The notes below the pieces were generated by a model that worked only from the letters and a program-made list of their open reading frames with translations, did not search any database and had not been told where the DNA came from. Both the position numbers and the translations under genes were made by a program. Shown piece after piece: positions 1-64,000 of a DNA stretch of 64,000 nucleotides (position 1 is its first letter; each line of letters opens with the position of its first letter). The DNA comes from a candidate division NC10 bacterium CSP1-5 (lineage in GTDB: Bacteria > Methylomirabilota > Methylomirabilia > Methylomirabilales > CSP1-5): the NCBI GenBank assembly GCA_001443495.1, contig LDXR01000003.1, positions 163,087-227,086 of the forward strand, read 5' to 3'.

Positions 1-758
1 CGCGTCGCGCCCGGATCACGATTCCCGGCGGCGAGGTCGCGCAGCTCCGCGAGATGATCCGAGGGGTCCACGGGGACGATGGGTGTGATCTGGTCGGGAC
101 CTGCGTGGGCATCGTCCCGCTGGACCGCATCATCATCGGTCAGCGCATCAAACCGAAAGATGTGGTCCTGGGGCTTCGCTCGAGCGGCATTCACAGCAAC
201 GGCCTGACGTTAGCCCGCGATGTGTTCTTCCGACGCCGGAAACTTCGTCCGGATCGGCACATGCCCGAACTGGGTCGGACCATCGGGGACGAACTGCTCG
301 AGCCGACCCGCATCTACGTCCCCGAGGTCGTCGAAATGCTGAGGGGCGAGTTGGATCTGAAGGCCCTCATCCATATGACCGGTGATGGCCTCCTCAACCT
401 AAGCCGGGTCGCTGCGCCAGTCGGCTTTGTCATCGACTTCTGGCCGGAACCGCACCCCGTTTTTGGCCTGATCCAGGCCATGGGCCGGATAGGCCCCGAG
501 GAAATGTTTCGAATCTTCAACATGGGAATCGGCTTCTGTCTCGTGCTACCGGATGACTCTCGCCAGATCGACCGAGTTATGGCCATCGCCAAGAGGCATG
601 GGGTCGAGTGCTATCGGCTGGGATACGCCATCCGGGACGCCGAACAGCGAATTTCCCTGAAACCGTATGACCTCGTGGCGCACGGGGGGAGATTCCGTCG
701 AGGTTCACGGTTCAGGATTCAGGGTTCAGGGAGGGTTCTGCGAAGGCGATCTCTTTGA
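1..758 (+). CDS. purM: phosphoribosylformylglycinamidine cyclo-ligase (AIR synthase)-like, 5' truncated
   Basis: The frame is open from the first bases of the window, so the N-terminus lies outside it. PurM converts FGAM to AIR in purine synthesis using ATP. The visible part begins within the conserved PGGE.AQL region and continues with the DLVGTCVG, GLRSSGIHSNG and HMTGDGLLNL segments typical of the PurM-like fold. The mature homology ends near HGGRF. The last ~16 residues are encoded by a GGTTCA-type repeat (702-730) that reads through to a TGA, so the tail is probably recruited repeat sequence. The family (PurM-like) is clear; exact function is likely but the missing N-terminus prevents a full check. 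Confidence 0.85.
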   Translation, partial: RRARITIPGGEVAQLREMIRGVHGDDGCDLVGTCVGIVPLDRIIIGQRIKPKDVVLGLRSSGIHSNGLTLARDVFFRRRKLRPDRHMPELGRTIGDELLEPTRIYVPEVVEMLRGELDLKALIHMTGDGLLNLSRVAAPVGFVIDFWPEPHPVFGLIQAMGRIGPEEMFRIFNMGIGFCLVLPDDSRQIDRVMAIAKRHGVECYRLGYAIRDAEQRISLKPYDLVAHGGRFRRGSRFRIQGSGRVLRRRSL

Positions 759-767
759 TCGGGCGAT

Positions 768-998
768 CTATCGTTGTTTGTCCTGAGAGCCCCGGACGAG
801 CTTCTCCAGCTGGCCCAGGGCATTGGCCGTCTCCTGGCGGGCGTCCTCGAGCGCCTGCTGCAGACTTTCCACACGCTCCCGAAGCCTCAAATCGGCTCCT
901 GTCCGCTGATAGGCCATCGTCGCCAGCACAAGCGCGGTAATGCTGATGAGGAGCGCCAGCAAGGCCAATCCCCGGCCCCCCTTCGCCTTCTCAGCCAT
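768..998 (-). CDS. small membrane-anchored coiled-coil protein, unknown function
   Basis: A 76-residue protein with a short basic N-terminus, one hydrophobic segment at about residues 9-29 (LALLALLISITALVLATMAY) and a charged, heptad-like C-terminal half (about residues 38-70) that could form a coiled coil. The C-terminal part would face the periplasm if the N-terminus stays inside. It ends just past the convergent purM-like gene and starts 18 bp after the RDD gene, so the two are probably co-transcribed. I do not recognise a family. Confidence 0.55.
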   Translation of the reverse strand: MAEKAKGGRGLALLALLISITALVLATMAYQRTGADLRLRERVESLQQALEDARQETANALGQLEKLVRGSQDKQR

Positions 999-1016
999 AT
1001 CGCTTTCCTCCCAGCG

Positions 1017-1763
1017 TCACTGCCCGCCTCCGGCATCGACCAGAACAACACAGGTCCCGGCCAAGAGATCATGAAGTCCCCGCCTGCGCGGATGAAGGAG
1101 GACCATGATCAGCCCCAGACCGAAAGGGAGCAGCGCGATGAAATACCCCACCCGTCGCAGGAAGGCGCGTCCGTATCCGATGTCCCCACCATCCCGCCTC
1201 ACCACCCGCACCCCCATCAGCATCATTCCGGGGGTCTGACCCCCCTGCCCCCAGCACAAGACGCGGTAGGCGAAGCTCACCGCAACGCCCGCCACGAGCG
1301 CCGCACCTACCCCCAGAAGCTGGACCTCGAATGTCGGCTCCCTGGCGACCGTCCCCCCCAATAACGCAGTGACGTAGGCGAGAATCATGGCCGGAACCGT
1401 CCAGACAAGGGAGAGGGGCGCGTCGACCAGAGCAGCAACCGCCCTCCGTAAACAACCGGCGTAGACCATTGCGGAACCCGCAGAGGCCCTGGCCGCTTCC
1501 GTCTCATCAGGCGTCCTGAGCTCCGCCGGCAAGGTGAGACGACTCCAGTCCAGTTCCTCTTCCACAGTCCCCCCATCGACCACGAACCGGTCCGGAAGCC
1601 CCACCCGCGTTTCTTGAACCGCGACCGGGGAAGCGACGGGTAGCAGTACGATCGAGGGTGCCGGCGCACGATGCCGAGGGATGGGAAGGAGGGGGTTGGC
1701 GCACCGCCGACACACGGTGAGGCTATCGAAACTCACATGGCCGCAATGATGGCACCGCATCAT
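1017..1763 (-). CDS. RDD-family membrane protein with N-terminal zinc ribbon
   Basis: The 248-residue protein opens with a CxxC...CxxC zinc ribbon (C4, C7, C19, C22). A ~75-residue linker and then an RDD domain follow, with several hydrophobic segments (for example VDAPLSLVWTVPAMILAYV and LRRVGYFIALLPFGLGLIMV). The RDD signature is visible as the RRAVAALVDAPL start and the HPRRRGLHDLLAGT end. RDD proteins are membrane proteins of mostly unknown role, some linked to ion transport. A strong AGGAGG lies directly before two consecutive ATG codons (1763 and 1760), and either could be used. Confidence 0.8.
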   Translation of the reverse strand: MMRCHHCGHVSFDSLTVCRRCANPLLPIPRHRAPAPSIVLLPVASPVAVQETRVGLPDRFVVDGGTVEEELDWSRLTLPAELRTPDETEAARASAGSAMVYAGCLRRAVAALVDAPLSLVWTVPAMILAYVTALLGGTVAREPTFEVQLLGVGAALVAGVAVSFAYRVLCWGQGGQTPGMMLMGVRVVRRDGGDIGYGRAFLRRVGYFIALLPFGLGLIMVLLHPRRRGLHDLLAGTCVVLVDAGGGQ

Positions 1764-1846
1764 CTCCTCCTTAACACATCCTGGAGCGCACGGTCAAGAC
1801 TTGACCCTTGCCCCGGCGGTCTTTAGAATCGCACCGAGGGAACGCC

Positions 1847-2170
1847 ATGCCCATCTACGAGTACGCCTGCGGCGACTGCCGCCGCACCCTGAGCCTGCTC
1901 ATCCTGAATATCCACAATCCGCCGCCGCTCCGCTGCCCCCACTGTGGAGGCGAGCAGCTCGACCGCCTCCTCTCCCGCTTCGCCCGGCTCCGGACCGAGG
2001 AGCACCCCGACGGGCTCGGTGATCCGCGCCACCCGAGTGACTTCGATCAGGAGGATCCCCGGAGTGTCCATCGGTGGGTTACGAAAATGGGGAAAGAGCT
2101 GGGAGAAGACTTCGAGCCGATGATGGAGGAGGCCCTCCACGAAGAAGAGGACCTCGAGGCTGCTCCGTAA
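1847..2170 (+). CDS. FmdB-type zinc-ribbon regulatory protein
   Basis: The N-terminus MPIYEYAC followed by CGDC and CPHCGG is the FmdB/CxxC_CXXC_SSSS zinc ribbon (usually about the first 45 residues). The rest is acidic and probably flexible. The ATG at 1847 with GAGGG just upstream is preferred over an upstream TTG because the family begins exactly at MPIYEY. Such proteins are predicted regulators, but no target can be deduced here. It is divergent from the RDD gene and stands alone. Confidence 0.75.
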   Translation: MPIYEYACGDCRRTLSLLILNIHNPPPLRCPHCGGEQLDRLLSRFARLRTEEHPDGLGDPRHPSDFDQEDPRSVHRWVTKMGKELGEDFEPMMEEALHEEEDLEAAP

Positions 2171-2359
2171 ATTCCCGCCAGGCATTCCCCCCGGTAAACC
2201 AGCCCCCCATTGCCGTCAACGCCGCCTTTGCCACGGCCGCCCAACCGGAACTGGAGCTACGATACGCTCTTTAGTACCAATCCTCCACCCGGGACGCCGA
2301 TGGGGATCATCTACACGCGGGGCCACTGGTCTGAGGGATAGAAGGCGAGCAGGGCGTGA

Positions 2360-2761
2360 TTATTGGGTCTTCTCGGCCACTTCCAGGCGGGTGAGGGCCC
2401 GGGCGAGGGACGTCTGGGCGCGCAGGACATCGATCGATTCATCTCCCCATCGGGCCAGGCGTTCAAAGGCCCGATCCCTCGCCCGCTGTGACCGGGCGGC
2501 ATCGATCTCCTCGGCCTTCTCCGCCGCCTCGGTGAGGATGATCACAGTCTCGGGACGGACCTCGGCGTACCCCCAACTCATCGCGAGATAGCGCCATGTG
2601 CCATTCTTTCGGTAGGCGAGCTCCCCGGTCTTCAGCGTGGACATGAAGGGGAGATGGCCGCCCATGACGCCAAAGTACCCCTCGGCCCCCGGAGCGACGA
2701 CCTCTTCGACCTCCTCCCTCGCGACCATCCGGGTCGGAGTCACCACCTCCAGAGTCACCAT
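2360..2761 (-). CDS. atpC: F1 ATP synthase epsilon subunit
   Basis: The 133-residue protein has the N-terminal beta-sandwich (LEVVTPTRMV, GAEGYFGVMGGHLPFMS, GYAEVRPETVIILTEAAE) and the C-terminal helical hairpin of the epsilon subunit, which couples F1 rotation to the c-ring and regulates ATPase activity. The start at ATG 2761 with AAGGGA upstream is chosen because homology begins there; the longer open frame upstream overlaps atpD. It is the last gene of the ATP synthase operon, 107 bp after atpD, and a CTAG-type repeat sits in that gap. Confidence 0.93.
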   Translation of the reverse strand: MVTLEVVTPTRMVAREEVEEVVAPGAEGYFGVMGGHLPFMSTLKTGELAYRKNGTWRYLAMSWGYAEVRPETVIILTEAAEKAEEIDAARSQRARDRAFERLARWGDESIDVLRAQTSLARALTRLEVAEKTQ

Positions 2762-2824
2762 CTTCGGAATCCCTTCGACTCTCGCCACGATTGCCCCCTG
2801 GGCGCGCCCAAGTGCGGTTAGAAA

Positions 2825-2852
2825 GCTAGAAGGCGAGGACGCGCATTCTAGC
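2825..2852. repeat. short CTAG-type inverted repeat
   Basis: GCTAGAAGGC and GCATTCTAGC form the two ends of a 28-bp unit whose outer 7 bp are a perfect inverted repeat. It is a minimal copy of the same family seen at 4330-4420 and 35313-35408. It lies in the atpD-atpC gap and may form a hairpin in the operon mRNA. Confidence 0.6.
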
Positions 2853-2868
2853 GGACGGCAGTCGCCGG

Positions 2869-4302
<1,434 letters not shown>

Positions 4303-4329
4303 TCAACAAAGCTGCGAGTAAGCTGGTAT

Positions 4330-4420
4330 GCTAGAAGGCTAGTACGCTCGAAAGCAAGAAATAGAACCGCTCGCGTCGACCTCTGGGCATCCTAGCGTCC
4401 CATCCTTCCAGCATTCTAGC
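4330..4420. repeat. CTAG-type inverted element (~91 bp)
   Basis: The left arm is a run of GCTAGAAGG/CTAGTACG-like units and the right arm (CCTAGCGTCCCATCC, then GCATTCTAGC) is a degenerate inverted copy. The arms are separated by about 35 bp. It fills most of the 139-bp gap between atpG and atpD. The element is related to those at 2825 and 35313. Confidence 0.65.
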
Positions 4421-4426
4421 CACTCG

Positions 4427-5308
4427 TCACGCGGTGCCCGCCTCCCGCAGGGCCTCGGCCCCGCCCACGATATCCATCAGCTCTTTCGTGATCCGCTCCT
4501 GCCGCGCTTTGTTGAAGACCAGCGTCAGGCGCTCGATCATCTCTGCCGCATTCTTCGTGGCTGCCTCCATGGCCGTCATGCGCGCCCCCTGCTCCGCCGC
4601 CGCCGATTCCATCAGCGCCCGATAGACCTGCACCTCCACGTGGCGGGGCAACAGCTCACTCAGGATGACCTCAGGGGACGGTTCAAAGATGAACTCGACC
4701 GGCTCGAGTTCGCCCGATTCGACCGAGAGCGGCTCGATCGGGAGAAGCCGTTCCATGACGGGGCGCTGGATCCCGGCCGATCTGAACTCGTTGTACAGGA
4801 GATCTACCTCATCCAGTTCCCCGCCGATGTACGCACCAGCCAGCTGGCTTCCGATCTCCGCCGCGTGCGTGTACGCCAGCTGATCAAAGACGTTGATCCA
4901 CTCCCCCTGTCGCTCGATCTGCCGCCGGCGGAAGAAGTCCCGAGCCTTGCGGCCGACGACCAGGAGGATGATCTGTACCTCGGTGTCCCCCGCCTGCCTG
5001 AGATAGTCAAACGCCTTCCTGAGGATATTGGCATTGAAGGCCCCGCACAACCCCTTGTCGGCAGCGACGACCACCAGGCCCTTCCGCCCCGTCTCTCGCC
5101 GCGCGAGCAAGGGGTGCCGCTCCGGTTCGGTCCTGAGCGCCAACGAGGCGATAACCTCCCGAAGCTTGAGGGCGTATGGCCGGGCCTCCACGATCCGCTG
5201 CTGGGCGCGACGGAGCTTGGCCGCAGCCACCATCTTCATGGCCTTGGTGATCTGCTGGGTGCTCTTGACGCTGTTGATGCGTCGTCGAATATCCCGGAGT
5301 GTCGCCAT
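4427..5308 (-). CDS. atpG: F1 ATP synthase gamma subunit
   Basis: The 293-residue rotor shaft of F1. The N-terminus RDIRRRINSVKSTQQITKAM and the C-terminal helix with ARQERITKELMDIVGGAEAL are diagnostic. The two helices form the coiled coil inside the alpha/beta ring. The length is normal for the family. It follows atpA after a 78-bp gap. It would act with atpA and atpD on the cytoplasmic side of the membrane. Confidence 0.96.
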   Translation of the reverse strand: MATLRDIRRRINSVKSTQQITKAMKMVAAAKLRRAQQRIVEARPYALKLREVIASLALRTEPERHPLLARRETGRKGLVVVAADKGLCGAFNANILRKAFDYLRQAGDTEVQIILLVVGRKARDFFRRRQIERQGEWINVFDQLAYTHAAEIGSQLAGAYIGGELDEVDLLYNEFRSAGIQRPVMERLLPIEPLSVESGELEPVEFIFEPSPEVILSELLPRHVEVQVYRALMESAAAEQGARMTAMEAATKNAAEMIERLTLVFNKARQERITKELMDIVGGAEALREAGTA

Positions 5309-5386
5309 CTGTCAACCAATGGAGACAGGTGGCTAGTGTCTGGTGTTTTTCACTAATCACCAACCACCCATCACCAATACGCCGCC

Positions 5387-6913
5387 TTAGGCGGCCGCCT
5401 TCTGCGTCTTGAATTCCTCCTTGTACTCCCGGATGGCCTGCTCTATCTTTCGGCGGAGATCCTCGCCGATCTCCCGCTTTGCATCCAGCTCCCTGTAGAT
5501 TTCGGGATAGCGTGTCTCGACGAACCGGGTGAGCCCCTGTTCGAACGCCCGAATCGCCTCCGCCGGAAGATCATCCACAAGTCCGTTGACCCCGGCGAAA
5601 ACGATCAGGATCTGCCGCTCCACGGGCAGGGGAACGAACTGGTCCTGTTTCAGGATCTCGACCATCCGCTGGCCCCGGTTGAGCTGCGCCTGCGTCGCCT
5701 TGTCCAGCTCGGAGCCGAATTGGGCAAAGGCGGCCAGCTCCCGATACTGGGCCAGATCCAGGCGGAGGCGCCCCGCCACCTGCCGCATCGCCTTGATCTG
5801 GGCGCTCCCCCCGACCCGCGAGACCGACAGCCCCACGTTCACCGCGGGCCGAATCCCCGCGTAGAAAAGGTCCGCCTCGAGATAAATCTGCCCGTCGGTG
5901 ATGGAGATCACATTGGTCGGGATGTAGGCCGAGACATCGCCGAGCTGCGTCTCGATGATCGGCAGCGCGGTGAGCGAGCCGCCACCCAGCTCATCGTTGA
6001 GCTTGGCGGCCCGCTCCAGGAGTCTCGAGTGCAGGTAAAAGACGTCCCCCGGGTACGCCTCGCGCCCGGGCGGCCGCCGGAGCAGGAGCGAGAGCTGGCG
6101 GTAGGCCTGGGCGTGCTTGGAGAGGTCATCGTAGATGACCAGGGCGTGCTTCCCGTTGTCCCGGAAGTACTCCCCCATGGCGCATCCGGCGTACGGCGCG
6201 ATGTACTGGAGCGGCGCCGGCTCCGAGGCCGTGGCCGCGACCACGGTGGAGTACGCCATGGCACCGCCGTCCTCGAGGATCTTCACGACCTGTGCCACGG
6301 TGGACCGCTTCTGTCCCACGGCGACGTAGATGCAGAAGACATCCTGCCCCTTCTGATTCAGGATGGTGTCCACCACCAGGGCGGTCTTCCCCGTCTGGCG
6401 ATCGCCGATGATGAGCTCCCGCTGGCCCCGCCCGATGGGGATCATGGAGTCGATGGCCTTGATGCCGGTCTGGAGCGGCTCCTTGACCGGCCGGCGGTCC
6501 ACCACCCCGGGCGCCAGCCGCTCGATGGGCCGATGCTCCCGGGCCTCGATGGGCCCCTTGCCGTCGATGGGCTGGCCAAGCGCACTGACGACGCGGCCGA
6601 TCATCCCCTCGCCCACCGGCACCTCTGCGATCCGACCGGTCCGCTTGACCAGGTCCCCCTCTTTGATCGCCATAACTTCACCCAGGAGAATGGCCCCGAC
6701 GTTATCCTCCTCCAGATTGAGGACCATGCCGATGACATCGTGGGGGAGCTCCAGCAGTTCACCCGCCATCACCTTCTCCAAGCCGTAGATCCGGGCGATC
6801 CCATCACCGACCTCGATCACGGTCCCGACCTCGGCGACATCCACGGCCGCCTCGTACCCCTTGAGCTGCTCCTTGATGAGCTCACTGATCTCGTCCGCGC
6901 GAATCTGTGCCAT
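5387..6913 (-). CDS. atpA: F1 ATP synthase alpha subunit
   Basis: The 508-residue non-catalytic nucleotide-binding subunit. It has the P-loop [10 protein letters not shown], the [12 protein letters not shown] segment and the signature [14 protein letters not shown] (ATP synthase alpha/beta signature). N-terminal residues [16 protein letters not shown] match the delta-binding helix. Only six bases separate it from atpH, so the two genes are probably translationally coupled. Confidence 0.97.
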
Positions 6914-6919
6914 CGCTCG

Positions 6920-7462
6920 TTACTCCCTGAGGAGACGTTCCCGAAGCTGCCTGAGCTGCGTGCGGAGGCTGCCGTCATAGACGGTGCTCTCCACCTGGAC
7001 CACGATCCCCCCGAGAATCGCCGGATCGACCCGCGGCTCCAAGAAGATGGTGCCCCCCAGGACCTGGGCCAACCGGCGGCGAAGGCCCTCCTGGAGATCG
7101 GGTGCGAGAGGGACCGCCGTCGTCACCGCCGCCTGGATTCGTCCCAAACGCTTATTCATCAGGTCGCGGTAGAGGAGAGCCATGGCCGGCAGGGCCTGCA
7201 TCCGGTGCCGCGAGAGGAGGAGATCCAGAAACCGAGCGACGAGGGGAGCCAGGCCCATCCGCTGTGAGAGGCTCTTGAGGGTCTCTGCCTTGTTTCTGAG
7301 GAGGATGCCCGGATTGCCGAAGAAGGCAGCCATCGCTGGGTCCTGATGCCAGAGCGTCGCCACACGCTCGAGCTCCGTGCCGACCGCTTCCAGGGCATCC
7401 GCCTCGGCGGCCGCCTCCCCGAGGGCCTTGGCATAGCGCTTGGCCAACCCAGCCGCAATCAC
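6920..7462 (-). CDS. atpH: F1 ATP synthase delta subunit
   Basis: A 180-residue protein with the OSCP/delta pattern: N-terminal AKRYAKALGEAA, the central RFLDLLLSRHRMQALP and the C-terminal LEPRVDPAILGGIVVQVESTVYDGSLR. It ties F1 to the peripheral stalk. The start is a GTG whose bases overlap the TGA of atpF (GTGA). This supports translational coupling within the operon. Confidence 0.93.
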   Translation of the reverse strand: MIAAGLAKRYAKALGEAAAEADALEAVGTELERVATLWHQDPAMAAFFGNPGILLRNKAETLKSLSQRMGLAPLVARFLDLLLSRHRMQALPAMALLYRDLMNKRLGRIQAAVTTAVPLAPDLQEGLRRRLAQVLGGTIFLEPRVDPAILGGIVVQVESTVYDGSLRTQLRQLRERLLRE

Positions 7463-8055
7463 GAGGTCCCCCCCAGCTCCTGAATCGTCTGCTCCGCAAG
7501 GCGTCGGTGATCCGCTTCCGTCAGGCTCCGCCGCAGGAGCCGCTCCGCCGCCGTGAGAGACAGATGGACCGCTTCACCGCGCAGCTCGGCCTTGGCGCGG
7601 CGCACCTCCTGTTCGATCTCGGACCGGGCCTGAGTGAGCAGGCGGTGGGCCTCGTCGCGTGACTGCTGGATCAAGCGCTCGCGCTCCTCGGCCATCTCCC
7701 GATCCATCTGCTGCCGAAGGGCGGCCGCCTCCTGGCGGGCCGCCCGCAGCGATTCCTCGTGCTCGGCGCGCGCGCGGACCACTTCGTCCCGGGCCCGCTT
7801 GGCCTCTTCCAGGGAATGGCGGATCCCCTCGGCTCGCTTCTCCATGAAGGCAGAGAGGGGCTTGAAGAGGAACTTGTAGAGGATACCTGCAAGGATGAGG
7901 AAATTGATCGCCTGCAGCAGCAGCGTGATGTCCAGGTTCACGATCCCGGGGGCGTGTTCCTTCTCGGCCGCAGCGGCCCAACTCACCTGCGGAACGACTC
8001 CCAGGAGCAGGCTCACGATGCCGCTCCCGAGCCCAGAGGTTCTGACCCGCTCCAT
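7459..8055 (-). CDS. atpF: F0 ATP synthase b subunit
   Basis: The peripheral-stalk b subunit. Starting at ATG 8055 (GGAGAG upstream) it has a signal-like hydrophobic segment (GIVSLLLGVVPQVSWAAAA), a second membrane segment (LLQAINFLILAGILYKFLF) and then a long, Ala/Arg/Glu-rich coiled coil to the C-terminus. An alternative GTG at 8109 overlaps the stop of the upstream gene as GTGA and would add 18 residues. Many b and b' subunits of this type carry such a cleavable-looking leader. It precedes atpH with a 4-bp overlap. Confidence 0.9.
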   Translation of the reverse strand: MERVRTSGLGSGIVSLLLGVVPQVSWAAAAEKEHAPGIVNLDITLLLQAINFLILAGILYKFLFKPLSAFMEKRAEGIRHSLEEAKRARDEVVRARAEHEESLRAARQEAAALRQQMDREMAEERERLIQQSRDEAHRLLTQARSEIEQEVRRAKAELRGEAVHLSLTAAERLLRRSLTEADHRRLAEQTIQELGGTS

Positions 8056-8105
8056 CGTCTCTCCACCATGGATCGACAAAGACCCGGCAGCGATGCGGTC
8101 ATCCT

Positions 8106-8549
8106 TCACGCCGATTCCCCCGTGTCATCGTCACCAGCAGACCCTGCCGCCAGGAGCGCGACCGGCCCCACCAAGAGCCCGATGGCCAGACCGAACACCT
8201 GAACAGGAAGAAACTTCAGAACGAGGAAAAGCACGATCCCGATCCCGAGGAAGCGAAGGAGCGAACCGCTTACGAGGCGGGGGAGAACCCTTGTCGTCTC
8301 CGAGGTGATAGTGCGGGTAACCGCCTGGCGCAACAGCTCCAGGTTCGCGACCGCGATCCCACCGCCGATCGCATAGCCCACCGCCCAACGCCACCCGCCC
8401 AAGACCAGAGAAAAAAGGAAACCGCCCCCGATAAGGATAAGGGCGGTTCGGTGCGTCCTCCGGCCGAGCGCCTCGGGATCGCCCTGCCCACCCGTCCCTT
8501 CAGGGGCTCCCCTCGCCCAAAGGCGCCATAAGCTAGCACGGCCCTTCAT
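8106..8549 (-). CDS. ATP synthase I (AtpI)-like membrane protein
   Basis: A 147-residue protein with a ~30-residue polar N-terminus and four hydrophobic segments (ALILIGGGFLFSLVLGG, WAVGYAIGGGIAVANLELL, LLRFLGIGIVLFLVLKFL, VFGLAIGLLVGPVALLAAG). This is the topology of the ATP synthase I family (PF03899-like), which assists c-ring assembly or Mg transport. It is the first gene of the ATP synthase cluster. The a (atpB) and c (atpE) genes that normally follow atpI are absent, and atpF comes next. Confidence 0.7.
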   Translation of the reverse strand: MKGRASLWRLWARGAPEGTGGQGDPEALGRRTHRTALILIGGGFLFSLVLGGWRWAVGYAIGGGIAVANLELLRQAVTRTITSETTRVLPRLVSGSLLRFLGIGIVLFLVLKFLPVQVFGLAIGLLVGPVALLAAGSAGDDDTGESA

Positions 8550-8609
8550 TGGGTGTCAAGCCTTCTCCGACGCCTCCAGGAGGCAGTCGCGGGGTGGGGA
8601 ATTGGGTGA

Positions 8610-9734
8610 TCAGGCCAGGGAGTCGGGCTGGGCCCGGCGGCGGACCTCGCGGATCGTCCCTCCGCCCAGCACCAGATCGGGGTCTTCCCGATCGTAAAAG
8701 ACCACCGCCTGGCCAGGGGTGATGGCGCGGACCGGGCGGGCAAATCGCGCGAGAACCTGCCCATCTGCGAGAGGTGCTATTGTGGCCTCCTCCAGCGGGT
8801 GGCGGTACCGAATGGTCGCAAACACTGAGCGTGCTTCGGTGAGCTCCTCGCCGGCGACAAAATTCACCCGGTGCGCAACCAGGGTGTCGGCAAAGAGATC
8901 CGCCTCCCGGCCCACCACCACCTCGTTCCGCTCCGGGTCCACGGCGACCACGTAATACGGGCCTCGACCCCCGATCTTCAGACCCCGCCGCTGCCCGATT
9001 GTGAAGAGGGGGACCCCCGCGTGCGTCCCCAGCATGTCGCCGCTCTGATCGCGGATGGGCCCGGGGCGCATCGCTTCAGGAGCCCGTTCCCGGAGCAGTC
9101 CACGGTAATCGCCGTTGGGGAGGAAACAGAGCTCTTGGCTCTCGGGCTTGTGCGCCACGCGAATCCCCAGGCGCGCGGCCAACGCCCGGACCTCACTCTT
9201 GCGCATCGTCCCCAAGGGGAAGCGAATCCGTCGAAGCTGGGATTGGGTGAGTCCGTAGAGGAAGTAGCTCTGATCCTTGCCGCGATCAATCCCCCGCTTG
9301 AGCAGGACCTGACCGGTGGCCGGGTCCAGCGCTGTTCGCGCATAGTGGCCCGTGGCGACAAACGCCGCCTCCCAGGCGAGGGCCCGCCGGAGGAGAGAGC
9401 CGAACTTGACCTCCGTGTTACAGGTGGCGCAGGGGAGGGGGGTCCGTCCCGCCGCATATTCCCGACAGAACGGGGTAATCACGTGCTCATCAAATTCGCG
9501 CTCGACGTTCAGCAGATAGTGTGGAAACCCGAGGTGGGCCGCCATCAGGCGGGCATCGTCATAGGTCTCCGGGGTGCAGCAACTCTGGTGGGAAGATGCG
9601 ACAGGGGTCTGGGTCGAAAGATTCCAGACCTTCAGCGTGACACCGACAACTTCATACCCTTGTTCCTGAAGCAGGGCAGCCGTGACGGCGCTGTCCACGC
9701 CGCCACTCATCGCCACAACCACCCGCATGCCCAT
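8610..9734 (-). CDS. mnmA: tRNA-specific 2-thiouridylase MnmA
   Basis: MnmA adds sulfur to U34 of tRNA-Lys, -Glu and -Gln. The PP-loop motif SGGVDSAV is near the N-terminus, followed by the family segments PLPCATCNTEVKFG (first catalytic Cys), GKDQSYFL, ESQELCFLP (second catalytic Cys) and GQRRGLKIGG. The length of about 374 residues is normal. ATG 9734 or 9728 gives the canonical N-terminus; the open frame runs further upstream but lacks homology and overlaps the bactofilin gene. Confidence 0.95.
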   Translation of the reverse strand: MGMRVVVAMSGGVDSAVTAALLQEQGYEVVGVTLKVWNLSTQTPVASSHQSCCTPETYDDARLMAAHLGFPHYLLNVEREFDEHVITPFCREYAAGRTPLPCATCNTEVKFGSLLRRALAWEAAFVATGHYARTALDPATGQVLLKRGIDRGKDQSYFLYGLTQSQLRRIRFPLGTMRKSEVRALAARLGIRVAHKPESQELCFLPNGDYRGLLRERAPEAMRPGPIRDQSGDMLGTHAGVPLFTIGQRRGLKIGGRGPYYVVAVDPERNEVVVGREADLFADTLVAHRVNFVAGEELTEARSVFATIRYRHPLEEATIAPLADGQVLARFARPVRAITPGQAVVFYDREDPDLVLGGGTIREVRRRAQPDSLA

Positions 9735-9769
9735 TGTGAGATCTTTCGCGTCCCCTCTGCGGTGGGTTT

Positions 9770-10168
9770 CTATCTCTCCGCCGCAGAATCCCCGCCGGGA
9801 GGAGGAGCCGATACCTCGTCCATGGCCCCCATGTCGCAGGTGCCATTCAGCGCGGCCCCCTCCATCACCACGAGACACGGGGTGCTGATCTTTCCGATGA
9901 CCCTGCTCGAGGCGAGGAGCTCGATTCGCTTCTTGGCGCGGATGGTCCCTTCGATCTTCCCGTTGGAGATCAGGCTTCCCACGTCCACGTTCGCCCGGAG
10001 GATCCCTCCTTCCCCCACGATGAGCAGTTCATCCCCCACTACCTCGCCCTCGAGCCGACCGTCGATGCGCACCGTCCCCTGAAACGAGAGAACCCCCTTG
10101 AACTCGGTCCCCTCGCCGAGGAAAGCCTTGATCTCGCCAATCTGTTGTGCGTCCCTTTCCCGCGCCAT
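9770..10168 (-). CDS. bactofilin-family cytoskeletal protein
   Basis: The 132-residue protein has the bactofilin (DUF583) core: FLGEGTEFKGVLSFQGTVRI, a run of short beta repeats with Gly turns (GRLEGEV, GKIEGTI, SRVIGKI) and a flexible Pro/Gly-rich tail. Bactofilins form polymers that organise cell shape or envelope enzymes. The start is ATG 10168; a GTG at 10195 is possible and would add nine residues. It lies 35 bp before mnmA, on the same strand. Confidence 0.88.
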   Translation of the reverse strand: MARERDAQQIGEIKAFLGEGTEFKGVLSFQGTVRIDGRLEGEVVGDELLIVGEGGILRANVDVGSLISNGKIEGTIRAKKRIELLASSRVIGKISTPCLVVMEGAALNGTCDMGAMDEVSAPPPGGDSAAER

Positions 10169-10306
10169 GAGCCGCGATCCCCACCCATTGTTCACCTGCG
10201 CTCAAGCGACGATGGGCGTTGACGCTACCATGAAAGCCCATCCCTGTCAAACCCTTCCTCGGGTTGATGTCCCGACTCACCTCTGATATTCTGGAGATTA
10301 CGGAGC

Positions 10307-11068
10307 GTGAGCGTGCGGACTACAGTCACCCTCGTCCTTGCTCTATTCTCGTTCGCGGCGGCAACCCCGCAGGCGACGAGCATCCCTTTTCCTGAAGAAC
10401 TCTTGAAGGGTGAGCAACGGAGGCCCGTGAAGGAGGTCGTGGAAGACTTCACCCTCCATCGACAGGTGGGCGGCCTCCGCCTGTTGGGGAGACAGTCGGT
10501 TTTTGAGTACCTGGTGGCACGCCCCGACTTCGCCGCGAGCCTGGCGCATGCGGCAGGGGTACTCAAGTACACCGTAACGCGCCAAGGGCCTGCGGAGTAT
10601 TGGGCGGATGACCACAAGGGGCTCACCGGCCGCCTCGAGATTCTTCAGGCCGCCGAGGGGCAAAAGGTCTTCTATGCCCAGGGGAGGTACAAGAAAGGGA
10701 TCATTCGCATCCCAGGCCGCGTTGCACTGGTCGTGCACTCTGCCGAGGGGAGAGAGGGGGACTCCTTCTATGTGGAGAACACCATTTCGGCCTTCGTCAG
10801 GGTGGACGCCGCGCTGCTCGATCCCCTCGCCCGCCTCTTCCGACCGATCGTGGAGCGCATCATGAACAATAAGGTCGCGTTTTTCTTCCGGAAGGCCAAC
10901 GAACTTTCCACCAAGCTCGCCCAGGACCCCGAGGCGGTCCTGCAAAAGCTTCCCCCCGACACCTGGCAGAAAGAGGTCGCAGAGCTCCGGATCCTCCTCA
11001 AGGCCGATCAAGCCGACATCGGCCATCGCCGCCAGGCTCAAACTCGTCTGAGCCGAACATCCCCCTAA
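10307..11068 (+). CDS. predicted secreted protein of unknown function
   Basis: The 253-residue product begins with a hydrophobic signal-peptide-like stretch (TTVTLVLALFSFAAATPQA) with a plausible cleavage near residue 22. The body is mixed alpha/beta with no motif I recognise. The segment LDPLARLFRPIVERIMNNKV is likely helical. The start is GTG 10307 or, with better GGAG spacing, GTG 10313. It is an isolated plus-strand gene between minus-strand neighbours, with a hairpin after it. Confidence 0.7.
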   Translation: MSVRTTVTLVLALFSFAAATPQATSIPFPEELLKGEQRRPVKEVVEDFTLHRQVGGLRLLGRQSVFEYLVARPDFAASLAHAAGVLKYTVTRQGPAEYWADDHKGLTGRLEILQAAEGQKVFYAQGRYKKGIIRIPGRVALVVHSAEGREGDSFYVENTISAFVRVDAALLDPLARLFRPIVERIMNNKVAFFFRKANELSTKLAQDPEAVLQKLPPDTWQKEVAELRILLKADQADIGHRRQAQTRLSRTSP

Positions 11069-11106
11069 CGTGCTGACCGGGCACTGAGCACGGCGTAAAA
11101 GCAAGA

Positions 11107-11133
11107 CGCCCGAGGGCACATGCCCGTCGGGCG
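11107..11133. terminator. strong hairpin between convergent genes
   Basis: CGCCCGAGGGC and GCCCGTCGGGCG flank a short ACAT loop in the gap between the convergent genes ending at 11068 and 11179. The stem is GC-rich and symmetrical, so it could serve both directions. There is no clear T-run, so intrinsic termination is uncertain. Confidence 0.45.
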
Positions 11134-11178
11134 ACACGAATCCCGTCACGTCCTCTTGGGAGACTTCGACCCAGGCAT

Positions 11179-11940
11179 TTACTTGCCGAAGAGGCCCTTG
11201 AGCTTTTCGCCGAGGCCCTTTCCGCCTCCCGCGGCGCCCTCGGCCTCCTTCCGGGCCTTCTCGGCGAGCCCCTTGATATCGACGTTCGCCACGGCCTTCG
11301 CCGCATTGCGATTCACTTCTTCCAGGATCTTTTCGACCACATCGGCCATCGAGACCCCCTGGCCCTTCTTGCCGATGTCCCTCATCTCTATGTCGGGCAG
11401 CACCACGGTGGTCGACTGAGCCTGGAGCGGCACGCCAACGCTCACGTTGAGCTTCGATTTCTCCACGCGGAGTCTGTCGATGATGACCTTCTTCCCACCC
11501 CCCTGGGCCTGCGGCGTTCCTGATCCATCCTTGGCCCCAGCACCAGCGTAGGCCTCGACATTCTTCTGGAGAGCCGCCAGATTGCTGCCCCTCGGACCCA
11601 GCTCATAGGTGATCTCCGGTGCGCTGATGACGATCTCCCGGATGGCGACCGTATCCGAGAGCAGCGAGCGAACATCGAGGGACACACTCATCGCGCCCAG
11701 CGTAAACGCGCTGGGCGTCTTGAAGCCCTGCGGGTTTCCCACGATCAAGTTGGACAGCGACGCGTTTCCCGAGAAGGGAGAGACGTTCACACTGCCAAGC
11801 TTGACCTCGCTCTTGGTGGCCTGGGGGCCGTACGTCTCCACCGCCGACCGGATCACCCGATTGAGCGAGAGATACAGAAATACGAGCCCGCCCACAATCA
11901 GCACAACGACAATGACACCGATCAGCATGAGCCTTTTCAC
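11179..11940 (-). CDS. AsmA-like inner-membrane anchored protein
   Basis: A 253-residue protein with an N-terminal membrane anchor (LMLIGVIVVVLIVGGLVFLYL) and a periplasmic region with the AsmA/DUF748-type pattern (VKLGSVNVSPFSGNASLSNL, IREIVISAPEITYEL, IIDRLRVEKSKLNVS). The C-terminus is a Lys/Ala/Gly-rich helix. AsmA-like proteins act in outer-membrane lipid transport or envelope biogenesis. The start is a GTG, with an ATG four codons later as an alternative. It stands alone. Confidence 0.7.
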   Translation of the reverse strand: MKRLMLIGVIVVVLIVGGLVFLYLSLNRVIRSAVETYGPQATKSEVKLGSVNVSPFSGNASLSNLIVGNPQGFKTPSAFTLGAMSVSLDVRSLLSDTVAIREIVISAPEITYELGPRGSNLAALQKNVEAYAGAGAKDGSGTPQAQGGGKKVIIDRLRVEKSKLNVSVGVPLQAQSTTVVLPDIEMRDIGKKGQGVSMADVVEKILEEVNRNAAKAVANVDIKGLAEKARKEAEGAAGGGKGLGEKLKGLFGK

Positions 11941-12211
11941 CGTCTTTCCCCTCCATCGATGCGGATTGTTTGGCCAGATGCGAACAGCGTTGAGGCGTGA
12001 AGAGGTGTGCGCGAATATACCGGGAAGCGCTTCTGTTTGTCAAACCCGTACGAAGGTCGGGGTTGAATCCCGGATTCTCGCTCGGCCTGCCGGTCAGGGG
12101 TCGGGTCTCAGCGCCCGCGCGCGGAGGAAGTGCACCAGGTTGGTCATCAGGGGCATCGGCGTTCGGAGAATCCCCCGGGGAGGCTTCGTTGAAGGGGCTC
12201 GCCCGCAGACC

Positions 12212-14368
12212 TCACGGTGCGCGATGCCCCTCGAACCCGCAGCTCTTTCCGCCAACGGCGGGCAGGTACAGTTCGAGCAGGTAGTCCTTCACCATGCGGT
12301 CGCTGTTGAACCGCCAGCCCAGTGTTTTGATCGCATGCTTCATCCGCCGTACCCACCGGACGGGGACGCCGTGCTCGTTGCGGTCGTAGAACTCCGGGAC
12401 CACTTGCTCCTCGAGCACCCGGTAGAGTGCCTCCGCGTCGCGGGCCCGCTGAACCGCGGGGTCGGCGTGCTCACGGCCGCCGCTGATGGTGAAGCCGTTC
12501 AGTCCATCGGCAGCCTCCGCCCACCAGCCGTCGAGGACAGAACAGTTCAGCCCGCCGTTCAGCAGCACCTTTTGCCCGCTCGTGCCGCAGGCCTCCTTGG
12601 GATGCTCGGGCGTATTGAGCCAGAGGTCCACACCCTGCACCAGGTGGCGCGCCACCCACATATCATAGTCCTCGATGAAGGCAATTCTCGTCCGGAACCG
12701 CGGGTCCCTCATCAGCTCGCAGATCTGCTGGATGAGCCGCTTGCCTTCATGGTCCTGTGGATGGGCCTTGCCCGCGAAGACGATCTGGGCAGGTCGGTCC
12801 GGGTGATTGAGGATAGCGTCGAGGCGCCCCAGATCTGACAGGATCAAGGTTGCGCGCTTGTAGGCGGCGAACCGGCGGCTGAAGCCGATGGTCAGGATCC
12901 CGTCATCGAGGGCGGCCACAGTAACGTGGGCGGGATCGGTCCCGCGCAGGCGGGCGAGGCGGAGGGCGAGCCGGCGGCGGACGAACCGGATCAGGCCATG
13001 CCGCAAGACCTGGTGCTCCTCCCAGAGCTCGGTATCGCTGACCCTGTCGATATCCTGCCAGAACTCATAGAAGCTCATCCGGGTCTCCCACAGCTTGCCC
13101 AGGTGTCTGACGTAGAGGCGAGACATGCTGGGCGCCAGCCACGATTTCGCATGGACGCCATTCGTGATATGCCCGATCGGCACCTCGCTCTCCTCCCGGC
13201 CTGGCCAAACGGCCTTCCACATCCTGCGGGAGGTCTCGGCGTGCAGGGCGCTGACCGCGTTCCGCCGCCGCGAGAGCCTGAGACCCAGCACCGTCATGCA
13301 AAAGGGCCCGGAATGATCATCGGGCCGGATGCGGCCCAGGGCCATGAACTCCTCAAGGCCTATGCCGCACTCCACGATAAGCCAGCCGAGGTTCGCCTTG
13401 ATCAGGTCGGGAGCGAATCGGTCATGCCCGGCGTCAACAGGGGTGTGCGTGGTGAAGACGGTTCGCCGCTTGACGTTCTCGAGTGCCGTGTCGTAGTCCT
13501 CTCCCTGCTCCTTCATCCGCAGCCGAAGCGCCTCGAGTGGGGCAAAGGTACAGTGGCCCTCGTTGAGATGCAGGACCGCGGGTTCGATCCCTATCGCCCG
13601 CAGCGCGCGATAGCCTCCGATGCCGAGGACGATCTCTTGGCGGATGCGCATTGTCTCGCCCCCGCCGTAGAGGACGCGGGTCATCTCGCGGTCGGCTTGA
13701 CCGTTGTCCTCGATATCCGAATCCAGTAGGAACAAGCGCACGCGGCCCACATTGAGCTGCCAGATCTGCAGCCTGACATCGTGGTCCCCCGTCCGCACCG
13801 CCACAATCACGGGGTGCCCCTTGCCGTCGAGCACCTGGCTGATGGGCATCGTCTCGATGCGAGAGCTGGGGTAGCTTTCCTGCTGCCACCCATTCTCGTC
13901 GATCCGCTGGCTGAAGTAGCTGTGCCTGTAAAAGAGGCCAACGCCTACCATCGGAATGTTCAGGTCCGAAGCGCTCTTGAGGTGGTCCCCCGCCAGGATC
14001 CCCAGGCCGCCGCAATAGACCGGCAGCGATTCGTGCAGGCCGAACTCCGCACAGAAGTAGGCCACCGGTTGCCGCCACAAAGGGCCGGCGTGCTTCTGGC
14101 CGAAACTCTGCGAGGGATTGAGGTATTCCCCGAGGCGCCGAAACTGGAAGTTGATGCGGCTCTCGATGGCCTTTCCTTCGACACGAGTGGCGAGTTCTTC
14201 ATCATTCAGGTTCCCGAGAAAAACGACGGGATTGTGGCTGGAGTGGCGCCACAGATCCGGGTCGATGTCGCGAAAGATCTCTACGACCTCTGGCTCCCAG
14301 GTCCACCAGAGATTCTGCGCCATCTCGGCGAGGCGCCGCCGCAGCACGGCTGCTTTGTTCTCACCCAT
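12212..14368 (-). CDS. glgP: alpha-glucan (glycogen/maltodextrin) phosphorylase, GT35 with DUF3417 domain
   Basis: Releases glucose-1-phosphate from alpha-1,4-glucans. The N-terminal ~110 residues match DUF3417 (QNLWWTWEPEVVEIFRDIDP, HNPVVFL). The catalytic part contains CAEFGLHESLPVYCGGLG, HLNEGH, FTTHTPVDAGHD, and the PLP-lysine region EACGTSGQKVLLNGGLN with the lysine at about residue 600. At 718 residues it is of the shorter, Thermotoga AgpA-like type rather than the ~815-residue GlgP. It is monocistronic here. The 270 bp on its 3' side contain no gene I can support. Confidence 0.92.
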   Translation of the reverse strand: MGENKAAVLRRRLAEMAQNLWWTWEPEVVEIFRDIDPDLWRHSSHNPVVFLGNLNDEELATRVEGKAIESRINFQFRRLGEYLNPSQSFGQKHAGPLWRQPVAYFCAEFGLHESLPVYCGGLGILAGDHLKSASDLNIPMVGVGLFYRHSYFSQRIDENGWQQESYPSSRIETMPISQVLDGKGHPVIVAVRTGDHDVRLQIWQLNVGRVRLFLLDSDIEDNGQADREMTRVLYGGGETMRIRQEIVLGIGGYRALRAIGIEPAVLHLNEGHCTFAPLEALRLRMKEQGEDYDTALENVKRRTVFTTHTPVDAGHDRFAPDLIKANLGWLIVECGIGLEEFMALGRIRPDDHSGPFCMTVLGLRLSRRRNAVSALHAETSRRMWKAVWPGREESEVPIGHITNGVHAKSWLAPSMSRLYVRHLGKLWETRMSFYEFWQDIDRVSDTELWEEHQVLRHGLIRFVRRRLALRLARLRGTDPAHVTVAALDDGILTIGFSRRFAAYKRATLILSDLGRLDAILNHPDRPAQIVFAGKAHPQDHEGKRLIQQICELMRDPRFRTRIAFIEDYDMWVARHLVQGVDLWLNTPEHPKEACGTSGQKVLLNGGLNCSVLDGWWAEAADGLNGFTISGGREHADPAVQRARDAEALYRVLEEQVVPEFYDRNEHGVPVRWVRRMKHAIKTLGWRFNSDRMVKDYLLELYLPAVGGKSCGFEGHRAP

Positions 14369-14503
14369 TCGAGCTCTCCATCATCAGGGACAGGTGAACA
14401 GGGTCACCCGGTATGCGATAAAGCATACTTCGTGCCACCCAGGAAGCATCAAGGGTAGCGAAGGCTATCCCGGTAGGGTTTCAGCTGACGTGTCACACCG
14501 GGG

Positions 14504-15172
14504 CTAGAAGCCGATGCTGCCCTGGTAGCCGAATTCGAATCCGATGTTGGGCCCTCCGGGGAACAGGGGCGGCGGCCACACGTGCAGATACCTGGCCACC
14601 AGGAGTGGTTCGGTGTCGCTCACCACGGGCGGTTCGACGCCGCTCACCCCGGGCGGGGACTGATCGGGAATTGTCCCAGAAGGCCCGGCACGACCTTGCA
14701 CTTCTCCGACGACTGTGATGAGTCGGCCGGGGTCGAGCTGATCCACGCCCTCGTCAAGGCGGACCACCACCGCAAATCTTCCCCGAGGGGCCCGATCCAG
14801 TCGCGGCCGGTCGCGAAACCCCAGCGGTCGCTCCAAGACCGCAACCTCAATCCACTCGCCCCAAGGCCTCAAGGCGAGGACCTCGCCGCCCAATATGAGC
14901 AGGGTGCCGGCGTAACGCTCCGGCGCCCGCTGAAGCAGAGCAAAGGGAACCGATCGCGCCTGATCCCTCAGCCCGTCCGGAATCACGGAGGCACAGGCAA
15001 CCAGGGTGACCGCACACAGGAAGAGCCCGAGGCTTAGCCCACCTCTCGTGGTGAGCGACGTCGAACCACTTCTGGTGAGCTCTATCGCACCACCCGTGGT
15101 GAGCACGGTCGAACCATCCGTCTCTACCGACCCGTGTCTTGCGCCGCAGCGGCAGTGTAACTTCGTTACCAT
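14504..15172 (-). CDS. Slp-family outer-membrane lipoprotein, with repeat-encoded ends
   Basis: The core resembles Slp lipoproteins: a hydrophobic signal with lipobox LVAC (C60 counted from ATG 15172), then DQARSVPFALLQRAPERYAGTLLILGGEV and RFAVVVRLDEGVDQLDPGRLITVVGEV. The ~40 residues between the start codon and the signal peptide, and residues near SGVEPPVVSDTEP at the C-terminal side, are encoded by 24-bp repeat units. A lipoprotein signal beginning about 45 residues in is unusual. Translation may really start at an internal GTG, or the repeat has grown between start and signal. Confidence 0.75.
   Translation of the reverse strand: MVTKLHCRCGARHGSVETDGSTVLTTGGAIELTRSGSTSLTTRGGLSLGLFLCAVTLVACASVIPDGLRDQARSVPFALLQRAPERYAGTLLILGGEVLALRPWGEWIEVAVLERPLGFRDRPRLDRAPRGRFAVVVRLDEGVDQLDPGRLITVVGEVQGRAGPSGTIPDQSPPGVSGVEPPVVSDTEPLLVARYLHVWPPPLFPGGPNIGFEFGYQGSIGF
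14607..14650. repeat. two 24-bp-spaced GGTTCGAC...GCTCACC units
   Basis: Two units (starts 14607 and 14631, exactly 24 bp apart) read GGTTCGGTGTCGCTCACCAC and GGTTCGACGCCGCTCACCCC. They lie inside the 3' part of the Slp-family gene and encode part of its C-terminal region. They are inverted relative to the three units at 15048-15115. Confidence 0.75.
15048..15115. repeat. three 24-bp-spaced GTGGTGAGC...GTCGAACC units
   Basis: Units start at 15048, 15072 and 15096: GTGGTGAGCGACGTCGAACC, CTGGTGAGCTCTATCGCACC and GTGGTGAGCACGGTCGAACC. The period is exactly 24 bp (eight codons), so the array stays in frame and gives the repeating peptide GST.LTT.GG on the minus strand. It lies between the start codon and the signal peptide of the Slp-family gene. 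Confidence 0.8.
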
Positions 15173-15257
15173 CGAGAATCAACTCCGAACCGCGATTGAT
15201 GCATCCGCCGATCTCTGGGGTGGCCGACCGGATTCGGTTGAAGGGAGCGATTGAGGG

Positions 15258-16883
15258 TCAAGCCAAATCTGGGGGGACCCGTAAGGACATTGGAACCTCG
15301 ACGACGGTCACGGTGCTTCGCCTGAGGGCTCGTTCGAGGGCCACGCCTATCTCATCGAGGGAATGGAGCCTCTCTGCTTCGGCTCCAAACGATGTCGCCA
15401 GGCGAACGAAATCCGGGTTGGCTAACTTCTCATCCCCGTCAAGCTGACCTTCTTTTCGCTGCCCGTAGTCCACGACCCCGAAGGCATTGTCGTTAAAGAG
15501 GAGGACCGGGATCGCCACATGGTATCTGGCCGCTGTGGCCAACTCGTGACAGGAAAAGAGAAACCCCCCATCGCCGCACAGCGCAACCACCGGACGCTCG
15601 GGTTTCGCGATCTTCGCGCCGATCGCGGCTGGGAGGCCGAAACCGATCGTTCCGCTCCCCATAGGCCAGAGGAAGGTCCTGGGCTCGCGGACTTCGAAGT
15701 ACCTCCGCGTCCAATAGGTCGCGACCGTCGAATCATTGGCAACGATGGCGTCGCCTGGCAGCGCTGCTCGCAGATCATCGAGCAGCTTCATTTCTTGCGG
15801 GAAACCCCTTCGGAGCGCCTCCAGCACCTGCCGCTTGACCCTAGTCACCTCTGATCGCGCAAACCCTTGCGGGCGGAACGGGCGTTTTCTCACCTGCTCC
15901 AGCATGGCCGCGAGCGTCGTCTTGGCATCCCCGACCACCTCAACGCCGCTGCGCGCTCTCATAGCCGGATGCGTCTTCGAAAATTGCTGCTCGTCGATAT
16001 CAATTCTCACCCAGCAGGGAGGCAATCGTAACGACCACTTGCCTGTTGATCGATTGCTGAATCTCGTCCCGATGACCACCGCAAGGTCCGCTTGCTCGAG
16101 TAATGGGCGGACGGCAGCCTCTGTCCCGAGGTTTGCCAGAGAGAGCTCGTGGACCTCCGGTATCACTCCCTTCCCTTTGATGCTGGTCAACACAGGGGCG
16201 TTCAGCAGTTCGGCCATTTGCGCCACGACCTGGCCTGCCCCAGAAGCGATCGCCCCACCTCCGGCATAAATCAGAGGCCGCTTGGCGGCCACAATGACAT
16301 CGACCGCTTCGCTCAGCCTTTGGGCATCGGGGACCGGCGGTTGGCCCGCGGCCGGCTGATACGCCAGCCGGACATCGACCTCGCCCTTCAGGATGTCGTC
16401 CGGAACCTCCAGGCCGTACGGCCTCGGCCTTCCGCTGGCCATCCCGTTAAAGATCTCCCTGATCGTGGCAGGAATGTCGCGTGCGGAGGTTATATCGTAG
16501 CAGGCCTCAGTTACATTCGCGATCAGACCGTGCTGGTTCTTTACCTCGTGGAGATCCCCCCAGCCTTTCTGCAGATGCTTCCGCTCGATCTGGCTGGCGA
16601 TCAGCAAGACAGGGGACGAGCTGGCGTACGCCTCCTGGATTCCGACCATCGTGCATGCCGCGCCGGCACCTGTGGCCGCCATCACCACCCCGACTCCTCC
16701 GGTCACCCGCGCGTAGGCATCAGCCATGAAGGCCGCAGATTGCTCATGGCGCACCTCAATGAATCGAATGCCCCGTCCTTTGACGGCGTGGGCAAGCGAC
16801 GTAATGTGGAGGCCGCGTATGCCAAACGCGACCTCGACCCCTTGTGCCTTCAGGCATTCGGCAATTGCCTCTGCGCCAGTCAT
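15258..16883 (-). CDS. thiamine-diphosphate enzyme, acetolactate synthase/2-oxoacid decarboxylase-like
   Basis: The 541-residue protein has the three-domain layout of the ThDP family. The catalytic Glu region is RHEQSAAFMADAYARVTG (~residue 47). The central domain has GGGAIASGAGQVVAQMAE and the ThDP/Mg motif GDGGFLFSCHELATAARY ends in NDNAFG. It could be an acetolactate synthase homologue, but no small subunit or other ilv gene is nearby. As third gene of an operon with an aldehyde dehydrogenase and a class III aminotransferase it may instead decarboxylate a 2-oxo acid (compare AruI of arginine breakdown). Function is inferred from context only. Confidence 0.8.
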   Translation of the reverse strand: MTGAEAIAECLKAQGVEVAFGIRGLHITSLAHAVKGRGIRFIEVRHEQSAAFMADAYARVTGGVGVVMAATGAGAACTMVGIQEAYASSSPVLLIASQIERKHLQKGWGDLHEVKNQHGLIANVTEACYDITSARDIPATIREIFNGMASGRPRPYGLEVPDDILKGEVDVRLAYQPAAGQPPVPDAQRLSEAVDVIVAAKRPLIYAGGGAIASGAGQVVAQMAELLNAPVLTSIKGKGVIPEVHELSLANLGTEAAVRPLLEQADLAVVIGTRFSNRSTGKWSLRLPPCWVRIDIDEQQFSKTHPAMRARSGVEVVGDAKTTLAAMLEQVRKRPFRPQGFARSEVTRVKRQVLEALRRGFPQEMKLLDDLRAALPGDAIVANDSTVATYWTRRYFEVREPRTFLWPMGSGTIGFGLPAAIGAKIAKPERPVVALCGDGGFLFSCHELATAARYHVAIPVLLFNDNAFGVVDYGQRKEGQLDGDEKLANPDFVRLATSFGAEAERLHSLDEIGVALERALRRSTVTVVEVPMSLRVPPDLA

Positions 16884-16920
16884 CCTGTCACTCCGCGGCG
16901 TGCAGCGGTTTGGAACGGTA

Positions 16921-18123
16921 CTAGGAGAGGCTCACGACCTGTTCGAGGGCGGCGTCCAGAATCGCCACGGCCTGGTCCACATCTTCGCGTCCGATGATCA
17001 GGGGCGGCATGAATCGGATCGTTTGGGGTGGAAGGGGGTTTATCAAGAGGCCTAGTGCGCGGCAGGCCTTGACCACCTGCAGCGCTATCGGTCCGCTCAA
17101 CTCCACCGCCAGGAGCAGGCCCCGGCCGCGAACCGCCTTCACGATCGTCCACTTCTCTTGCAGGGCCAGGAGTCGCTCGTTGAAGTAGCTCCCCACGGCC
17201 GCGGCGTTGCCGGATAGATCCTTCTCGAGGATGTGTCGGAAGACCGCGGTGGCCACAGCACAGCAGAGGGCATTGCCCCCAAAGGTGGACCCGTGATCCC
17301 CCGGTCCGAAGCAGGCGGCCCGGTCCCTGACTAGGATCGAGGCGATGGGGACGCCGCCCCCCAGGCCTTTGCCTAGCGTCATGATGTCTGGTTTGATCCC
17401 AGACTGCTCATAGCCCCACAGGGTCCCTGTTCGGCCGCATCCGGTTTGGACTTCATCAAGGATCAGGAGAAGTCCGCGCTCGTCGCAGAGCTGTCGGACA
17501 TCCTTCAGGTAGCGGTCTCCCGGGACATGGACCCCGCCCTCCCCCTGAATCGGCTCAAGAAGAACGGCGCAGGTCTTGTCGCTCACGGCGGCTCGAAGCG
17601 CCTCGGCATCGTCGTACGGAACGTGGCTGAATCCTTCAGGGAGAGGGGTGAAGGGGGCTTGGTGCTCCGGCTTTCCCGTTGCCGCCACCATGGCCAACGT
17701 GCGACCGTGGAAGGCGCGAAACGTCGAGATCACCCCATACGCCCCGTTGAGATGTCGCTTGCCGTACTTCCGGGCCAGCTTCACTGCACCCTCGTTGGCC
17801 TCGGCCCCGCTGTTACACAAGAAGACCTTGTCGAGACCGCTCACCGAGGCCAGGAGCTCTGCCAACTCAATCTGGGGGATGGTGTAGACGTCGTTGCTCG
17901 CCAGGATCAGGCGTTCTGCCTGTTCCTTCAGCGCGTTGAGGATAACCGGGTGGCTATGCCCGAGGCTGCACGCAGCCCAGCCGGCGATGAAGTCGAGATA
18001 CTCCCTCCCCATCTCGTCCCAGACCTTCGCGCCCGCCCCCCGCACAATGGTGACCCCCAGACGCCGATGGCCGGTGTCCATGAAATACTGTTGTTCGAGC
18101 TTGACCCAGTCCCTCATCTTCAT
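16921..18123 (-). CDS. class III pyridoxal-phosphate aminotransferase (ArgD-like)
   Basis: A 400-residue enzyme of the acetylornithine/omega-aminotransferase family. Visible motifs are FIAGWAACSLGHSHP, FLCNSGAEANEGAVKLARKY, AFHGRT, LLEPIQGEGGV, LILDEVQTGCGRTG and the PLP-lysine segment TLGKGLGGGVP, followed by HGSTFGGNAL. It resembles ArgD strongly but is not next to arginine genes; it follows the aldehyde dehydrogenase by 4 bp and precedes the ThDP enzyme by 37 bp. It could therefore be a catabolic omega- or ornithine-type transaminase. Confidence 0.88.
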   Translation of the reverse strand: MKMRDWVKLEQQYFMDTGHRRLGVTIVRGAGAKVWDEMGREYLDFIAGWAACSLGHSHPVILNALKEQAERLILASNDVYTIPQIELAELLASVSGLDKVFLCNSGAEANEGAVKLARKYGKRHLNGAYGVISTFRAFHGRTLAMVAATGKPEHQAPFTPLPEGFSHVPYDDAEALRAAVSDKTCAVLLEPIQGEGGVHVPGDRYLKDVRQLCDERGLLLILDEVQTGCGRTGTLWGYEQSGIKPDIMTLGKGLGGGVPIASILVRDRAACFGPGDHGSTFGGNALCCAVATAVFRHILEKDLSGNAAAVGSYFNERLLALQEKWTIVKAVRGRGLLLAVELSGPIALQVVKACRALGLLINPLPPQTIRFMPPLIIGREDVDQAVAILDAALEQVVSLS

Positions 18124-18127
18124 GTGA

Positions 18128-19618
18128 TTACACCTCGGCGCTCATCCCCTGCGCCATCTTGATCTCTCGGCCGTGATTGACGGTCCAGGCCACCTTGTGC
18201 GTCACCACATCCAGCAGAGGCCAAGAGGCGGGCATCCCGGTCCCGCTCTTTTTCACCCCGCCGAACGGGAGATGCACCTCGGCCCCGATGGTGGGCAGGT
18301 TCCAGTAGCCGACCCCGAACTCGCAGGCTTCCTGGAGGAGGCGTGCGGTCCGGTAATCTTCGGTGATGGCCGAAAAGGCCAACCCGTACTCCACGTCGTT
18401 ATGGATCGCACCCGCCTCTTCCAGGCTCCGGAAGGGGATCAGGGCCACGTGCGGGCCAAAGACCTCTTCATGGAGGACGCGGGCGTCGCGGCGATGGGCC
18501 ATGCGGTAGATGAAGGGGCTGCAGAAGTATCCGTTTCGATACTCCCCCTCCTCCAGGCGCCCCCCATCGAGCAGGATCTCCGCCCCCTCGTCCTTGGCGA
18601 GCTGATTGTAGAAACCGACCTTCTTCACCGCCGCCTCATTGATTACGGGCCCCATGAAGACCTGCTGATCCATCGGATCGCCAATGATGATTCGTTTCGC
18701 CATGGCCACGAAGGCCTTCGCAAACTCTTTCATCCGACTCTCATGGATGATGAGGCGCGAAGCAGAGGTGCACCGCTGGCCGGTCGTCTTGAACGCGCTC
18801 AGGATCGCCGCCCGGACCGCCAGCTCGAGATCGGCGTCCGCGCAGATGATCATGGCGTTCTTCCCCCCCATCTCGCAGGCGCACATCTTGCGGTAATCTT
18901 TGGCACAGGCCTCTTTGATCCTCGCCCCCACCTCGTAGGAGCCTGTAAACAGCACCACCTCGACGTCCGGGTGCACCACCAGGGGCCATCCGACCTCCTC
19001 TCCCATCCCCTGGACCAGGTTGAGCACCCCGGGGGGAAGTCCGGCACGCTCGAAGCATTCGACAATCTTTTCCCCCACAAGGGGGGTCTCTTCGGAGGGC
19101 TTGAAGACCACCGTATTGCCTTCGAGGAGGGACGGGGTGATGAGCCAGATGGGAATGGCAAAGGGGAAGTTCCAGGGGGTGATGACCGACACCACGCCCT
19201 TCGGTTTGCGAAGCATGTAGGCGTCCTTTTCCGCGATCTCCGAGGGGAGGGCCTGCCCATAGGGCATCCGCGCGTGTCCGAACATGTACTGGGCCATGTG
19301 GATCCCTTCGACGACATCGGCCCGTGCCTCGTTGATGGCCTTGCCTGCCTCGCGCGCCACCAGCCGGGCCATCTCGTCGGCCCCGGCCTTCACGATATCG
19401 ACGAACCGCTCAATCGCCTCCCCCCGCTTTATGCGGGACAAGGCGCGCCAGGCGGGGAAGGCCTCCTTGGCCGAGGCGACCGCCTGCTCTGCATCTTCCC
19501 GATGGGACAGGGGGACTCGACCCAAGACCTCTCCGGTCTGCGCTGGATTTCGACTCTCATACTCGCTTCCACCTTTGGCACTGACCCATTTTCCGGCGAT
19601 GTAGTTCTTTCCCTGCAC
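18128..19618 (-). CDS. NAD(P)-dependent aldehyde dehydrogenase
   Basis: A member of the ALDH superfamily (about 496 residues). It shows VISVITPWNFPFAIP-like nucleotide-binding sequence (VVSVITPWNFPFAIPIW), the general-base Glu in CEMGGKNAMI and the catalytic Cys in TTGQRCTSASR (near residue 283), then EEVFGPHVALIPF. GTG 19618 with a GGGAGGGGGGAG purine run upstream gives the usual N-terminus (GKNYIAGKW); a TTG at 19642 is less likely. It is first in the three-gene operon. The substrate is unknown; aminoaldehydes or semialdehydes would fit the aminotransferase neighbour. Confidence 0.9.
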   Translation of the reverse strand: MQGKNYIAGKWVSAKGGSEYESRNPAQTGEVLGRVPLSHREDAEQAVASAKEAFPAWRALSRIKRGEAIERFVDIVKAGADEMARLVAREAGKAINEARADVVEGIHMAQYMFGHARMPYGQALPSEIAEKDAYMLRKPKGVVSVITPWNFPFAIPIWLITPSLLEGNTVVFKPSEETPLVGEKIVECFERAGLPPGVLNLVQGMGEEVGWPLVVHPDVEVVLFTGSYEVGARIKEACAKDYRKMCACEMGGKNAMIICADADLELAVRAAILSAFKTTGQRCTSASRLIIHESRMKEFAKAFVAMAKRIIIGDPMDQQVFMGPVINEAAVKKVGFYNQLAKDEGAEILLDGGRLEEGEYRNGYFCSPFIYRMAHRRDARVLHEEVFGPHVALIPFRSLEEAGAIHNDVEYGLAFSAITEDYRTARLLQEACEFGVGYWNLPTIGAEVHLPFGGVKKSGTGMPASWPLLDVVTHKVAWTVNHGREIKMAQGMSAEV

Positions 19619-19814
19619 GGCTCTCCCCCCTCCCGACCCCAAAGATCACGGGGTGGTGTGTCCAGCTCTCAAAGAGCAAAGTTTGTGCCTAACCGGCCCC
19701 CTCGGCAAGCCTAGCACCATTCCAACTCCTTCTCTCGAATGCCTGCGAAGAAGGAGCAGCACGGTGGTGTCGTGCGCCGGTTTCTCCCGGTCGGCGCGAA
19801 TAGTTGGAGCGGCA

Positions 19815-20306
19815 CTACCCCTGACCTTCTCTGAAGACCTCAAGAGAGAGGATGCAGAGGACCGCGGCGGCGGCGGCGATATTGCAGAACATCAGGAGGA
19901 CAGAGAATTGGTGCCACTGCTGAAACTGAAGCCGCAGCGGATCCTCAGGCGGGATGCTCTGGATCGCGGCCCCCATGGCGCGACGTAGACTGAATAGCCT
20001 TGTCCCAACGACCTCCCGAGAGATGAGGGTGGAGCCGGTCATCAGGATAAGGAGGATCGTCCTGAGCCCCCACAAGCGCCGTCGCCCGAGCGGCCGAATC
20101 GCGATGCTCACCAGCACAAGGAGAGGTCCGAGGATGTAGGCGGCGAGGTACAAAGCGTTCAGGGTGGTGGCGACCAGATCGCCTGCCTGATGGCGACTTT
20201 CGAGGATGGCAAAAGCGGCGGGGGCTACCACGAAGCTGAGAAAGACCATCGCCCCAAGCCAGGCTCCTACCCCCGCAGCCAGTAAGATCAGGAGGGTGTG
20301 GCGCAT
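19815..20306 (-). CDS. DUF4149/TMEM205-like four-helix membrane protein
   Basis: 163 residues with four hydrophobic segments: LILLAAGVGAWLGAMVFLSFVV, ALYLAAYILGPLLVLVSIAI, LWGLRTILLILMTGSTLI and LLMFCNIAAAAAVLCILSL. The pattern GAWLGAMVFLSFVVAPAAF at the N-terminus and the WHQFS before the last helix match DUF4149 proteins. Function is unknown. It lies upstream of parB in transcription order reversed (between the ALDH operon and parB) with gaps of about 100-200 bp on each side. Confidence 0.7.
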   Translation of the reverse strand: MRHTLLILLAAGVGAWLGAMVFLSFVVAPAAFAILESRHQAGDLVATTLNALYLAAYILGPLLVLVSIAIRPLGRRRLWGLRTILLILMTGSTLISREVVGTRLFSLRRAMGAAIQSIPPEDPLRLQFQQWHQFSVLLMFCNIAAAAAVLCILSLEVFREGQG

Positions 20307-20402
20307 GTAGATCCCTTCATCGTCCGCTTGGATCCTAGAGGAGAAGGCCCTGGGGCTGGTGCCGAGGCGACAGGTCGAAGTGTGTGAGACCGAGTGGCCC
20401 GT

Positions 20403-21242
20403 CTAACGGGAACAGATTTTGCGGACGAGCCGGTCGAGATCGTCTTCGGAGTAAAACTCCACCTCGATCCGCCCGCGCTGACCGCGCCGAATAATCCGGA
20501 CCTTTGTGGCCAGGGTCCGGCGCAGCTGCTCTTCCGCCTGGGCCAGTCCCGGGCCCTTTCGCCGCAGCGTCCGATCCTGCGCCGCCGCTCCGCTCTTGAG
20601 TCGCTTGACCAACAGCTCCGTCGCCCGCACGGAGAGGCCGCGCCGGATCACCGCCTCTCGTGCTTTGAGTTGAAGATCCCGACCCTCGAGACCGAGCAGA
20701 GCCCGGCCGTGCCCTGCAGACATGGCCCCTTCGATCAGATCCTCTCGAAGCGGGTGGGGAAGTTTGAGCAGGCGGAGCGTATTGGCGATAGAGGCCCGAT
20801 CCTTTCCAACCCGTCCGGCCATCTCCTCCTGGGTCAGTCCAAACTCCTCGATCAGGCGGCGGTAGACCTCGGCCTCCTCGACAGGATTCAGATCCTCCCG
20901 CTGGACATTCTCGATCAGGGCCACCTCGAGCGTCTCCGCGTTGGACATCTCCCGCACCACGGCCGGAATCCGCTCGAGGCCCGCGCGCTCCGCCGCACGA
21001 AGTCGGCGCTCTCCCGCCACAAGTTCGTAGCCCCCCAGGATCTGCCGGACTATGACAGGGGAGAGGATCCCCTGGGCGCGGACTGAGGCGGCCAGCTCGT
21101 CCAGTTTTTTATCATCGAAGCGCTTCCTCGGCTGGAAGGGGCTTGGGCGGATCTCTATCAGAGGAATTTCCACGATCCCCGACTCCCCCTTTGCGAGGGG
21201 AATGAGGGCCTCAAGGCCCCGACCGAGCGCCTGCCGTCCCAT
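20403..21242 (-). CDS. parB: chromosome-partitioning protein ParB
   Basis: ParB binds parS and spreads as a CTP-dependent clamp. The 279-residue protein begins with the family signature GRQALGRGLEALIP. It then has the GERRLRAAERAG CTP/clamp motif, IENVQREDLNPVEEA, the helix-turn-helix LTQEEMAGRVGKDRASIANTLRLL and MSAGHGRALL. A very strong AAGGAGGTGATCG precedes ATG 21242. It overlaps the parA stop by 32 bp, so parA and parB are coupled. Confidence 0.96.
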   Translation of the reverse strand: MGRQALGRGLEALIPLAKGESGIVEIPLIEIRPSPFQPRKRFDDKKLDELAASVRAQGILSPVIVRQILGGYELVAGERRLRAAERAGLERIPAVVREMSNAETLEVALIENVQREDLNPVEEAEVYRRLIEEFGLTQEEMAGRVGKDRASIANTLRLLKLPHPLREDLIEGAMSAGHGRALLGLEGRDLQLKAREAVIRRGLSVRATELLVKRLKSGAAAQDRTLRRKGPGLAQAEEQLRRTLATKVRIIRRGQRGRIEVEFYSEDDLDRLVRKICSR

Positions 21243-21993
21243 CGATCACCTCCTTGGCAAGATGTAGGTACGCCTCCGCCCCTGCCGAACGGATATCGTA
21301 TAGGATGATCGGTTTCCCGAAACTCGGTGCCTCACTCAGGCGGGTACTCCGAGGAATCACGGTGTCAAAGACTCGCCCGGAAAAGTTCCGGCGCACGTCC
21401 TCTACGACCTGGCGGTTGAGGTTCAACCGGCTGTCATACATAGTAAAGACAACCCCCTCGATCTCAAGACCCGGGTTGAACGAGCGTCGAATGAGGCGCA
21501 GTGTGGTCAGGAGATTGGTGAGTCCCTCCAGGGCGTAATATTCGCACTGAATGGGAATGAGGACGGAATGAGCGGCTACAAGTGCGTTTAAAGTTAAGAG
21601 ACCCAAAGAAGGGGGACAATCAACAAGAATATAGGCAAAATCACCTGAAATCTCGTCTAGGGCGCTCTTCAGCCTTTGCTCTCGCCCGTCCGCCGGGACC
21701 AGCTCGATCTCTGCACCGAGCAGGGCTACGCTCGAAGGGAGGATGTGGAGTGCGGGGATCGGACCGGGACAGAGCGCCTCAGAGGCTTTGGCCTCGCCCA
21801 GGAGAACCTCATAGATGTAGGGACCAGGCCCCTTCCGGGAGAGGCCGAGCCCGGACGTCGCGTTCCCCTGCGGATCGATGTCCACCAGGAGTGTGCGTTT
21901 GTCAGCCGCGGCGAGACAGGCAGCGAGGTTTATTGCGGTGGTGGTCTTGCCCACCCCTCCCTTCTGGTTGGTGACCGCGATCACCCGCGCCAC
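21211..21993 (-). CDS. parA: chromosome-partitioning ATPase ParA/Soj
   Basis: The 260-residue protein has the deviant Walker A NQKGGVGKTTTAINL, the Walker A' region YILVDCPPSLGLLTLNAL and Walker B-type LLVDIDPQGNATSGLG. It partners ParB in origin segregation. The start is GTG 21993. Two parS-like sites lie about 170 bp upstream, at the end of rsmG, which fits the usual rsmG-parA-parB arrangement. Confidence 0.96.
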   Translation of the reverse strand: MARVIAVTNQKGGVGKTTTAINLAACLAAADKRTLLVDIDPQGNATSGLGLSRKGPGPYIYEVLLGEAKASEALCPGPIPALHILPSSVALLGAEIELVPADGREQRLKSALDEISGDFAYILVDCPPSLGLLTLNALVAAHSVLIPIQCEYYALEGLTNLLTTLRLIRRSFNPGLEIEGVVFTMYDSRLNLNRQVVEDVRRNFSGRVFDTVIPRSTRLSEAPSFGKPIILYDIRSAGAEAYLHLAKEVIDGTAGARSGP

Positions 21994-22160
21994 CCGAATC
22001 CCCCAAGTTAGTGTCGTTCTAACCAGCTGAGCCGAACTTGATCAGCCCGTCTTGTTCTACCAGTGGTGGACGTGTGCGGCAAGGAGAATGGCGCAAATAA
22101 TTTGGGCGGCATTGGCATCGATTCGAGGATAGCACGCCGCCTCGCCCAGGGAAAGGAGAA

Positions 22161-22176
22161 TGTTTCACGTGACACG
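22161..22176. promoter_or_regulatory. parS-like site 1
   Basis: TGTTTCACGTGACACG matches the conserved bacterial parS palindrome TGTTTCACGTGAAACA at 13 of 16 positions. It overlaps the stop codon of rsmG and lies upstream of parA. Confidence 0.8.
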
Positions 22177-22854
22177 CTCCGGGCGAGCCTCGACCCCTGT
22201 TTCACGTGGAACAGTGCCGGCCCTGACAATGATAATGATGTCCCGGTCCGAACTCAGGTGGAGGACCCGCTCAATCTTGATGTCGGGGCGCCGAATGGTC
22301 TCGGCCTCCCTCAGCCATCTCAGCCCTACGGGCAGGACGAGACGCCCCTCCCTGTTCATAAACGGTGTGCAGAGAGCGACGGTCTCTGGGAGCCTCGTCA
22401 CCGCCCTTGCGGTGACGAGATCGTAGGCCTCCCGGTGCGCCGGATCACGATGCAGAGACTCCGCCCTCGCCTGCAGGACTGAAATCCCGCGCAACTGGAG
22501 GAGGCGACAGACCTGTCTCAAGAAGGAGACCTTCTTTCTCATCGCCTCAACAAGGGTGACCGCGAGATCTGGGGCGGCAATCTTGAGGGGAATGCCGGGG
22601 AGACCTGCGCCGGTGCCGACGTCAATCAGCCGCAGGTTAGGCTTGACCTCAAACGCCTTGAGGAGGGTCAAAGATTCCAGGATCCCATGCCGAACCACCG
22701 CCTCGTCGGTCCGGAACCCAACCAGGTTCGCCTTTCGATTCCACCGCTTGAGCTCGGTGAGGTACGTGATGAAGTGCTCGATCTGCGCCTCAGTAAGGGC
22801 AAGGCCCAGCTTTGCTCCGCCGCGAGTCAGGAGTTTCTTTATCGCCTCGTCCAT
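22165..22854 (-). CDS. rsmG: 16S rRNA (guanine527-N7)-methyltransferase RsmG
   Basis: A 229-residue SAM-dependent methyltransferase. Family features are KRWNRKANLVGFR near residue 36, the SAM motif IDVGTGAGLPGIPLKI, LVEAMRKKVSFL and YDLVTARAVTRLPE. It follows mnmE by 34 bp and precedes parA, the standard origin-proximal order. Its last ~15 codons contain the parS-like sites. Confidence 0.95.
   Translation of the reverse strand: MDEAIKKLLTRGGAKLGLALTEAQIEHFITYLTELKRWNRKANLVGFRTDEAVVRHGILESLTLLKAFEVKPNLRLIDVGTGAGLPGIPLKIAAPDLAVTLVEAMRKKVSFLRQVCRLLQLRGISVLQARAESLHRDPAHREAYDLVTARAVTRLPETVALCTPFMNREGRLVLPVGLRWLREAETIRRPDIKIERVLHLSSDRDIIIIVRAGTVPRETGVEARPERVT
22198..22213. promoter_or_regulatory. 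parS-like site 2
   Basis: TGTTTCACGTGGAACA matches the parS consensus at 15 of 16 positions. It lies within the last codons of rsmG, 37 bp from the first site, and encodes the VPRETG stretch of RsmG, so the protein tail may be shaped by the DNA site. Confidence 0.9.
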
Positions 22855-22888
22855 AGAGCGCGCCCCCCGCTCCGTAGGCCGTCCATAG

Positions 22889-24286
22889 CTACTTCCCGAT
22901 ACAAAAGTCCCGAAAGATCTGGTCGAGAATCGCCTCTGTCACGGTCTCCCCTGCGATCTCGCCCAGCGCGCTGAGCGCCCCACGGATATCCATGGCGACA
23001 AGCTCAACCGAGAGGCCCTCCCCCAGGGCACCTCGCGCCCGCTCAAGTTGTCTCTCGGCCCGCTCCAAAGCCTCCCGATGTCTCGGGCCCACCATCAGGA
23101 TCGCCTCGCCCGCCGCGTCCCCGCCGAGGAGCCGCCCTATCTCACACCGGAGGCCCTCCACGCCTTGTCGGGTGAGCGCCGACGTGGAGAGGGGCTCCAC
23201 CCCGAACTGGTTCTGGTAGACGGCCGACACGACGGCGGGCTTAAGATCGCTCTTGTTGACCACGAGGATTCGCGGCTGCGGCGACTCTGACCAGGCCTTG
23301 AGATCGAGGGGCGCAATTGGCTCGCTGCCGTCCACGACGACGATGGTGAGATCGGCCCGCCCTACGGCCTCCCGGGTCCGGCGTAGGCCCTCCATCTCAA
23401 TCGGGTCCCGCGGCTCCTCTCGAAGCCCCGCGGTATCGATCAGGCGGATAGGGAACCCACGGATCTCGAGCTCCTCTTCCACGGTGTCCCGAGTCGTTCC
23501 CGGAACCACCGAGACGATCGCCCGCTCCCTCCCGAGCAGGGTATTCAAGAGACTCGATTTGCCCACATTGGGTCGGCCGGCGATCACCACGGTCGCCCCC
23601 TCCCGGAGGAGCCGCCCGTCTCTCGCCTTCTGAATAAGGGCCCCGACCCCCTCCTCGATGCGATAGATTCGTTTTTCAAGGTCACCGACCGCCGGCACAT
23701 CAAGCCCCTCCTCGGGAAAATCGATCGAGGCCTCAAGGCTCGCGAGCACCGAGAGGAGCTCTGTCCGAAGCCCATCGACCTGCTCCGAGAGCCCCCCTCG
23801 AAGCTGTCGCACGGCCGCCCTGAGGCCGGCCTCGGTCTTTGCCCGAACGACCTCTAAGACCGCCTCGGCTTGGGCCAAGTCGAGTCGGCTGTTCAAGAAG
23901 GCGCGCCGGGTAAACTCCCCAGCCAGGGCAGGCCGTGACCCGTGCCGGAGGACTGCGTTGAGGATCGCCTGCACGGGGACGCGCCCGCCGTGGCCGTGTA
24001 GCTCCACCACGTCCTCTCCGGTGTAAGATCTCGGTCCCTTCATGAACACAAGGACAACCTCGTCAATCACCGCCCCGGTGCCCGAGTCGACCACATGGCC
24101 ATGGTGGATCGTATGACTTGCAAATTGGCGGGGGTCTCTACCGAACGAGGACACGAAGACGTGGGAAGCCACCTCCAAGGCGTGAGGTCCACTCAGGCGG
24201 ACAACCCCGATGCTCCCCTCCCCCGGAGGGGTGGCAATCGCGGCAATGGTGTCCTGGAAGGGATCGCCCGGTTCGACTCCGCTCAC
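22889..24286 (-). CDS. mnmE: tRNA modification GTPase MnmE
   Basis: MnmE, with MnmG, makes cmnm5U34 in tRNA. The 465-residue protein has the N-terminal formyl-THF-binding domain (DTIAAIATPPGEGSIGVVRL), GTPase motifs GRPNVGKSSLLN, VVPGTTRD, DTAGLR and NKSDL, and ends with the diagnostic FCIGK. The start is GTG 24284-24286, which overlaps the yidC TGA as GTGA, with GGAAGAG upstream. The first codons (SGVEPG) match the GTGAGC..GTCGAACC repeat consensus. The partner mnmG is not in the window. Confidence 0.95.
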   Translation of the reverse strand: MSGVEPGDPFQDTIAAIATPPGEGSIGVVRLSGPHALEVASHVFVSSFGRDPRQFASHTIHHGHVVDSGTGAVIDEVVLVFMKGPRSYTGEDVVELHGHGGRVPVQAILNAVLRHGSRPALAGEFTRRAFLNSRLDLAQAEAVLEVVRAKTEAGLRAAVRQLRGGLSEQVDGLRTELLSVLASLEASIDFPEEGLDVPAVGDLEKRIYRIEEGVGALIQKARDGRLLREGATVVIAGRPNVGKSSLLNTLLGRERAIVSVVPGTTRDTVEEELEIRGFPIRLIDTAGLREEPRDPIEMEGLRRTREAVGRADLTIVVVDGSEPIAPLDLKAWSESPQPRILVVNKSDLKPAVVSAVYQNQFGVEPLSTSALTRQGVEGLRCEIGRLLGGDAAGEAILMVGPRHREALERAERQLERARGALGEGLSVELVAMDIRGALSALGEIAGETVTEAILDQIFRDFCIGK

Positions 24287-25980
24287 CGCTCTTCCTTTCC
24301 CGCACCCACCGAGAGCCCGAGTCCCCGGTTCATCCGGTATTGGTGTCCGATCTGGAGGACATTGTTCACCAGCCAGTACAGGACGAGTCCTGACGGCATC
24401 CCCCAAAAGATGAAAGTGAACATCACCGGCATGAGATAGAGCATCATCTGGGCCTGGCGGGGGTCCCCGCCCATTGGGCTCATCTTCTGCTGGATGAACA
24501 TGCTGATTCCCATGATCACAGGGAGGCCGCGAACCGCGAACGCCTCGCCCATATACGGGATGGGGAAGGGCACGACAAAGAGGGTATCCGCGACCGAGAG
24601 GTTGTTGATCCAGAGCGCAAACGGGGCACGCCACAACTCGACCGAACTGGCCAGCGCGTTGTAGAGGGCGATGAAGATCGGGATCTGGATCACCATGGGG
24701 AGGCAGCCGCCCAGCGGGTTGACGCCGTGGCGCTTGTACAGCTCCATCGTCTCCTGATTCACCTTTTGCGGATCTTTCTTGTACCGCTCCTTGATCGCCT
24801 GAATCTTCGGTTGCAGCGCCTGCATCGCATGCATCGACTTGTGGCTCTTCTGCGCGAGGGGGTAGAAGCCGACCTTCTGCAGGATGGTGATAATGATGAT
24901 GGCGACGCCGTAGTTGCCGGTGAAGCTGTGGAGAAACCGGAGGAAATAGAGGGCCGGTCGGGCCAGAAAATCGAACCAGCCCAGATCCACGAGCTTCTGC
25001 AGATCGTGCCCCGCCTCCCGGAGCCTCGCGATCTCCTTGGGCCCGGCAAAGAGCTGGAGCGTCACTCCTGTCTCTCCACCGGGAGGGATCTTCATCGTCG
25101 GGTACAGAAGACCTACAACCGGTCTCCCTTCGCCGTCCTTTCTGGCGACACTTGACGGGCCCGGCTCTGCGGGGATGAAGGCTGCGGTGAAATAGCGGTC
25201 CTGAATGGCCGTCCACGAGACGGCCCCGGATTTGGCGGTCTCCTGGTCACTCTTTTCCAGGGGTGGAGTGATGATCTTCCCGTCAATTCGGGCGACGATA
25301 GAGACCGAACCGACTTGCTGATCCGGGGCTCCAAGGCGTAGACCGGGTCCCCACTCGAGGCGAAGAGTCCCCTGGTGGGGCACGCTCCGCGGATTCTGGA
25401 GCCGTATCTCGACATCGGCCAGGTACCGCCCCGGATAGAGCACCAGCGTCTTCTCCAGCACGATCCCCGAGGCCTCCTGAAACTCCAGTACAACCCGCTG
25501 GGGTTTGGTGGGGTCGGGCGCGGGTCGCTCCACGATCCGATAGAGCCCCTGCCCTCCCTCTCCCCCTTCGACCCAGACGGCAAATGGGGTGGGCGTGCTG
25601 CGGTCGGGGAGCATCCCCACGAGATCGACGAACCCGCTCTCCTCCTGGTACTGTTTGAGCTGCCAGCTCCGAATCCCGCCTCCCCGATTGGTCAGGACTA
25701 CCTTCACCAGGTCGGTTTCAAGCGTGATCGCCTCTTCCCGCTCGCCTCGCCTGGGCGCCCCGACGGGCCGCGGGCTCCTGGCTTGGGGCTGAGGTGCTGC
25801 CCCCTTTGCCGCAGGTTTCTCCTCGGCCGCCTCCTTCTTTGGCTCGGTTTTTGGCTCGGTCGGCGGAGGGGCCGGCGTGAAAAAGGCCTGGTACGCTAGG
25901 AGAACGATGACGGCCAGGGCGGCCGCCACAATGGCCCTCCGCTCCGTGTCTCCTCGATCGGGGTCCGGCAATTGAGTCAC
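24283..25980 (-). CDS. yidC: membrane protein insertase YidC
   Basis: 565 residues. There is an N-terminal signal anchor (AIVAAALAVIVLLAYQAFF), a Pro/Lys/Glu-rich linker, the large periplasmic P1 domain (about residues 95-350) and the conserved insertase core (GNYGVAIIIITILQKVGFYPL, NPLGGCLPMVIQIPIFIALY, GMPSGLVLYWLVNNVL). The P1 domain marks the Gram-negative type. It sits in rpmH-rnpA-yidD-yidC-mnmE and its stop overlaps the mnmE start. Confidence 0.96.
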   Translation of the reverse strand: MTQLPDPDRGDTERRAIVAAALAVIVLLAYQAFFTPAPPPTEPKTEPKKEAAEEKPAAKGAAPQPQARSPRPVGAPRRGEREEAITLETDLVKVVLTNRGGGIRSWQLKQYQEESGFVDLVGMLPDRSTPTPFAVWVEGGEGGQGLYRIVERPAPDPTKPQRVVLEFQEASGIVLEKTLVLYPGRYLADVEIRLQNPRSVPHQGTLRLEWGPGLRLGAPDQQVGSVSIVARIDGKIITPPLEKSDQETAKSGAVSWTAIQDRYFTAAFIPAEPGPSSVARKDGEGRPVVGLLYPTMKIPPGGETGVTLQLFAGPKEIARLREAGHDLQKLVDLGWFDFLARPALYFLRFLHSFTGNYGVAIIIITILQKVGFYPLAQKSHKSMHAMQALQPKIQAIKERYKKDPQKVNQETMELYKRHGVNPLGGCLPMVIQIPIFIALYNALASSVELWRAPFALWINNLSVADTLFVVPFPIPYMGEAFAVRGLPVIMGISMFIQQKMSPMGGDPRQAQMMLYLMPVMFTFIFWGMPSGLVLYWLVNNVLQIGHQYRMNRGLGLSVGAGKEER

Positions 25981-26007
25981 GGCTACCTCCCGCGTACCCG
26001 CCTTCCC

Positions 26008-26247
26008 TCAGCGCACCGGATCAATTCCCCCGGGGTGAAGGGGATGACATCTGAGCAACCGCCCAACGGACAGGATGATTCCTTGAACGAGCCCGTACCT
26101 GCGAATTGCTTCCTCGGCGTAGGCCGAGCACGTGGGGACAAACCGGCAGGCGGGGGGGAAGAGTGGGGAGAGAAACCGCCGATAAAGCGCGATCGCCTTT
26201 AGGCTAAGGCTAGCGAGGCCTAGATGGGCGTGCCGATTCTTCCGCAT
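26008..26247 (-). CDS. yidD: membrane protein insertion efficiency factor YidD
   Basis: A ~79-residue protein with the YidD signature [28 protein letters not shown] and [16 protein letters not shown]. It helps YidC-dependent insertion. ATG 26247 overlaps the end of rnpA by 38 bp, a common arrangement; no good ribosome-binding site is visible, so translation is probably coupled to rnpA. An upstream non-ATG start at 26301 is possible. Confidence 0.9.
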
Positions 26248-26608
26248 AGTGAGGAGGGAGGTCACGAAGGAGCCCGGCCCGTCTGAAGAGGTCCGCAACA
26301 ATCTCCCGGAAGGTCTCGGCGTCGCCGCCAGAGAGATCTCGGTGCACCACCACGACCAGGTCGAGTCCGTCCGCCATCTTGGCCCGGTTCAGGCGAACGT
26401 ACTCCCGCAGCCGCCGCTTGATGCGATTCCGAGCAACCGCGCCACCGAGGCGCGAAGCGACGGCGAGCCCCAGCCTCTGTCCAGGGCGGCCGCGACGGTA
26501 CGCGAAGACGCTGACGCCTCGGCCAGAGACCTTTTCGCCGCCGCGGATGACTTCCCGAAACTCTTTCGTGGCGCGAATACGGTCCGCCCTCGAAAACCGA
26601 TGCCTCAC
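26210..26608 (-). CDS. rnpA: ribonuclease P protein component
   Basis: 132 residues with the RnpA hallmark [14 protein letters not shown] (RNR motif), an N-terminal [19 protein letters not shown] and a basic profile. It acts with RNase P RNA in tRNA 5' maturation. GTG 26608 directly follows the rpmH stop codon, and the C-terminal codons overlap yidD. Confidence 0.93.
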
Positions 26609-26746
26609 CTACGTCACCGCCAGCCGCTTTCTCCCCTTGGCCCGCCGCCGGGCCAAGACTCGCTGGCCCCCCGCGCTCCTCATCCGCCGGCGAAATCCGT
26701 GGGTGCGCTTTCGCTTAATGCGACTGGGCTGATAGGTGCGCTTCAC
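26609..26746 (-). CDS. rpmH: 50S ribosomal protein L34
   Basis: A 45-residue basic protein starting at GTG 26746: [18 protein letters not shown], then [20 protein letters not shown] and KRLAVT. This is L34 with its normal length. GAGGG/GAGGA purine runs precede the start. It is immediately followed by rnpA. Upstream of it lies the probable origin rather than dnaA. Confidence 0.96.
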
Positions 26747-27451
26747 TCCTCACGCCCTCTCCGAGTAACGTCACTCCGCCGAAGCGTTTCATCGTAGTCC
26801 TCTGCGATTCACTTGTCAATTTCAATCCACGCAGGCCCGGTAGAGGGCAAAAAGTAGTTGTAATTGTGGGGCCGGCATGCTATAAAAACCGTGCCAAGTT
26901 CTACCCCGGGCTTCTACCAGAAAACCCGGAGTCTGGCGGTGTATCCGTTCCTGAGATAGACCATAACTATTTGAATCAAAAGGATGTTACGGGTTTTCCA
27001 CACATGTGGACAATCTTGTGAGTAACTCAAAGCCTTGTCCTAAGAGCTCTGGGGGGGCGTCGAGAGAATAAACGCGCGCCTGCTGCGGCTTGGCCCGTGT
27101 GGAAACGAATCAGGCCAGAGGTGGAGCGGCTTCAGGAGGTGTTGCCCTCGTGAAGCGAGGAAGGTCGGGCGCCCGCCGCGGAGAGTGGATAAGTCAGGGA
27201 ATACGAATGGAAAAGGTGTGGGGAGGTGGGGAGAGGAGAGGAGCTCGACATGTTTTCCCGTCTAATCCCCATAGTATTCCATCCTCTGTCCCAAGGTAGA
27301 TCCATTTACTCTCGGTGCTTTCCGCATTTCCACAGGCCCTCCTATCTCCTACGACTTAAGATATTATCTCTATAGGTCATAGAGAGGTCACTCTTGTATA
27401 ATACGTAAGGGACCTATGAACTCATAATGGAGTGGAATAGGGAGGAAGGTG
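26747..27451. other. probable replication origin (oriC)
   Basis: A 705-bp stretch without a supported gene, between divergent rpmH and dnaN. It contains DnaA-box-like 9-mers: TTTTCCACA (26994-27002), TGTGGACAA (27005-27013, reverse orientation, forming a palindromic pair with the first), TGTGGAAAC (27098-27106), AGTGGATAA (27184-27192) and ATTTCCACA (27326-27334). An AT-rich stretch follows at about 27355-27405 and could be the unwinding element. Gene orientation flips here (minus to the left, plus to the right). A short plus-strand open frame at 27090-27299 has no convincing features. Confidence 0.75.
27374..27402 (+). promoter_or_regulatory. candidate dnaN promoter
   Basis: A perfect TATAAT lies at 27397-27402, about 50 bp before the dnaN start. 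The region 17 bp upstream (AGGTCA) is a poor -35. The promoter would fire out of the AT-rich part of the probable origin. Confidence 0.45.
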
Positions 27452-28555
27452 ATGCGTGCCCAAGTAGGTCGGAATGCATTCCTGAGCACCTTGGCGCAGG
27501 TCCAGGGCGTTATCGAGGCAAAGAGAACTCTTCCAGTCCTCTCCCATCTCCTTCTCGAGGGAAAAGGAAACACCATTAGCCTCTCAGGCACCGACCTCGA
27601 CGTTAGTATTCAGACCTCCCTTGAGGGTGAGGTCATGCACGATGGCGCTGTCGCGGTCTCGGGAAAAAAACTGTACGAGATCGTGCGCGAGCTGCCTGAT
27701 GCCCCAATCGACCTTCGGTGGGAAGAGGGAAAAAATGTAGAGATCGTCTGCGCGAAATCGACCTTCCGTCTGAAAGGGATCGGACCAGAAGACTTCCCCG
27801 CCCTTCCCAAGGTCCCTGAAGGGGTCGGGATCACTATCACCCCCGAGACGCTTCGAACGATGATCCCAAAGACCCTCATTGCTGTCTCCACGGATCAGAC
27901 GCGACCGACCCTGACGGGAGCTTTTTTGCAGGTGACAGAAGCGGATCTCTGTATGGTGGCTACAGACGGTCATCGCCTCTCACTCGTCAAGGCCCCTATT
28001 GAAAAGGGAAAGAAGGAACGGAGCCTCGAGGCCATCATCCCACGGAAGGCCCTGTCAGAGCTCGGGAAGATGCTCAAGGAGGAGACGGGGGATGTTCGAC
28101 TGGTTCCCTTGGACCATCAGCTTGCCTTCCTCCTGAGCCACAGCCGCTTGATCACTCGGCTGATTGAAGGACAGTTCCCCAACTACCAGCAGGTCCTCCC
28201 GTCTCCGAGCGGCCCGAAAGCAGTGCTCCGCCGGGACGATCTCCTCGGCGCTCTTCGCCGCACCTCGACGATTGCGGGGGATCGGGCGACGCCAACCGTT
28301 CTCGAGTTGAAGGCGGGGCGCCTCATGATCTCCTGTACGAATATCGATCTCGGCGAGGCGAAGGAGGAGCTTTCTATGGAGTATCGAGGGGCGGAGACCA
28401 CCGTCGGGTTCAACGCCAGGTACCTCCTGGACTTCTTGGGTGTGGTGGAGGAGTCGGAGGTCTCGATGCACGTCCAGGATCCGTTGTCCCCCGCCCTGTT
28501 CGAACCACACAAAGGGGAGGGCTTCAGCTGCGTCATTATGCCCATGCGGATATGA
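27452..28555 (+). CDS. dnaN: DNA polymerase III beta subunit (sliding clamp)
   Basis: 367 residues forming the three-domain clamp. Visible segments are LAQVQGVIEAKRTLPVLSHLLLE, SGKKLYEIVRELPD, ATDGHRLSLV in domain II and the C-terminal VIMPMRI, matching the typical MPMR(L/I) end. ATG 27452 with GGAGG at 27441 is preferred over GTG 27449. It is the first gene right of the origin and has its own terminator. Confidence 0.96.
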   Translation: MRAQVGRNAFLSTLAQVQGVIEAKRTLPVLSHLLLEGKGNTISLSGTDLDVSIQTSLEGEVMHDGAVAVSGKKLYEIVRELPDAPIDLRWEEGKNVEIVCAKSTFRLKGIGPEDFPALPKVPEGVGITITPETLRTMIPKTLIAVSTDQTRPTLTGAFLQVTEADLCMVATDGHRLSLVKAPIEKGKKERSLEAIIPRKALSELGKMLKEETGDVRLVPLDHQLAFLLSHSRLITRLIEGQFPNYQQVLPSPSGPKAVLRRDDLLGALRRTSTIAGDRATPTVLELKAGRLMISCTNIDLGEAKEELSMEYRGAETTVGFNARYLLDFLGVVEESEVSMHVQDPLSPALFEPHKGEGFSCVIMPMRI

Positions 28556-31093
<2,538 letters not shown>

Positions 31094-31105
31094 GGAGGCG
31101 AAGGC

Positions 31106-33649
31106 GTGCCAGAGGATCGGACTGAAGAGCCGCGGATCGGCGAGGTAAGACCCACCGACATCCACGAGGAGATGCGGCGGTCGTACCTGGACTACGCCAT
31201 GAGCGTCATCATCGGGCGGGCCCTGCCCGATGTCCGGGACGGGCTGAAACCGGTGCACCGCCGGGTGCTCTACGCCATGCAAGAGCTGGGACTCGCCTTC
31301 AATCGCCCCTACAAGAAGGCGGCCCGGGTGGTGGGAGAGGTCCTGGGGAAGTATCATCCGCACGGCGATGCGGCCGTCTACGACACCCTTGTCCGTCTCG
31401 TCCAGGATTTCTCAATGCGCTACCCCCTGATCGACGGGCAGGGGAACTTCGGGTCTGTCGATGGCGATGCGCCCGCCGCGATGCGCTACACCGAGGTCAG
31501 GTTAGCCCGGATCGCCCAGGAGCTGCTTCGGGACATCGACAAGGAGACGGTCGACTTCGTCCCCAATTTTGATGACACCCTTCAGGAGCCGGCGCTCTTG
31601 CCGGCCGCCCTCCCCAACCTTCTCGTGAACGGCTCGTCAGGGATCGCCGTCGGCATGGCCACCAATATCCCACCCCATAACCTGGGAGAGGTGGTGAGTG
31701 CGGTGATCCTGCAGCTGGAGAACGCGGACGTCTCCCTCGAAGAGCTGATGGTGGTCCTCCCCGGCCCCGACTTCCCCACGGCCGCCTTCATCCACGGCCG
31801 CGCCGGAATCGAGGAGGCCTACCGGACGGGACGGGGGTTGATCCAGATGCGGGCGAAGGCCTTCGTGGAGAAGGGACGAGGGGGTCGCGAGAGCATCATC
31901 ATCTCGGAACTCCCCTACCAGGTCAACAAGGCGAAGCTCATCGAGCGGATCGCCGAGCTGATTCGGGACGGGAGGGTGCAGGGCATCGCCGATCTCCGCG
32001 ATGAGTCTGATCGGGAAGGGATGCGGATCGTCCTGGAACTGAAGAGGGACGAGACGCCCCGGCCGATCCTGAATCAGCTCTACAAGCACACCCCCATGCA
32101 GTCCACCTTCGGCGTCATCATGCTGGGTCTGGTCGAAAACCAGCCGAAGGTCTGCACGCTGAAGCAGCAGCTGCAATACTTCATCGCTCATCGGCGCACG
32201 GTGGTGGTGCGCCGGACCCGCTTCGACCTGCGAAAAGCGGAGGAACGGGCCCACATCCTGGAGGGCTATCGGATCGCCCTGGACCACCTGGACGAGGTCA
32301 TCGCCCTCATCCGGCGCTCGCGAACGGTGGAGGACGCCAGGACGGGTTTGGTGCAGCGCTTCACCATGACGCCGACCCAGGCCCAGGCCATCCTGGACCT
32401 CCGACTCCAGCGGCTGACGGCGCTCGAGCGGCAGAAGATTCAGGACGAGTATCAGGAGACACTGCAGACCATCGCGCGGCTGCAGGCGATTCTGCAGAGC
32501 GAGGGGCTGGTGCGCCAGATCATCAAGGAGGAACTGCTGGCCCTCACGGAGGCCTATGGGGATCCCCGCCGGACCCAGATCGGGGAAGTGACGACCGAGA
32601 TCAGCCTCGAAGACATGGTCGCCGACGAGGAGATGGTGATCACCATCACCCATGGCGGGTATATCAAGCGAAGCCCCCTCAGCGTTTACCGTGCCCAGCG
32701 GCGGGGGGGCAAGGGGATGACCGGCATGGCCCCCAAGGAGGAGGATTACGTCGAGCATCTCTTTGTGGCCACGACCCACAGCTACATCCTCCTCTTTACC
32801 AATCTGGGCCGGGTGCACTGGCTGAAGGTCCACGAGGTTCCCCAGCTCGGTCGGGCGGCGCGCGGGAAGTCAATTGCCAACCTCGTTGAGGTGCAGGCCG
32901 GGGAGCACGTGACCACCATGATCCCCATCCGTCAATTCGAGGTCGATCGGTATCTGGTGATGGCGACCAGACGGGGGGTGGTCAAGAAGACAGAGCTGAG
33001 CGCCTATGCCAACCCGCGGGCGGGGGGGATCATTGCGCTGTCGCTCGATGAGGGGGACGAGCTGATCGGGGTTGCCATGACGCGCGGTACGGAGGACATC
33101 TTCCTGGGGACCCGAAATGGGATGGCGATCCGGTTCAAAGAGGACGATGTCCGGCCCATGGGTCGGGCGGCGCGCGGGGTCACCGGAATCCGCCTGACAT
33201 CCCGTGATCAGGTGGTCGGGATGGAGATCGTCTCTGAGGGGGCGCAGATGCTGACGGTCACCGAGCGCGGATTCGGGAAGCGGACCGATGTCTCCGAGTA
33301 CCGAGTCCAGGGGCGTGGTGGCCAGGGGATCATCAATATTCGGGTGACCGACAAGAACGGCCCGGTCGTGGGGATCAAACAGGTCCGGGAGGAGGACGGG
33401 GTGATGATGATCTCCCAGGAGGGGAAGGTGACCCGCCTTCGGGTCCGGGAGATCCGCGATACGGGTCGGGCTGCACAGGGAGTGCGGCTTCAGGGCCTGG
33501 GGGAGGGGGACCGCGTGGCTGCGGTGACCGCCGTCGTGATGGAGGAGGACGAGGTCGCGGAGGCCGGGCCTGAACCTGTCGGGGGCACCCCTGAGCCGGC
33601 CGAAGGCCCCCCTGAGCTTGTCGAAGGGGACGAGCCCGAAGAGGAGTAA
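31106..33649 (+). CDS. gyrA: DNA gyrase subunit A
   Basis: 847 residues starting at GTG 31106. The breakage-reunion domain includes RALPDVRDGLKPVHRRVLY, GKYHPHGDAAVYD (quinolone region, Ala89 in place of the E. coli Ser83) and the catalytic Tyr128 in AAMRYTE. The C-terminal beta-pinwheel carries the GyrA box QRRGGKG near residue 534, which separates it from ParC. The last ~30 residues are acidic and built from three 7-residue units PEPVGGT, PEPAEGP, PELVEGD, encoded by a 21-bp repeat array. Confidence 0.97.
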   Translation: MPEDRTEEPRIGEVRPTDIHEEMRRSYLDYAMSVIIGRALPDVRDGLKPVHRRVLYAMQELGLAFNRPYKKAARVVGEVLGKYHPHGDAAVYDTLVRLVQDFSMRYPLIDGQGNFGSVDGDAPAAMRYTEVRLARIAQELLRDIDKETVDFVPNFDDTLQEPALLPAALPNLLVNGSSGIAVGMATNIPPHNLGEVVSAVILQLENADVSLEELMVVLPGPDFPTAAFIHGRAGIEEAYRTGRGLIQMRAKAFVEKGRGGRESIIISELPYQVNKAKLIERIAELIRDGRVQGIADLRDESDREGMRIVLELKRDETPRPILNQLYKHTPMQSTFGVIMLGLVENQPKVCTLKQQLQYFIAHRRTVVVRRTRFDLRKAEERAHILEGYRIALDHLDEVIALIRRSRTVEDARTGLVQRFTMTPTQAQAILDLRLQRLTALERQKIQDEYQETLQTIARLQAILQSEGLVRQIIKEELLALTEAYGDPRRTQIGEVTTEISLEDMVADEEMVITITHGGYIKRSPLSVYRAQRRGGKGMTGMAPKEEDYVEHLFVATTHSYILLFTNLGRVHWLKVHEVPQLGRAARGKSIANLVEVQAGEHVTTMIPIRQFEVDRYLVMATRRGVVKKTELSAYANPRAGGIIALSLDEGDELIGVAMTRGTEDIFLGTRNGMAIRFKEDDVRPMGRAARGVTGIRLTSRDQVVGMEIVSEGAQMLTVTERGFGKRTDVSEYRVQGRGGQGIINIRVTDKNGPVVGIKQVREEDGVMMISQEGKVTRLRVREIRDTGRAAQGVRLQGLGEGDRVAAVTAVVMEEDEVAEAGPEPVGGTPEPAEGPPELVEGDEPEEE
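33569..33631. repeat. three 21-bp CCTGAGC..GTCGAAGG units within gyrA
   Basis: Units begin at 33569, 33590 and 33611 (exact 21-bp steps): CCTGAACCTGTCG, CCTGAGCCGGCCGAAGG and CCTGAGCTTGTCGAAGG. The sequence matches the CCTGAGC-TTGTCGAAGG interspersed repeat known from many environmental genomes. The 21-bp step keeps the frame open. Confidence 0.75.
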
Positions 33650-33660
33650 GGGCCCGGGCG

Positions 33661-34944
33661 ATGCTGGACCTCAAGTTCATTCGGGAAAATGCTGGTCTCA
33701 TCCGGGAGAAGCTTGGGCAGCGGGGAGCGGAATTTGACTTAGAGAAGCTGCTGAAACTCGACGCCGAACGGCGGCGGTTGGTGGTTGACATTGAGCAGTG
33801 GCGGCGAGAAAAGAAGGCGCTCTCTCGACAGGTGCAGGAGACCAGGGCGGGCGAGAAGCCCGCGGATGCGGCGACAGACCTGGTGAAGAGAAGCCGGGAA
33901 ATTTCCAGCGCGCTGAAGGAGAGCGAGGACCGCCTGCAGGCCATCGAACAGGAACTGGGTAGCCTGTTGCTCCTGATTCCGAACCTCCCTCACGCTTCCG
34001 TCCCCGTTGGACACAGCCCGGAGGAGAATGTCGAGGTCCGCCGCTGGGGCACACCGCGGGCCTTTGATGGCGAGCCGAGACCCCACTGGGAGATCGGAGA
34101 GGACCTGGGGATCTTGGATCTCGCGCGGGCCGCGCGAGTAGCCGGGGCCCGCTTTCCGCTCTTGAAAGGGAAGGGGGCGCTCCTCGAGCGGGCCCTGATC
34201 AATTTCATGCTCGATCTGCACGTGCGGGAGCACGGCTACACCGAGGTGTTCCCACCGCTTTTGGTCAGCGAAGACAGTATGACGGGCACCGGGCAGCTCC
34301 CCAAGTTCGCCCACGAGCTCTTCAAGACGGCGGACGATCCCTATTTTCTCATTCCCACGGCGGAGGTCCCCGTCACCAACATGCACCGGGAGGAGATCCT
34401 GGAGCCCGGGACGTTACCGCTGAGTTACGTGGCGTACACGCCCTGCTTCCGGCGGGAGGCGGGCTCGTACGGGAAGGATACGCGGGGGATCATCCGCCAG
34501 CACCAGTTCAACAAGGTCGAGCTGGTGAAGTTCGCGGAGCCGGCGAAGTCATACCAAGCCTTGGAACAGCTCACCGCGGATGCCGAAGAGGTCTTGAAGC
34601 GGCTTCATCTTCCCTACCGAGCGGTGGTCCTTTGCACGGGCGACCTGGGCTTTGCCGCCGCCAAGACCTACGATCTTGAGGTGTGGTTTGCGAGCCAGCA
34701 GGTCTACCGGGAGGTCTCTTCCTGCAGTAACTTCGAGGATTTTCAGGCACGGCGGGCCGCCATTCGCTACCGCGCTCACCCGGGGGCGAAGGCAGAATTC
34801 GTGCACACCTTGAATGGCTCCGGCGTCGCCATCGGTCGGACCTGGGCCGCCATCCTCGAGAACTACCAGGAGGCCGACGGTACCATCACCATCCCCGAAG
34901 TTCTCCGACCGTACATGGGCGGCCTCACGAAAATCGAACCCTAG
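33661..34944 (+). CDS. serS: seryl-tRNA synthetase
   Basis: 427 residues. The N-terminal ~110 residues form the long antiparallel coiled-coil arm that reads the tRNA-Ser variable arm. Class II motifs follow: motif 1 near the FPPLLVSED region, motif 2 SYVAYTPCFRREAGSYG with TRGIIRQHQFNKVE, and motif 3 LNGSGVAIGRTWAAILENYQ. ATG 33661 lies 11 bp after gyrA. Two tRNA-Ser genes follow directly and two more lie within 4.5 kb. Confidence 0.97.
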   Translation: MLDLKFIRENAGLIREKLGQRGAEFDLEKLLKLDAERRRLVVDIEQWRREKKALSRQVQETRAGEKPADAATDLVKRSREISSALKESEDRLQAIEQELGSLLLLIPNLPHASVPVGHSPEENVEVRRWGTPRAFDGEPRPHWEIGEDLGILDLARAARVAGARFPLLKGKGALLERALINFMLDLHVREHGYTEVFPPLLVSEDSMTGTGQLPKFAHELFKTADDPYFLIPTAEVPVTNMHREEILEPGTLPLSYVAYTPCFRREAGSYGKDTRGIIRQHQFNKVELVKFAEPAKSYQALEQLTADAEEVLKRLHLPYRAVVLCTGDLGFAAAKTYDLEVWFASQQVYREVSSCSNFEDFQARRAAIRYRAHPGAKAEFVHTLNGSGVAIGRTWAAILENYQEADGTITIPEVLRPYMGGLTKIEP

Positions 34945-34952
34945 GGGTAAAC

Positions 34953-35048
34953 GGTTCAGGGTTCATAGTTCATGGTAATTTGGGCAGGGACGTCGTATAC
35001 TTACATGTGCGCTCCGGACCCTGAACCTTCAACCCCGAACCCTGAACC
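34953..35048. repeat. GGTTCAG-type inverted element (96 bp)
   Basis: The ends are a perfect 12-bp inverted repeat, GGTTCAGGGTTC (34953-34964) and GAACCCTGAACC (35037-35048). Each arm is made of degenerate GGTTCANN units. It fills the gap between serS and the first tRNA-Ser. Related sequence occurs at 702-730 and 39814-39888. Confidence 0.75.
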
Positions 35049-35053
35049 AACGT

Positions 35054-35140
35054 GGAGGGGTGGCCGAGTGGCTGAAGGCGGCGGTCTTGAAAACCGTTAG
35101 GCGAAGAGCCTCGTGGGTTCGAATCCTACCCCCTCCGCCA
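35054..35140 (+). tRNA. tRNA-Ser (anticodon TGA)
   Basis: The acceptor GGAGGGG pairs with CCCCTCC, discriminator G and encoded CCA. The anticodon loop CTTGAAA sits on a CGGT/ACCG stem and gives TGA. The long variable arm (TAGGCGAAGAGCCTCG) and the TpsiC arm GGGTTCGAATCC are typical of tRNA-Ser. Confidence 0.97.
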
Positions 35141-35142
35141 TA

Positions 35143-35167
35143 GACCATCCTGCAACGCAGGATGGTC
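35143..35167 (+). terminator. perfect 11-bp hairpin after tRNA-Ser
   Basis: GACCATCCTGC and GCAGGATGGTC flank an AAC triloop, three bases after the tRNA. There is no T-run (GTTCAG follows), so it is a terminator-like or processing hairpin. Confidence 0.5.
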
Positions 35168-35208
35168 GTTCAGTGTAGTGCAGAGTGCAGAATTGTGCAG
35201 GAACCAAT

Positions 35209-35303
35209 GGAGAGGTGGCCGAGCCAGGCTGAAGGCAGCCGCCTGCTAAGCGGTTGTGGGGTGTTGAGCCCTACCCCGGGTTCGAATCCCGGCCTCTCCG
35301 CCA
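35209..35303 (+). tRNA. tRNA-Ser (anticodon GCT)
   Basis: GGAGAGG pairs with CCTCTCC, followed by G and an encoded CCA. The loop CTGCTAA between CCGC and GCGG gives anticodon GCT. The long variable arm (TTGTGGGGTGTTGAGCCCTAC) is class II, as expected for serine. Confidence 0.97.
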
Positions 35304-35312
35304 TGTCTTATT

Positions 35313-35408
35313 GCTAGAAGGCTGGAAGGCTGGGACGCTGGAATGCCCAGGGAGAGAAGCTTTAGGTTTAAGCTTTCTAGCCTCCTAGCGTTCTAGCATT
35401 CTAGCATT
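35313..35408. repeat. CTAG-type inverted element (~96 bp)
   Basis: The left arm reads as GCTAGAAG/GCTGGAAG/GCTGGGAC/GCTGGAAT units; the right arm (CTTTCTAGCCTCCTAGCG, then TTCTAGCATTCTAGC) is the degenerate inverted copy. It sits between tRNA-Ser(GCT) and tRNA-Arg(ACG). It belongs with the elements at 2825 and 4330. Confidence 0.75.
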
Positions 35409-35413
35409 GAGCC

Positions 35414-35490
35414 GCGCCCATAGCTCAGCTGGATAGAGCGACGGACTACGAATCCGTAGGTCAGAGGTTCAAATCCTCTTGGGCGCGCCA
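35414..35490 (+). tRNA. tRNA-Arg (anticodon ACG)
   Basis: GCGCCCA pairs with TGGGCGC, followed by G and CCA. The loop CTACGAA on GGA/TCC gives ACG, which is normally edited to ICG by TadA; tadA lies 3 kb downstream. The D and TpsiC arms are normal. Confidence 0.97.
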
Positions 35491-35620
35491 CCCATCAATG
35501 ACTCAGCCCACGCATCAGGAAAAGAACACCAAGAGCTTCAACTGTACGGGCAGGCGACGCAAGCTACAAAGCTTGCGGGATTCCCTTATGGGCGCGGGCG
35601 AGGGCTCCTCTGCCCATCGT

Positions 35621-36664
35621 TCATTGTTGAGACATGGCGTGCTTATTCTGCAGGTCTTTGAGGTAGCCAAAACCCACCAGCTTGCGTCCTTCCTCATCCC
35701 ACAGGCGAAACGTGAGCGATTTTGAGCTAGCGAATAATGTAATGGGTTTCACTTCCTGGAACATAGGGTTCTCTTCGTGGCACCTTTCCAGGTTGTAATT
35801 GGGAATGCGGGGGCTCAGGTGATGAATGTGGTGGAACCCTATGTTGCCAGTGAACCACTGCAGAATCTTGGGCAGTTTATAGAATGAACTGCCCCGTAGG
35901 GCCAGGGTCACGTAATCCCAATGTTCGTGACGCTCCCAGTAGACCCCTTCATACTGATGCTGCACGTAAAACAACCACACCCCAGCCGCGCTGGCAATCA
36001 TTACAATGGGCAAGTGCACCGATACGAATGCCTTGATACCAATAGTGACACCCATCAGGGCCACAATGCCCAAGATCGCCAGATTTGTCCAACACACGCT
36101 GTGGCGCTCTCGCTTGCTTGCGGTTGGCCCTGCAAAACGATGCCTAATCAGGAAGATGAAAAGGGGCCCAATAACAAACATTACCAGTGGATTGCGGTAC
36201 AGCCGATACTCAAGCCGCCTGCGCGGCGACAACTCCAGGTATTCCTTCACCGTTAACGTCCAGATATCCCCCACCCCCCGTCGGTCCAAATCGCCAGCGG
36301 TGGCATGATGCATCGCATGTTCGCGTCGCCAGCCAAAATAGGGCGTAAGCGTGAACACACCCGCAATAAACCCCCCAAGGTCATTGGCTTTCTGGGATTT
36401 GAAAAACGCAGCGTGCCCGCAGTCGTGAAAAATGATAAAGATGCGCACCAAAAAGCCTGCTGCGAGAGCCGACAATGCCAGCGTAATCCAATAGGAAACT
36501 TCCAGGCTGCGATACATCAGGTACCACAGAATGCAATAGGGGATGACTGTGTTGACAACCTGCCACACACTGCGCTGCAGATCCGGATTCTCATACTTGG
36601 CCACAGCCTGCCGCCAGGACACTTTGTTCGTTGCGAGGTTATCTGCTGTTGGAACTGAATTCAT
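35621..36664 (-). CDS. acyl-lipid fatty acid desaturase (omega-6/Delta12-like)
   Basis: 347 residues, an integral membrane di-iron desaturase. Three histidine boxes are visible: HDCGHAAF (near residue 79), HAMHHATAGD (HxxHH, near 115) and HHIHHLSP (near 283). Membrane segments surround residues 38-75 and 155-225. It would introduce a double bond into membrane acyl chains. The gene is visibly less GC-rich at third codon positions than its neighbours, and lies on the opposite strand beside a tRNA gene, which suggests transfer. It follows the zinc-ribbon gene after 51 bp. Confidence 0.88.
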   Translation of the reverse strand: MNSVPTADNLATNKVSWRQAVAKYENPDLQRSVWQVVNTVIPYCILWYLMYRSLEVSYWITLALSALAAGFLVRIFIIFHDCGHAAFFKSQKANDLGGFIAGVFTLTPYFGWRREHAMHHATAGDLDRRGVGDIWTLTVKEYLELSPRRRLEYRLYRNPLVMFVIGPLFIFLIRHRFAGPTASKRERHSVCWTNLAILGIVALMGVTIGIKAFVSVHLPIVMIASAAGVWLFYVQHQYEGVYWERHEHWDYVTLALRGSSFYKLPKILQWFTGNIGFHHIHHLSPRIPNYNLERCHEENPMFQEVKPITLFASSKSLTFRLWDEEGRKLVGFGYLKDLQNKHAMSQQ

Positions 36665-36715
36665 GTCCTGTCTCCATGAAAAAAGTAGACGGGGAGGCCC
36701 ATTAAGTATGTCGCC

Positions 36716-36904
36716 CTACTTGATGAGCTGCGCACCGCAATCCATGCAATAAGTGTTCCTACGCCGCCGGCTCTCCACATGTTCTTCTTCGCTGCATTTC
36801 TTGACGATAATGTTCGCGCTTACCACCTCACCACAGTTCGGGCAGTACCGGACTGGGGCGTCGGCGCGCCTGTGATTCAGGTTCGGACACCATTTTCGCT
36901 GCAT
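36716..36904 (-). CDS. small double zinc-ribbon protein, unknown function
   Basis: 62 residues with cysteines at 6, 21, 24, 37, 53 and 56 and histidines at 11 and 42, so two CxxC ribbons separated by a basic, Arg-rich linker (ESRRRRN). The sequence is strongly hydrophilic and likely binds nucleic acid or protein. It lies between the S21-like gene and the desaturase on the same strand, suggesting one transcript. I know of no function. Confidence 0.7.
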   Translation of the reverse strand: MQRKWCPNLNHRRADAPVRYCPNCGEVVSANIIVKKCSEEEHVESRRRRNTYCMDCGAQLIK

Positions 36905-36944
36905 TGTGCTGATCCCCTGTCGATTTCACACACGCACTGCGCTA

Positions 36945-37133
36945 CTACCATCGCTCATCCTTGCGCCTCAGAGCCCGGCTGAGTTGTCGGCGGCGTCGAC
37001 GGGTAGCCTCTCGAATCTTGCGGCGCTTCCGCTCCCCCGGTTTCTCATAGTTCTGCTTCCGCTTCAGCTCCCGGAGGATCCCGTCACGAAGTACCAGGCG
37101 CTTCAAGGTCCGGAGTGCCGATTCGACACCCCC
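36945..37133 (-). CDS. rpsU: 30S ribosomal protein S21-like, N-terminus unresolved
   Basis: The frame reads GVESALRTLKRLVLRDGIL, then RELKRKQNYEKPGERKRRK and an Arg-rich tail ending at TAG 36945. This matches S21 (compare VALRRFKR...AG(V/I)L.E.RRR..YEKP). The usual first ~10 residues (a V.V.ENE type strand) are missing, and upstream in frame there is no ATG, GTG or TTG before a TGA at 37158-37160. The first canonical in-frame start is TTG 37106, inside the homology. A purine-rich SD-like stretch and an out-of-frame GTG lie upstream. A frameshift, a G-run sequence error or a decayed 5' end are all possible. Confidence 0.65.
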   Translation of the reverse strand, partial: GGVESALRTLKRLVLRDGILRELKRKQNYEKPGERKRRKIREATRRRRRQLSRALRRKDERW

Positions 37134-37231
37134 CTTTTCTCCCTTCCTCCCTCCCCCTCAGCGGCTCCAAGGGGAGCGTTTCCAACGTCCCGCGTGCCCG
37201 ATACCGAGGTTCTTCCACGCCATGGGGTCGT

Positions 37232-37272
37232 AAAAAAAGAGCCCTCAAAAGCTCGCGAAGCCTTTGGGGGCT
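37232..37272 (-). terminator. Rho-independent terminator or attenuator
   Basis: A 14-nt imperfect stem with a TCGCG-type loop, followed on the minus strand by TCTTTTTTT. It is the strongest intrinsic terminator in the tRNA-to-tadA region. Confidence 0.8.
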
Positions 37273-37317
37273 GTGAAAGCAACAAGAGTTGCGTTCGGTC
37301 GGAACCGTTGCCCACGC
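37232..37317 (-). ncRNA. short leader RNA with terminator (candidate attenuator of the S21 group)
   Basis: From the promoter at 37324-37352 transcription would begin near 37317. The RNA would contain the small hairpin GCAACTCTTGTTGC (37292-37279) and end in a strong terminator: AGCCCCCAAAGGCT pairs with AGCTTTTGAGGGCT across a TCGCG loop, then seven U residues. It is about 86 nt long and lies upstream of the S21-like gene on the same strand. It could be an attenuator, or an independent small RNA. Confidence 0.55.
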
Positions 37318-37323
37318 TTAATG

Positions 37324-37352
37324 ACCGTACAAGCGATCCCACGCGGTGTCAA
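37324..37352 (-). promoter_or_regulatory. sigma70-type promoter for the leader RNA
   Basis: A perfect TTGACA (37352-37347) is followed by a 17-bp spacer and TACGGT (37329-37324). The -10 is only moderate. Confidence 0.55.
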
Positions 37353-37525
37353 GAAAAATAACTGAGCGCCCCTCCTGATTGGCCCGAACCGCCCCTCGTT
37401 GCATTCCTTGAAGCGGCACCTCTGTCGTGTGCCCACAGGTCCTTGGGCTAAGCTGAATCGGCATGAGAAGAGGATACAGCATTGGCATAGAAAGTGCAAA
37501 AAAGGGGCGCGGGAGCGGCGTCTCG

Positions 37526-38503
37526 ATGAAAGCTGACAGACAGGGCCAAAGGCCGATGACGAGCGATGGAACGGGGGAGCTACCGCCGGGGACGATCCTG
37601 GCGGTGGATGATGACCCCAAAGCCCTCGGGACCTTTGAAACCTATTTGAAGGGGGCGGGGCTTGACGTCCTGACCGCCATGAGCGGAGAGCAGGCGCTCG
37701 GTGCCGTCAGGAGAGCGAGCCCTGACATCGTCCTCCTCGACCTCAGCATGCCCGGCATGAGCGGCCGCGAGGTGCTGCGGGAGCTCAAGGCGCGAAAGGA
37801 GACCAGCGACATCCCCGTCATCATCGTTACGAGCGTGGGCCAGATGGCCGAGAGGGAAAAAGCAATTCACGAGGGCGCCGATGACTTTCTGACAAAACCC
37901 ATCGGCCGGCGCGAACTCCTCATGCGGGTACGGACGCTCCTCAGACTCAGGCGCTTGCACCGGGATCTCGAGCGGACGCTCAGCTCCCTGCATGAGCTGG
38001 AGGCGGCCCGGTATGCTGGGGGGGCGGCTCACGATCTCCTCAAGGGCCCACCCTCGCGCTCCCCCTTGGCGACGATCCTCATCGTTGAGGACGAGCTGCT
38101 CGAACGGGCGATCTACGCTGACCTGCTCCGAGACCACGGCTACACGGTCCTGACGGTGCCCACGGCCCATCAGGCCCTCGAGCTCTTACGGTTCCAGAAG
38201 GTCGACGTCATTTTGGTGGACCTGGTGCTCCCGGGTATGTCTGGCCCCGAGCTCATCGAACGATTGAAGATCGTCACGCCAGACACGCCGGTGATCGTGG
38301 TCACCGGCCATCCCTCATCCCACAACGCGGTCACCGCCCTGAGGCTTGGCGCCTTTGACTTCATCATCAAGGGGTTCAAGAGCGAGGTCATGCTCCATGC
38401 CGTGAAGCGGGCGCTGGAAAAGCGGCGGCTCGAGCTCCAGACCCGGACCCTGCTCTACGAACTCAAGGCCAAGGTGGCTCAGCTTTCCGAACGGCAGCCG
38501 TAA
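37526..38503 (+). CDS. tandem receiver (REC-REC) response regulator without output domain
   Basis: 325 residues from ATG 37526 (a start at 37556 is also possible). REC1 has the acidic pair VDDD, phosphoacceptor Asp72 in LLDLSMPG and Lys124 in LTKPI. A coiled linker (about 135-170) follows. REC2 has VEDE, the acceptor in LVDLVLPG and the Lys in IIKGF, where the usual Pro after Lys is Gly. The C-terminus is a short helical tail. No DNA-binding or enzymatic domain is present, so it probably works through protein contacts. No kinase is adjacent. Confidence 0.85.
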   Translation: MKADRQGQRPMTSDGTGELPPGTILAVDDDPKALGTFETYLKGAGLDVLTAMSGEQALGAVRRASPDIVLLDLSMPGMSGREVLRELKARKETSDIPVIIVTSVGQMAEREKAIHEGADDFLTKPIGRRELLMRVRTLLRLRRLHRDLERTLSSLHELEAARYAGGAAHDLLKGPPSRSPLATILIVEDELLERAIYADLLRDHGYTVLTVPTAHQALELLRFQKVDVILVDLVLPGMSGPELIERLKIVTPDTPVIVVTGHPSSHNAVTALRLGAFDFIIKGFKSEVMLHAVKRALEKRRLELQTRTLLYELKAKVAQLSERQP

Positions 38504-38516
38504 CACTCCGACCTGG

Positions 38517-38545
38517 TTGCCCTCGCCGTATCAGTCTGTTATACT
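38517..38545 (+). promoter_or_regulatory. candidate tadA promoter
   Basis: TTGCCC (38517-38522), a 17-bp spacer and TATACT (38540-38545) lie 27 bp before the tadA start. Confidence 0.5.
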
Positions 38546-38571
38546 CTCCGCATTCTGACAGGAAGGAATCT

Positions 38572-39111
38572 GTGGGGTCGCCGAGAGAGACAACCCACGA
38601 GGGGCATCTCTTGTGGATGGATGTGGCGCTCCAGGAGGCCCGCCGGGGGGGCGAGACGGGAGAGGTGCCGGTGGGGGCTGTCCTGATCCAGGATGGGGTC
38701 GTCTTGGCTGCCGCGCATAATCAACCCATCGCGCTTCAGGATCCGACGGCGCATGCCGAGATCCTGGTGCTCCGGGCGGCGGGGCGGCAGGTCGGCAACT
38801 ATCGGTTTCCCGAGGCCACGCTATATGTCACCCTAGAACCGTGTGTGATGTGCGCCGGGGCTTTGCTCCATGCGCGGGTGGCACGGCTCGTGTACGGCGC
38901 CGCCGATCCCCGGGGAGGCGGCGTCGAGAGTGTCTACCGTCTCCTTGATGATCCGCGGCTCAATCATCGGGTCAAGGTGGTGAGCGGTGTGCGGGCGGAG
39001 GAGTCTCAGGCCCTCCTGCAGGAATTCTTTCTGGCCCGGCGGCAGGCACCCGAGTCCTGCGGCTTGGGATGGGCGAGTGCCGTTCCAACGTATCGCCCCG
39101 AACAAGCCTAG
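38572..39111 (+). CDS. tadA: tRNA-specific adenosine deaminase TadA
   Basis: Deaminates A34 of tRNA-Arg(ACG) to inosine. The 179-residue protein has the cytidine-deaminase-fold zinc site: HAE in PTAHAEILVLR and PCVMCAGA. GTG 38572 with AGGAAGG upstream is the start. The C-terminal ~20 residues extend beyond the usual family end. The substrate tRNA-Arg(ACG) lies 3 kb away. Confidence 0.94.
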   Translation: MGSPRETTHEGHLLWMDVALQEARRGGETGEVPVGAVLIQDGVVLAAAHNQPIALQDPTAHAEILVLRAAGRQVGNYRFPEATLYVTLEPCVMCAGALLHARVARLVYGAADPRGGGVESVYRLLDDPRLNHRVKVVSGVRAEESQALLQEFFLARRQAPESCGLGWASAVPTYRPEQA

Positions 39112-39165
39112 TCTTGGCAGTGCACGCTTCCGTATCGGGTAAGAAGAGTTGGAACGGCACGAGCA

Positions 39166-39261
39166 GGAGGGGTACCGAAGTGGATGTAACGGGCCCGACT
39201 CGAAATCGGGTTGTCCCGCGATGAGCGGGGCACGTGGGTTCGAATCCCACCCCCTCCGCCA
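39166..39261 (+). tRNA. tRNA-Ser (anticodon CGA)
   Basis: GGAGGGG pairs with CCCCTCC, then G and CCA. The loop CTCGAAA on a CCGA/TCGG stem gives anticodon CGA. The variable arm TTGTCCCGCGATGAGCGGGG is long. Confidence 0.96.
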
Positions 39262-39266
39262 TGAAC

Positions 39267-39354
39267 AAGGTCCAACGTCCAACGTCAGTGCCCGAGGCAG
39301 ACCGCTTCTCATTTCATTCTGTTGACTTTGGACATTGGACGTCGGACATTGGAC
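39267..39354. repeat. GTCCAA-type inverted element (~88 bp)
   Basis: The left arm reads GGTCCAACGTCCAACGTC; the right arm has GTTGACTTTGGACATTGGAC followed by GTCGGACATTGGAC. It fills the gap between two tRNA-Ser genes. The same arrangement occurs at 49320-49390 inside a kinase gene. Confidence 0.7.
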
Positions 39355-39365
39355 GGGTTACACGC

Positions 39366-39455
39366 GGAGAGGTGGCCGAGCGGTTTAAGGTGCGCGCCTG
39401 GAGAGCGTGTGTGGGGTGACACCCACCCCGGGTTCGAATCCCGGCCTCTCCGCCA
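39366..39455 (+). tRNA. tRNA-Ser (anticodon GGA)
   Basis: GGAGAGG pairs with CCTCTCC, then G and CCA. The loop CTGGAGA on a CGCGC/GCGTG stem gives GGA. The variable arm is long. With the TGA, GCT and CGA genes this completes the usual serine isoacceptor set. Confidence 0.97.
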
Positions 39456-39644
39456 TTATGAGCGTCGAGCGCTGAGTGATGAGGACGGCCCTCAGTCCTC
39501 ATTGCTCTTAGCTGTTCTGAAGAATCCTTGGCCGTGCTAGATGGGGAGCTAGCGGTGCCCTGAACCCGCAATCCGCTATAGCGGGATTGAACTCCTGCCC
39601 GAGGTCCTGGATCTCCGGGTGATCTGCCCGGGGTTGGGGCGTCG

Positions 39645-39745
39645 AGGGTCGGGTCCTGCGCAAGGGGGATCCGTGAACCCCGTCAGGTCCGGAAGGAAGC
39701 AGCGGTAAGCGGTCTGCCTCCTGTGCCGCGGGGGCGCCCGGCCGG
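39645..39745 (+). ncRNA. ffs: signal recognition particle RNA (4.5S type)
   Basis: The Ffh-binding tetraloop/asymmetric-loop core GTCAGGTCCGGAAGGAAGC lies at 39682-39700, followed by AGCGGTAAGCGG and GTGCCG as in bacterial 4.5S RNA. GGTCGGG (39647-39653) pairs with CCCGGCC (39737-39743), which sets the approximate ends. The RNA lies just before dnaX, a common order. Confidence 0.92.
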
Positions 39746-39813
39746 AGCCTTCGGTCCTGGGTAAGTGCCGGCGGTTGGGATCGACGGCAGGTGCACGGCC
39801 AAGGATCTTCTTT

Positions 39814-39888
39814 GGTTCAGAGTTCATGGTTCAGGGCAGGTGACCGTCCTGCGGCTCCTCTATGAACTCTGAACCATCAACCATGAAC
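39814..39888. repeat. GGTTCAG-type inverted element in front of dnaX
   Basis: GGTTCAGAGTTCAT (39814-39827) has a perfect inverted copy ATGAACTCTGAACC (39862-39875), and GTTCATGGTT is matched by AACCATGAAC (39879-39888). The right arm ends 10 bp before the dnaX start, so a folded RNA could affect access to its ribosome-binding site. Confidence 0.7.
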
Positions 39889-39897
39889 GAGGGATCT

Positions 39898-41514
39898 ATG
39901 TCCTACCAGGTACTAGCGAGGCGGTGGCGCCCCCAGACCTTCGACGAAGTCGTGGGACAGGAGGCGGTCACCCGGACCCTCAAAAATGCGCTCCAGCAGG
40001 GCCGCGTGGCTCACGCCATTCTCTTTGCGGGTCCTCGGGGGGTCGGTAAGACCACCACTGCGCGGATTCTCGCCAAGGCCTTGAACTGCGACAGTGGTCC
40101 AACGCCTGAGCCTTGCAACCAGTGCCTCAACTGCCGAGAGATCACGGCAGGCGCTGCCGTGGACTGCGTAGAGATCGATGGCGCTTCGCACACCGGTGTC
40201 GAGCATGTGCGGGATCTGCAGGAACAGTTGATCTACCAGCCGGTCAGGGGCCGCACCAAGGTCTACATCATCGATGAAGTTCATATGCTCTCCCTCTCGG
40301 CTTTCAATGCCCTCCTGAAGACCCTGGAGGAGCCGCCGCCCAAGGTGGTCTTTATCCTCGCCACGACCGAACCGCACAAGGTCCCCCCCACGATCCACTC
40401 CCGCTGCCAGCGCTACGACTTTCGTCGGATTGGCCAGGGCCTGCTTACGGAACGTCTTCGGGCGATTGCGGAGGCTGAAGGGGTAGACGTGGCTCCGGAG
40501 GCCCTGACCGCTCTCGCCCGGGCGGCCGATGGGAGCCTGCGTGATGCCCAAAGCATCCTCGATCAGGTGATCACCTATGGAGGCGAGCGGGTGACTACCG
40601 AGATGGTGGCGGCCGTCCTGGGATGGACGGCGCCCGAGGTGGTCCGGGCAGTGATGGGGGCCTGCTTGGCGGGGGACCCGGGGAAGGTCGTGGAACTTGT
40701 CGGCGAGCTCGCCGCCACTGGGGGAGATCTTCGCATCTTTGTCCTCGACTTGTTGGAGCAGCTCCGCTCGCTCCTGCTTGTGAAGCTCAGCCCCAAGGCA
40801 GGAGAGATCCTAGGGCTTGCTCCGGAGGTCATGCGGGATCTCGAGCAGCGGGCGGCGCACGTGGAGATTCCCCACCTGGAATTGGCGCTGCGATTTCTCT
40901 TGGATGCCGAGGGGGAGATGCGGCGGGCGTCCCAACCGCGCTATGTCCTCGAGATGGCGCTGGTCCGGATGGCCGAGGCTCGGGGGCTGGAGTCCCTGGG
41001 AAGCCTGATCAAACGCCTGGAGTCCCTGGAGGGGCGCCTGGGGGTCGTCCCCCAGCATTCCGCTGCCCAGCCTGGACTTTTCACGCCTCAGGAGAAAGCC
41101 GACCCCCCTAGTCCGCCGCCGGCCGCCATCGGGCATGAAGACCGATGGCATGAGGTGCGGCGGCGGATCGGTTCGGAGCGGCGCTCCCTGGGTGTTCTCT
41201 TAGCCGAGGCCGAGGTCACGTTGGAGGGGGAGACCTTGACGCTGACCTTTGCCAATGGAAATCATTTCGCTCGCTCCACCCTGGAGGACCCCGAGGTCCG
41301 TAGCCTCCTCGCCTCGACCATCTCCGCGGTCTACGGCAGACGCCTGCAGGTGGCCTACCGCTTTCTCCCTTCGGCGGTGGGAAAACGGGAGGAGCCGGCC
41401 CGGATGCCTGCTCGGAACCACCCCCTGGTTCGAGAGGCGCTCGAGGTGTTTGGGGGTCGGGTCGTCGAGGTTGAGGAGGGAGGAGAGATCGTCTCTCACC
41501 GAGGTGAGCCATGA
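39898..41514 (+). CDS. dnaX: DNA polymerase III subunits gamma/tau
   Basis: 538 residues starting at ATG 39898 (GAGGG upstream; the family begins YQVLARRWRPQTFDEVVGQ). The clamp-loader ATPase shows GPRGVGKTTTARIL, the four-Cys zinc module in CDSGPTPEPCNQCLNC, YIIDEVHMLS and the SRC sensor region IHSRCQRYDF. Domain III ends near residue 370. The C-terminal part is shorter than E. coli tau. I saw no A-rich slippery sequence for gamma synthesis. ybaB follows with a 4-bp overlap. Confidence 0.95.
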   Translation: MSYQVLARRWRPQTFDEVVGQEAVTRTLKNALQQGRVAHAILFAGPRGVGKTTTARILAKALNCDSGPTPEPCNQCLNCREITAGAAVDCVEIDGASHTGVEHVRDLQEQLIYQPVRGRTKVYIIDEVHMLSLSAFNALLKTLEEPPPKVVFILATTEPHKVPPTIHSRCQRYDFRRIGQGLLTERLRAIAEAEGVDVAPEALTALARAADGSLRDAQSILDQVITYGGERVTTEMVAAVLGWTAPEVVRAVMGACLAGDPGKVVELVGELAATGGDLRIFVLDLLEQLRSLLLVKLSPKAGEILGLAPEVMRDLEQRAAHVEIPHLELALRFLLDAEGEMRRASQPRYVLEMALVRMAEARGLESLGSLIKRLESLEGRLGVVPQHSAAQPGLFTPQEKADPPSPPPAAIGHEDRWHEVRRRIGSERRSLGVLLAEAEVTLEGETLTLTFANGNHFARSTLEDPEVRSLLASTISAVYGRRLQVAYRFLPSAVGKREEPARMPARNHPLVREALEVFGGRVVEVEEGGEIVSHRGEP

Positions 41515-41822
41515 AGGGATTTGGCGATCTCATGAAGCAAGCCCAGAGGATGAAGGCGGAGCTGGAGCGGATTCAGGAAGCGGCCGCCACACAGCGGGTG
41601 GAGGGCTCGGCCGGCGGGGGGATGGTGACGGTGACGGCTGACGGCCGAGGGGAGATCGTGGCGGTCCGGATCGACCCCGAGGTGATTCAGGGCGGGGATC
41701 TGGAGATGCTGCAGGATCTCATCGTGGCCGCCACTAACGAGGCCTTGCGCCGGTCCCGGGACCTGCTCACGAGTGAGATGGGACGGCTGACCGGCGGCCT
41801 CAACCTACCGGGACTCTTCTAG
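41511..41822 (+). CDS. YbaB/EbfC nucleoid-associated protein
   Basis: 103 residues with the family layout: N-terminal helix MKGFGDLMKQAQRMKAELER, central sheet VTVTADGRGEIVAVRIDPEV and C-terminal helix DLIVAATNEALRRSRDL. It binds DNA as a dimer. The ATGA overlap with dnaX and the recR gene five bases further on form the classic dnaX-ybaB-recR operon. Confidence 0.94.
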   Translation: MKGFGDLMKQAQRMKAELERIQEAAATQRVEGSAGGGMVTVTADGRGEIVAVRIDPEVIQGGDLEMLQDLIVAATNEALRRSRDLLTSEMGRLTGGLNLPGLF

Positions 41823-41827
41823 AGACC

Positions 41828-42433
41828 ATGGTGATCCGGTACGCTTCCCCCCTCAACCGGCTCGTCGATGTCCTGATGCGTCTTCCGGGTGTGGGCGCGA
41901 AGACTGCCCAGCGCCTTGCCTTTTACCTTCTGAAGGCTTCCCGGGAGGAGGCCATGACCCTGGCCGAAGCCATCGTGGAGCTGAAGGAGAAAATCCGCAT
42001 CTGCGAGCGCTGCGGGAATATCGCTGAGGCGGAGCAGTGCCTGATCTGCCAGGACCCGACCCGCGACGGCAGCAGCCTCTGTGTGGTGGAAGAAGCGAAC
42101 GACCTCTTGGCCATCGAGCGGACCGGGACGTTCAAAGGGCTGTATCATGTCCTCCAGGGGTCCCTCTCGCCGATTGAAGGGCGAGGCCCGGACCAGATTA
42201 CGGGGAAACAGTTGATAAATCGTTTGCGGTCCGGAGAGGTGAAGGAGGTCATCCTGGCCACCAACCCGAATGTGGAGGGGGAGGCCACAGCCCTGTACCT
42301 CGCCCGCCTGATAGCCCCCCTCGGGGTGCGGGTCACCCGGATTGCCCATGGCCTCCCCGTGGGGGGGGATCTGGAGTACGCCGACGAGGTCACGTTGGGC
42401 CGGGCTCTCGAGGGGCGGCGGGAGCTGGGGTAG
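41828..42433 (+). CDS. recR: recombination mediator RecR
   Basis: 201 residues. The helix-hairpin-helix LMRLPGVGAKTAQRLAF, the zinc finger CERCGNIAEAEQCLIC and the TOPRIM segment SLCVVEEANDLLAIERTG are all present, ending with DEVTLGRALEGRRE. RecR acts with RecO (and RecF) to load RecA on gapped DNA. Confidence 0.96.
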   Translation: MVIRYASPLNRLVDVLMRLPGVGAKTAQRLAFYLLKASREEAMTLAEAIVELKEKIRICERCGNIAEAEQCLICQDPTRDGSSLCVVEEANDLLAIERTGTFKGLYHVLQGSLSPIEGRGPDQITGKQLINRLRSGEVKEVILATNPNVEGEATALYLARLIAPLGVRVTRIAHGLPVGGDLEYADEVTLGRALEGRRELG

Positions 42434-42487
42434 GACACATGGCACGAAAGTTGAAAGCAGACTCTCTTGGAACTTTACGGAGGGTCT

Positions 42488-42994
42488 GTGCGTTCCATAA
42501 CCGATCTGGTCATCTACGAAGAGGACCTCAGCCGGATCAACGCCTGCCTGTCTTCCCTGCAGCGCAAGGCCCGGAGTGCGGCGGTTCTCCTCATCGACAC
42601 GAGCGGGCAGCTCATCGCCAGCGTGGGAGAGACGGACGCGCTTGATGCAACGCCGCTCGCGAGTCTCGCTGCGGGGAGTATCGCCGCCGCGGGGGCGTTA
42701 GCCCAGCTCCTGGGCGAGAAGGAATTTTCTTTTGTCTTCTACGACGGAGAGAAGAAGCGTCTCCACCTCTCCCTCATCGGGGGCCGCGCCATCCTGCTGG
42801 TCCTGTTGGATCAGAACTCGGCCGTGGCGCTGGTCCGCCTCCAGGTCAAGAAATTCTCCAGGGAGATCGAAGAGGTTTTCACTGACCTCTCCAGGCGGCC
42901 GGACACGGTCGCGGAGGGAGGAGGCCCTCTTTCGAAGTCCAACATAGGCGAGATCACCGACGACGACGTCGAAAACCTTTTCGGCAAGGGTTAA
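42488..42994 (+). CDS. roadblock/LC7 (MglB-like) protein
   Basis: 168 residues from GTG 42488 with GGAGGG upstream. The roadblock fold is visible as RINACLSSLQRKARSAAVLLIDTSGQLIASVG, SFVFYDGEKKRLHLSLIGGRAILLVLLDQ and VALVRLQVKKFSREIEEVF. A C-terminal acidic tail of about 40 residues follows. In Myxococcus and Thermus, MglB is the GAP of the MglA GTPase, and an MglA-like gene follows after three bases. Confidence 0.85.
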   Translation: MRSITDLVIYEEDLSRINACLSSLQRKARSAAVLLIDTSGQLIASVGETDALDATPLASLAAGSIAAAGALAQLLGEKEFSFVFYDGEKKRLHLSLIGGRAILLVLLDQNSAVALVRLQVKKFSREIEEVFTDLSRRPDTVAEGGGPLSKSNIGEITDDDVENLFGKG

Positions 42995-42997
42995 GGG

Positions 42998-43585
42998 ATG
43001 TCCTTTATCAACTACGCGGCTCGGGAGATCAACTGCAAGCTGGTCTACTACGGCCCAGGTCTCTGCGGCAAGACCACGAATCTGCAGCATATTTACAAGA
43101 AGGTGGACCCCGGGGCGAAGGGCAAGCTCATCTCGCTGGCCACGGAAACGGAGCGGACGCTCTTCTTTGATTTCCTGCCGCTGGAACTGGGGACGATCCG
43201 AGGGTTCAAGACGCGCTTCCACCTCTACACGGTTCCTGGCCAGATCTTCTATGAGGCCAGTCGCAAGCTGATCCTGAAGGGGGCCGACGGGGTCGTTTTT
43301 GTTGCCGACTCGCAGCTTGAACGCATGGAGGCCAACATCCAGAGCCTGGCCGATATGCGGCAGCACCTGGGTGACCAGGGGATCGACCCGGACAAGATCT
43401 CCCTGGTGATCCAATATAACAAGCGGGACCTCCCGAACGCGATCCCTATCGATGAGCTGCAGAAGGCCCTCAATCCCCGCAATCTCCCCTGGTTCGAGGC
43501 GGTCGCCTCTCAAGGAACCGGCGTCTTCGAGACGCTGAAGGCCATCGCCAAGATCGTCATGCAGGAACTGCAGAAGAAGACGTAG
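42998..43585 (+). CDS. MglA-like small GTPase
   Basis: 195 residues. P-loop GPGLCGKTT (residues 19-27), the switch region with YTVPGQ in place of DTAGQ as in MglA, and NKRDLPNA. The N-terminus INYAAREINCKLVYYG is typical. With the roadblock partner it forms the polarity/motility switch module. No gliding or type IV pilus gene is in this window, so the process controlled is unknown. Confidence 0.92.
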   Translation: MSFINYAAREINCKLVYYGPGLCGKTTNLQHIYKKVDPGAKGKLISLATETERTLFFDFLPLELGTIRGFKTRFHLYTVPGQIFYEASRKLILKGADGVVFVADSQLERMEANIQSLADMRQHLGDQGIDPDKISLVIQYNKRDLPNAIPIDELQKALNPRNLPWFEAVASQGTGVFETLKAIAKIVMQELQKKT

Positions 43586-43628
43586 TCCCTTCTTGGGTGA
43601 TTCCTTTGGAGTGCCCGCCGCGGTTCGA

Positions 43629-43658
43629 TTGACGGTCGTGCCCCTTTTGCGTTAGCAT
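43629..43658 (+). promoter_or_regulatory. tRNA-Asn promoter
   Basis: TTGACG (43629-43634), an 18-bp spacer and TAGCAT (43653-43658) lie 12 bp before the tRNA-Asn. Confidence 0.55.
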
Positions 43659-43669
43659 ACGGGTGGAAT

Positions 43670-43744
43670 TCCCCGGTAGCTCAATGGTGGAGCGAGCGGC
43701 TGTTAACCGCTAGGCTGCAGGTTCGAGCCCTGCCCGGGGAGCCA
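43670..43744 (+). tRNA. tRNA-Asn (anticodon GTT)
   Basis: TCCCCGG pairs with CCGGGGA, then G and CCA. The loop CTGTTAA on GCGG/CCGC gives GTT. The TpsiC arm GCAGGTTCGAGCCCTGC is regular. Confidence 0.97.
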
Positions 43745-43894
43745 CCCTTCGCTCGTCCTTGCACAGAGCACACCCGGAGGCTAAGGCTACCCCTCCAAGA
43801 CCCCTACTCCTAAAGGACCTGTACCCGAAAGAGCTGACGCTGTGGACCCGCGTGTACCCTGGGGAAGGGGGCAAGCCGGGAGGGATCAATTGAC

Positions 43895-44752
43895 ATGGCT
43901 CGGGTGCTGATTGCAGGATGCGGCTATGTCGGTACCGCTTTAGCTGAGCGTCTGGTGGCCGAGGGGCATGTGGTCTGGGGTCTACGGCGTCACCCCGAGG
44001 GCCTGCCGCCCGGCGTGCGCCCCCTGGCAGCCGACCTCACGGATCCCGGGACACTTCGAAATCTCCCGAGCGGCTTGGAGTGTGTCGTCTACATGGCGGC
44101 GCCCGATCGCCTGGACGACGAGGCCTACCGGAGCATTTACGTGGAAGGGCTCTCTCATGTCCTCGACGCCCTCCGGCGCCAGGGGCAGGAACCTCGGCGC
44201 ATCTTCTTCACGTCGAGTACCGTCGTCTACGCTCAAGCGAATGGGGAATGGGTGGATGAGAGGTCGCCAACCGAACCAGTCCACTTCTCCGGCACTCGCA
44301 TGCTCGAGGCGGAGCGCCTGCTCCTTGGCAGTCCCTTTCCCGCTACCATCCTCCGGCTCGGCGGTATCTACGGTCCAGGTCGGGTGGGCCGGATCGAGCG
44401 GGTGCGTCGGGGTGAGGCTGTCTGCATCGATGGCCCGCCCACCTATACGAATCGGATTCACCACGACGACTGTGCCGGCGCGCTGCAGCATCTCATGGCG
44501 CACCCTCAACCGGAGGACCTCTATATCGGGGTGGACGATGAACCGGCGGATGAATGCGCGGTCCTGCGATGGCTGGCGGCCCAGCTCGGTGTGCCTCTGC
44601 CGCGTGTGGAGCGTTCCGCCGATCTTGGCCCGCGGCGTCAGCGGGGGAACAAACGCTGTCGCAACGCCAGGCTCGTGGCTTCAGGATATATCTTCCGGTA
44701 CCCGACCTTTCGGGACGGGTACGGCGCACTGCTTTCTTGTAGTGCACCCTAG
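43895..44752 (+). CDS. NAD-dependent epimerase/SDR-family protein (YeeZ-like)
   Basis: 285 residues with the Rossmann motif GCGYVGTALAERL at the N-terminus, the VVYMAAPD and RIFFTSSTVVYAQ strands, and a downstream ILRLGGIYGPGR segment. These place it in the extended/atypical SDR group. The catalytic Tyr-x3-Lys is not obvious: the expected place reads FSGTRMLEAE, so it may be a non-catalytic or atypical member. ATG 43895 follows TTGAC. The substrate is unknown. Confidence 0.8.
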   Translation: MARVLIAGCGYVGTALAERLVAEGHVVWGLRRHPEGLPPGVRPLAADLTDPGTLRNLPSGLECVVYMAAPDRLDDEAYRSIYVEGLSHVLDALRRQGQEPRRIFFTSSTVVYAQANGEWVDERSPTEPVHFSGTRMLEAERLLLGSPFPATILRLGGIYGPGRVGRIERVRRGEAVCIDGPPTYTNRIHHDDCAGALQHLMAHPQPEDLYIGVDDEPADECAVLRWLAAQLGVPLPRVERSADLGPRRQRGNKRCRNARLVASGYIFRYPTFRDGYGALLSCSAP

Positions 44753-44801
44753 CCCTTCTCCTCTTCCATCGAGAGGGGACGCCCTCGGGTGGAGATGCAC
44801 A

Positions 44802-44831
44802 TTGACGCCCCTTCCATCCCTCGGGTACCAT
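44802..44831 (+). promoter_or_regulatory. candidate promoter of the phosphoribosyltransferase gene
   Basis: TTGACG (44802-44807), an 18-bp spacer and TACCAT (44826-44831) about 45 bp before the start codon. Confidence 0.45.
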
Positions 44832-44876
44832 GGGAAGAGGTGATCGCCGAAGCGTCCCGAAACGCACGGGGTGAGG

Positions 44877-45467
44877 ATGGTGAACACAGCGGAAAAGCGC
44901 TTACTCGAGCTGATTCGCGAGCGTGCCTATCGCTACAGCCCGGAGGCTCCGTTTCAGCTCGCATCGGGGAGGCTGAGTCCGCATTACGTGGATCTCAGGG
45001 CGCTGTTGTGCGCGCCGGAGGCACTGGTGGCGACAGGGACCATTCTCTTTGATCGCATCAAGAGGTTCGAGCGCGAGGCACACACGAAGGTGGACGCGAT
45101 CGGCGGTCCTGCCGACGGGGCGATTCCGATGGCGGCGGCTGTGGCGTTCCACAGCCATCAGGTGGCGGAACCGATCGAGACCTTTTTTGTCCGGAAGGAG
45201 CCCAAGGGGCACGGGCTCAAGAGATGGGTCGAAGGACACGGCACGCCGGGATCCAGGGTCGTGATCGTCGATGATGTGGTCACGACGGGGAGTTCGACCC
45301 TGAGAGCGATTCAGGCCGCCACCGAGCAAGGATTCGAGGTCGTCAAGGTCATTGTCCTCGTGGACCGCCTCGAGGGGGGTAATGAAAAACTCTCGAATCT
45401 CGGCATCCCATACGAGGCGATTTTCACTCTGGGCGACATCGCGGCCGTCCCCTCCCGTCAGCCCTAG
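44877..45467 (+). CDS. pyrE: orotate phosphoribosyltransferase-like protein
   Basis: About 196 residues of the type I PRTase fold. Recognisable are FQLASGRLSPHYVDLRALL, the IGGPADGAIPMAAAVAF loop, FFVRKEPKGHG and the PRPP motif VVIVDDVVTTGSSTLRAI. This fits PyrE (orotate to OMP in pyrimidine synthesis). ATG 44877 is preferred; GTG 44871 two codons earlier is possible. No other pyr gene is nearby, so a related PRTase role cannot be excluded. Confidence 0.85.
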   Translation: MVNTAEKRLLELIRERAYRYSPEAPFQLASGRLSPHYVDLRALLCAPEALVATGTILFDRIKRFEREAHTKVDAIGGPADGAIPMAAAVAFHSHQVAEPIETFFVRKEPKGHGLKRWVEGHGTPGSRVVIVDDVVTTGSSTLRAIQAATEQGFEVVKVIVLVDRLEGGNEKLSNLGIPYEAIFTLGDIAAVPSRQP

Positions 45468-45634
45468 GTCGAAGAGTTTCTGTTCGGCACGATCCCTGAT
45501 CCTGCATTTCGATGCGGCCCGGCGCATTGCCTGGCCACGCTCCTCGCGCGTCCGGTCTCTCGTTCTCGATTGCTTGTCCTGGGGCTGCCGATGCGAGAGG
45601 CGACACATGGTGCCGGGCGGGACAAAGGAGCGGC

Positions 45635-46177
45635 ATGAAGGTGCACCGCGGGTGGATGATGTTGGTGCCGGTAAGCCTGTTCATCCTGGGTGTTTTTCTG
45701 GTTATTGTCCAGGGGCGGGGAAGCAAAGCGGCTCCGGAGATCCGGCCGGAGGTGGGATACCTCGCCCCGGACTTTACCCTGCCGAGTCTCGATGGGCAGA
45801 CGGTTCGCCTGTCGGACTTCCGCGGGAAGAAGGCAATACTCCTCAACTTCTGGGCGACCTGGTGCGCTCCGTGTCGCCTGGAAATGCCCACGATAGATAA
45901 GGCCTACCAGGAGTACAAGAGCCGCGGCCTCGAGATCCTGGCGGTCAGTCTTGATGCCGGATCGAATAGTGTCGTGAAGAACTTCATGCAGGAGTTGAAG
46001 CTGGACTTTCCGGTCCTCTTGGATCCCGACATGGAGGTGCTGCGCCTGTACCGGCAGTTCAGCATTCCGGCGACTTTCCTCATCGATAAGCAGGGGATTG
46101 TCCGACACCGGGAGCTGGGCTACCGTGACTGGACCGACCCAGAATCCCGGAGGCTGCTCGAGGCGATTGTGAGGTAG
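45635..46177 (+). CDS. TlpA/ResA-like thiol-disulfide oxidoreductase
   Basis: 180 residues from ATG 45635 with AAAGGAG upstream. There is an N-terminal signal anchor (MMLVPVSLFILGVFLVIV) and a periplasmic thioredoxin fold with the active site WATWCAPCRLEMP (Cys77, Cys80) and the cis-Pro loop IPATFLID. Such proteins reduce cytochrome c or Cu-site cysteines. The next gene is SCO1-like, which supports a role in copper or cytochrome maturation. Confidence 0.9.
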   Translation: MKVHRGWMMLVPVSLFILGVFLVIVQGRGSKAAPEIRPEVGYLAPDFTLPSLDGQTVRLSDFRGKKAILLNFWATWCAPCRLEMPTIDKAYQEYKSRGLEILAVSLDAGSNSVVKNFMQELKLDFPVLLDPDMEVLRLYRQFSIPATFLIDKQGIVRHRELGYRDWTDPESRRLLEAIVR

Positions 46178-46202
46178 CGAGGTCGAGGACCATCGGAGAC
46201 CT

Positions 46203-46919
46203 ATGATGAAAGACAGGCACCTCATCGAGCGACCAATGCTCGTCGTGCTTCTGCGGGGGCTTCTCATCCTCGTGCTCATCGGGGCGGTGGGTGTCCTCTG
46301 GTTCTGGCAAGGCCCAGCGATCCGATCCTGGTTGAGCGGAAAACGGCCGGGTGAGGCGTTGGACGTTTTCGGGAGTGTGCCTGACTTCTCTTTGATCGAG
46401 CGAAGCGGACGGAAGATGGGACGCTCCGACTTAGCGGGAAGAGTCTGGATCACTAACTTCATTTACACCCACTGCCCCGACACCTGTCCCTTGCAAACTG
46501 CCCAGATGGCCAAGCTTCAGGCGGACTTCGCGGAGGATAAAGATCTCCGACTGGTCTCCATCACCGTGGACCCGGAACGGGACACTGTCTTGGTCCTCTC
46601 CCAGTACGCAAAGCGTTACGGCGCTGATCCCGAGCGATGGTTGTTTCTGACTGGCGAGAAGAGCACGATCTACCGCCTCGCCCTAGAGGGCTTTCGGCTA
46701 AGCATGGTCGATCCGGCGGAGGGAGTCAAGAGTTGGTTTTTCGGGCCCATCACTGTATTGGCGGATCATGGGGAGACGGGAAAGCAGTTTATCCACAGCT
46801 CCCGGTTTGTGCTGGTGGACCGTCAGGCCCGTATCCGCGGCTATTACCAGAGCGCCGAAGAGGACGCGCTTCAGCGTTTGCGTCGCGATGTGCGGATCTT
46901 GCTCCGGGGAGAAAAATGA
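46203..46919 (+). CDS. SCO1/SenC-type copper chaperone
   Basis: 238 residues with an N-terminal membrane anchor (VVLLRGLLILVLIGAVGVLWFW) and a thioredoxin-like domain. Cu-binding residues are present: THCPDTCP (Cys91, Cys95) and His198 in FIHSSRFVLVD, with the TVDPERDT motif. SCO proteins insert copper into the CuA site of cytochrome oxidase. No oxidase gene is in the window. Its TGA overlaps the ATG of the next gene. Confidence 0.92.
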   Translation: MMKDRHLIERPMLVVLLRGLLILVLIGAVGVLWFWQGPAIRSWLSGKRPGEALDVFGSVPDFSLIERSGRKMGRSDLAGRVWITNFIYTHCPDTCPLQTAQMAKLQADFAEDKDLRLVSITVDPERDTVLVLSQYAKRYGADPERWLFLTGEKSTIYRLALEGFRLSMVDPAEGVKSWFFGPITVLADHGETGKQFIHSSRFVLVDRQARIRGYYQSAEEDALQRLRRDVRILLRGEK

Positions 46920-47845
46920 CGACGCGAGGACTGGCGACGACGCTCATGATCGGATTCACCTGGATTCTCTTGAGCAGTGCCAGTGTTTCGGCACCGCCTC
47001 GGTTCAGCCCGGTCGATCAGATCCACCACATTCACGGTCTCGCCGTCGATCCGAACGATCCCGCCATCGTCTACATCGCCACTCACGGGGGTCTCGTCCG
47101 TCTTGTGGACGGGAAGCGCTGGGAATACGTGGGCGAGGGTCGCTCTGACCTGATGGGCTTCACCGTTCATCCATCAGAGCGGGGCGTGATGTACGTCAGC
47201 GGTCACCCCGATCACTCATCCCACCTGCCAAACCCCATCGGCGTGATGGTCAGCCGAGATGGAGGGCAGAGCTGGCAGCCTCTCGCCCTCGCAGGAAAGG
47301 TGGATCTTCACGCGATGACAATCGGGGCCGATGGCAAAACCCTGTACGGATGGAACGTGAGCGGCGCGCCGGGACTCTACCGGATTTCGGTAAGGGAGGG
47401 CACCTGGGCGAGGGTGGATGCGACAGGGCTTCAGGACGTGTTTGGTCTGGCGGCCCATCCGGAGCAATCTGATACGCTACTTTCCGGCACCCGTGATGGA
47501 CTCGTAATGAGCCGGGACGGGGGAAGGACGTGGTCGCCCGTAAGCGGGGCGCTGTCCGGCGCTCCAGTAACGGCGGTGGCCTATCACCCGAAGAACCCAC
47601 GGACCCTCTATGCCTATGCAGCACGGCCGGACCTCGGGCTCATCAGGAGCGAGGACGGCGGAGAGCAGTGGAAGAGCCTCGGTTTCTTCCTCGGCGAGAA
47701 GGATGCCGTGAACGTCTTTGCCATCTCGCCCCATCAGCTCGAGATCATCTACGTTTCCACCTTCACTTCGGATCTTTACCGCTCGGAAGATGGCGGGAAG
47801 CGATGGCAACCTCTGGTGAGGCACGGAAGGCCGACGAGGCGATGA
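46916..47845 (+). CDS. secreted beta-propeller (BNR/F510_1955-like) protein
   Basis: 309 residues with a signal peptide (TTLMIGFTWILLSSASVSA) and repeated blades of the sialidase/BNR type: SRDGGQSWQPL, SRDGGRTWSPV, SEDGGEQWKSL and SEDGGKRWQPL. The opening IHHIHGLAVDPNDPAIVYIATHGGL, with several His residues, resembles F510_1955 glycosylhydrolase-like proteins. ATG 46916 overlaps the SCO stop as ATGA. Co-transcription with SCO1 suggests a periplasmic copper-related role; the His-rich start could bind metal. Inference only. Confidence 0.8.
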   Translation: MTTRGLATTLMIGFTWILLSSASVSAPPRFSPVDQIHHIHGLAVDPNDPAIVYIATHGGLVRLVDGKRWEYVGEGRSDLMGFTVHPSERGVMYVSGHPDHSSHLPNPIGVMVSRDGGQSWQPLALAGKVDLHAMTIGADGKTLYGWNVSGAPGLYRISVREGTWARVDATGLQDVFGLAAHPEQSDTLLSGTRDGLVMSRDGGRTWSPVSGALSGAPVTAVAYHPKNPRTLYAYAARPDLGLIRSEDGGEQWKSLGFFLGEKDAVNVFAISPHQLEIIYVSTFTSDLYRSEDGGKRWQPLVRHGRPTRR

Positions 47846-47895
47846 GAAAGTATCAACCCCGCTGGGCCAGGAGACCTTGGTTGCGGTTTCCCCCT

Positions 47896-48858
47896 TCATG
47901 AAACGGAGGGATCCGGTTGTCGCCCTTCCCGGGAGCGGTGGCGCTCCTCGTCGATGTCGGGTTCCACATGGACCACCATGTCCGCCAGCTCCGGGAACCG
48001 CTCCTTGAGCGAGGCCTCGACCCGGTGGGCGATCTCATGAGCTTTGGCCACGGTGAGCTGGGGGTCGACCAGAATATGCAGGTCCATGTAGATGGCGTCG
48101 GGGAATCCGCGACTGCGGACGGCGTGGCACTCATGGACCCCCTCGACCTCGAGGGCGGCCTGCTCCACGGCGGGTGGGTGCAGACGCGAGGCGTCGGCCA
48201 GGACGTAGAGGCTCTGGCCGATGATCCGAATACCGCTTCGCGCGATCAGGACGACGATGAAGACGGCTGCGGCCAGATCGAGGCCGGGGTATCCGGCCTT
48301 GGCGGCGATGAGGGAGGCGACCACGGCTACAGAAGCGTAGAGGTCGCTTCGCGTGTGCAGGGCATCGGCCACCAGGATCTCGCTCTGGAGGCGTTGGCCG
48401 ACGCGGGTCTCGTACCAGCTCACGAAGACATTCACCCCCATCGTGATAATCATAACCGCGAAGCTCGTGAGGGTGACGTGGGGTGACGTCCCCGCCCGCC
48501 ATCTGCTGAACGCCCCCTGGCCGATCTCGAGGGCGGCCAAGAGGAGGAGAAAGGAGATGCCCAGGGCGGCGAAACTTTCGAATTTTCGGTGCCCGTACGG
48601 ATGGGAGCGATCCGCCGGGAGGACCGCGACGGTTATGGTGATGAGGCCGATGATGTTGGCAGAGCCGTCGAGCAGGGAATGGAAGCCGTCCGCCACCATG
48701 CTGAGGGTCTCGGACCACGACCCGTATCCGAGCTTGAGGGCGGCCACCAACCAGTTGAGGACCAGGGTCGTTGCGAGGACGGTTCGGACCTTGACCGCCC
48801 GTTCCCGGTGGGATATGGACACTGCCTCTCTCCTTGCTTGGGGGCCAAGCCGCTCCAT
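47896..48858 (-). CDS. cation diffusion facilitator (Zn/Co/Cd/Fe efflux)
   Basis: About 320 residues with six membrane segments and a C-terminal cytoplasmic ferredoxin-like domain (AALEVEGVHECHAVRSRGF, YMDLHILVDPQLTVAKAHEI). The metal site HxxxD occurs twice: ADGFHSLLDGSAN and ADALHTRSDLYAS. SHPYGHRKFE is the conserved loop. Start is ATG 48858, or GTG 48822 that has the stronger AAGGAG. It converges with the propeller gene. Confidence 0.92.
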   Translation of the reverse strand: MERLGPQARREAVSISHRERAVKVRTVLATTLVLNWLVAALKLGYGSWSETLSMVADGFHSLLDGSANIIGLITITVAVLPADRSHPYGHRKFESFAALGISFLLLLAALEIGQGAFSRWRAGTSPHVTLTSFAVMIITMGVNVFVSWYETRVGQRLQSEILVADALHTRSDLYASVAVVASLIAAKAGYPGLDLAAAVFIVVLIARSGIRIIGQSLYVLADASRLHPPAVEQAALEVEGVHECHAVRSRGFPDAIYMDLHILVDPQLTVAKAHEIAHRVEASLKERFPELADMVVHVEPDIDEERHRSREGRQPDPSVS

Positions 48859-49010
48859 GGCACCTACCTCACACACTGCCGGACAAGGTCTACCATCACG
48901 GGCCGTGCCCTGCATTCTATTATAGAAGCCGGCCGTCTCCCAAGCCACTCCGGGGATGGGCATCTCTTGTTGCTATTCTTGGCAGGCACAGGGGACACGT
49001 TCGGAGCGCT

Positions 49011-52000
49011 TCAGGCGGCGGGCAGGGCACCGGTTCCGCCTTGGCGGGTTTGGCGCTCGACTTGGTCTCCTGCTGGGCCCTCCAGGGGCAGGATCACGGT
49101 AAAAGTGCTTCCCTGGCCAGGCCCGCCCGATTCGCCCTGGATGGTCCCGCCGTGTAGCTCGACCAGTTTTTTCGTCAAGGCAAGTCCGAGGCCGGTCCCC
49201 TGGTGCTTTCGGGTCAGCGAGGCGTCAAGCTGGGTGAACGGCCGGAAGAGCTTGGGCAGATCTTCGGTCTTGATGCCGATGCCCGTGTCGGTCACGGAGA
49301 TTTGCACGAGATCGCCGTGGTCCAACGTCTCAGGGTTTGCATCCACTTCGTCCATCCGATCCCGTTGACCTTGGACCTTGGACTTTGGACGCGAGACGCG
49401 TCTGGCGGAGAGGCTGACCTTTCCGCCAGTGGGAGTGAACTTGATCGCGTTGGAGAGGAGGTGGTCGAGGATCTGCCGGATTCTCGCCGCGTCGGCCACA
49501 AGGGTTCGGGGAGCAGACTCGATGTTGAGTTGAAGTTCGATCCCCTTCGCCGCAGCCTGGGGGCGAATGCCTTCGCAGGACGTCTTGAGAGCTTGGGCCA
49601 GGTGGAGAGGGTCGAGGTCGAGGGCGGAGCTGCCGGCCTCGACCTTGGCGAGGTCTAGGACGCCGTTGATCAGAGCCAAGAGGTGCCTGGCGCTGGTGAG
49701 GACGCGGCTCACGTACTGACGTTGCTTCTCGTTCAAAGCGCCGAACTGCTGGTCCTCGAGGAGTTCGGAAAAGCCGATGATGGGGTTGAGCGGAGTCCGC
49801 AGCTCGTGGGACATGGTGGCGAGGAACTGGGACTTGGCGCGGGAGGCCTCCTCGGCCCGATAGAGCGCCTGCCGGAGCGCGACATTGGTCCGTTGAAGCT
49901 CCAGGGTCCGGGCCTCGACCGTGGCCTCGAGCTCAAGGGCGGCCAGTCGAACCTCCTGGTACAGGCCGGCGTTCTCGATGGCAGTGCCGATCTGGTTGCC
50001 GATCGCGGTGAGGAGATCGATCTCCGCCGGGGCGAATCGACGTTGGCCATGGCTCAAGACGCTCATGACGCCCACGATCTTCTCACGGGAGCGGATAGGG
50101 ATACTGGCGACGGAGCGGACCCCATCTTTCTGGGCCATTTGATTGAGTTCCGGATGCTGCTGCAGGTCCTCCACAAGGAAGGCCTCCCCGCTCTCGAAGA
50201 CCTTCCCTGCGACCCCCTCTCCCAGCCTGAAGTGCCGCATGCGGCTGACATACCCTTCACTCATCCCCCGGTGGGCGGCCAGGGTTAAGAACCCCTCCCG
50301 TTCGTTCCAGAGGCGGATGTTGCCCGCTTCGACCTCGACCGCCCTGAGCGCCGCATCGAGTGAGGCCTCGAGGATGTCTTGCAGGTGAAGGGACCGGTTC
50401 ACCGTTTGGGCGACCTGATTCAAAGCCGTGAGACGGCGATTCGTCGATTCCACGTCCTCGAAGAGGCGGGCGTTCTCGATGGCGGTGGCGGCCTGATCGG
50501 CGAAGGCCTGGAGCAGGTCCACTTCCTGCCTCTGAAAACTGCGACGATCCTTCCCGAAGACGTTGAGGACGCCGATGATCTTCCCGTGGTAGCGCAGGGG
50601 GACGGCGAGAAAGGCCGCGACTCCATGCGTCAGGGCAGCCTGCTTGTGTTCGGGGAGGTAGGTCTTATCCTCCCGCAAGTCCGGGACCGAGATGGGTTGA
50701 CCGTCTCGGGCGACAAGGCCGGCGAGGCTTTCCCCTACCCTGAGCGAGGGCTTGAGCATAACGTGGTGGGCGAGGCCGTACCGCCCCGCCACCGTCAGCC
50801 GATCACCCTCCAGGAGTCTGAAGCCGGCCCCTTCGACCCCGAAAAGTTTCGCCGCCTCCTCGGCAATGCTGCTGAGGAGTTCGTGCACGTGGAGTGTCCC
50901 GGTGATCTTGGCGCCCGTTCGGATCAGCCCCTCAAGCCGCTCGGTCTTCTCGAACGCCTGACCGTACAGGTTGGCATTCTCGATGGCGATGGCGGCCTGG
51001 GCGGCGAAGAGCTGGAGCAGCTCCATCGTGGCCGGCTCGAGGGGGCGGCGGCTATGTTTCCGATCGGCGCCCATCACGCCGATGGCGCGACCCTGGACAA
51101 CCAGGGGGACGTTGGCGAAGACGCGGGATCGAAAGGCCTCTATCCGGTCGTAGGGTGGCTTGAGGCGGAACTCCTCGGGCACCGAGCCTTGGCCATCCCA
51201 GAAGATGGCCTGCTTGGTGAGATAAGCGTGGGCTATCGCCCCTCCCTCTGGCCCGACCGGTACCCGGATCGCGTCGAGCGGCTCGGTGATCCCAATGCTC
51301 GCGACCGCCTGCAGCCACTGCCCCTCGGGGTCTGCGAGGAGGATATTGACGCGATCCAGCGCGAAGACAGTCTTGGCGGTCTCCAGGAGGGAGTTCAATC
51401 GCTCCGTGAGCCCGAGGGACTCTTGCATCTCGAGGCTCGCGCGGTAGAGTGCCTGCCGCATCTCCTCAATGCGCTTGTGGTCGGTGATATCCACCATGAT
51501 ACCGCGCAGCTTCACCGCCCGATCATCCTCGACCGCCACCGTGACCAGATCCCTCAGCCACACGATGCGGCCGTCGGCCGCCATCATCCGATACTCAAAC
51601 TGGTGTCCCCTCCCCTCTGCGGTCGCATTGACGCAAAACTCGACAGCCCATTCTCGATCATCGGGATGGATATGGTCCTGCCAAAAGGTCGGCTCCGCAA
51701 GCCAGCGCTCGAGGGGGTAACCGAGGACTTTCTCGGCTTGTTTGCTCACGAAGGTGAACTGGAAGGTCCGGGCGTCCGCCTCCCACACGATCCCTTCGAC
51801 AGAGTTCACAAGCGCGGCATAGTTTTCCCGCGATTGTCTCAGGGCCTCCTCCGCCTGCTTGCGCTCGGTGATGTCCTCGATCATCGCCAGCCCCGAGAGA
51901 GGCTTTCCGGCCTCATCTCGGATGACGGAAGCGGTCAGGCTGATCCAAAGAATCTCCCCGTTCTTCTTGATGTAGCGTTTCTCGAGCCGGAAATAGGGTA

Positions 52001-53141
52001 TCTGTCCGCTGAAGACCTTCGCGGAGAGGTGTAGGTCCTTCTCGACGTCCTCCGGATGGGTGATATCGACGAAGCTCCGTCCGGCCAGTTCCAGCGCTGA
52101 GTAACCGACTATCCGGCAGAGGGCGTCATTTACCGCTACAAATCGGTAGTCCAGGCCGATGATCGCCATCCCGACAGGCCCCTCCTCAAAGATCTTCCTG
52201 AACCGCTCTTCGCTTTCGCGAAAGACCTCCTCCGCCCGCTTCCGCTCGGTGATTTCCCTCTGCAATGCGTCATTGGACCGCGAAAGTTCCTCGGCACTTT
52301 TTTCTGCGCGTGCGATCAAGTCATACATGCTGATTAGCAAGCCCGTTAGGACACAGATGTAGCTCAGCTGTTTCACGACGTGGGCCGCATCAAACATCGG
52401 ATCAAAGAGCTGAGAGGAGAGCGACATAAACATGGCCTGGCCCATGAGGCCGGCGATGAGCGAGAGGACCACCCAGTGTTCGAACGCGTCTTGCTTCCAG
52501 TCCCCCTTGCGGAGGTAGCCGATAAGGGCGAGGAGGAAGAAGGTGGCGGCGAGGAACTCCTGCGGCCGACCAAAGACCAGTTCAGGATAGTAGGCCCGCG
52601 GAAGGGGGTAGAAGGCAAAGAAGGCAAAAATACTGAGGGTCAAGAGACCCACGGCCCCATACAGAGCCTTCTCGCTAATCCGCCCGGCGGCTCCCCGGTG
52701 TTCCCTCGTACGCCACGCCCACCAGCTCAGGAACATGAGAACGGCCAGAAAGACGCGCGAGGCGTTCCAGGTCCAGGGAATAAGCGAGGGGGGTGGAGAA
52801 GGCCACAGCTGATCAAACCACTGGCTGGTCACGAGGGCGTGGTAGCCGTCGAGCAGTGCCGTCCCGAGGAACCCGGTCCCAAGAAACAGGAACGTGTCGC
52901 TTTGCTTCGTGTAGAAGCGCAGGAGCGCCACCATCCCGACCATGAGTGCCAAGAGGGTGGCAATGGCCTCCATGATGGTGTGGAGCTCTCTGCTGCCCTG
53001 CCAGGTGGGCCCACGCAGCACCACGGAGCCCACACAGAGCGCGATCGAGACCCCCATGTAGATCCCCGTACGCCTGTTGGTCTTGTCACGCATCTCGGTG
53101 GGCGCCCTCTGTGTGGGGCCAGCCGTGCGGTGGTGCTCCAT
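49011..53141 (-). CDS. multidomain sensor histidine kinase MASE3-PAS-PAS-GAF-GAF-GAF-HisKA-HATPase
   Basis: 1376 residues. About 1-275: seven to eight membrane helices with the MASE3-like FLGTGFLGTALLDGYHAL. Then a short coil, PAS at ~305-430 and ~435-555 (each ending in ITERK or ITDHK), GAF domains at ~575-725, ~740-895 and ~905-1060, a coil, HisKA with His1112 in SHELRTPLNP and an HATPase with NAIKFTP, DTGIGI and GTGLGL. Residues ~1248-1277 between the N and G1 boxes are encoded by a GTCCAA-type repeat element. No receiver domain is fused. The REC-PilZ gene 29 bp upstream is a likely partner. Confidence 0.92.
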   Translation of the reverse strand: MEHHRTAGPTQRAPTEMRDKTNRRTGIYMGVSIALCVGSVVLRGPTWQGSRELHTIMEAIATLLALMVGMVALLRFYTKQSDTFLFLGTGFLGTALLDGYHALVTSQWFDQLWPSPPPSLIPWTWNASRVFLAVLMFLSWWAWRTREHRGAAGRISEKALYGAVGLLTLSIFAFFAFYPLPRAYYPELVFGRPQEFLAATFFLLALIGYLRKGDWKQDAFEHWVVLSLIAGLMGQAMFMSLSSQLFDPMFDAAHVVKQLSYICVLTGLLISMYDLIARAEKSAEELSRSNDALQREITERKRAEEVFRESEERFRKIFEEGPVGMAIIGLDYRFVAVNDALCRIVGYSALELAGRSFVDITHPEDVEKDLHLSAKVFSGQIPYFRLEKRYIKKNGEILWISLTASVIRDEAGKPLSGLAMIEDITERKQAEEALRQSRENYAALVNSVEGIVWEADARTFQFTFVSKQAEKVLGYPLERWLAEPTFWQDHIHPDDREWAVEFCVNATAEGRGHQFEYRMMAADGRIVWLRDLVTVAVEDDRAVKLRGIMVDITDHKRIEEMRQALYRASLEMQESLGLTERLNSLLETAKTVFALDRVNILLADPEGQWLQAVASIGITEPLDAIRVPVGPEGGAIAHAYLTKQAIFWDGQGSVPEEFRLKPPYDRIEAFRSRVFANVPLVVQGRAIGVMGADRKHSRRPLEPATMELLQLFAAQAAIAIENANLYGQAFEKTERLEGLIRTGAKITGTLHVHELLSSIAEEAAKLFGVEGAGFRLLEGDRLTVAGRYGLAHHVMLKPSLRVGESLAGLVARDGQPISVPDLREDKTYLPEHKQAALTHGVAAFLAVPLRYHGKIIGVLNVFGKDRRSFQRQEVDLLQAFADQAATAIENARLFEDVESTNRRLTALNQVAQTVNRSLHLQDILEASLDAALRAVEVEAGNIRLWNEREGFLTLAAHRGMSEGYVSRMRHFRLGEGVAGKVFESGEAFLVEDLQQHPELNQMAQKDGVRSVASIPIRSREKIVGVMSVLSHGQRRFAPAEIDLLTAIGNQIGTAIENAGLYQEVRLAALELEATVEARTLELQRTNVALRQALYRAEEASRAKSQFLATMSHELRTPLNPIIGFSELLEDQQFGALNEKQRQYVSRVLTSARHLLALINGVLDLAKVEAGSSALDLDPLHLAQALKTSCEGIRPQAAAKGIELQLNIESAPRTLVADAARIRQILDHLLSNAIKFTPTGGKVSLSARRVSRPKSKVQGQRDRMDEVDANPETLDHGDLVQISVTDTGIGIKTEDLPKLFRPFTQLDASLTRKHQGTGLGLALTKKLVELHGGTIQGESGGPGQGSTFTVILPLEGPAGDQVERQTRQGGTGALPAA
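49320..49390. repeat. GTCCAA-type inverted element inside the kinase gene
   Basis: GGTCCAACGTC-like sequence (around 49319-49329) and TTGACCTTGGACCTTGG followed by ACTTTGGAC (49365-49390) have the same arrangement as the intergenic element at 39267-39354. Here the element is read through in frame and encodes the SRPKSKVQGQ and NPETLDHGD peptides. Confidence 0.7.
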
Positions 53142-53170
53142 TCACGACGGTTATGTGGAGATGGAGGCCT

Positions 53171-53923
53171 TCATGATCTTGCCTCCGACGCTTGGCCCGC
53201 CGCGAGGTGGTTGAGGAAGCGTCGATACTCCACGAGATCGATATCGTGGGCAAAGCGAATGAGATGGATACCATGGCGGAATCGGTTGCCGGAGACCGGC
53301 TGGGGATCGTGCCAGATAACCCGGGCCTCCGCGGACAGCGATCCTTCCGGGAACTGGAGCTGGAGGTGGATGGCGCTGCCGCGCGCGACGATTTCAGGCA
53401 GAAGCAACAACAGACCGGTCAAGCTGATGTTAGCCGTGCGGCCAACAATCTCTCGGGAGGGATGCGAGCCCTCACGGATGACGCACCGGACGAGGATCTC
53501 GGCCGCGAGCCGGACCCGACGTTCGCGGCGAGGGGCCCGGGACTGCCGCTCGGCTGTCTCTGCGGCCAGCCTCACCACGCGGAGCAGGCTCTCGGCCCGA
53601 AAGGGCTTCGGCAAAAAGAACTCGGCCCCGGCACGGAAGACCCTTTCGGCGTACTTCAGATCCGCGGAGGCCGTCATGCCGACCACGGGGATATCCCCGA
53701 GGACCGGATCCTGTTTCAGCCGCTCGCACGTACCAACGCCATCGAGGCCAGGCATCATCATGTCCAAGAGAATGATGGCGGGGTGTGCATCCCGGGCCGT
53801 CTCGATCCCGGTTGGGCCATCGAAGGCCGCCAGGACTTTGAACCCGGTGCGGCTCAGGGTCGAGGCGACCAGCTCGCACAGCGCGTGATCGTCATCGATG
53901 ATCAGGATCGGGCGTGTTCGCAT
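53171..53923 (-). CDS. response regulator REC-PilZ
   Basis: 250 residues. The receiver (1-120) has DDDH, phosphoacceptor Asp54 in LLDMMMPG and Lys106 in LPKPF. The PilZ domain (about 131-245) has RRERR followed by NISLTG, the two c-di-GMP binding motifs. The protein would couple phosphorylation to c-di-GMP, with no DNA-binding domain. It lies directly upstream of the large kinase gene on the same strand. Confidence 0.9.
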   Translation of the reverse strand: MRTRPILIIDDDHALCELVASTLSRTGFKVLAAFDGPTGIETARDAHPAIILLDMMMPGLDGVGTCERLKQDPVLGDIPVVGMTASADLKYAERVFRAGAEFFLPKPFRAESLLRVVRLAAETAERQSRAPRRERRVRLAAEILVRCVIREGSHPSREIVGRTANISLTGLLLLLPEIVARGSAIHLQLQFPEGSLSAEARVIWHDPQPVSGNRFRHGIHLIRFAHDIDLVEYRRFLNHLAAGQASEARS

Positions 53924-54029
53924 GGCTCCCCCTGCTTCGAATCAATCCCCGGCTCCGGCAACACCCGTGTGAAACCTCCGGGTCCCCGTTGGGTTGACCG
54001 TCTGCTGCTCCGTCTGCGACGGGTTGGCT

Positions 54030-54950
54030 TTACCTCCGAAGCATTCTCCTGGCGCTCTCCAAGAAGGCTTCTGGCTCGATCGGTTTTGACATGTAGGCCG
54101 CCCCGATCCCTCTTGCCTGCTCTGCATATCCAGCCGCTTTGAAGGTGCTCAGGAGGATAATCGGGACCCCGGCAGTCTTGGGATCTGCCTTGATCCGTGT
54201 CGCCATGGCGAGCCCATCGACGTCGGGAAGCATGATGTCGGCAATGATGAGGTGGGGCTGCCACTTCTCGGAGAACTCGAGGCCCTCCCGTCCGCTCTTG
54301 GCTTCGAGGACCACGTGTCCCGCGCGCTTGAAGAGAGAGGCCAGGAACTGCCGGTAGTGTGCATTGTCCTCGACGACCAGGACCCGACAGGCCTCGGGTC
54401 CCTGGGGTCCCTTGCGCTCATCGGGTTTCTCCCACACGACGTCCTTCCTGGTGACCTCGGCAAACTGGCCGCAGTTTGGACAGGCCAGGCGGAGTCTCCC
54501 CTCCTGCGGGAGTGAGTCCCCAACCGGGAAGAGGGCCTTGCACCCGCGACAGGTGAATATCGGTAGCTCACCGCGCGTCTTCGCGCGCTCCTCGAGTCCC
54601 TGGACCACTTCCTCGAGGAGCCGTTCCCGGGGAAAGGGCTTTCGGAGGAAGCCGTCGGCCCCTAACCGACGACCGACGGCTATATCCTGGTCGCTGTGAA
54701 ACTCCCCGGACATCATGATGACCGCAACGGTGTCGCGGATCGACTTGTATGTCTGGCACGCCCCGTAGCCTGACACCCCCCCGGGAAGATTTACATCCTG
54801 CACGACCAGGTCGAATGGCTCGCGGGTGAAGGCGCGGACCCCGTCCTGGCCGGTATGGACCGTCGTGACGTTGTATCCTTCCCCTTCGAGGATTTCCCGA
54901 ACCATCCGGCTGAGTTCGGTATCGTCATCAACCACTAGGATCTTGGCCAT
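54030..54950 (-). CDS. REC-zinc ribbon-REC response regulator
   Basis: 306 residues. REC1 has VDDD, Asp52 in VVQDVNLPGG and Lys104. Between residues 130 and 170 there is a four-cysteine ribbon, C134-x2-C137 and C157-x2-C160. REC2 (about 188-306) has VEDN, Asp237 in IADIMLPD and Lys288 in MSKPI. No output domain is present. I do not know this arrangement as a named family; the ribbon may be a protein- or nucleic-acid-binding module between two phosphorylation switches. The gene is 106 bp upstream of REC-PilZ on the same strand. Confidence 0.88.
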   Translation of the reverse strand: MAKILVVDDDTELSRMVREILEGEGYNVTTVHTGQDGVRAFTREPFDLVVQDVNLPGGVSGYGACQTYKSIRDTVAVIMMSGEFHSDQDIAVGRRLGADGFLRKPFPRERLLEEVVQGLEERAKTRGELPIFTCRGCKALFPVGDSLPQEGRLRLACPNCGQFAEVTRKDVVWEKPDERKGPQGPEACRVLVVEDNAHYRQFLASLFKRAGHVVLEAKSGREGLEFSEKWQPHLIIADIMLPDVDGLAMATRIKADPKTAGVPIILLSTFKAAGYAEQARGIGAAYMSKPIEPEAFLESARRMLRR

Positions 54951-54977
54951 TTCTCCTCCTCTTGCCTCCTCCGCACC

Positions 54978-55139
54978 TCATCGCGAGATTGACAGGAACA
55001 GAGTAGGAAATTCCACAAGCGCCCGCCGACCGCCCGTCATGGGCGGAAAGGGTCTGAACCCCGCGCGGGTGAGGATCGGGGCGACGAGCTCACGTCGCCC
55101 GTGATCGTCGTTGCTAGTCAGGATCGGGCGTTTCGCCAT
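54978..55139 (-). pseudogene. remnant of a receiver domain
   Basis: The frame reads MAKRPILTSNDDHGRRELVA then PILTRAGFRPFPPMTGGRRA before a stop 54 codons in. It aligns with the start of the REC-PilZ protein (MRTRPILIIDDDHALCELVA, STLSRTGFKVLAAFDG) but lacks the phosphoacceptor region, and the first Asp of the acidic cluster is Asn. It is best seen as a truncated copy of a receiver gene. The rest of the 420-bp stretch 54951-55372 shows no other feature. Confidence 0.65.
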
Positions 55140-55372
55140 CGTTCCCCACCGAGTTCGTCCCAGGGACCTCTTTCGACGGCGTTGGGTGGGGTAGTTGGTG
55201 TAAGTGTGCAAAATCCGTGCCCTCTTGACTCCGTTGGCGTCTGAATTCTTCTCGCCGCAATGTATTGATATTCCTACGCGCAGCACGAGAGAGCCATGAA
55301 TGATCTCTGGGGGGGGTGAGAGGAGGCGTGAGGGGAGAACGAGGGGAACAAAGAGCGAAAGATATCAGGGAT

Positions 55373-56005
55373 TTAGCGGACCAACCCGTTCCGGATGGCG
55401 TAGTGGACGAGCTCCGCGTTATTCTTGAGCCGCATCTTCTTGAGCAGCCGGGTGCGGTGGGTACTCACGGTTTTGACGCTCACCCCCAGCTCCTCGGCGA
55501 TCCTGGTGAGCGTCTTGCCAGACGAGATCATACAGAGTACCTGGAACTCGCGATCGGACAGGACCTCGTGGCGGGGCTTCCTGGGGTCGCTCCCCAGGTC
55601 GGAGACGAGCTTCTCCGCCAGAGAGGGACTGACATACCGGCCTCCGCTGGCCACCCGCTTGATGGCGCTGACCAGTTGATCCGGGGCGCTCTCCTTGGTG
55701 AGAAAGCCCGCGGCCCCCGCCTTCAAGACCCGCACGGCATACTGATCCTCTGCATGCATGGTGAGCACGAGGACGGGAAGCTCGGGGTACTCGTTCTTGA
55801 TCTGCTGAAGGACGATCAGGCCACTCGGATCTGGCAGCGAAATGTCGAGCACGACCACATCCCACTGCCCGGTTCGGACCTTCCGCAGGGCTTCCTCTCC
55901 GCTGCCCGCCTCCCCCGTCACGACCAGGTCGGGGGTCTCCGCCAGGATCTGCTTCAGTCCCTGGCGCACGATCGCATGGTCGTCGACGACGAGAATCTTG
56001 ATCAT
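55373..56005 (-). CDS. NarL/LuxR-type response regulator
   Basis: 210 residues from ATG 56005. The receiver has VDDH, phosphoacceptor Asp54 in VLDISLPD and Lys104. The C-terminal LuxR helix-turn-helix (about 145-205) has LSDREFQVLCMISSGKT and IAEELGVSVKTVSTHRTRLL. Its start overlaps the TGA of the kinase gene as ATGA, so the pair is a two-component system. Confidence 0.93.
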   Translation of the reverse strand: MIKILVVDDHAIVRQGLKQILAETPDLVVTGEAGSGEEALRKVRTGQWDVVVLDISLPDPSGLIVLQQIKNEYPELPVLVLTMHAEDQYAVRVLKAGAAGFLTKESAPDQLVSAIKRVASGGRYVSPSLAEKLVSDLGSDPRKPRHEVLSDREFQVLCMISSGKTLTRIAEELGVSVKTVSTHRTRLLKKMRLKNNAELVHYAIRNGLVR

Positions 56006-57279
56006 TGGGGGGGTCCGGATAGACCCGCCTCCTTTTTTCCGAGGGGGATGTGGACGCTGACGACGGTCCCTCTGCCCTGGATCCCGCGGATGCGGACGTC
56101 TCCTCCCCACGGCAGAACCCGTTCTCGCATGCCCATAAACCCCAGCGATTTTGGATCGGCCACGGCCTCCTCCGGGATGCCTCGCCCGTCATCTCGGACC
56201 TCCAGGCGCAGAGCCGCCCCCACCTGTGTCAGGCTGAGGTCAATCCGCGTGGCGTTGGCGTGCCGGGCCACATTCGTCAGGGCTTCCTGGCAGATGCGAA
56301 AGAGCGTCGTGGCCCGCGCGGGGTCCACCACGATGTCCTCGGGGCTGCTCGTGAACGCACACGCAATACCCGTGCGCTCTTGAAACTCGCGTACGTGCCA
56401 CTCCAGGGCGGCGACGAGACCCAGGTCATCCAGGACGCGAGGCCTGAGTTCGGTCGCGATCCTGCGGATGGCCTGGACCGTCGCGTCGATGAGGTGGGCC
56501 ATCTGGTCGGCCTTGTCGTGCACGGGCTTCTGATCCGCCGGCAGGCGCTGGCGGATCCAGGCCAAGGCGATCTTGAGGGCAGTCAGGGCCTGCCCCAACT
56601 CGTCGTGGGTCTCGCGGGCGATGCGGGTTCGCTCCTCCTCCAGCATGGAGAGCAAGCGGATCGAGAGGGCGTGCAACTGCTCCTGCGATTTGCGCAAGTG
56701 GTCCTCGGCTTTGTGCCGTTCGGCGATCTGCTCTTGCAGGATCTCGATGGCCTGCGACAGCTCGACCGTTCGCTCGTGCACCCCGCGTTCCAGCTCTTCG
56801 TGCACCCGTCGGAGTGCTGTCTCCGCGTGCTTGCGCTCGGTGATGTCCACGTGCGCGCCCAGCATGCGGGTCGGCCTTCCGTCGCTGTCGAAGATCATCG
56901 CCGCCCGGGCGAGAATCCATCGATACGACCCGTCTTTGTGGCGTAGGCGGAACTCGACCTCGTAATCCGACGAGGGACGTGCGTGGTAGGCTTTCAGCGT
57001 GGCGAGCGTGTGGTGGCGGTCCTCAGGATGCAACCGGCTCTCCCACTCCTCGTACCGGTTTGGAATCTCGTGGTCTTCGTACCCGAGTTGCCTTTTCCAT
57101 TCGGGGGACAGAAAGACGTCGTTCGTGCGGAGATCCCAATCCCACAGCCCGATGTTGACCGCTTGGATGGCCGATCGCCACCGTGCCTCGCCCTCTGCCC
57201 GGTCAGGGGCAGTCCGGGGCAAGGACTCGGGTTGCGTTGAGTGGCGACCCTCTTCGAAGCTCGAAAATCTCGTGACCAT
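56002..57279 (-). CDS. soluble PAS histidine kinase of the NarX/DegS (HisKA_3) type
   Basis: 425 residues with no membrane segment. A PAS fold at about 35-155 (LWDWDLRTNDVFLSPEWKRQ, ending DITERK) is followed by a coiled coil (155-210) and HisKA_3 with His225 in ETHDELGQALT. The HATPase has EALTNVARHANATRIDL and DDGRGIP. It should phosphorylate the adjacent NarL-type regulator. The ligand of the PAS domain is unknown. Confidence 0.92.
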   Translation of the reverse strand: MVTRFSSFEEGRHSTQPESLPRTAPDRAEGEARWRSAIQAVNIGLWDWDLRTNDVFLSPEWKRQLGYEDHEIPNRYEEWESRLHPEDRHHTLATLKAYHARPSSDYEVEFRLRHKDGSYRWILARAAMIFDSDGRPTRMLGAHVDITERKHAETALRRVHEELERGVHERTVELSQAIEILQEQIAERHKAEDHLRKSQEQLHALSIRLLSMLEEERTRIARETHDELGQALTALKIALAWIRQRLPADQKPVHDKADQMAHLIDATVQAIRRIATELRPRVLDDLGLVAALEWHVREFQERTGIACAFTSSPEDIVVDPARATTLFRICQEALTNVARHANATRIDLSLTQVGAALRLEVRDDGRGIPEEAVADPKSLGFMGMRERVLPWGGDVRIRGIQGRGTVVSVHIPLGKKEAGLSGPPQ

Positions 57280-57493
57280 CGTCGACGTGATCCCCTGTCT
57301 AAAGGCCGGTCGGAAAGGGACCTGGCGGGCCTTCAGTATCCTCTGCGGACTAAGGGAGTGTCAAGTAAAATGGCGTTTTATCCCCTGTGAGTGCCAACTC
57401 GGGTTGGTGAATGAGGACCGATACGTTTGAGGGGAAAAGTTTGCTCTTTTTGACGCGGAAGCCGTATCATACGGAAACAGATGGAGACACCCC

Positions 57494-58174
57494 ATGAAGA
57501 CCAAGGTTTTGGTGGTGGATGACGAGCAGGACATCCTAGACCTGGTCCGGTATCAGCTGGAGCGGGAGGGGTACCAGGTGGTGGGATGCCGGGACGGCAA
57601 GGCCGCCTTGGACCTGGTCGGCCGGGAGCGACCCGACCTCGTGGTCCTCGATCTCCTCATGCCCGGGGTGGATGGCCTCGAGGTGTGTCGCCGCCTCAGA
57701 CAGGACTCCGCCATCCCGATCATCATGCTGACGGCGAAGGCGGAGGAGACAGATAAGGTGATCGGGTTAGAACTGGGGGCTGACGATTACGTCACCAAGC
57801 CCTTCAGTCCCCGAGAGCTTGTTGCCAGGGTCAAGGCGATTCTTCGGCGGGGAGCGGCCCTCTCCGAGGAAGGTGTCGTCTCGTTGGGTGACTTGACGAT
57901 GGATTTTGCGCGATACCAGGTCCTGCTGGCGGGAAAGGGGGTTTCCCTGACCGCCAAGGAGATCGAACTGCTCAGGGCCCTTGTCCAGGCCAGGGGCCGG
58001 GTTCTCAGTCGTGACTTCCTGTTAGAGCGCGTGTGGGGTTATGATCGGGCGGCTGAGATCGAGTCCCGAACCGTGGACGTCCATATTCGCCGCCTGCGAG
58101 AGAAATTGGGTCTCGAGGCCCGGCGGATCGTCACGGTCAAGGGGGTTGGCTACCGATTCGATCGGGAGAATTAG
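57494..58174 (+). CDS. phoB: phosphate regulon response regulator PhoB (OmpR family)
   Basis: 226 residues. The receiver has VDDEQD, Asp53 in VVLDLLMPG and Lys102. The winged helix (about 125-226) has LTAKEIELLRALVQARGRVLSR, VWGYDRAAEIESRTVDVHI and VKGVGYRFD. The phoR gene begins directly after its stop codon and pst genes follow, which identifies it as PhoB rather than another OmpR-type regulator. Confidence 0.93.
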   Translation: MKTKVLVVDDEQDILDLVRYQLEREGYQVVGCRDGKAALDLVGRERPDLVVLDLLMPGVDGLEVCRRLRQDSAIPIIMLTAKAEETDKVIGLELGADDYVTKPFSPRELVARVKAILRRGAALSEEGVVSLGDLTMDFARYQVLLAGKGVSLTAKEIELLRALVQARGRVLSRDFLLERVWGYDRAAEIESRTVDVHIRRLREKLGLEARRIVTVKGVGYRFDREN

Positions 58175-59542
58175 TTGCGGAGATTTGTCGGGCGTCTTCA
58201 GACGAAACTCATCCTGACCTACCTCTTCATCATCGGCGTGATCCTCGGGGTGGTGGGGATCTTTGTCGCTCGTCCCTTCGTCGCCTACGCCGCCGTGGTG
58301 ACTTTCGGGATCGCCATTGTCCTGAGCCTTTGGATGGTCCGTAGGTTGAGCTGTTCGGTGACCACCATGGTCGACGTGGCTCATCAGATTGCTGAAGGGG
58401 ATCTCAGCCGGAGGGTTGCCGTTCCGGAGGAGCAGGAGCTGGCGATGCTAGCTCGGGCGCTCAACACCCTGGGTCAAAAGCTCCAAGAGAGGCTCAATAA
58501 CGTGGAGGAGGAACAGGCAAGGACGGCGGGGATCCTCGAAAGCATGGTCGAGGGGTTGGTCGCTATTGATCAGCAGGGACGGATCGTGCTGATGAATGGA
58601 GCCGCCCTCCGCATGCTTCGGATGGGTCAAGACCTTGAGGGGACGCGGCATCTCCTGGAGATCATCCGGCACCCGGAACTGCACACCCTCCTGCAAGAAT
58701 GTGACACGTGTGCGGCAGGGACAGTTTGTCGTCGGGAACTCACCCTGCACAGCCCTCCGATGACGCTGATGGTGCACGCCGTACCGCTCCGGCGCGGGGC
58801 CGACCGTGGAGGGACGCTGTTGGTTTTTCACGACGTGACGGAACTGCGGCGCCTGGAACGAGTCCGCCAGGAATTTGTTGCCAACGCCTCCCACGAACTG
58901 CGCACCCCCCTCACGGCTATCCGTGGCTACGTCGAGACCCTCCTGGACGGGGCGGTGGACGACCCGGGCCGCACCCGTCCCTTCTTGGACGTGGTCGCCC
59001 GGCACGCCGAGCGCATGAGTCGGTTGGTGGATGATTTGCTGGACCTCTCCAATATCGAGAGTGGTCGCCTGCAGCTTGAACGACACGCCGTCCCTCTGGA
59101 TGAGGTCGCGCAGCTGGTCTTCGCGCTGCAGCAGGAAGCCGCGTCGAAGAAGGAGATCACCCTTCGCCTCGAGATCCCCCCCGATTTGCCGGCGGCCCTT
59201 GCCGACCGCGATCGGCTCCAGCAAATTCTCATTAACTTGGTCGATAACGCCATCAAGTTTACGCCTGCTGGTCAGGTCACGCTGTCAGCCCAGAAGGCCT
59301 CGTCGAGTCATCTCGAGGTGGTGGTCACCGACACCGGGACGGGAATCTCCTCAACGGATCTCCCGCGGGTCACCGAGCGCTTCTATCGGGTCGATCGGGC
59401 CCGCTCCCGGGAGCTGGGTGGGACCGGCCTGGGCCTGAGCATCGTCAAGCACCTGGTCCACGCCCATGGCGGCGACCTTTACATCGAGAGCGAACTCGGT
59501 AAGGGAACGACAGTCCGCTTCACCCTGCCCATCGCCGCATAA
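58175..59542 (+). CDS. phoR: phosphate regulon sensor kinase PhoR
   Basis: 455 residues starting at TTG 58175, immediately after phoB (GGGAG upstream lies within phoB). Two membrane helices with almost no periplasmic loop occupy residues 12-55, as in PhoR. HAMP (53-105), PAS (about 112-220), HisKA with His240 in NASHELRTPLTA and HATPase (NLVDNAIKFTP, DTGTGI, GGTGLGLSIVKHL) follow. The PAS domain carries Cys176, Cys179 and Cys185 in a tight CxxC-x5-C cluster, which I do not know from PhoR proteins. Confidence 0.93.
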   Translation: MRRFVGRLQTKLILTYLFIIGVILGVVGIFVARPFVAYAAVVTFGIAIVLSLWMVRRLSCSVTTMVDVAHQIAEGDLSRRVAVPEEQELAMLARALNTLGQKLQERLNNVEEEQARTAGILESMVEGLVAIDQQGRIVLMNGAALRMLRMGQDLEGTRHLLEIIRHPELHTLLQECDTCAAGTVCRRELTLHSPPMTLMVHAVPLRRGADRGGTLLVFHDVTELRRLERVRQEFVANASHELRTPLTAIRGYVETLLDGAVDDPGRTRPFLDVVARHAERMSRLVDDLLDLSNIESGRLQLERHAVPLDEVAQLVFALQQEAASKKEITLRLEIPPDLPAALADRDRLQQILINLVDNAIKFTPAGQVTLSAQKASSSHLEVVVTDTGTGISSTDLPRVTERFYRVDRARSRELGGTGLGLSIVKHLVHAHGGDLYIESELGKGTTVRFTLPIAA

Positions 59543-59555
59543 GTCTTCCTTTCAT

Positions 59556-59595
59556 TTTTAACCCGCGTGTAACCTCACCGCCCTTTCCCTGTCAT
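59556..59595 (+). promoter_or_regulatory. upstream PhoB-box-like repeats
   Basis: TTTTAAC (59556), GTGTAAC (59567) and the canonical Pho half-site CTGTCAT (59589) fall on one 11-bp grid, with one degenerate position at 59578. They lie just after phoR, 136 bp or more before pstS. Confidence 0.55.
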
Positions 59596-59656
59596 CTCAC
59601 GCGCCCATACTGTCGGTGAACATGCGGCGGGAATGCCGAAAGGAGGTGAGAGGGAG

Positions 59657-59696
59657 AATTAACACGGCGGTAACATGTCCGTAACCGGTCCGTAAT
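59657..59696 (+). promoter_or_regulatory. PhoB-box-like array of four 11-bp units before pstS
   Basis: AATTAAC (59657), CGGTAAC (59668), CCGTAAC (59679) and CCGTAAT (59690) occur at exact 11-bp steps, each followed by a 4-bp spacer. A 7-bp direct repeat with 4-bp spacer is the known PhoB-box geometry. The last unit ends 35 bp before the pstS ATG. Confidence 0.75.
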
Positions 59697-59731
59697 GGAC
59701 CGCGCCTAACCTGAATGAAAGGAGATCACGG

Positions 59732-60754
59732 ATGAAGATGGCAAGCGTAGAGAACGGGATTGTTACGGCGATCGCCCTCCTGGTGTTGTCTCTGGCAGGC
59801 ATCGACGCGGCTAGGGCCCAGCGTGTCCTGATCAAGATTGATGGCTCCAGCACGGTCTTTCCGATTACCGAGGCCGTGGCCGAGGAGTTCCAGAAAAACC
59901 ACAAGGGCATCAAGGTGACCGTGGGGATCTCGGGGACCGGCGGCGGCTTCAAGAAATTCTGCAACGGCGAGACGGATATCTCGGATGCGTCCCGCCCCAT
60001 CAAGCCGTCGGAGGTAGAACTATGCGGCAAGAATAAGATCGAGTATGTCGAGCTTCCGGTCGCTTACGACGGCCTCGCCGTCATGGTGAATCCCAAGAAC
60101 ACGTGGGCGACGCACATGACGGTCAAGGAGTTGAAAAAGCTATGGGAGCCGGAAGCCCAGGGAAAGGTGACCCGTTGGAGCCAGATCCGGCCAGGCTGGC
60201 CCGATAAGGAGATCCATCTCTTCGGTGCCGGTGTGGATTCGGGGACCTACGACTACTTTACCGAGGCGATCGTGGGGAAGGAGCACTCCAGCCGCGGGGA
60301 CTTTACGGCGAGTGAGGATGACAACGTCCTGGTCCAGGGGATCGCCACCGACCCGCTGGCCCTCGGCTTTTTCGGGGTGGCCTACTATGAGCACAACAAG
60401 GACAAGCTCACGCTGGTCGCCGTTGATGATGAGAAGCCTGAGAACGGAAAGGGTCCCACCCTTCCGACCTACGAGAACGTGGTCAGCGGGGCCTACCAGC
60501 CTCTGTCCCGTCCGATCTTCATCTATGTGAGCCGAAAGGCGGCTGATCGGCCTGAGGTGAAAGAGTTTGTCCGGTTCTACCTGACGGCTGGGCGGCCCCT
60601 GGTCCGAGAGGTCGGCTACGTTGCCTTGGCTGACAAGGTCTATGATCTGGCGCTCGCGCGGTTTGACAAACGGGCGGTCGGATCCGTCTTCGGGGGAAAA
60701 GGCTCCCAGGTTGGTGTGACCTTGGAAAGCCTCCTGAAGGCCGAAGCGAAATAA
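59732..60754 (+). CDS. pstS: periplasmic phosphate-binding protein PstS
   Basis: 340 residues. The signal peptide ends near ARA-Q (residue ~29-30). The ligand-binding hallmarks are [38 protein letters not shown] and [12 protein letters not shown]. It delivers phosphate to PstCA. AAAGGAG precedes ATG 59732. It opens the pst operon. Confidence 0.95.
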
Positions 60755-60766
60755 GAGACGAGGTGG

Positions 60767-61675
60767 GTGACCGCCACGATGCTGCTACGCGCGAGGAGGA
60801 AGAGGGTTGGCGAGAGGGCCCTCCAGCTCGGCTTCTTCCTCTGCGGTGCGCTCTCTCTCTTGACGACGTTTGGCATCGTGGCGGTCCTCATCTTTGAGAC
60901 CGTCGAGTTCTTCGCAGAGGTCTCTCTCCTTGAGTTTCTCACCGACACCCAGTGGACACCCCTTTTTGCCCAAAAGCATTTTGGCATCCTGCCGCTCCTC
61001 TCCGGGACTTTCCTCACATCGGCCATTGCGATCCTGGTAGCCATGCCAGTGGGGCTCGTGTGCGCCATCTACCTGAGCGAATTCGCGCCGGAGCCGGTCC
61101 GACGAATGACCAAACCCGTGCTGGAAGTCCTCGCGGGCATTCCCACCGTGGTGTACGGCTATTTCGCCCTCCTTTTTGTCACCCCGTTGCTCCAGACCTT
61201 TGTCCCATCCCTGTCGGGGTTTAACGCCCTGGCCCCCGGAATGGTCATGGGCATCATGATTATTCCCCTTATCTCTTCCCTGAGCGAGGATGCCATGTAT
61301 GCGGTCCCCCAGAGCCTGAGGGAGGCGGCTCATGCCCTCGGTGCCTCACGATTGCAGGTTGCCCTCCGGGTCGTGGTCCCAGCCGCATTTTCGGGGATTG
61401 CCGCTGCGTTCCTGTTGGCTGTCTCGCGGGCGATCGGCGAGACTATGATCGTAGCGATTGCCGCCGGGCAGCAACCCCGGCTGACCTTAAATCCCCTCGT
61501 CCCGGTTGAAACCATGACCGCCTACATCGTTCAGGTCAGCCTGGGAGATACACCGACTGGAACGCTGGAGTACAGAACGATCTTTGCGGTCGGCACGATG
61601 CTCTTTTTCAGTACACTCATCCTGAATCTCTTCAGTCGCTCGCTCCGTGAGCGCATCAGGGAGAGGTACGAGTGA
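60767..61675 (+). CDS. pstC: phosphate ABC transporter permease PstC
   Basis: 302 residues with six membrane segments; the EAA-loop [25 protein letters not shown] is conserved. [22 protein letters not shown] and the [14 protein letters not shown] segment are typical of PstC. GTG 60767 or ATG 60779 could be the start. Its TGA overlaps the pstA GTG. Confidence 0.94.
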
Positions 61676-62553
61676 GGCCCCAGGCTGCTGCATTGTACCG
61701 AATGTTAACCCTCCGGCACTGGACGGAGCGACTCTTCAAGATCGCTGCGGTGGCGACCCTCGTGATCGTCTTGGCGACGCTGGCGGCTCTCCTCCTGGAT
61801 GCGGTCATAGACGGGGCGGGGCGGTTGAGCTGGCAGTTCTTGACCAGCTTCCCCTCGCGGAAACCGGAGGAGGCCGGCATCCTTGCCGCCCTGGTAGGGA
61901 CGACGTACCTGATGATCTTGACAGCGGTCGTTGCGGTTCCGGTGGGGGTCGGAGCGGCCATCTACCTGGAGGAGTATGCAAAGAAAGGATGGTTTTCTCG
62001 CGTGGTTGAAGTGAATATTGCCAACTTGGCCGGAGTCCCCTCCATCATCTATGGCCTTCTGGGGCTGGAGCTGTTTGTGAGGGCGATGGGCCTCGACCGG
62101 AGCCTCCTGGCCGGCGCGCTGACGATGGCCCTCCTCGTGCTCCCGATTATCATCATTGCGGGCCGAGAAGCCCTGCGGGCGGTGCCCCCCTCGATCCGGG
62201 AGGCTTCCTATGCCCTCGGGGCCAGCCGGTGGCAGACGATTCGGTATCAGGTGTTGTCCCTGGCCTTTCCAGGCATCCTGACCGGATCGATCCTGGCCCT
62301 GTCACGGGCCATCGGTGAGGCGGCCCCGCTGATCACGATGGGGGCCCTGACCTATATCGCGTTCCTCCCCGATGGACTGCTGGCTCCTTTCACGGTGCTG
62401 CCCATCCAGATCTTTAACTGGGTCTCCCGGCCACAGAAAGGATTCTTTGCCGCGGCCGCAGCTGGAATTATCGTCCTGCTGGTGGTGCTGCTCCTGATGA
62501 ATGCCCTGGCTGTCTATCTGCGCCAGCGGTATCAGCGGAGGCTGTATCTATGA
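61672..62553 (+). CDS. pstA: phosphate ABC transporter permease PstA
   Basis: 293 residues, six membrane segments. The EAA loop [22 protein letters not shown] and the segment [18 protein letters not shown] identify PstA. The GTG start overlaps the pstC stop (GTGA) and its own stop overlaps pstB (ATGA). Confidence 0.94.
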
Positions 62554-63305
62554 AGGTGGCCTTCGAGATTCAGGATCTGAACTGCTGGTATGGGAGCCGC
62601 CAGGTCCTGCAGAAGGTGTCGTTGTCGATCGCGGAGCATCACATTACCGCAGTGATTGGCCCGTCGGGATGCGGCAAGAGCACGTTTCTCCGCTGTCTCA
62701 ACCGGATCAACGACCTCATTGACGGCTTTCGAATCAGCGGTCACGTCCTCTTCAAGGGCCAGGACATCTATGACCCTGCGGTCGACCCGATCGAGATCCG
62801 GTTCCGGGTGGGGATGGTGTTTCAAAAACCCAATCCGTTCCCCAAGTCCGTGTACGACAATGTGGCCTACGGCCCCCGGCTCTGGGGAGTGCGGAAGCGG
62901 TCCGGGCTTGATGCCATTGTAGAAGAGAGCCTCAAGAGGGCAGCCCTCTGGGACGAGGTGAAGGATAGCCTTGCCCAGAATGCCCTTGCCCTTTCGGGAG
63001 GCCAGCAGCAGCGCCTCTGTATCGCGCGGGCGCTGGCCGTGGAGCCCGAGGTCCTGCTGATGGACGAGCCGTGCTCGGCCCTGGACCCCATCGCCACGGC
63101 CAAAATCGAGGAGTTGATGCTGGATCTGAAGAAGGATTACACTATCATCATCGTGACGCACAATATGCAGCAAGCCGCCCGGGTCTCCGACGTCACGGGG
63201 TTCCTGTTGCTTGGGGAACTGATCGAGTTCGGCGTCACCAAAGAGCTCTTCACGACCCCGAAGGATCCCAGGACTGAGGCCTACATCACCGGGCGGTTCG
63301 GCTAA
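62550..63305 (+). CDS. pstB: phosphate ABC transporter ATPase PstB
   Basis: 251 residues with Walker [13 protein letters not shown], the [16 protein letters not shown] signature, Walker [14 protein letters not shown] and the switch His in [40 protein letters not shown] is the Q-loop region specific to PstB. Confidence 0.96.
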
Positions 63306-63316
63306 GGAGGCAAGGC

Positions 63317-64000
63317 ATGACGAGGGCGTTAGAGGCTGAGCTGCAGGAGCTGAGGCAGCAGCTCCTGGCGATGGGTGGACTGGCGGAGACGATGATCCAG
63401 GAGAGCGTCCGGTCCCTGGTCGAGCGGAACGCGGACCTGGCCCACGGGGTCTTCCGGTACGAAGAGGAGATGGATCAACGCTGCATCGATCTGGATGATC
63501 GGAGCTTCAAACTGATAGCACTCCGTCAGCCGGTGGCCTCCGACCTCCGATTCATCACCGCGGGGATCAAGATCAATAGCGAACTGGAGCGCATCGGGGA
63601 TCTGGCGGTCAACATCGCTCACCGGACAATGACGCTGCTCAACGACCCGCCGATTGACGTCCTGGTGGATCTGCCCAAGATGGCGCAGCTCTCCCAAGAG
63701 ATGGTCAAGCGGAGCCTGGATGCCTTTGTCAGCAGAAATCCGGATCTGGCCCGCGGGGTGATCGATGCCGACGACACCATTGACGGACTTCGGGACCGGG
63801 CGTTTCAGCAAATCGTGGTCTTCATGAGTCGAGAGCCGGGAGCAATCCGTCAGGCTCTGGAGCTGATGCTCATCTCCCGGAGCTTGGAGCGGATCGCCGA
63901 TCACGCCACCAACATCGCCGAAGATGTCATTTACATCGCCAGGGGGGAGGACGTGAGGGAACGAGGGGATAAAGAGATCCGGAAGGGGGTGCGGTCGCGG
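63317..64000 (+). CDS. phoU: phosphate-signalling protein PhoU, 3' truncated by the window
   Basis: The frame is open to the last base (228 codons visible). PhoU links the Pst transporter to PhoR. The two helical-bundle repeats each carry the metal-binding type motif: ASDLRFITAGIKINSELERIGD and LELMLISRSLERIADHATNIAE. The visible part already covers nearly the whole usual length of ~220-240 residues. AAGGAGG precedes ATG 63317. Confidence 0.94.
   Translation, partial: MTRALEAELQELRQQLLAMGGLAETMIQESVRSLVERNADLAHGVFRYEEEMDQRCIDLDDRSFKLIALRQPVASDLRFITAGIKINSELERIGDLAVNIAHRTMTLLNDPPIDVLVDLPKMAQLSQEMVKRSLDAFVSRNPDLARGVIDADDTIDGLRDRAFQQIVVFMSREPGAIRQALELMLISRSLERIADHATNIAEDVIYIARGEDVRERGDKEIRKGVRSR

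Follow-up and report, generated by a model that had tools for sequence, protein, structure and literature searches.

In Anabaena, the rbpA1 gene carries a cold-regulated 5′-UTR (Sato & Nakamura 1998 and Ehira 2005, cited in PMC6091082; PMC9333190). The cyanobacterial protein Rbp1 is required for cold adaptability and the rbp 5′-UTRs contain conserved boxes (PMC9333190; PMC6091082, citing Sato & Nakamura 1998). In Escherichia coli, CspA, CspC and CspE are described as melting the terminator at metY-rpsO, which results in antitermination (Bae 2000, as summarized in PMC11648934). Paralogues of ribosomal protein bS21 are able to change which mRNAs get translated (PMC10931766).

Here we describe a leader within a 64-kb stretch of DNA (the window) from G000, a Candidatus Methylomirabilota MAG of 2.77 Mb and 99.7% completeness, and not a cyanobacterium. 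The leader family resembles the cyanobacterial rbp system in that a conserved 5′-UTR precedes an RRM-protein gene and in that RRM and S21 genes adjoin in related Methylomirabilota loci. It differs in that the leader is a compact promoter-hairpin-terminator element, and the likeness is one of placement; moreover, unlike in the cyanobacterial rbp/rpsU cluster, the S21 gene of the window is followed by genes for a small Cys/His protein (ZR) and a desaturase (DES) and by no RRM gene, RRM and S21 being neighbours only in paralogous S21-RRM operons. The cyanobacterial comparison is made as an analogy only. As at metY-rpsO, there is an intrinsic terminator at which RNA chaperones could increase read-through, but here it lies before the first gene, the genes behind the leader family are often RNA chaperones themselves, and the acting protein is putative. 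The order of promoter, first hairpin, terminator and structural gene is that of trp-type attenuators; unlike in these, no conserved antiterminator was found and no leader peptide was identified before the terminator.

The leader and the S21 gene behind it

A sequence-only reading had proposed that a TTGACA promoter, a short hairpin and a terminator with seven U residues precede three genes, and the coordinates and folding of these elements were confirmed. The promoter is sigma-70-like and occupies 37324–37352 of the minus strand, with TTGACA at 37352–37347, a 17-nt spacer and TACGGT at 37329–37324. The −10 box is weak and a plain consensus scan did not recover the promoter; we credit the call because the element is conserved in G005 and in the leaders of the genus, not because of its consensus score. 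Folding placed a 5′ hairpin, GCAACTCTTGTTGC (GCAAC-TCTT-GTTGC), at 37279–37292 and, together with conservation, an intrinsic terminator at 37232–37272, of which the 14-bp stem covers 37272–37240 and the run of seven T 37238–37232. The minimum free energy of the terminator was −19.4 kcal/mol (z = −4.2), with 0 shuffles equally good, and a scan of the 64 kb of the window found it to be one of two strong terminators on the minus strand.

We considered whether it is the terminator of the upstream gene and ruled this out: the neighbour (37463–38503, plus strand) is divergent, and the terminator at 37272–37232 can therefore stop only transcripts from the local promoter. This neighbour, which is conserved next to the leader in both G005 and G002, encodes a product with two receiver domains in the domain search and no recognised output domain. 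A consensus scan of the 105 nt between the T-run and the S21 remnant found no promoter-like site. The arrangement expected of an attenuator, that is, a promoter (here called from sequence and conservation), then a terminator, then a start codon on the same strand, is what we observe. The leader matched none of the 4227 Rfam models, even at a relaxed threshold. A terminator-like site before DES, at 36702–36689, was dropped because it is not conserved in G005. Elsewhere in the window, a large bacterial SRP RNA lies at 39532–39798, near several tRNA genes.

The first gene behind the leader (36945–37127, minus strand) is an rpsU paralogue, one of three in G000. Its membership in the bS21 family, as originally read, is well founded (PF01165, 56.2 bits against a cut-off of 27; TIGR00030, 52.1 bits, above cut-off), but it is not an intact gene. 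The match covers positions 9–55 of the family model, and unlike full bS21 (TIGR00030/PF01165) the window copy lacks the N-terminus. Compared with G005 (JAHFDE01), the sister species that is the nearest relative of G000, approximately 180 nt over the S21 start are deleted, and the window gene is without about 31 N-terminal codons and the ribosome-binding site (RBS), both of which are present in G005. There the gene starts MSEYRRRDDQGREAGGNPPQRRPLEVIVDDRG (MSEYRRRDD...) behind a GGAGG-type RBS, and the start is also intact in G002 (MSDYRRRDD...). The sole ordinary in-frame start left in the window is a TTG at 37103, which has no clear RBS. The remaining 60 residues are the same as in G005, with nine synonymous and no non-synonymous codon changes. 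Since all changes in the body are synonymous, the loss of the start would be either recent or an assembly error. As it stands, the window S21 is probably non-functional or defective.

Distribution of the leader

The leader and the S21-ZR-DES order are the same in G005, where 48 nt around the promoter and a 63-nt block of hairpin and terminator are identical to those of G000, while the spacer and flanks differ. A DNA search found the leader in six of the seven genomes of the genus. It precedes S21 in G000, G005 and G002, a gene that we take to encode an FKBP-type PPIase in G006 and, at two places, in G003, and RRM-FKBP in G001; the name FKBP comes from recognition of the sequence, with no profile search behind it. 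When these leaders were aligned, the promoter was the same and at the same place. Most related leaders also have a first hairpin, but its sequence differs between them, and in G078 and G079 it is unclear. The stretch behind the terminator in G001, G003 and G006 (GAGGAACC..ATG) can be aligned with that of the window and G005, which suggests that S21 came behind a leader whose earlier partner was an RRM or FKBP gene. At L048, L049 and L050, the FKBP genes that follow the leader start MSSKRSVGILP, similar to the RRM start MVSKLYIGNLP, as though the deletion of an RRM gene had left its start joined to them.

A covariance model built from the seven genus leaders only was searched in 95 genomes of the phylum and gave two further full-length matches, in other families, each immediately ahead of an RRM gene. 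RRM loci were then located with PF00076 and 30 of them were read for leaders; eight, including both matches of the first model, had TTGACA, usually the first hairpin, and a terminator of the GCCCTCAAAG...CTTTGAGGGC type. A second covariance model (R2) added G015, G018 and G008, again all at RRM genes; its matches in G032 and G030 look like ordinary terminators. Together with G001, the leader is found directly before RRM genes in 12 genomes (8 + 3 + 1). Among the 30 loci read, many RRM genes have another leader or no visible terminator leader. The covariance searches of the 95 genomes show that the leader is not confined to S21 genes; its commonest place in Methylomirabilota is before a gene for an RRM RNA-binding protein, and this position is probably the ancestral one.

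At nine loci (G001, two in G003, G006, G092, G094, G015, G018 and G008) the distance from the T-run to the start codon is 28–39 nt, which leaves no room for a second promoter and an RBS, so that only read-through can carry transcription into the gene. Over 15 leaders, 92.7% of the terminator stem pairs are kept, and one pair shows an A-U/G-C exchange. In this wide set only the terminator stem was scored for covariation, hairpin 1 being left out because the alignment registers shift between groups. A classic attenuator with alternative 1:2, 2:3 and 3:4 pairings was considered, as arms of the RRM leaders are complementary by eye (CAAAGG/CCTTTG), but the duplex test gave no general support: arm-3 duplexes did not outscore shuffled sequences, G094 (L079) being the one exception, and a conserved antiterminator pairing was not found.

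In 198 genomes of another phylum, all three full-length matches lay before genes that we recognised from their sequence as presumably encoding CspA (E = 2.7e-5 to 6.5e-4). These three matches are nearly identical to one another, as are their genomes, and therefore count as one event, and the likeness may be convergent. The CspA-family leaders (L151-L153) have a promoter-proximal terminator, GGCCACAAAG...CTTTGTGGCC, followed by a T-run. Partial matches in this phylum look like ordinary terminators.

The S21-RRM operons, six in the genus (L052, L106-L110) and two in another genus of the order (L111, L114), carry a different promoter-terminator leader, TTGACA..TATAGT..ATTCTCACGG..GCCGCGAGGACTGAAGTCCCGCGGC-T-run, in which the ATTCTCACGG box is conserved within the genus. 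Its pattern CCGCGAGGAC...GTCCCGCGG (L052:3096-3230, L106-L111, L113, L114) is unlike the window leader in sequence; in L113 it accompanies an RRM gene alone.

The ZR and desaturase genes

As the sequence-only reading had it, the three genes of the window are co-directional on the minus strand with small gaps, which measure 40 nt (S21-ZR) and 51 nt (ZR-DES), and its notion of an attenuator-like leader before a likely polycistronic unit is supported by the recurrence of leader and gene order in G005. ZR (36716–36904, minus strand) has 62 residues and, as previously noted, six Cys; in the alignment these form two C-x4-H and two CxxC pairs (C6-x4-H11, C21xxC24, C37-x4-H42 and C53xxC56). The protein could bind two zinc ions, with the ligands possibly in cross-brace order. 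Its earlier assignment to the double zinc ribbon family does not hold, since the score against DZR (PF12773) was 18.9 bits, below the cut-off of 27.3. An AlphaFold model of moderate confidence (pLDDT 78.5) had no fold match in the PDB, and a viral search gave one weak and partial match.

Some genomes of the genus have several copies of ZR, with unrelated surroundings, and the gene is absent elsewhere in the phylum; a planctomycete and a deltaproteobacterium MAG encode relatives. Copies number one to four per genome in the genus and are dispersed (L018-L028, L020:4966-5148), for example after a cspA-like gene (G003) and between RelA/SpoT-like and recG-like genes (G003/G006). They keep the RBS and about 10 nt past the stop codon (TAGTGCGAC), as if ZR were copied as a gene-sized unit. 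Because this genus-level multicopy family occurs in many contexts, it is not safe to regard ZR as the new component of one pathway, as had been suggested.

DES (35621–36664, minus strand) is a membrane fatty-acid desaturase. The earlier call of an acyl-lipid desaturase agrees with PF00487 (106 bits, above cut-off) and with three His boxes, HDCGH, HAMHH and HHIHH; the match to NF052548, the Delta(5) desaturase DesA, was nearly full-length but below cut-off (471 against 500 bits). A close DES is found in six of the seven genomes of the genus and is truncated in G001. The frame is open and 90% identical to that of G005, with 29 synonymous and 34 non-synonymous codon changes, compared with 8 and 6 in ZR.

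In G004 and G001, ZR-DES follows a gene that we take, by eye, to be rplQ, and in G003 and G006 a decayed ZR precedes DES (alignments scoring 46 and 48, against 37 and 28 for the best shuffles), with no such leader before DES in these two genomes. S21-ZR-DES was seen only in G000 and G005, the contig of G002 ending inside S21. Given the rplQ contexts and the decayed ZR copies, ZR-DES is, as judged from gene order, the older unit, and its tie to the leader is recent, having been seen in G000 and G005 only. The expectation that relatives would share gene order and leader holds for G005; beyond this pair the leader stands before S21 in G002 and otherwise before RRM and FKBP genes and, in another phylum, CspA genes.

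Possible mechanism and significance

The reading we favour as reasonably probable is an attenuator-type leader of RRM-first origin, in which RNA chaperones would tune read-through into S21-ZR-DES under cold or stress. Transcription would begin just past TACGGT, at about 37317, yielding a hairpin RNA of approximately 85 nt, and most transcripts would stop at 37232. A variable fraction would read through to give one mRNA extending to about 35621. The signal is likely to be low temperature or stress, because the leader precedes genes of the cold-shock type, for RNA chaperones, a ribosomal protein and protein folding. Sensing could consist of the melting of the terminator by RNA chaperones (Csp/RRM), by analogy with E. 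coli metY-rpsO; a terminator-melting protein is the most economical idea because no antiterminator was supported and no Rfam family matches. As the S21 cistron is probably defective, ZR and DES would be the useful products in this genome. Cold regulation of the unit is plausible.

Alternatively, promoter and terminator may constitute an independent small RNA of about 85 nt, the genes being served by leaky read-through or other promoters and not regulated by the leader. The compact hairpin, complete in itself and ending in a strong terminator, and the lack of a conserved antiterminator would suit such an RNA, but the RRM and FKBP start codons lie immediately behind the leader at the nine loci, a similar leader stands just before CspA elsewhere, the downstream genes share one functional type, and the leader holds its place ahead of the gene while hairpin-1 and spacer sequences vary; we regard a separate small RNA as unlikely. 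Preservation before functionally coherent genes across genera, the second leader type before S21-RRM and the similar leader before CspA in another phylum also suggest regulation rather than constitutive attenuation, in which the terminator would set a fixed lower level from a strong promoter with no signal and no link to cold. This we consider improbable, although neither Rfam nor the antiterminator duplex test revealed a sensing element.

That a ribosomal protein gene lies behind the leader here might point to a bS21 autoregulatory leader or a metabolite riboswitch. Such a leader is very improbable: there is no Rfam match even at the relaxed threshold and no complex conserved fold, and RRM and FKBP genes carry the leader too, so that S21 is not the common factor. 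The unit of the window could also be a decaying remnant that has lost the S21 start and retains the leader as a leftover, as the deletion of about 180 nt and the changed codons in ZR (8/6) and DES (29/34) would allow. However, the leader blocks are identical to those of G005, DES is open and 90% identical, and the S21 body has only synonymous changes, which makes decay a quite improbable explanation.

A wider version of the chaperone-tuned attenuator is possible though doubtful: a portable family in which RRM and Csp chaperones would melt the terminators of their own genes and of further cold-shock genes (RRM, S21, FKBP, Csp and, here, a lipid desaturase), the module being swapped within the genus, with a second module before S21-RRM across Methylomirabilota.

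The attenuator-like leader exists and is more widespread than first thought, and the original idea of a three-gene cold operon is partly right. To our knowledge, the control of RNA-chaperone genes in Methylomirabilota is unstudied. The genes that share the leader, namely those for RRM, FKBP and S21 proteins and perhaps Csp, form a candidate regulon, which, if true, would link the desaturation of membrane lipids to the control of RNA chaperones.
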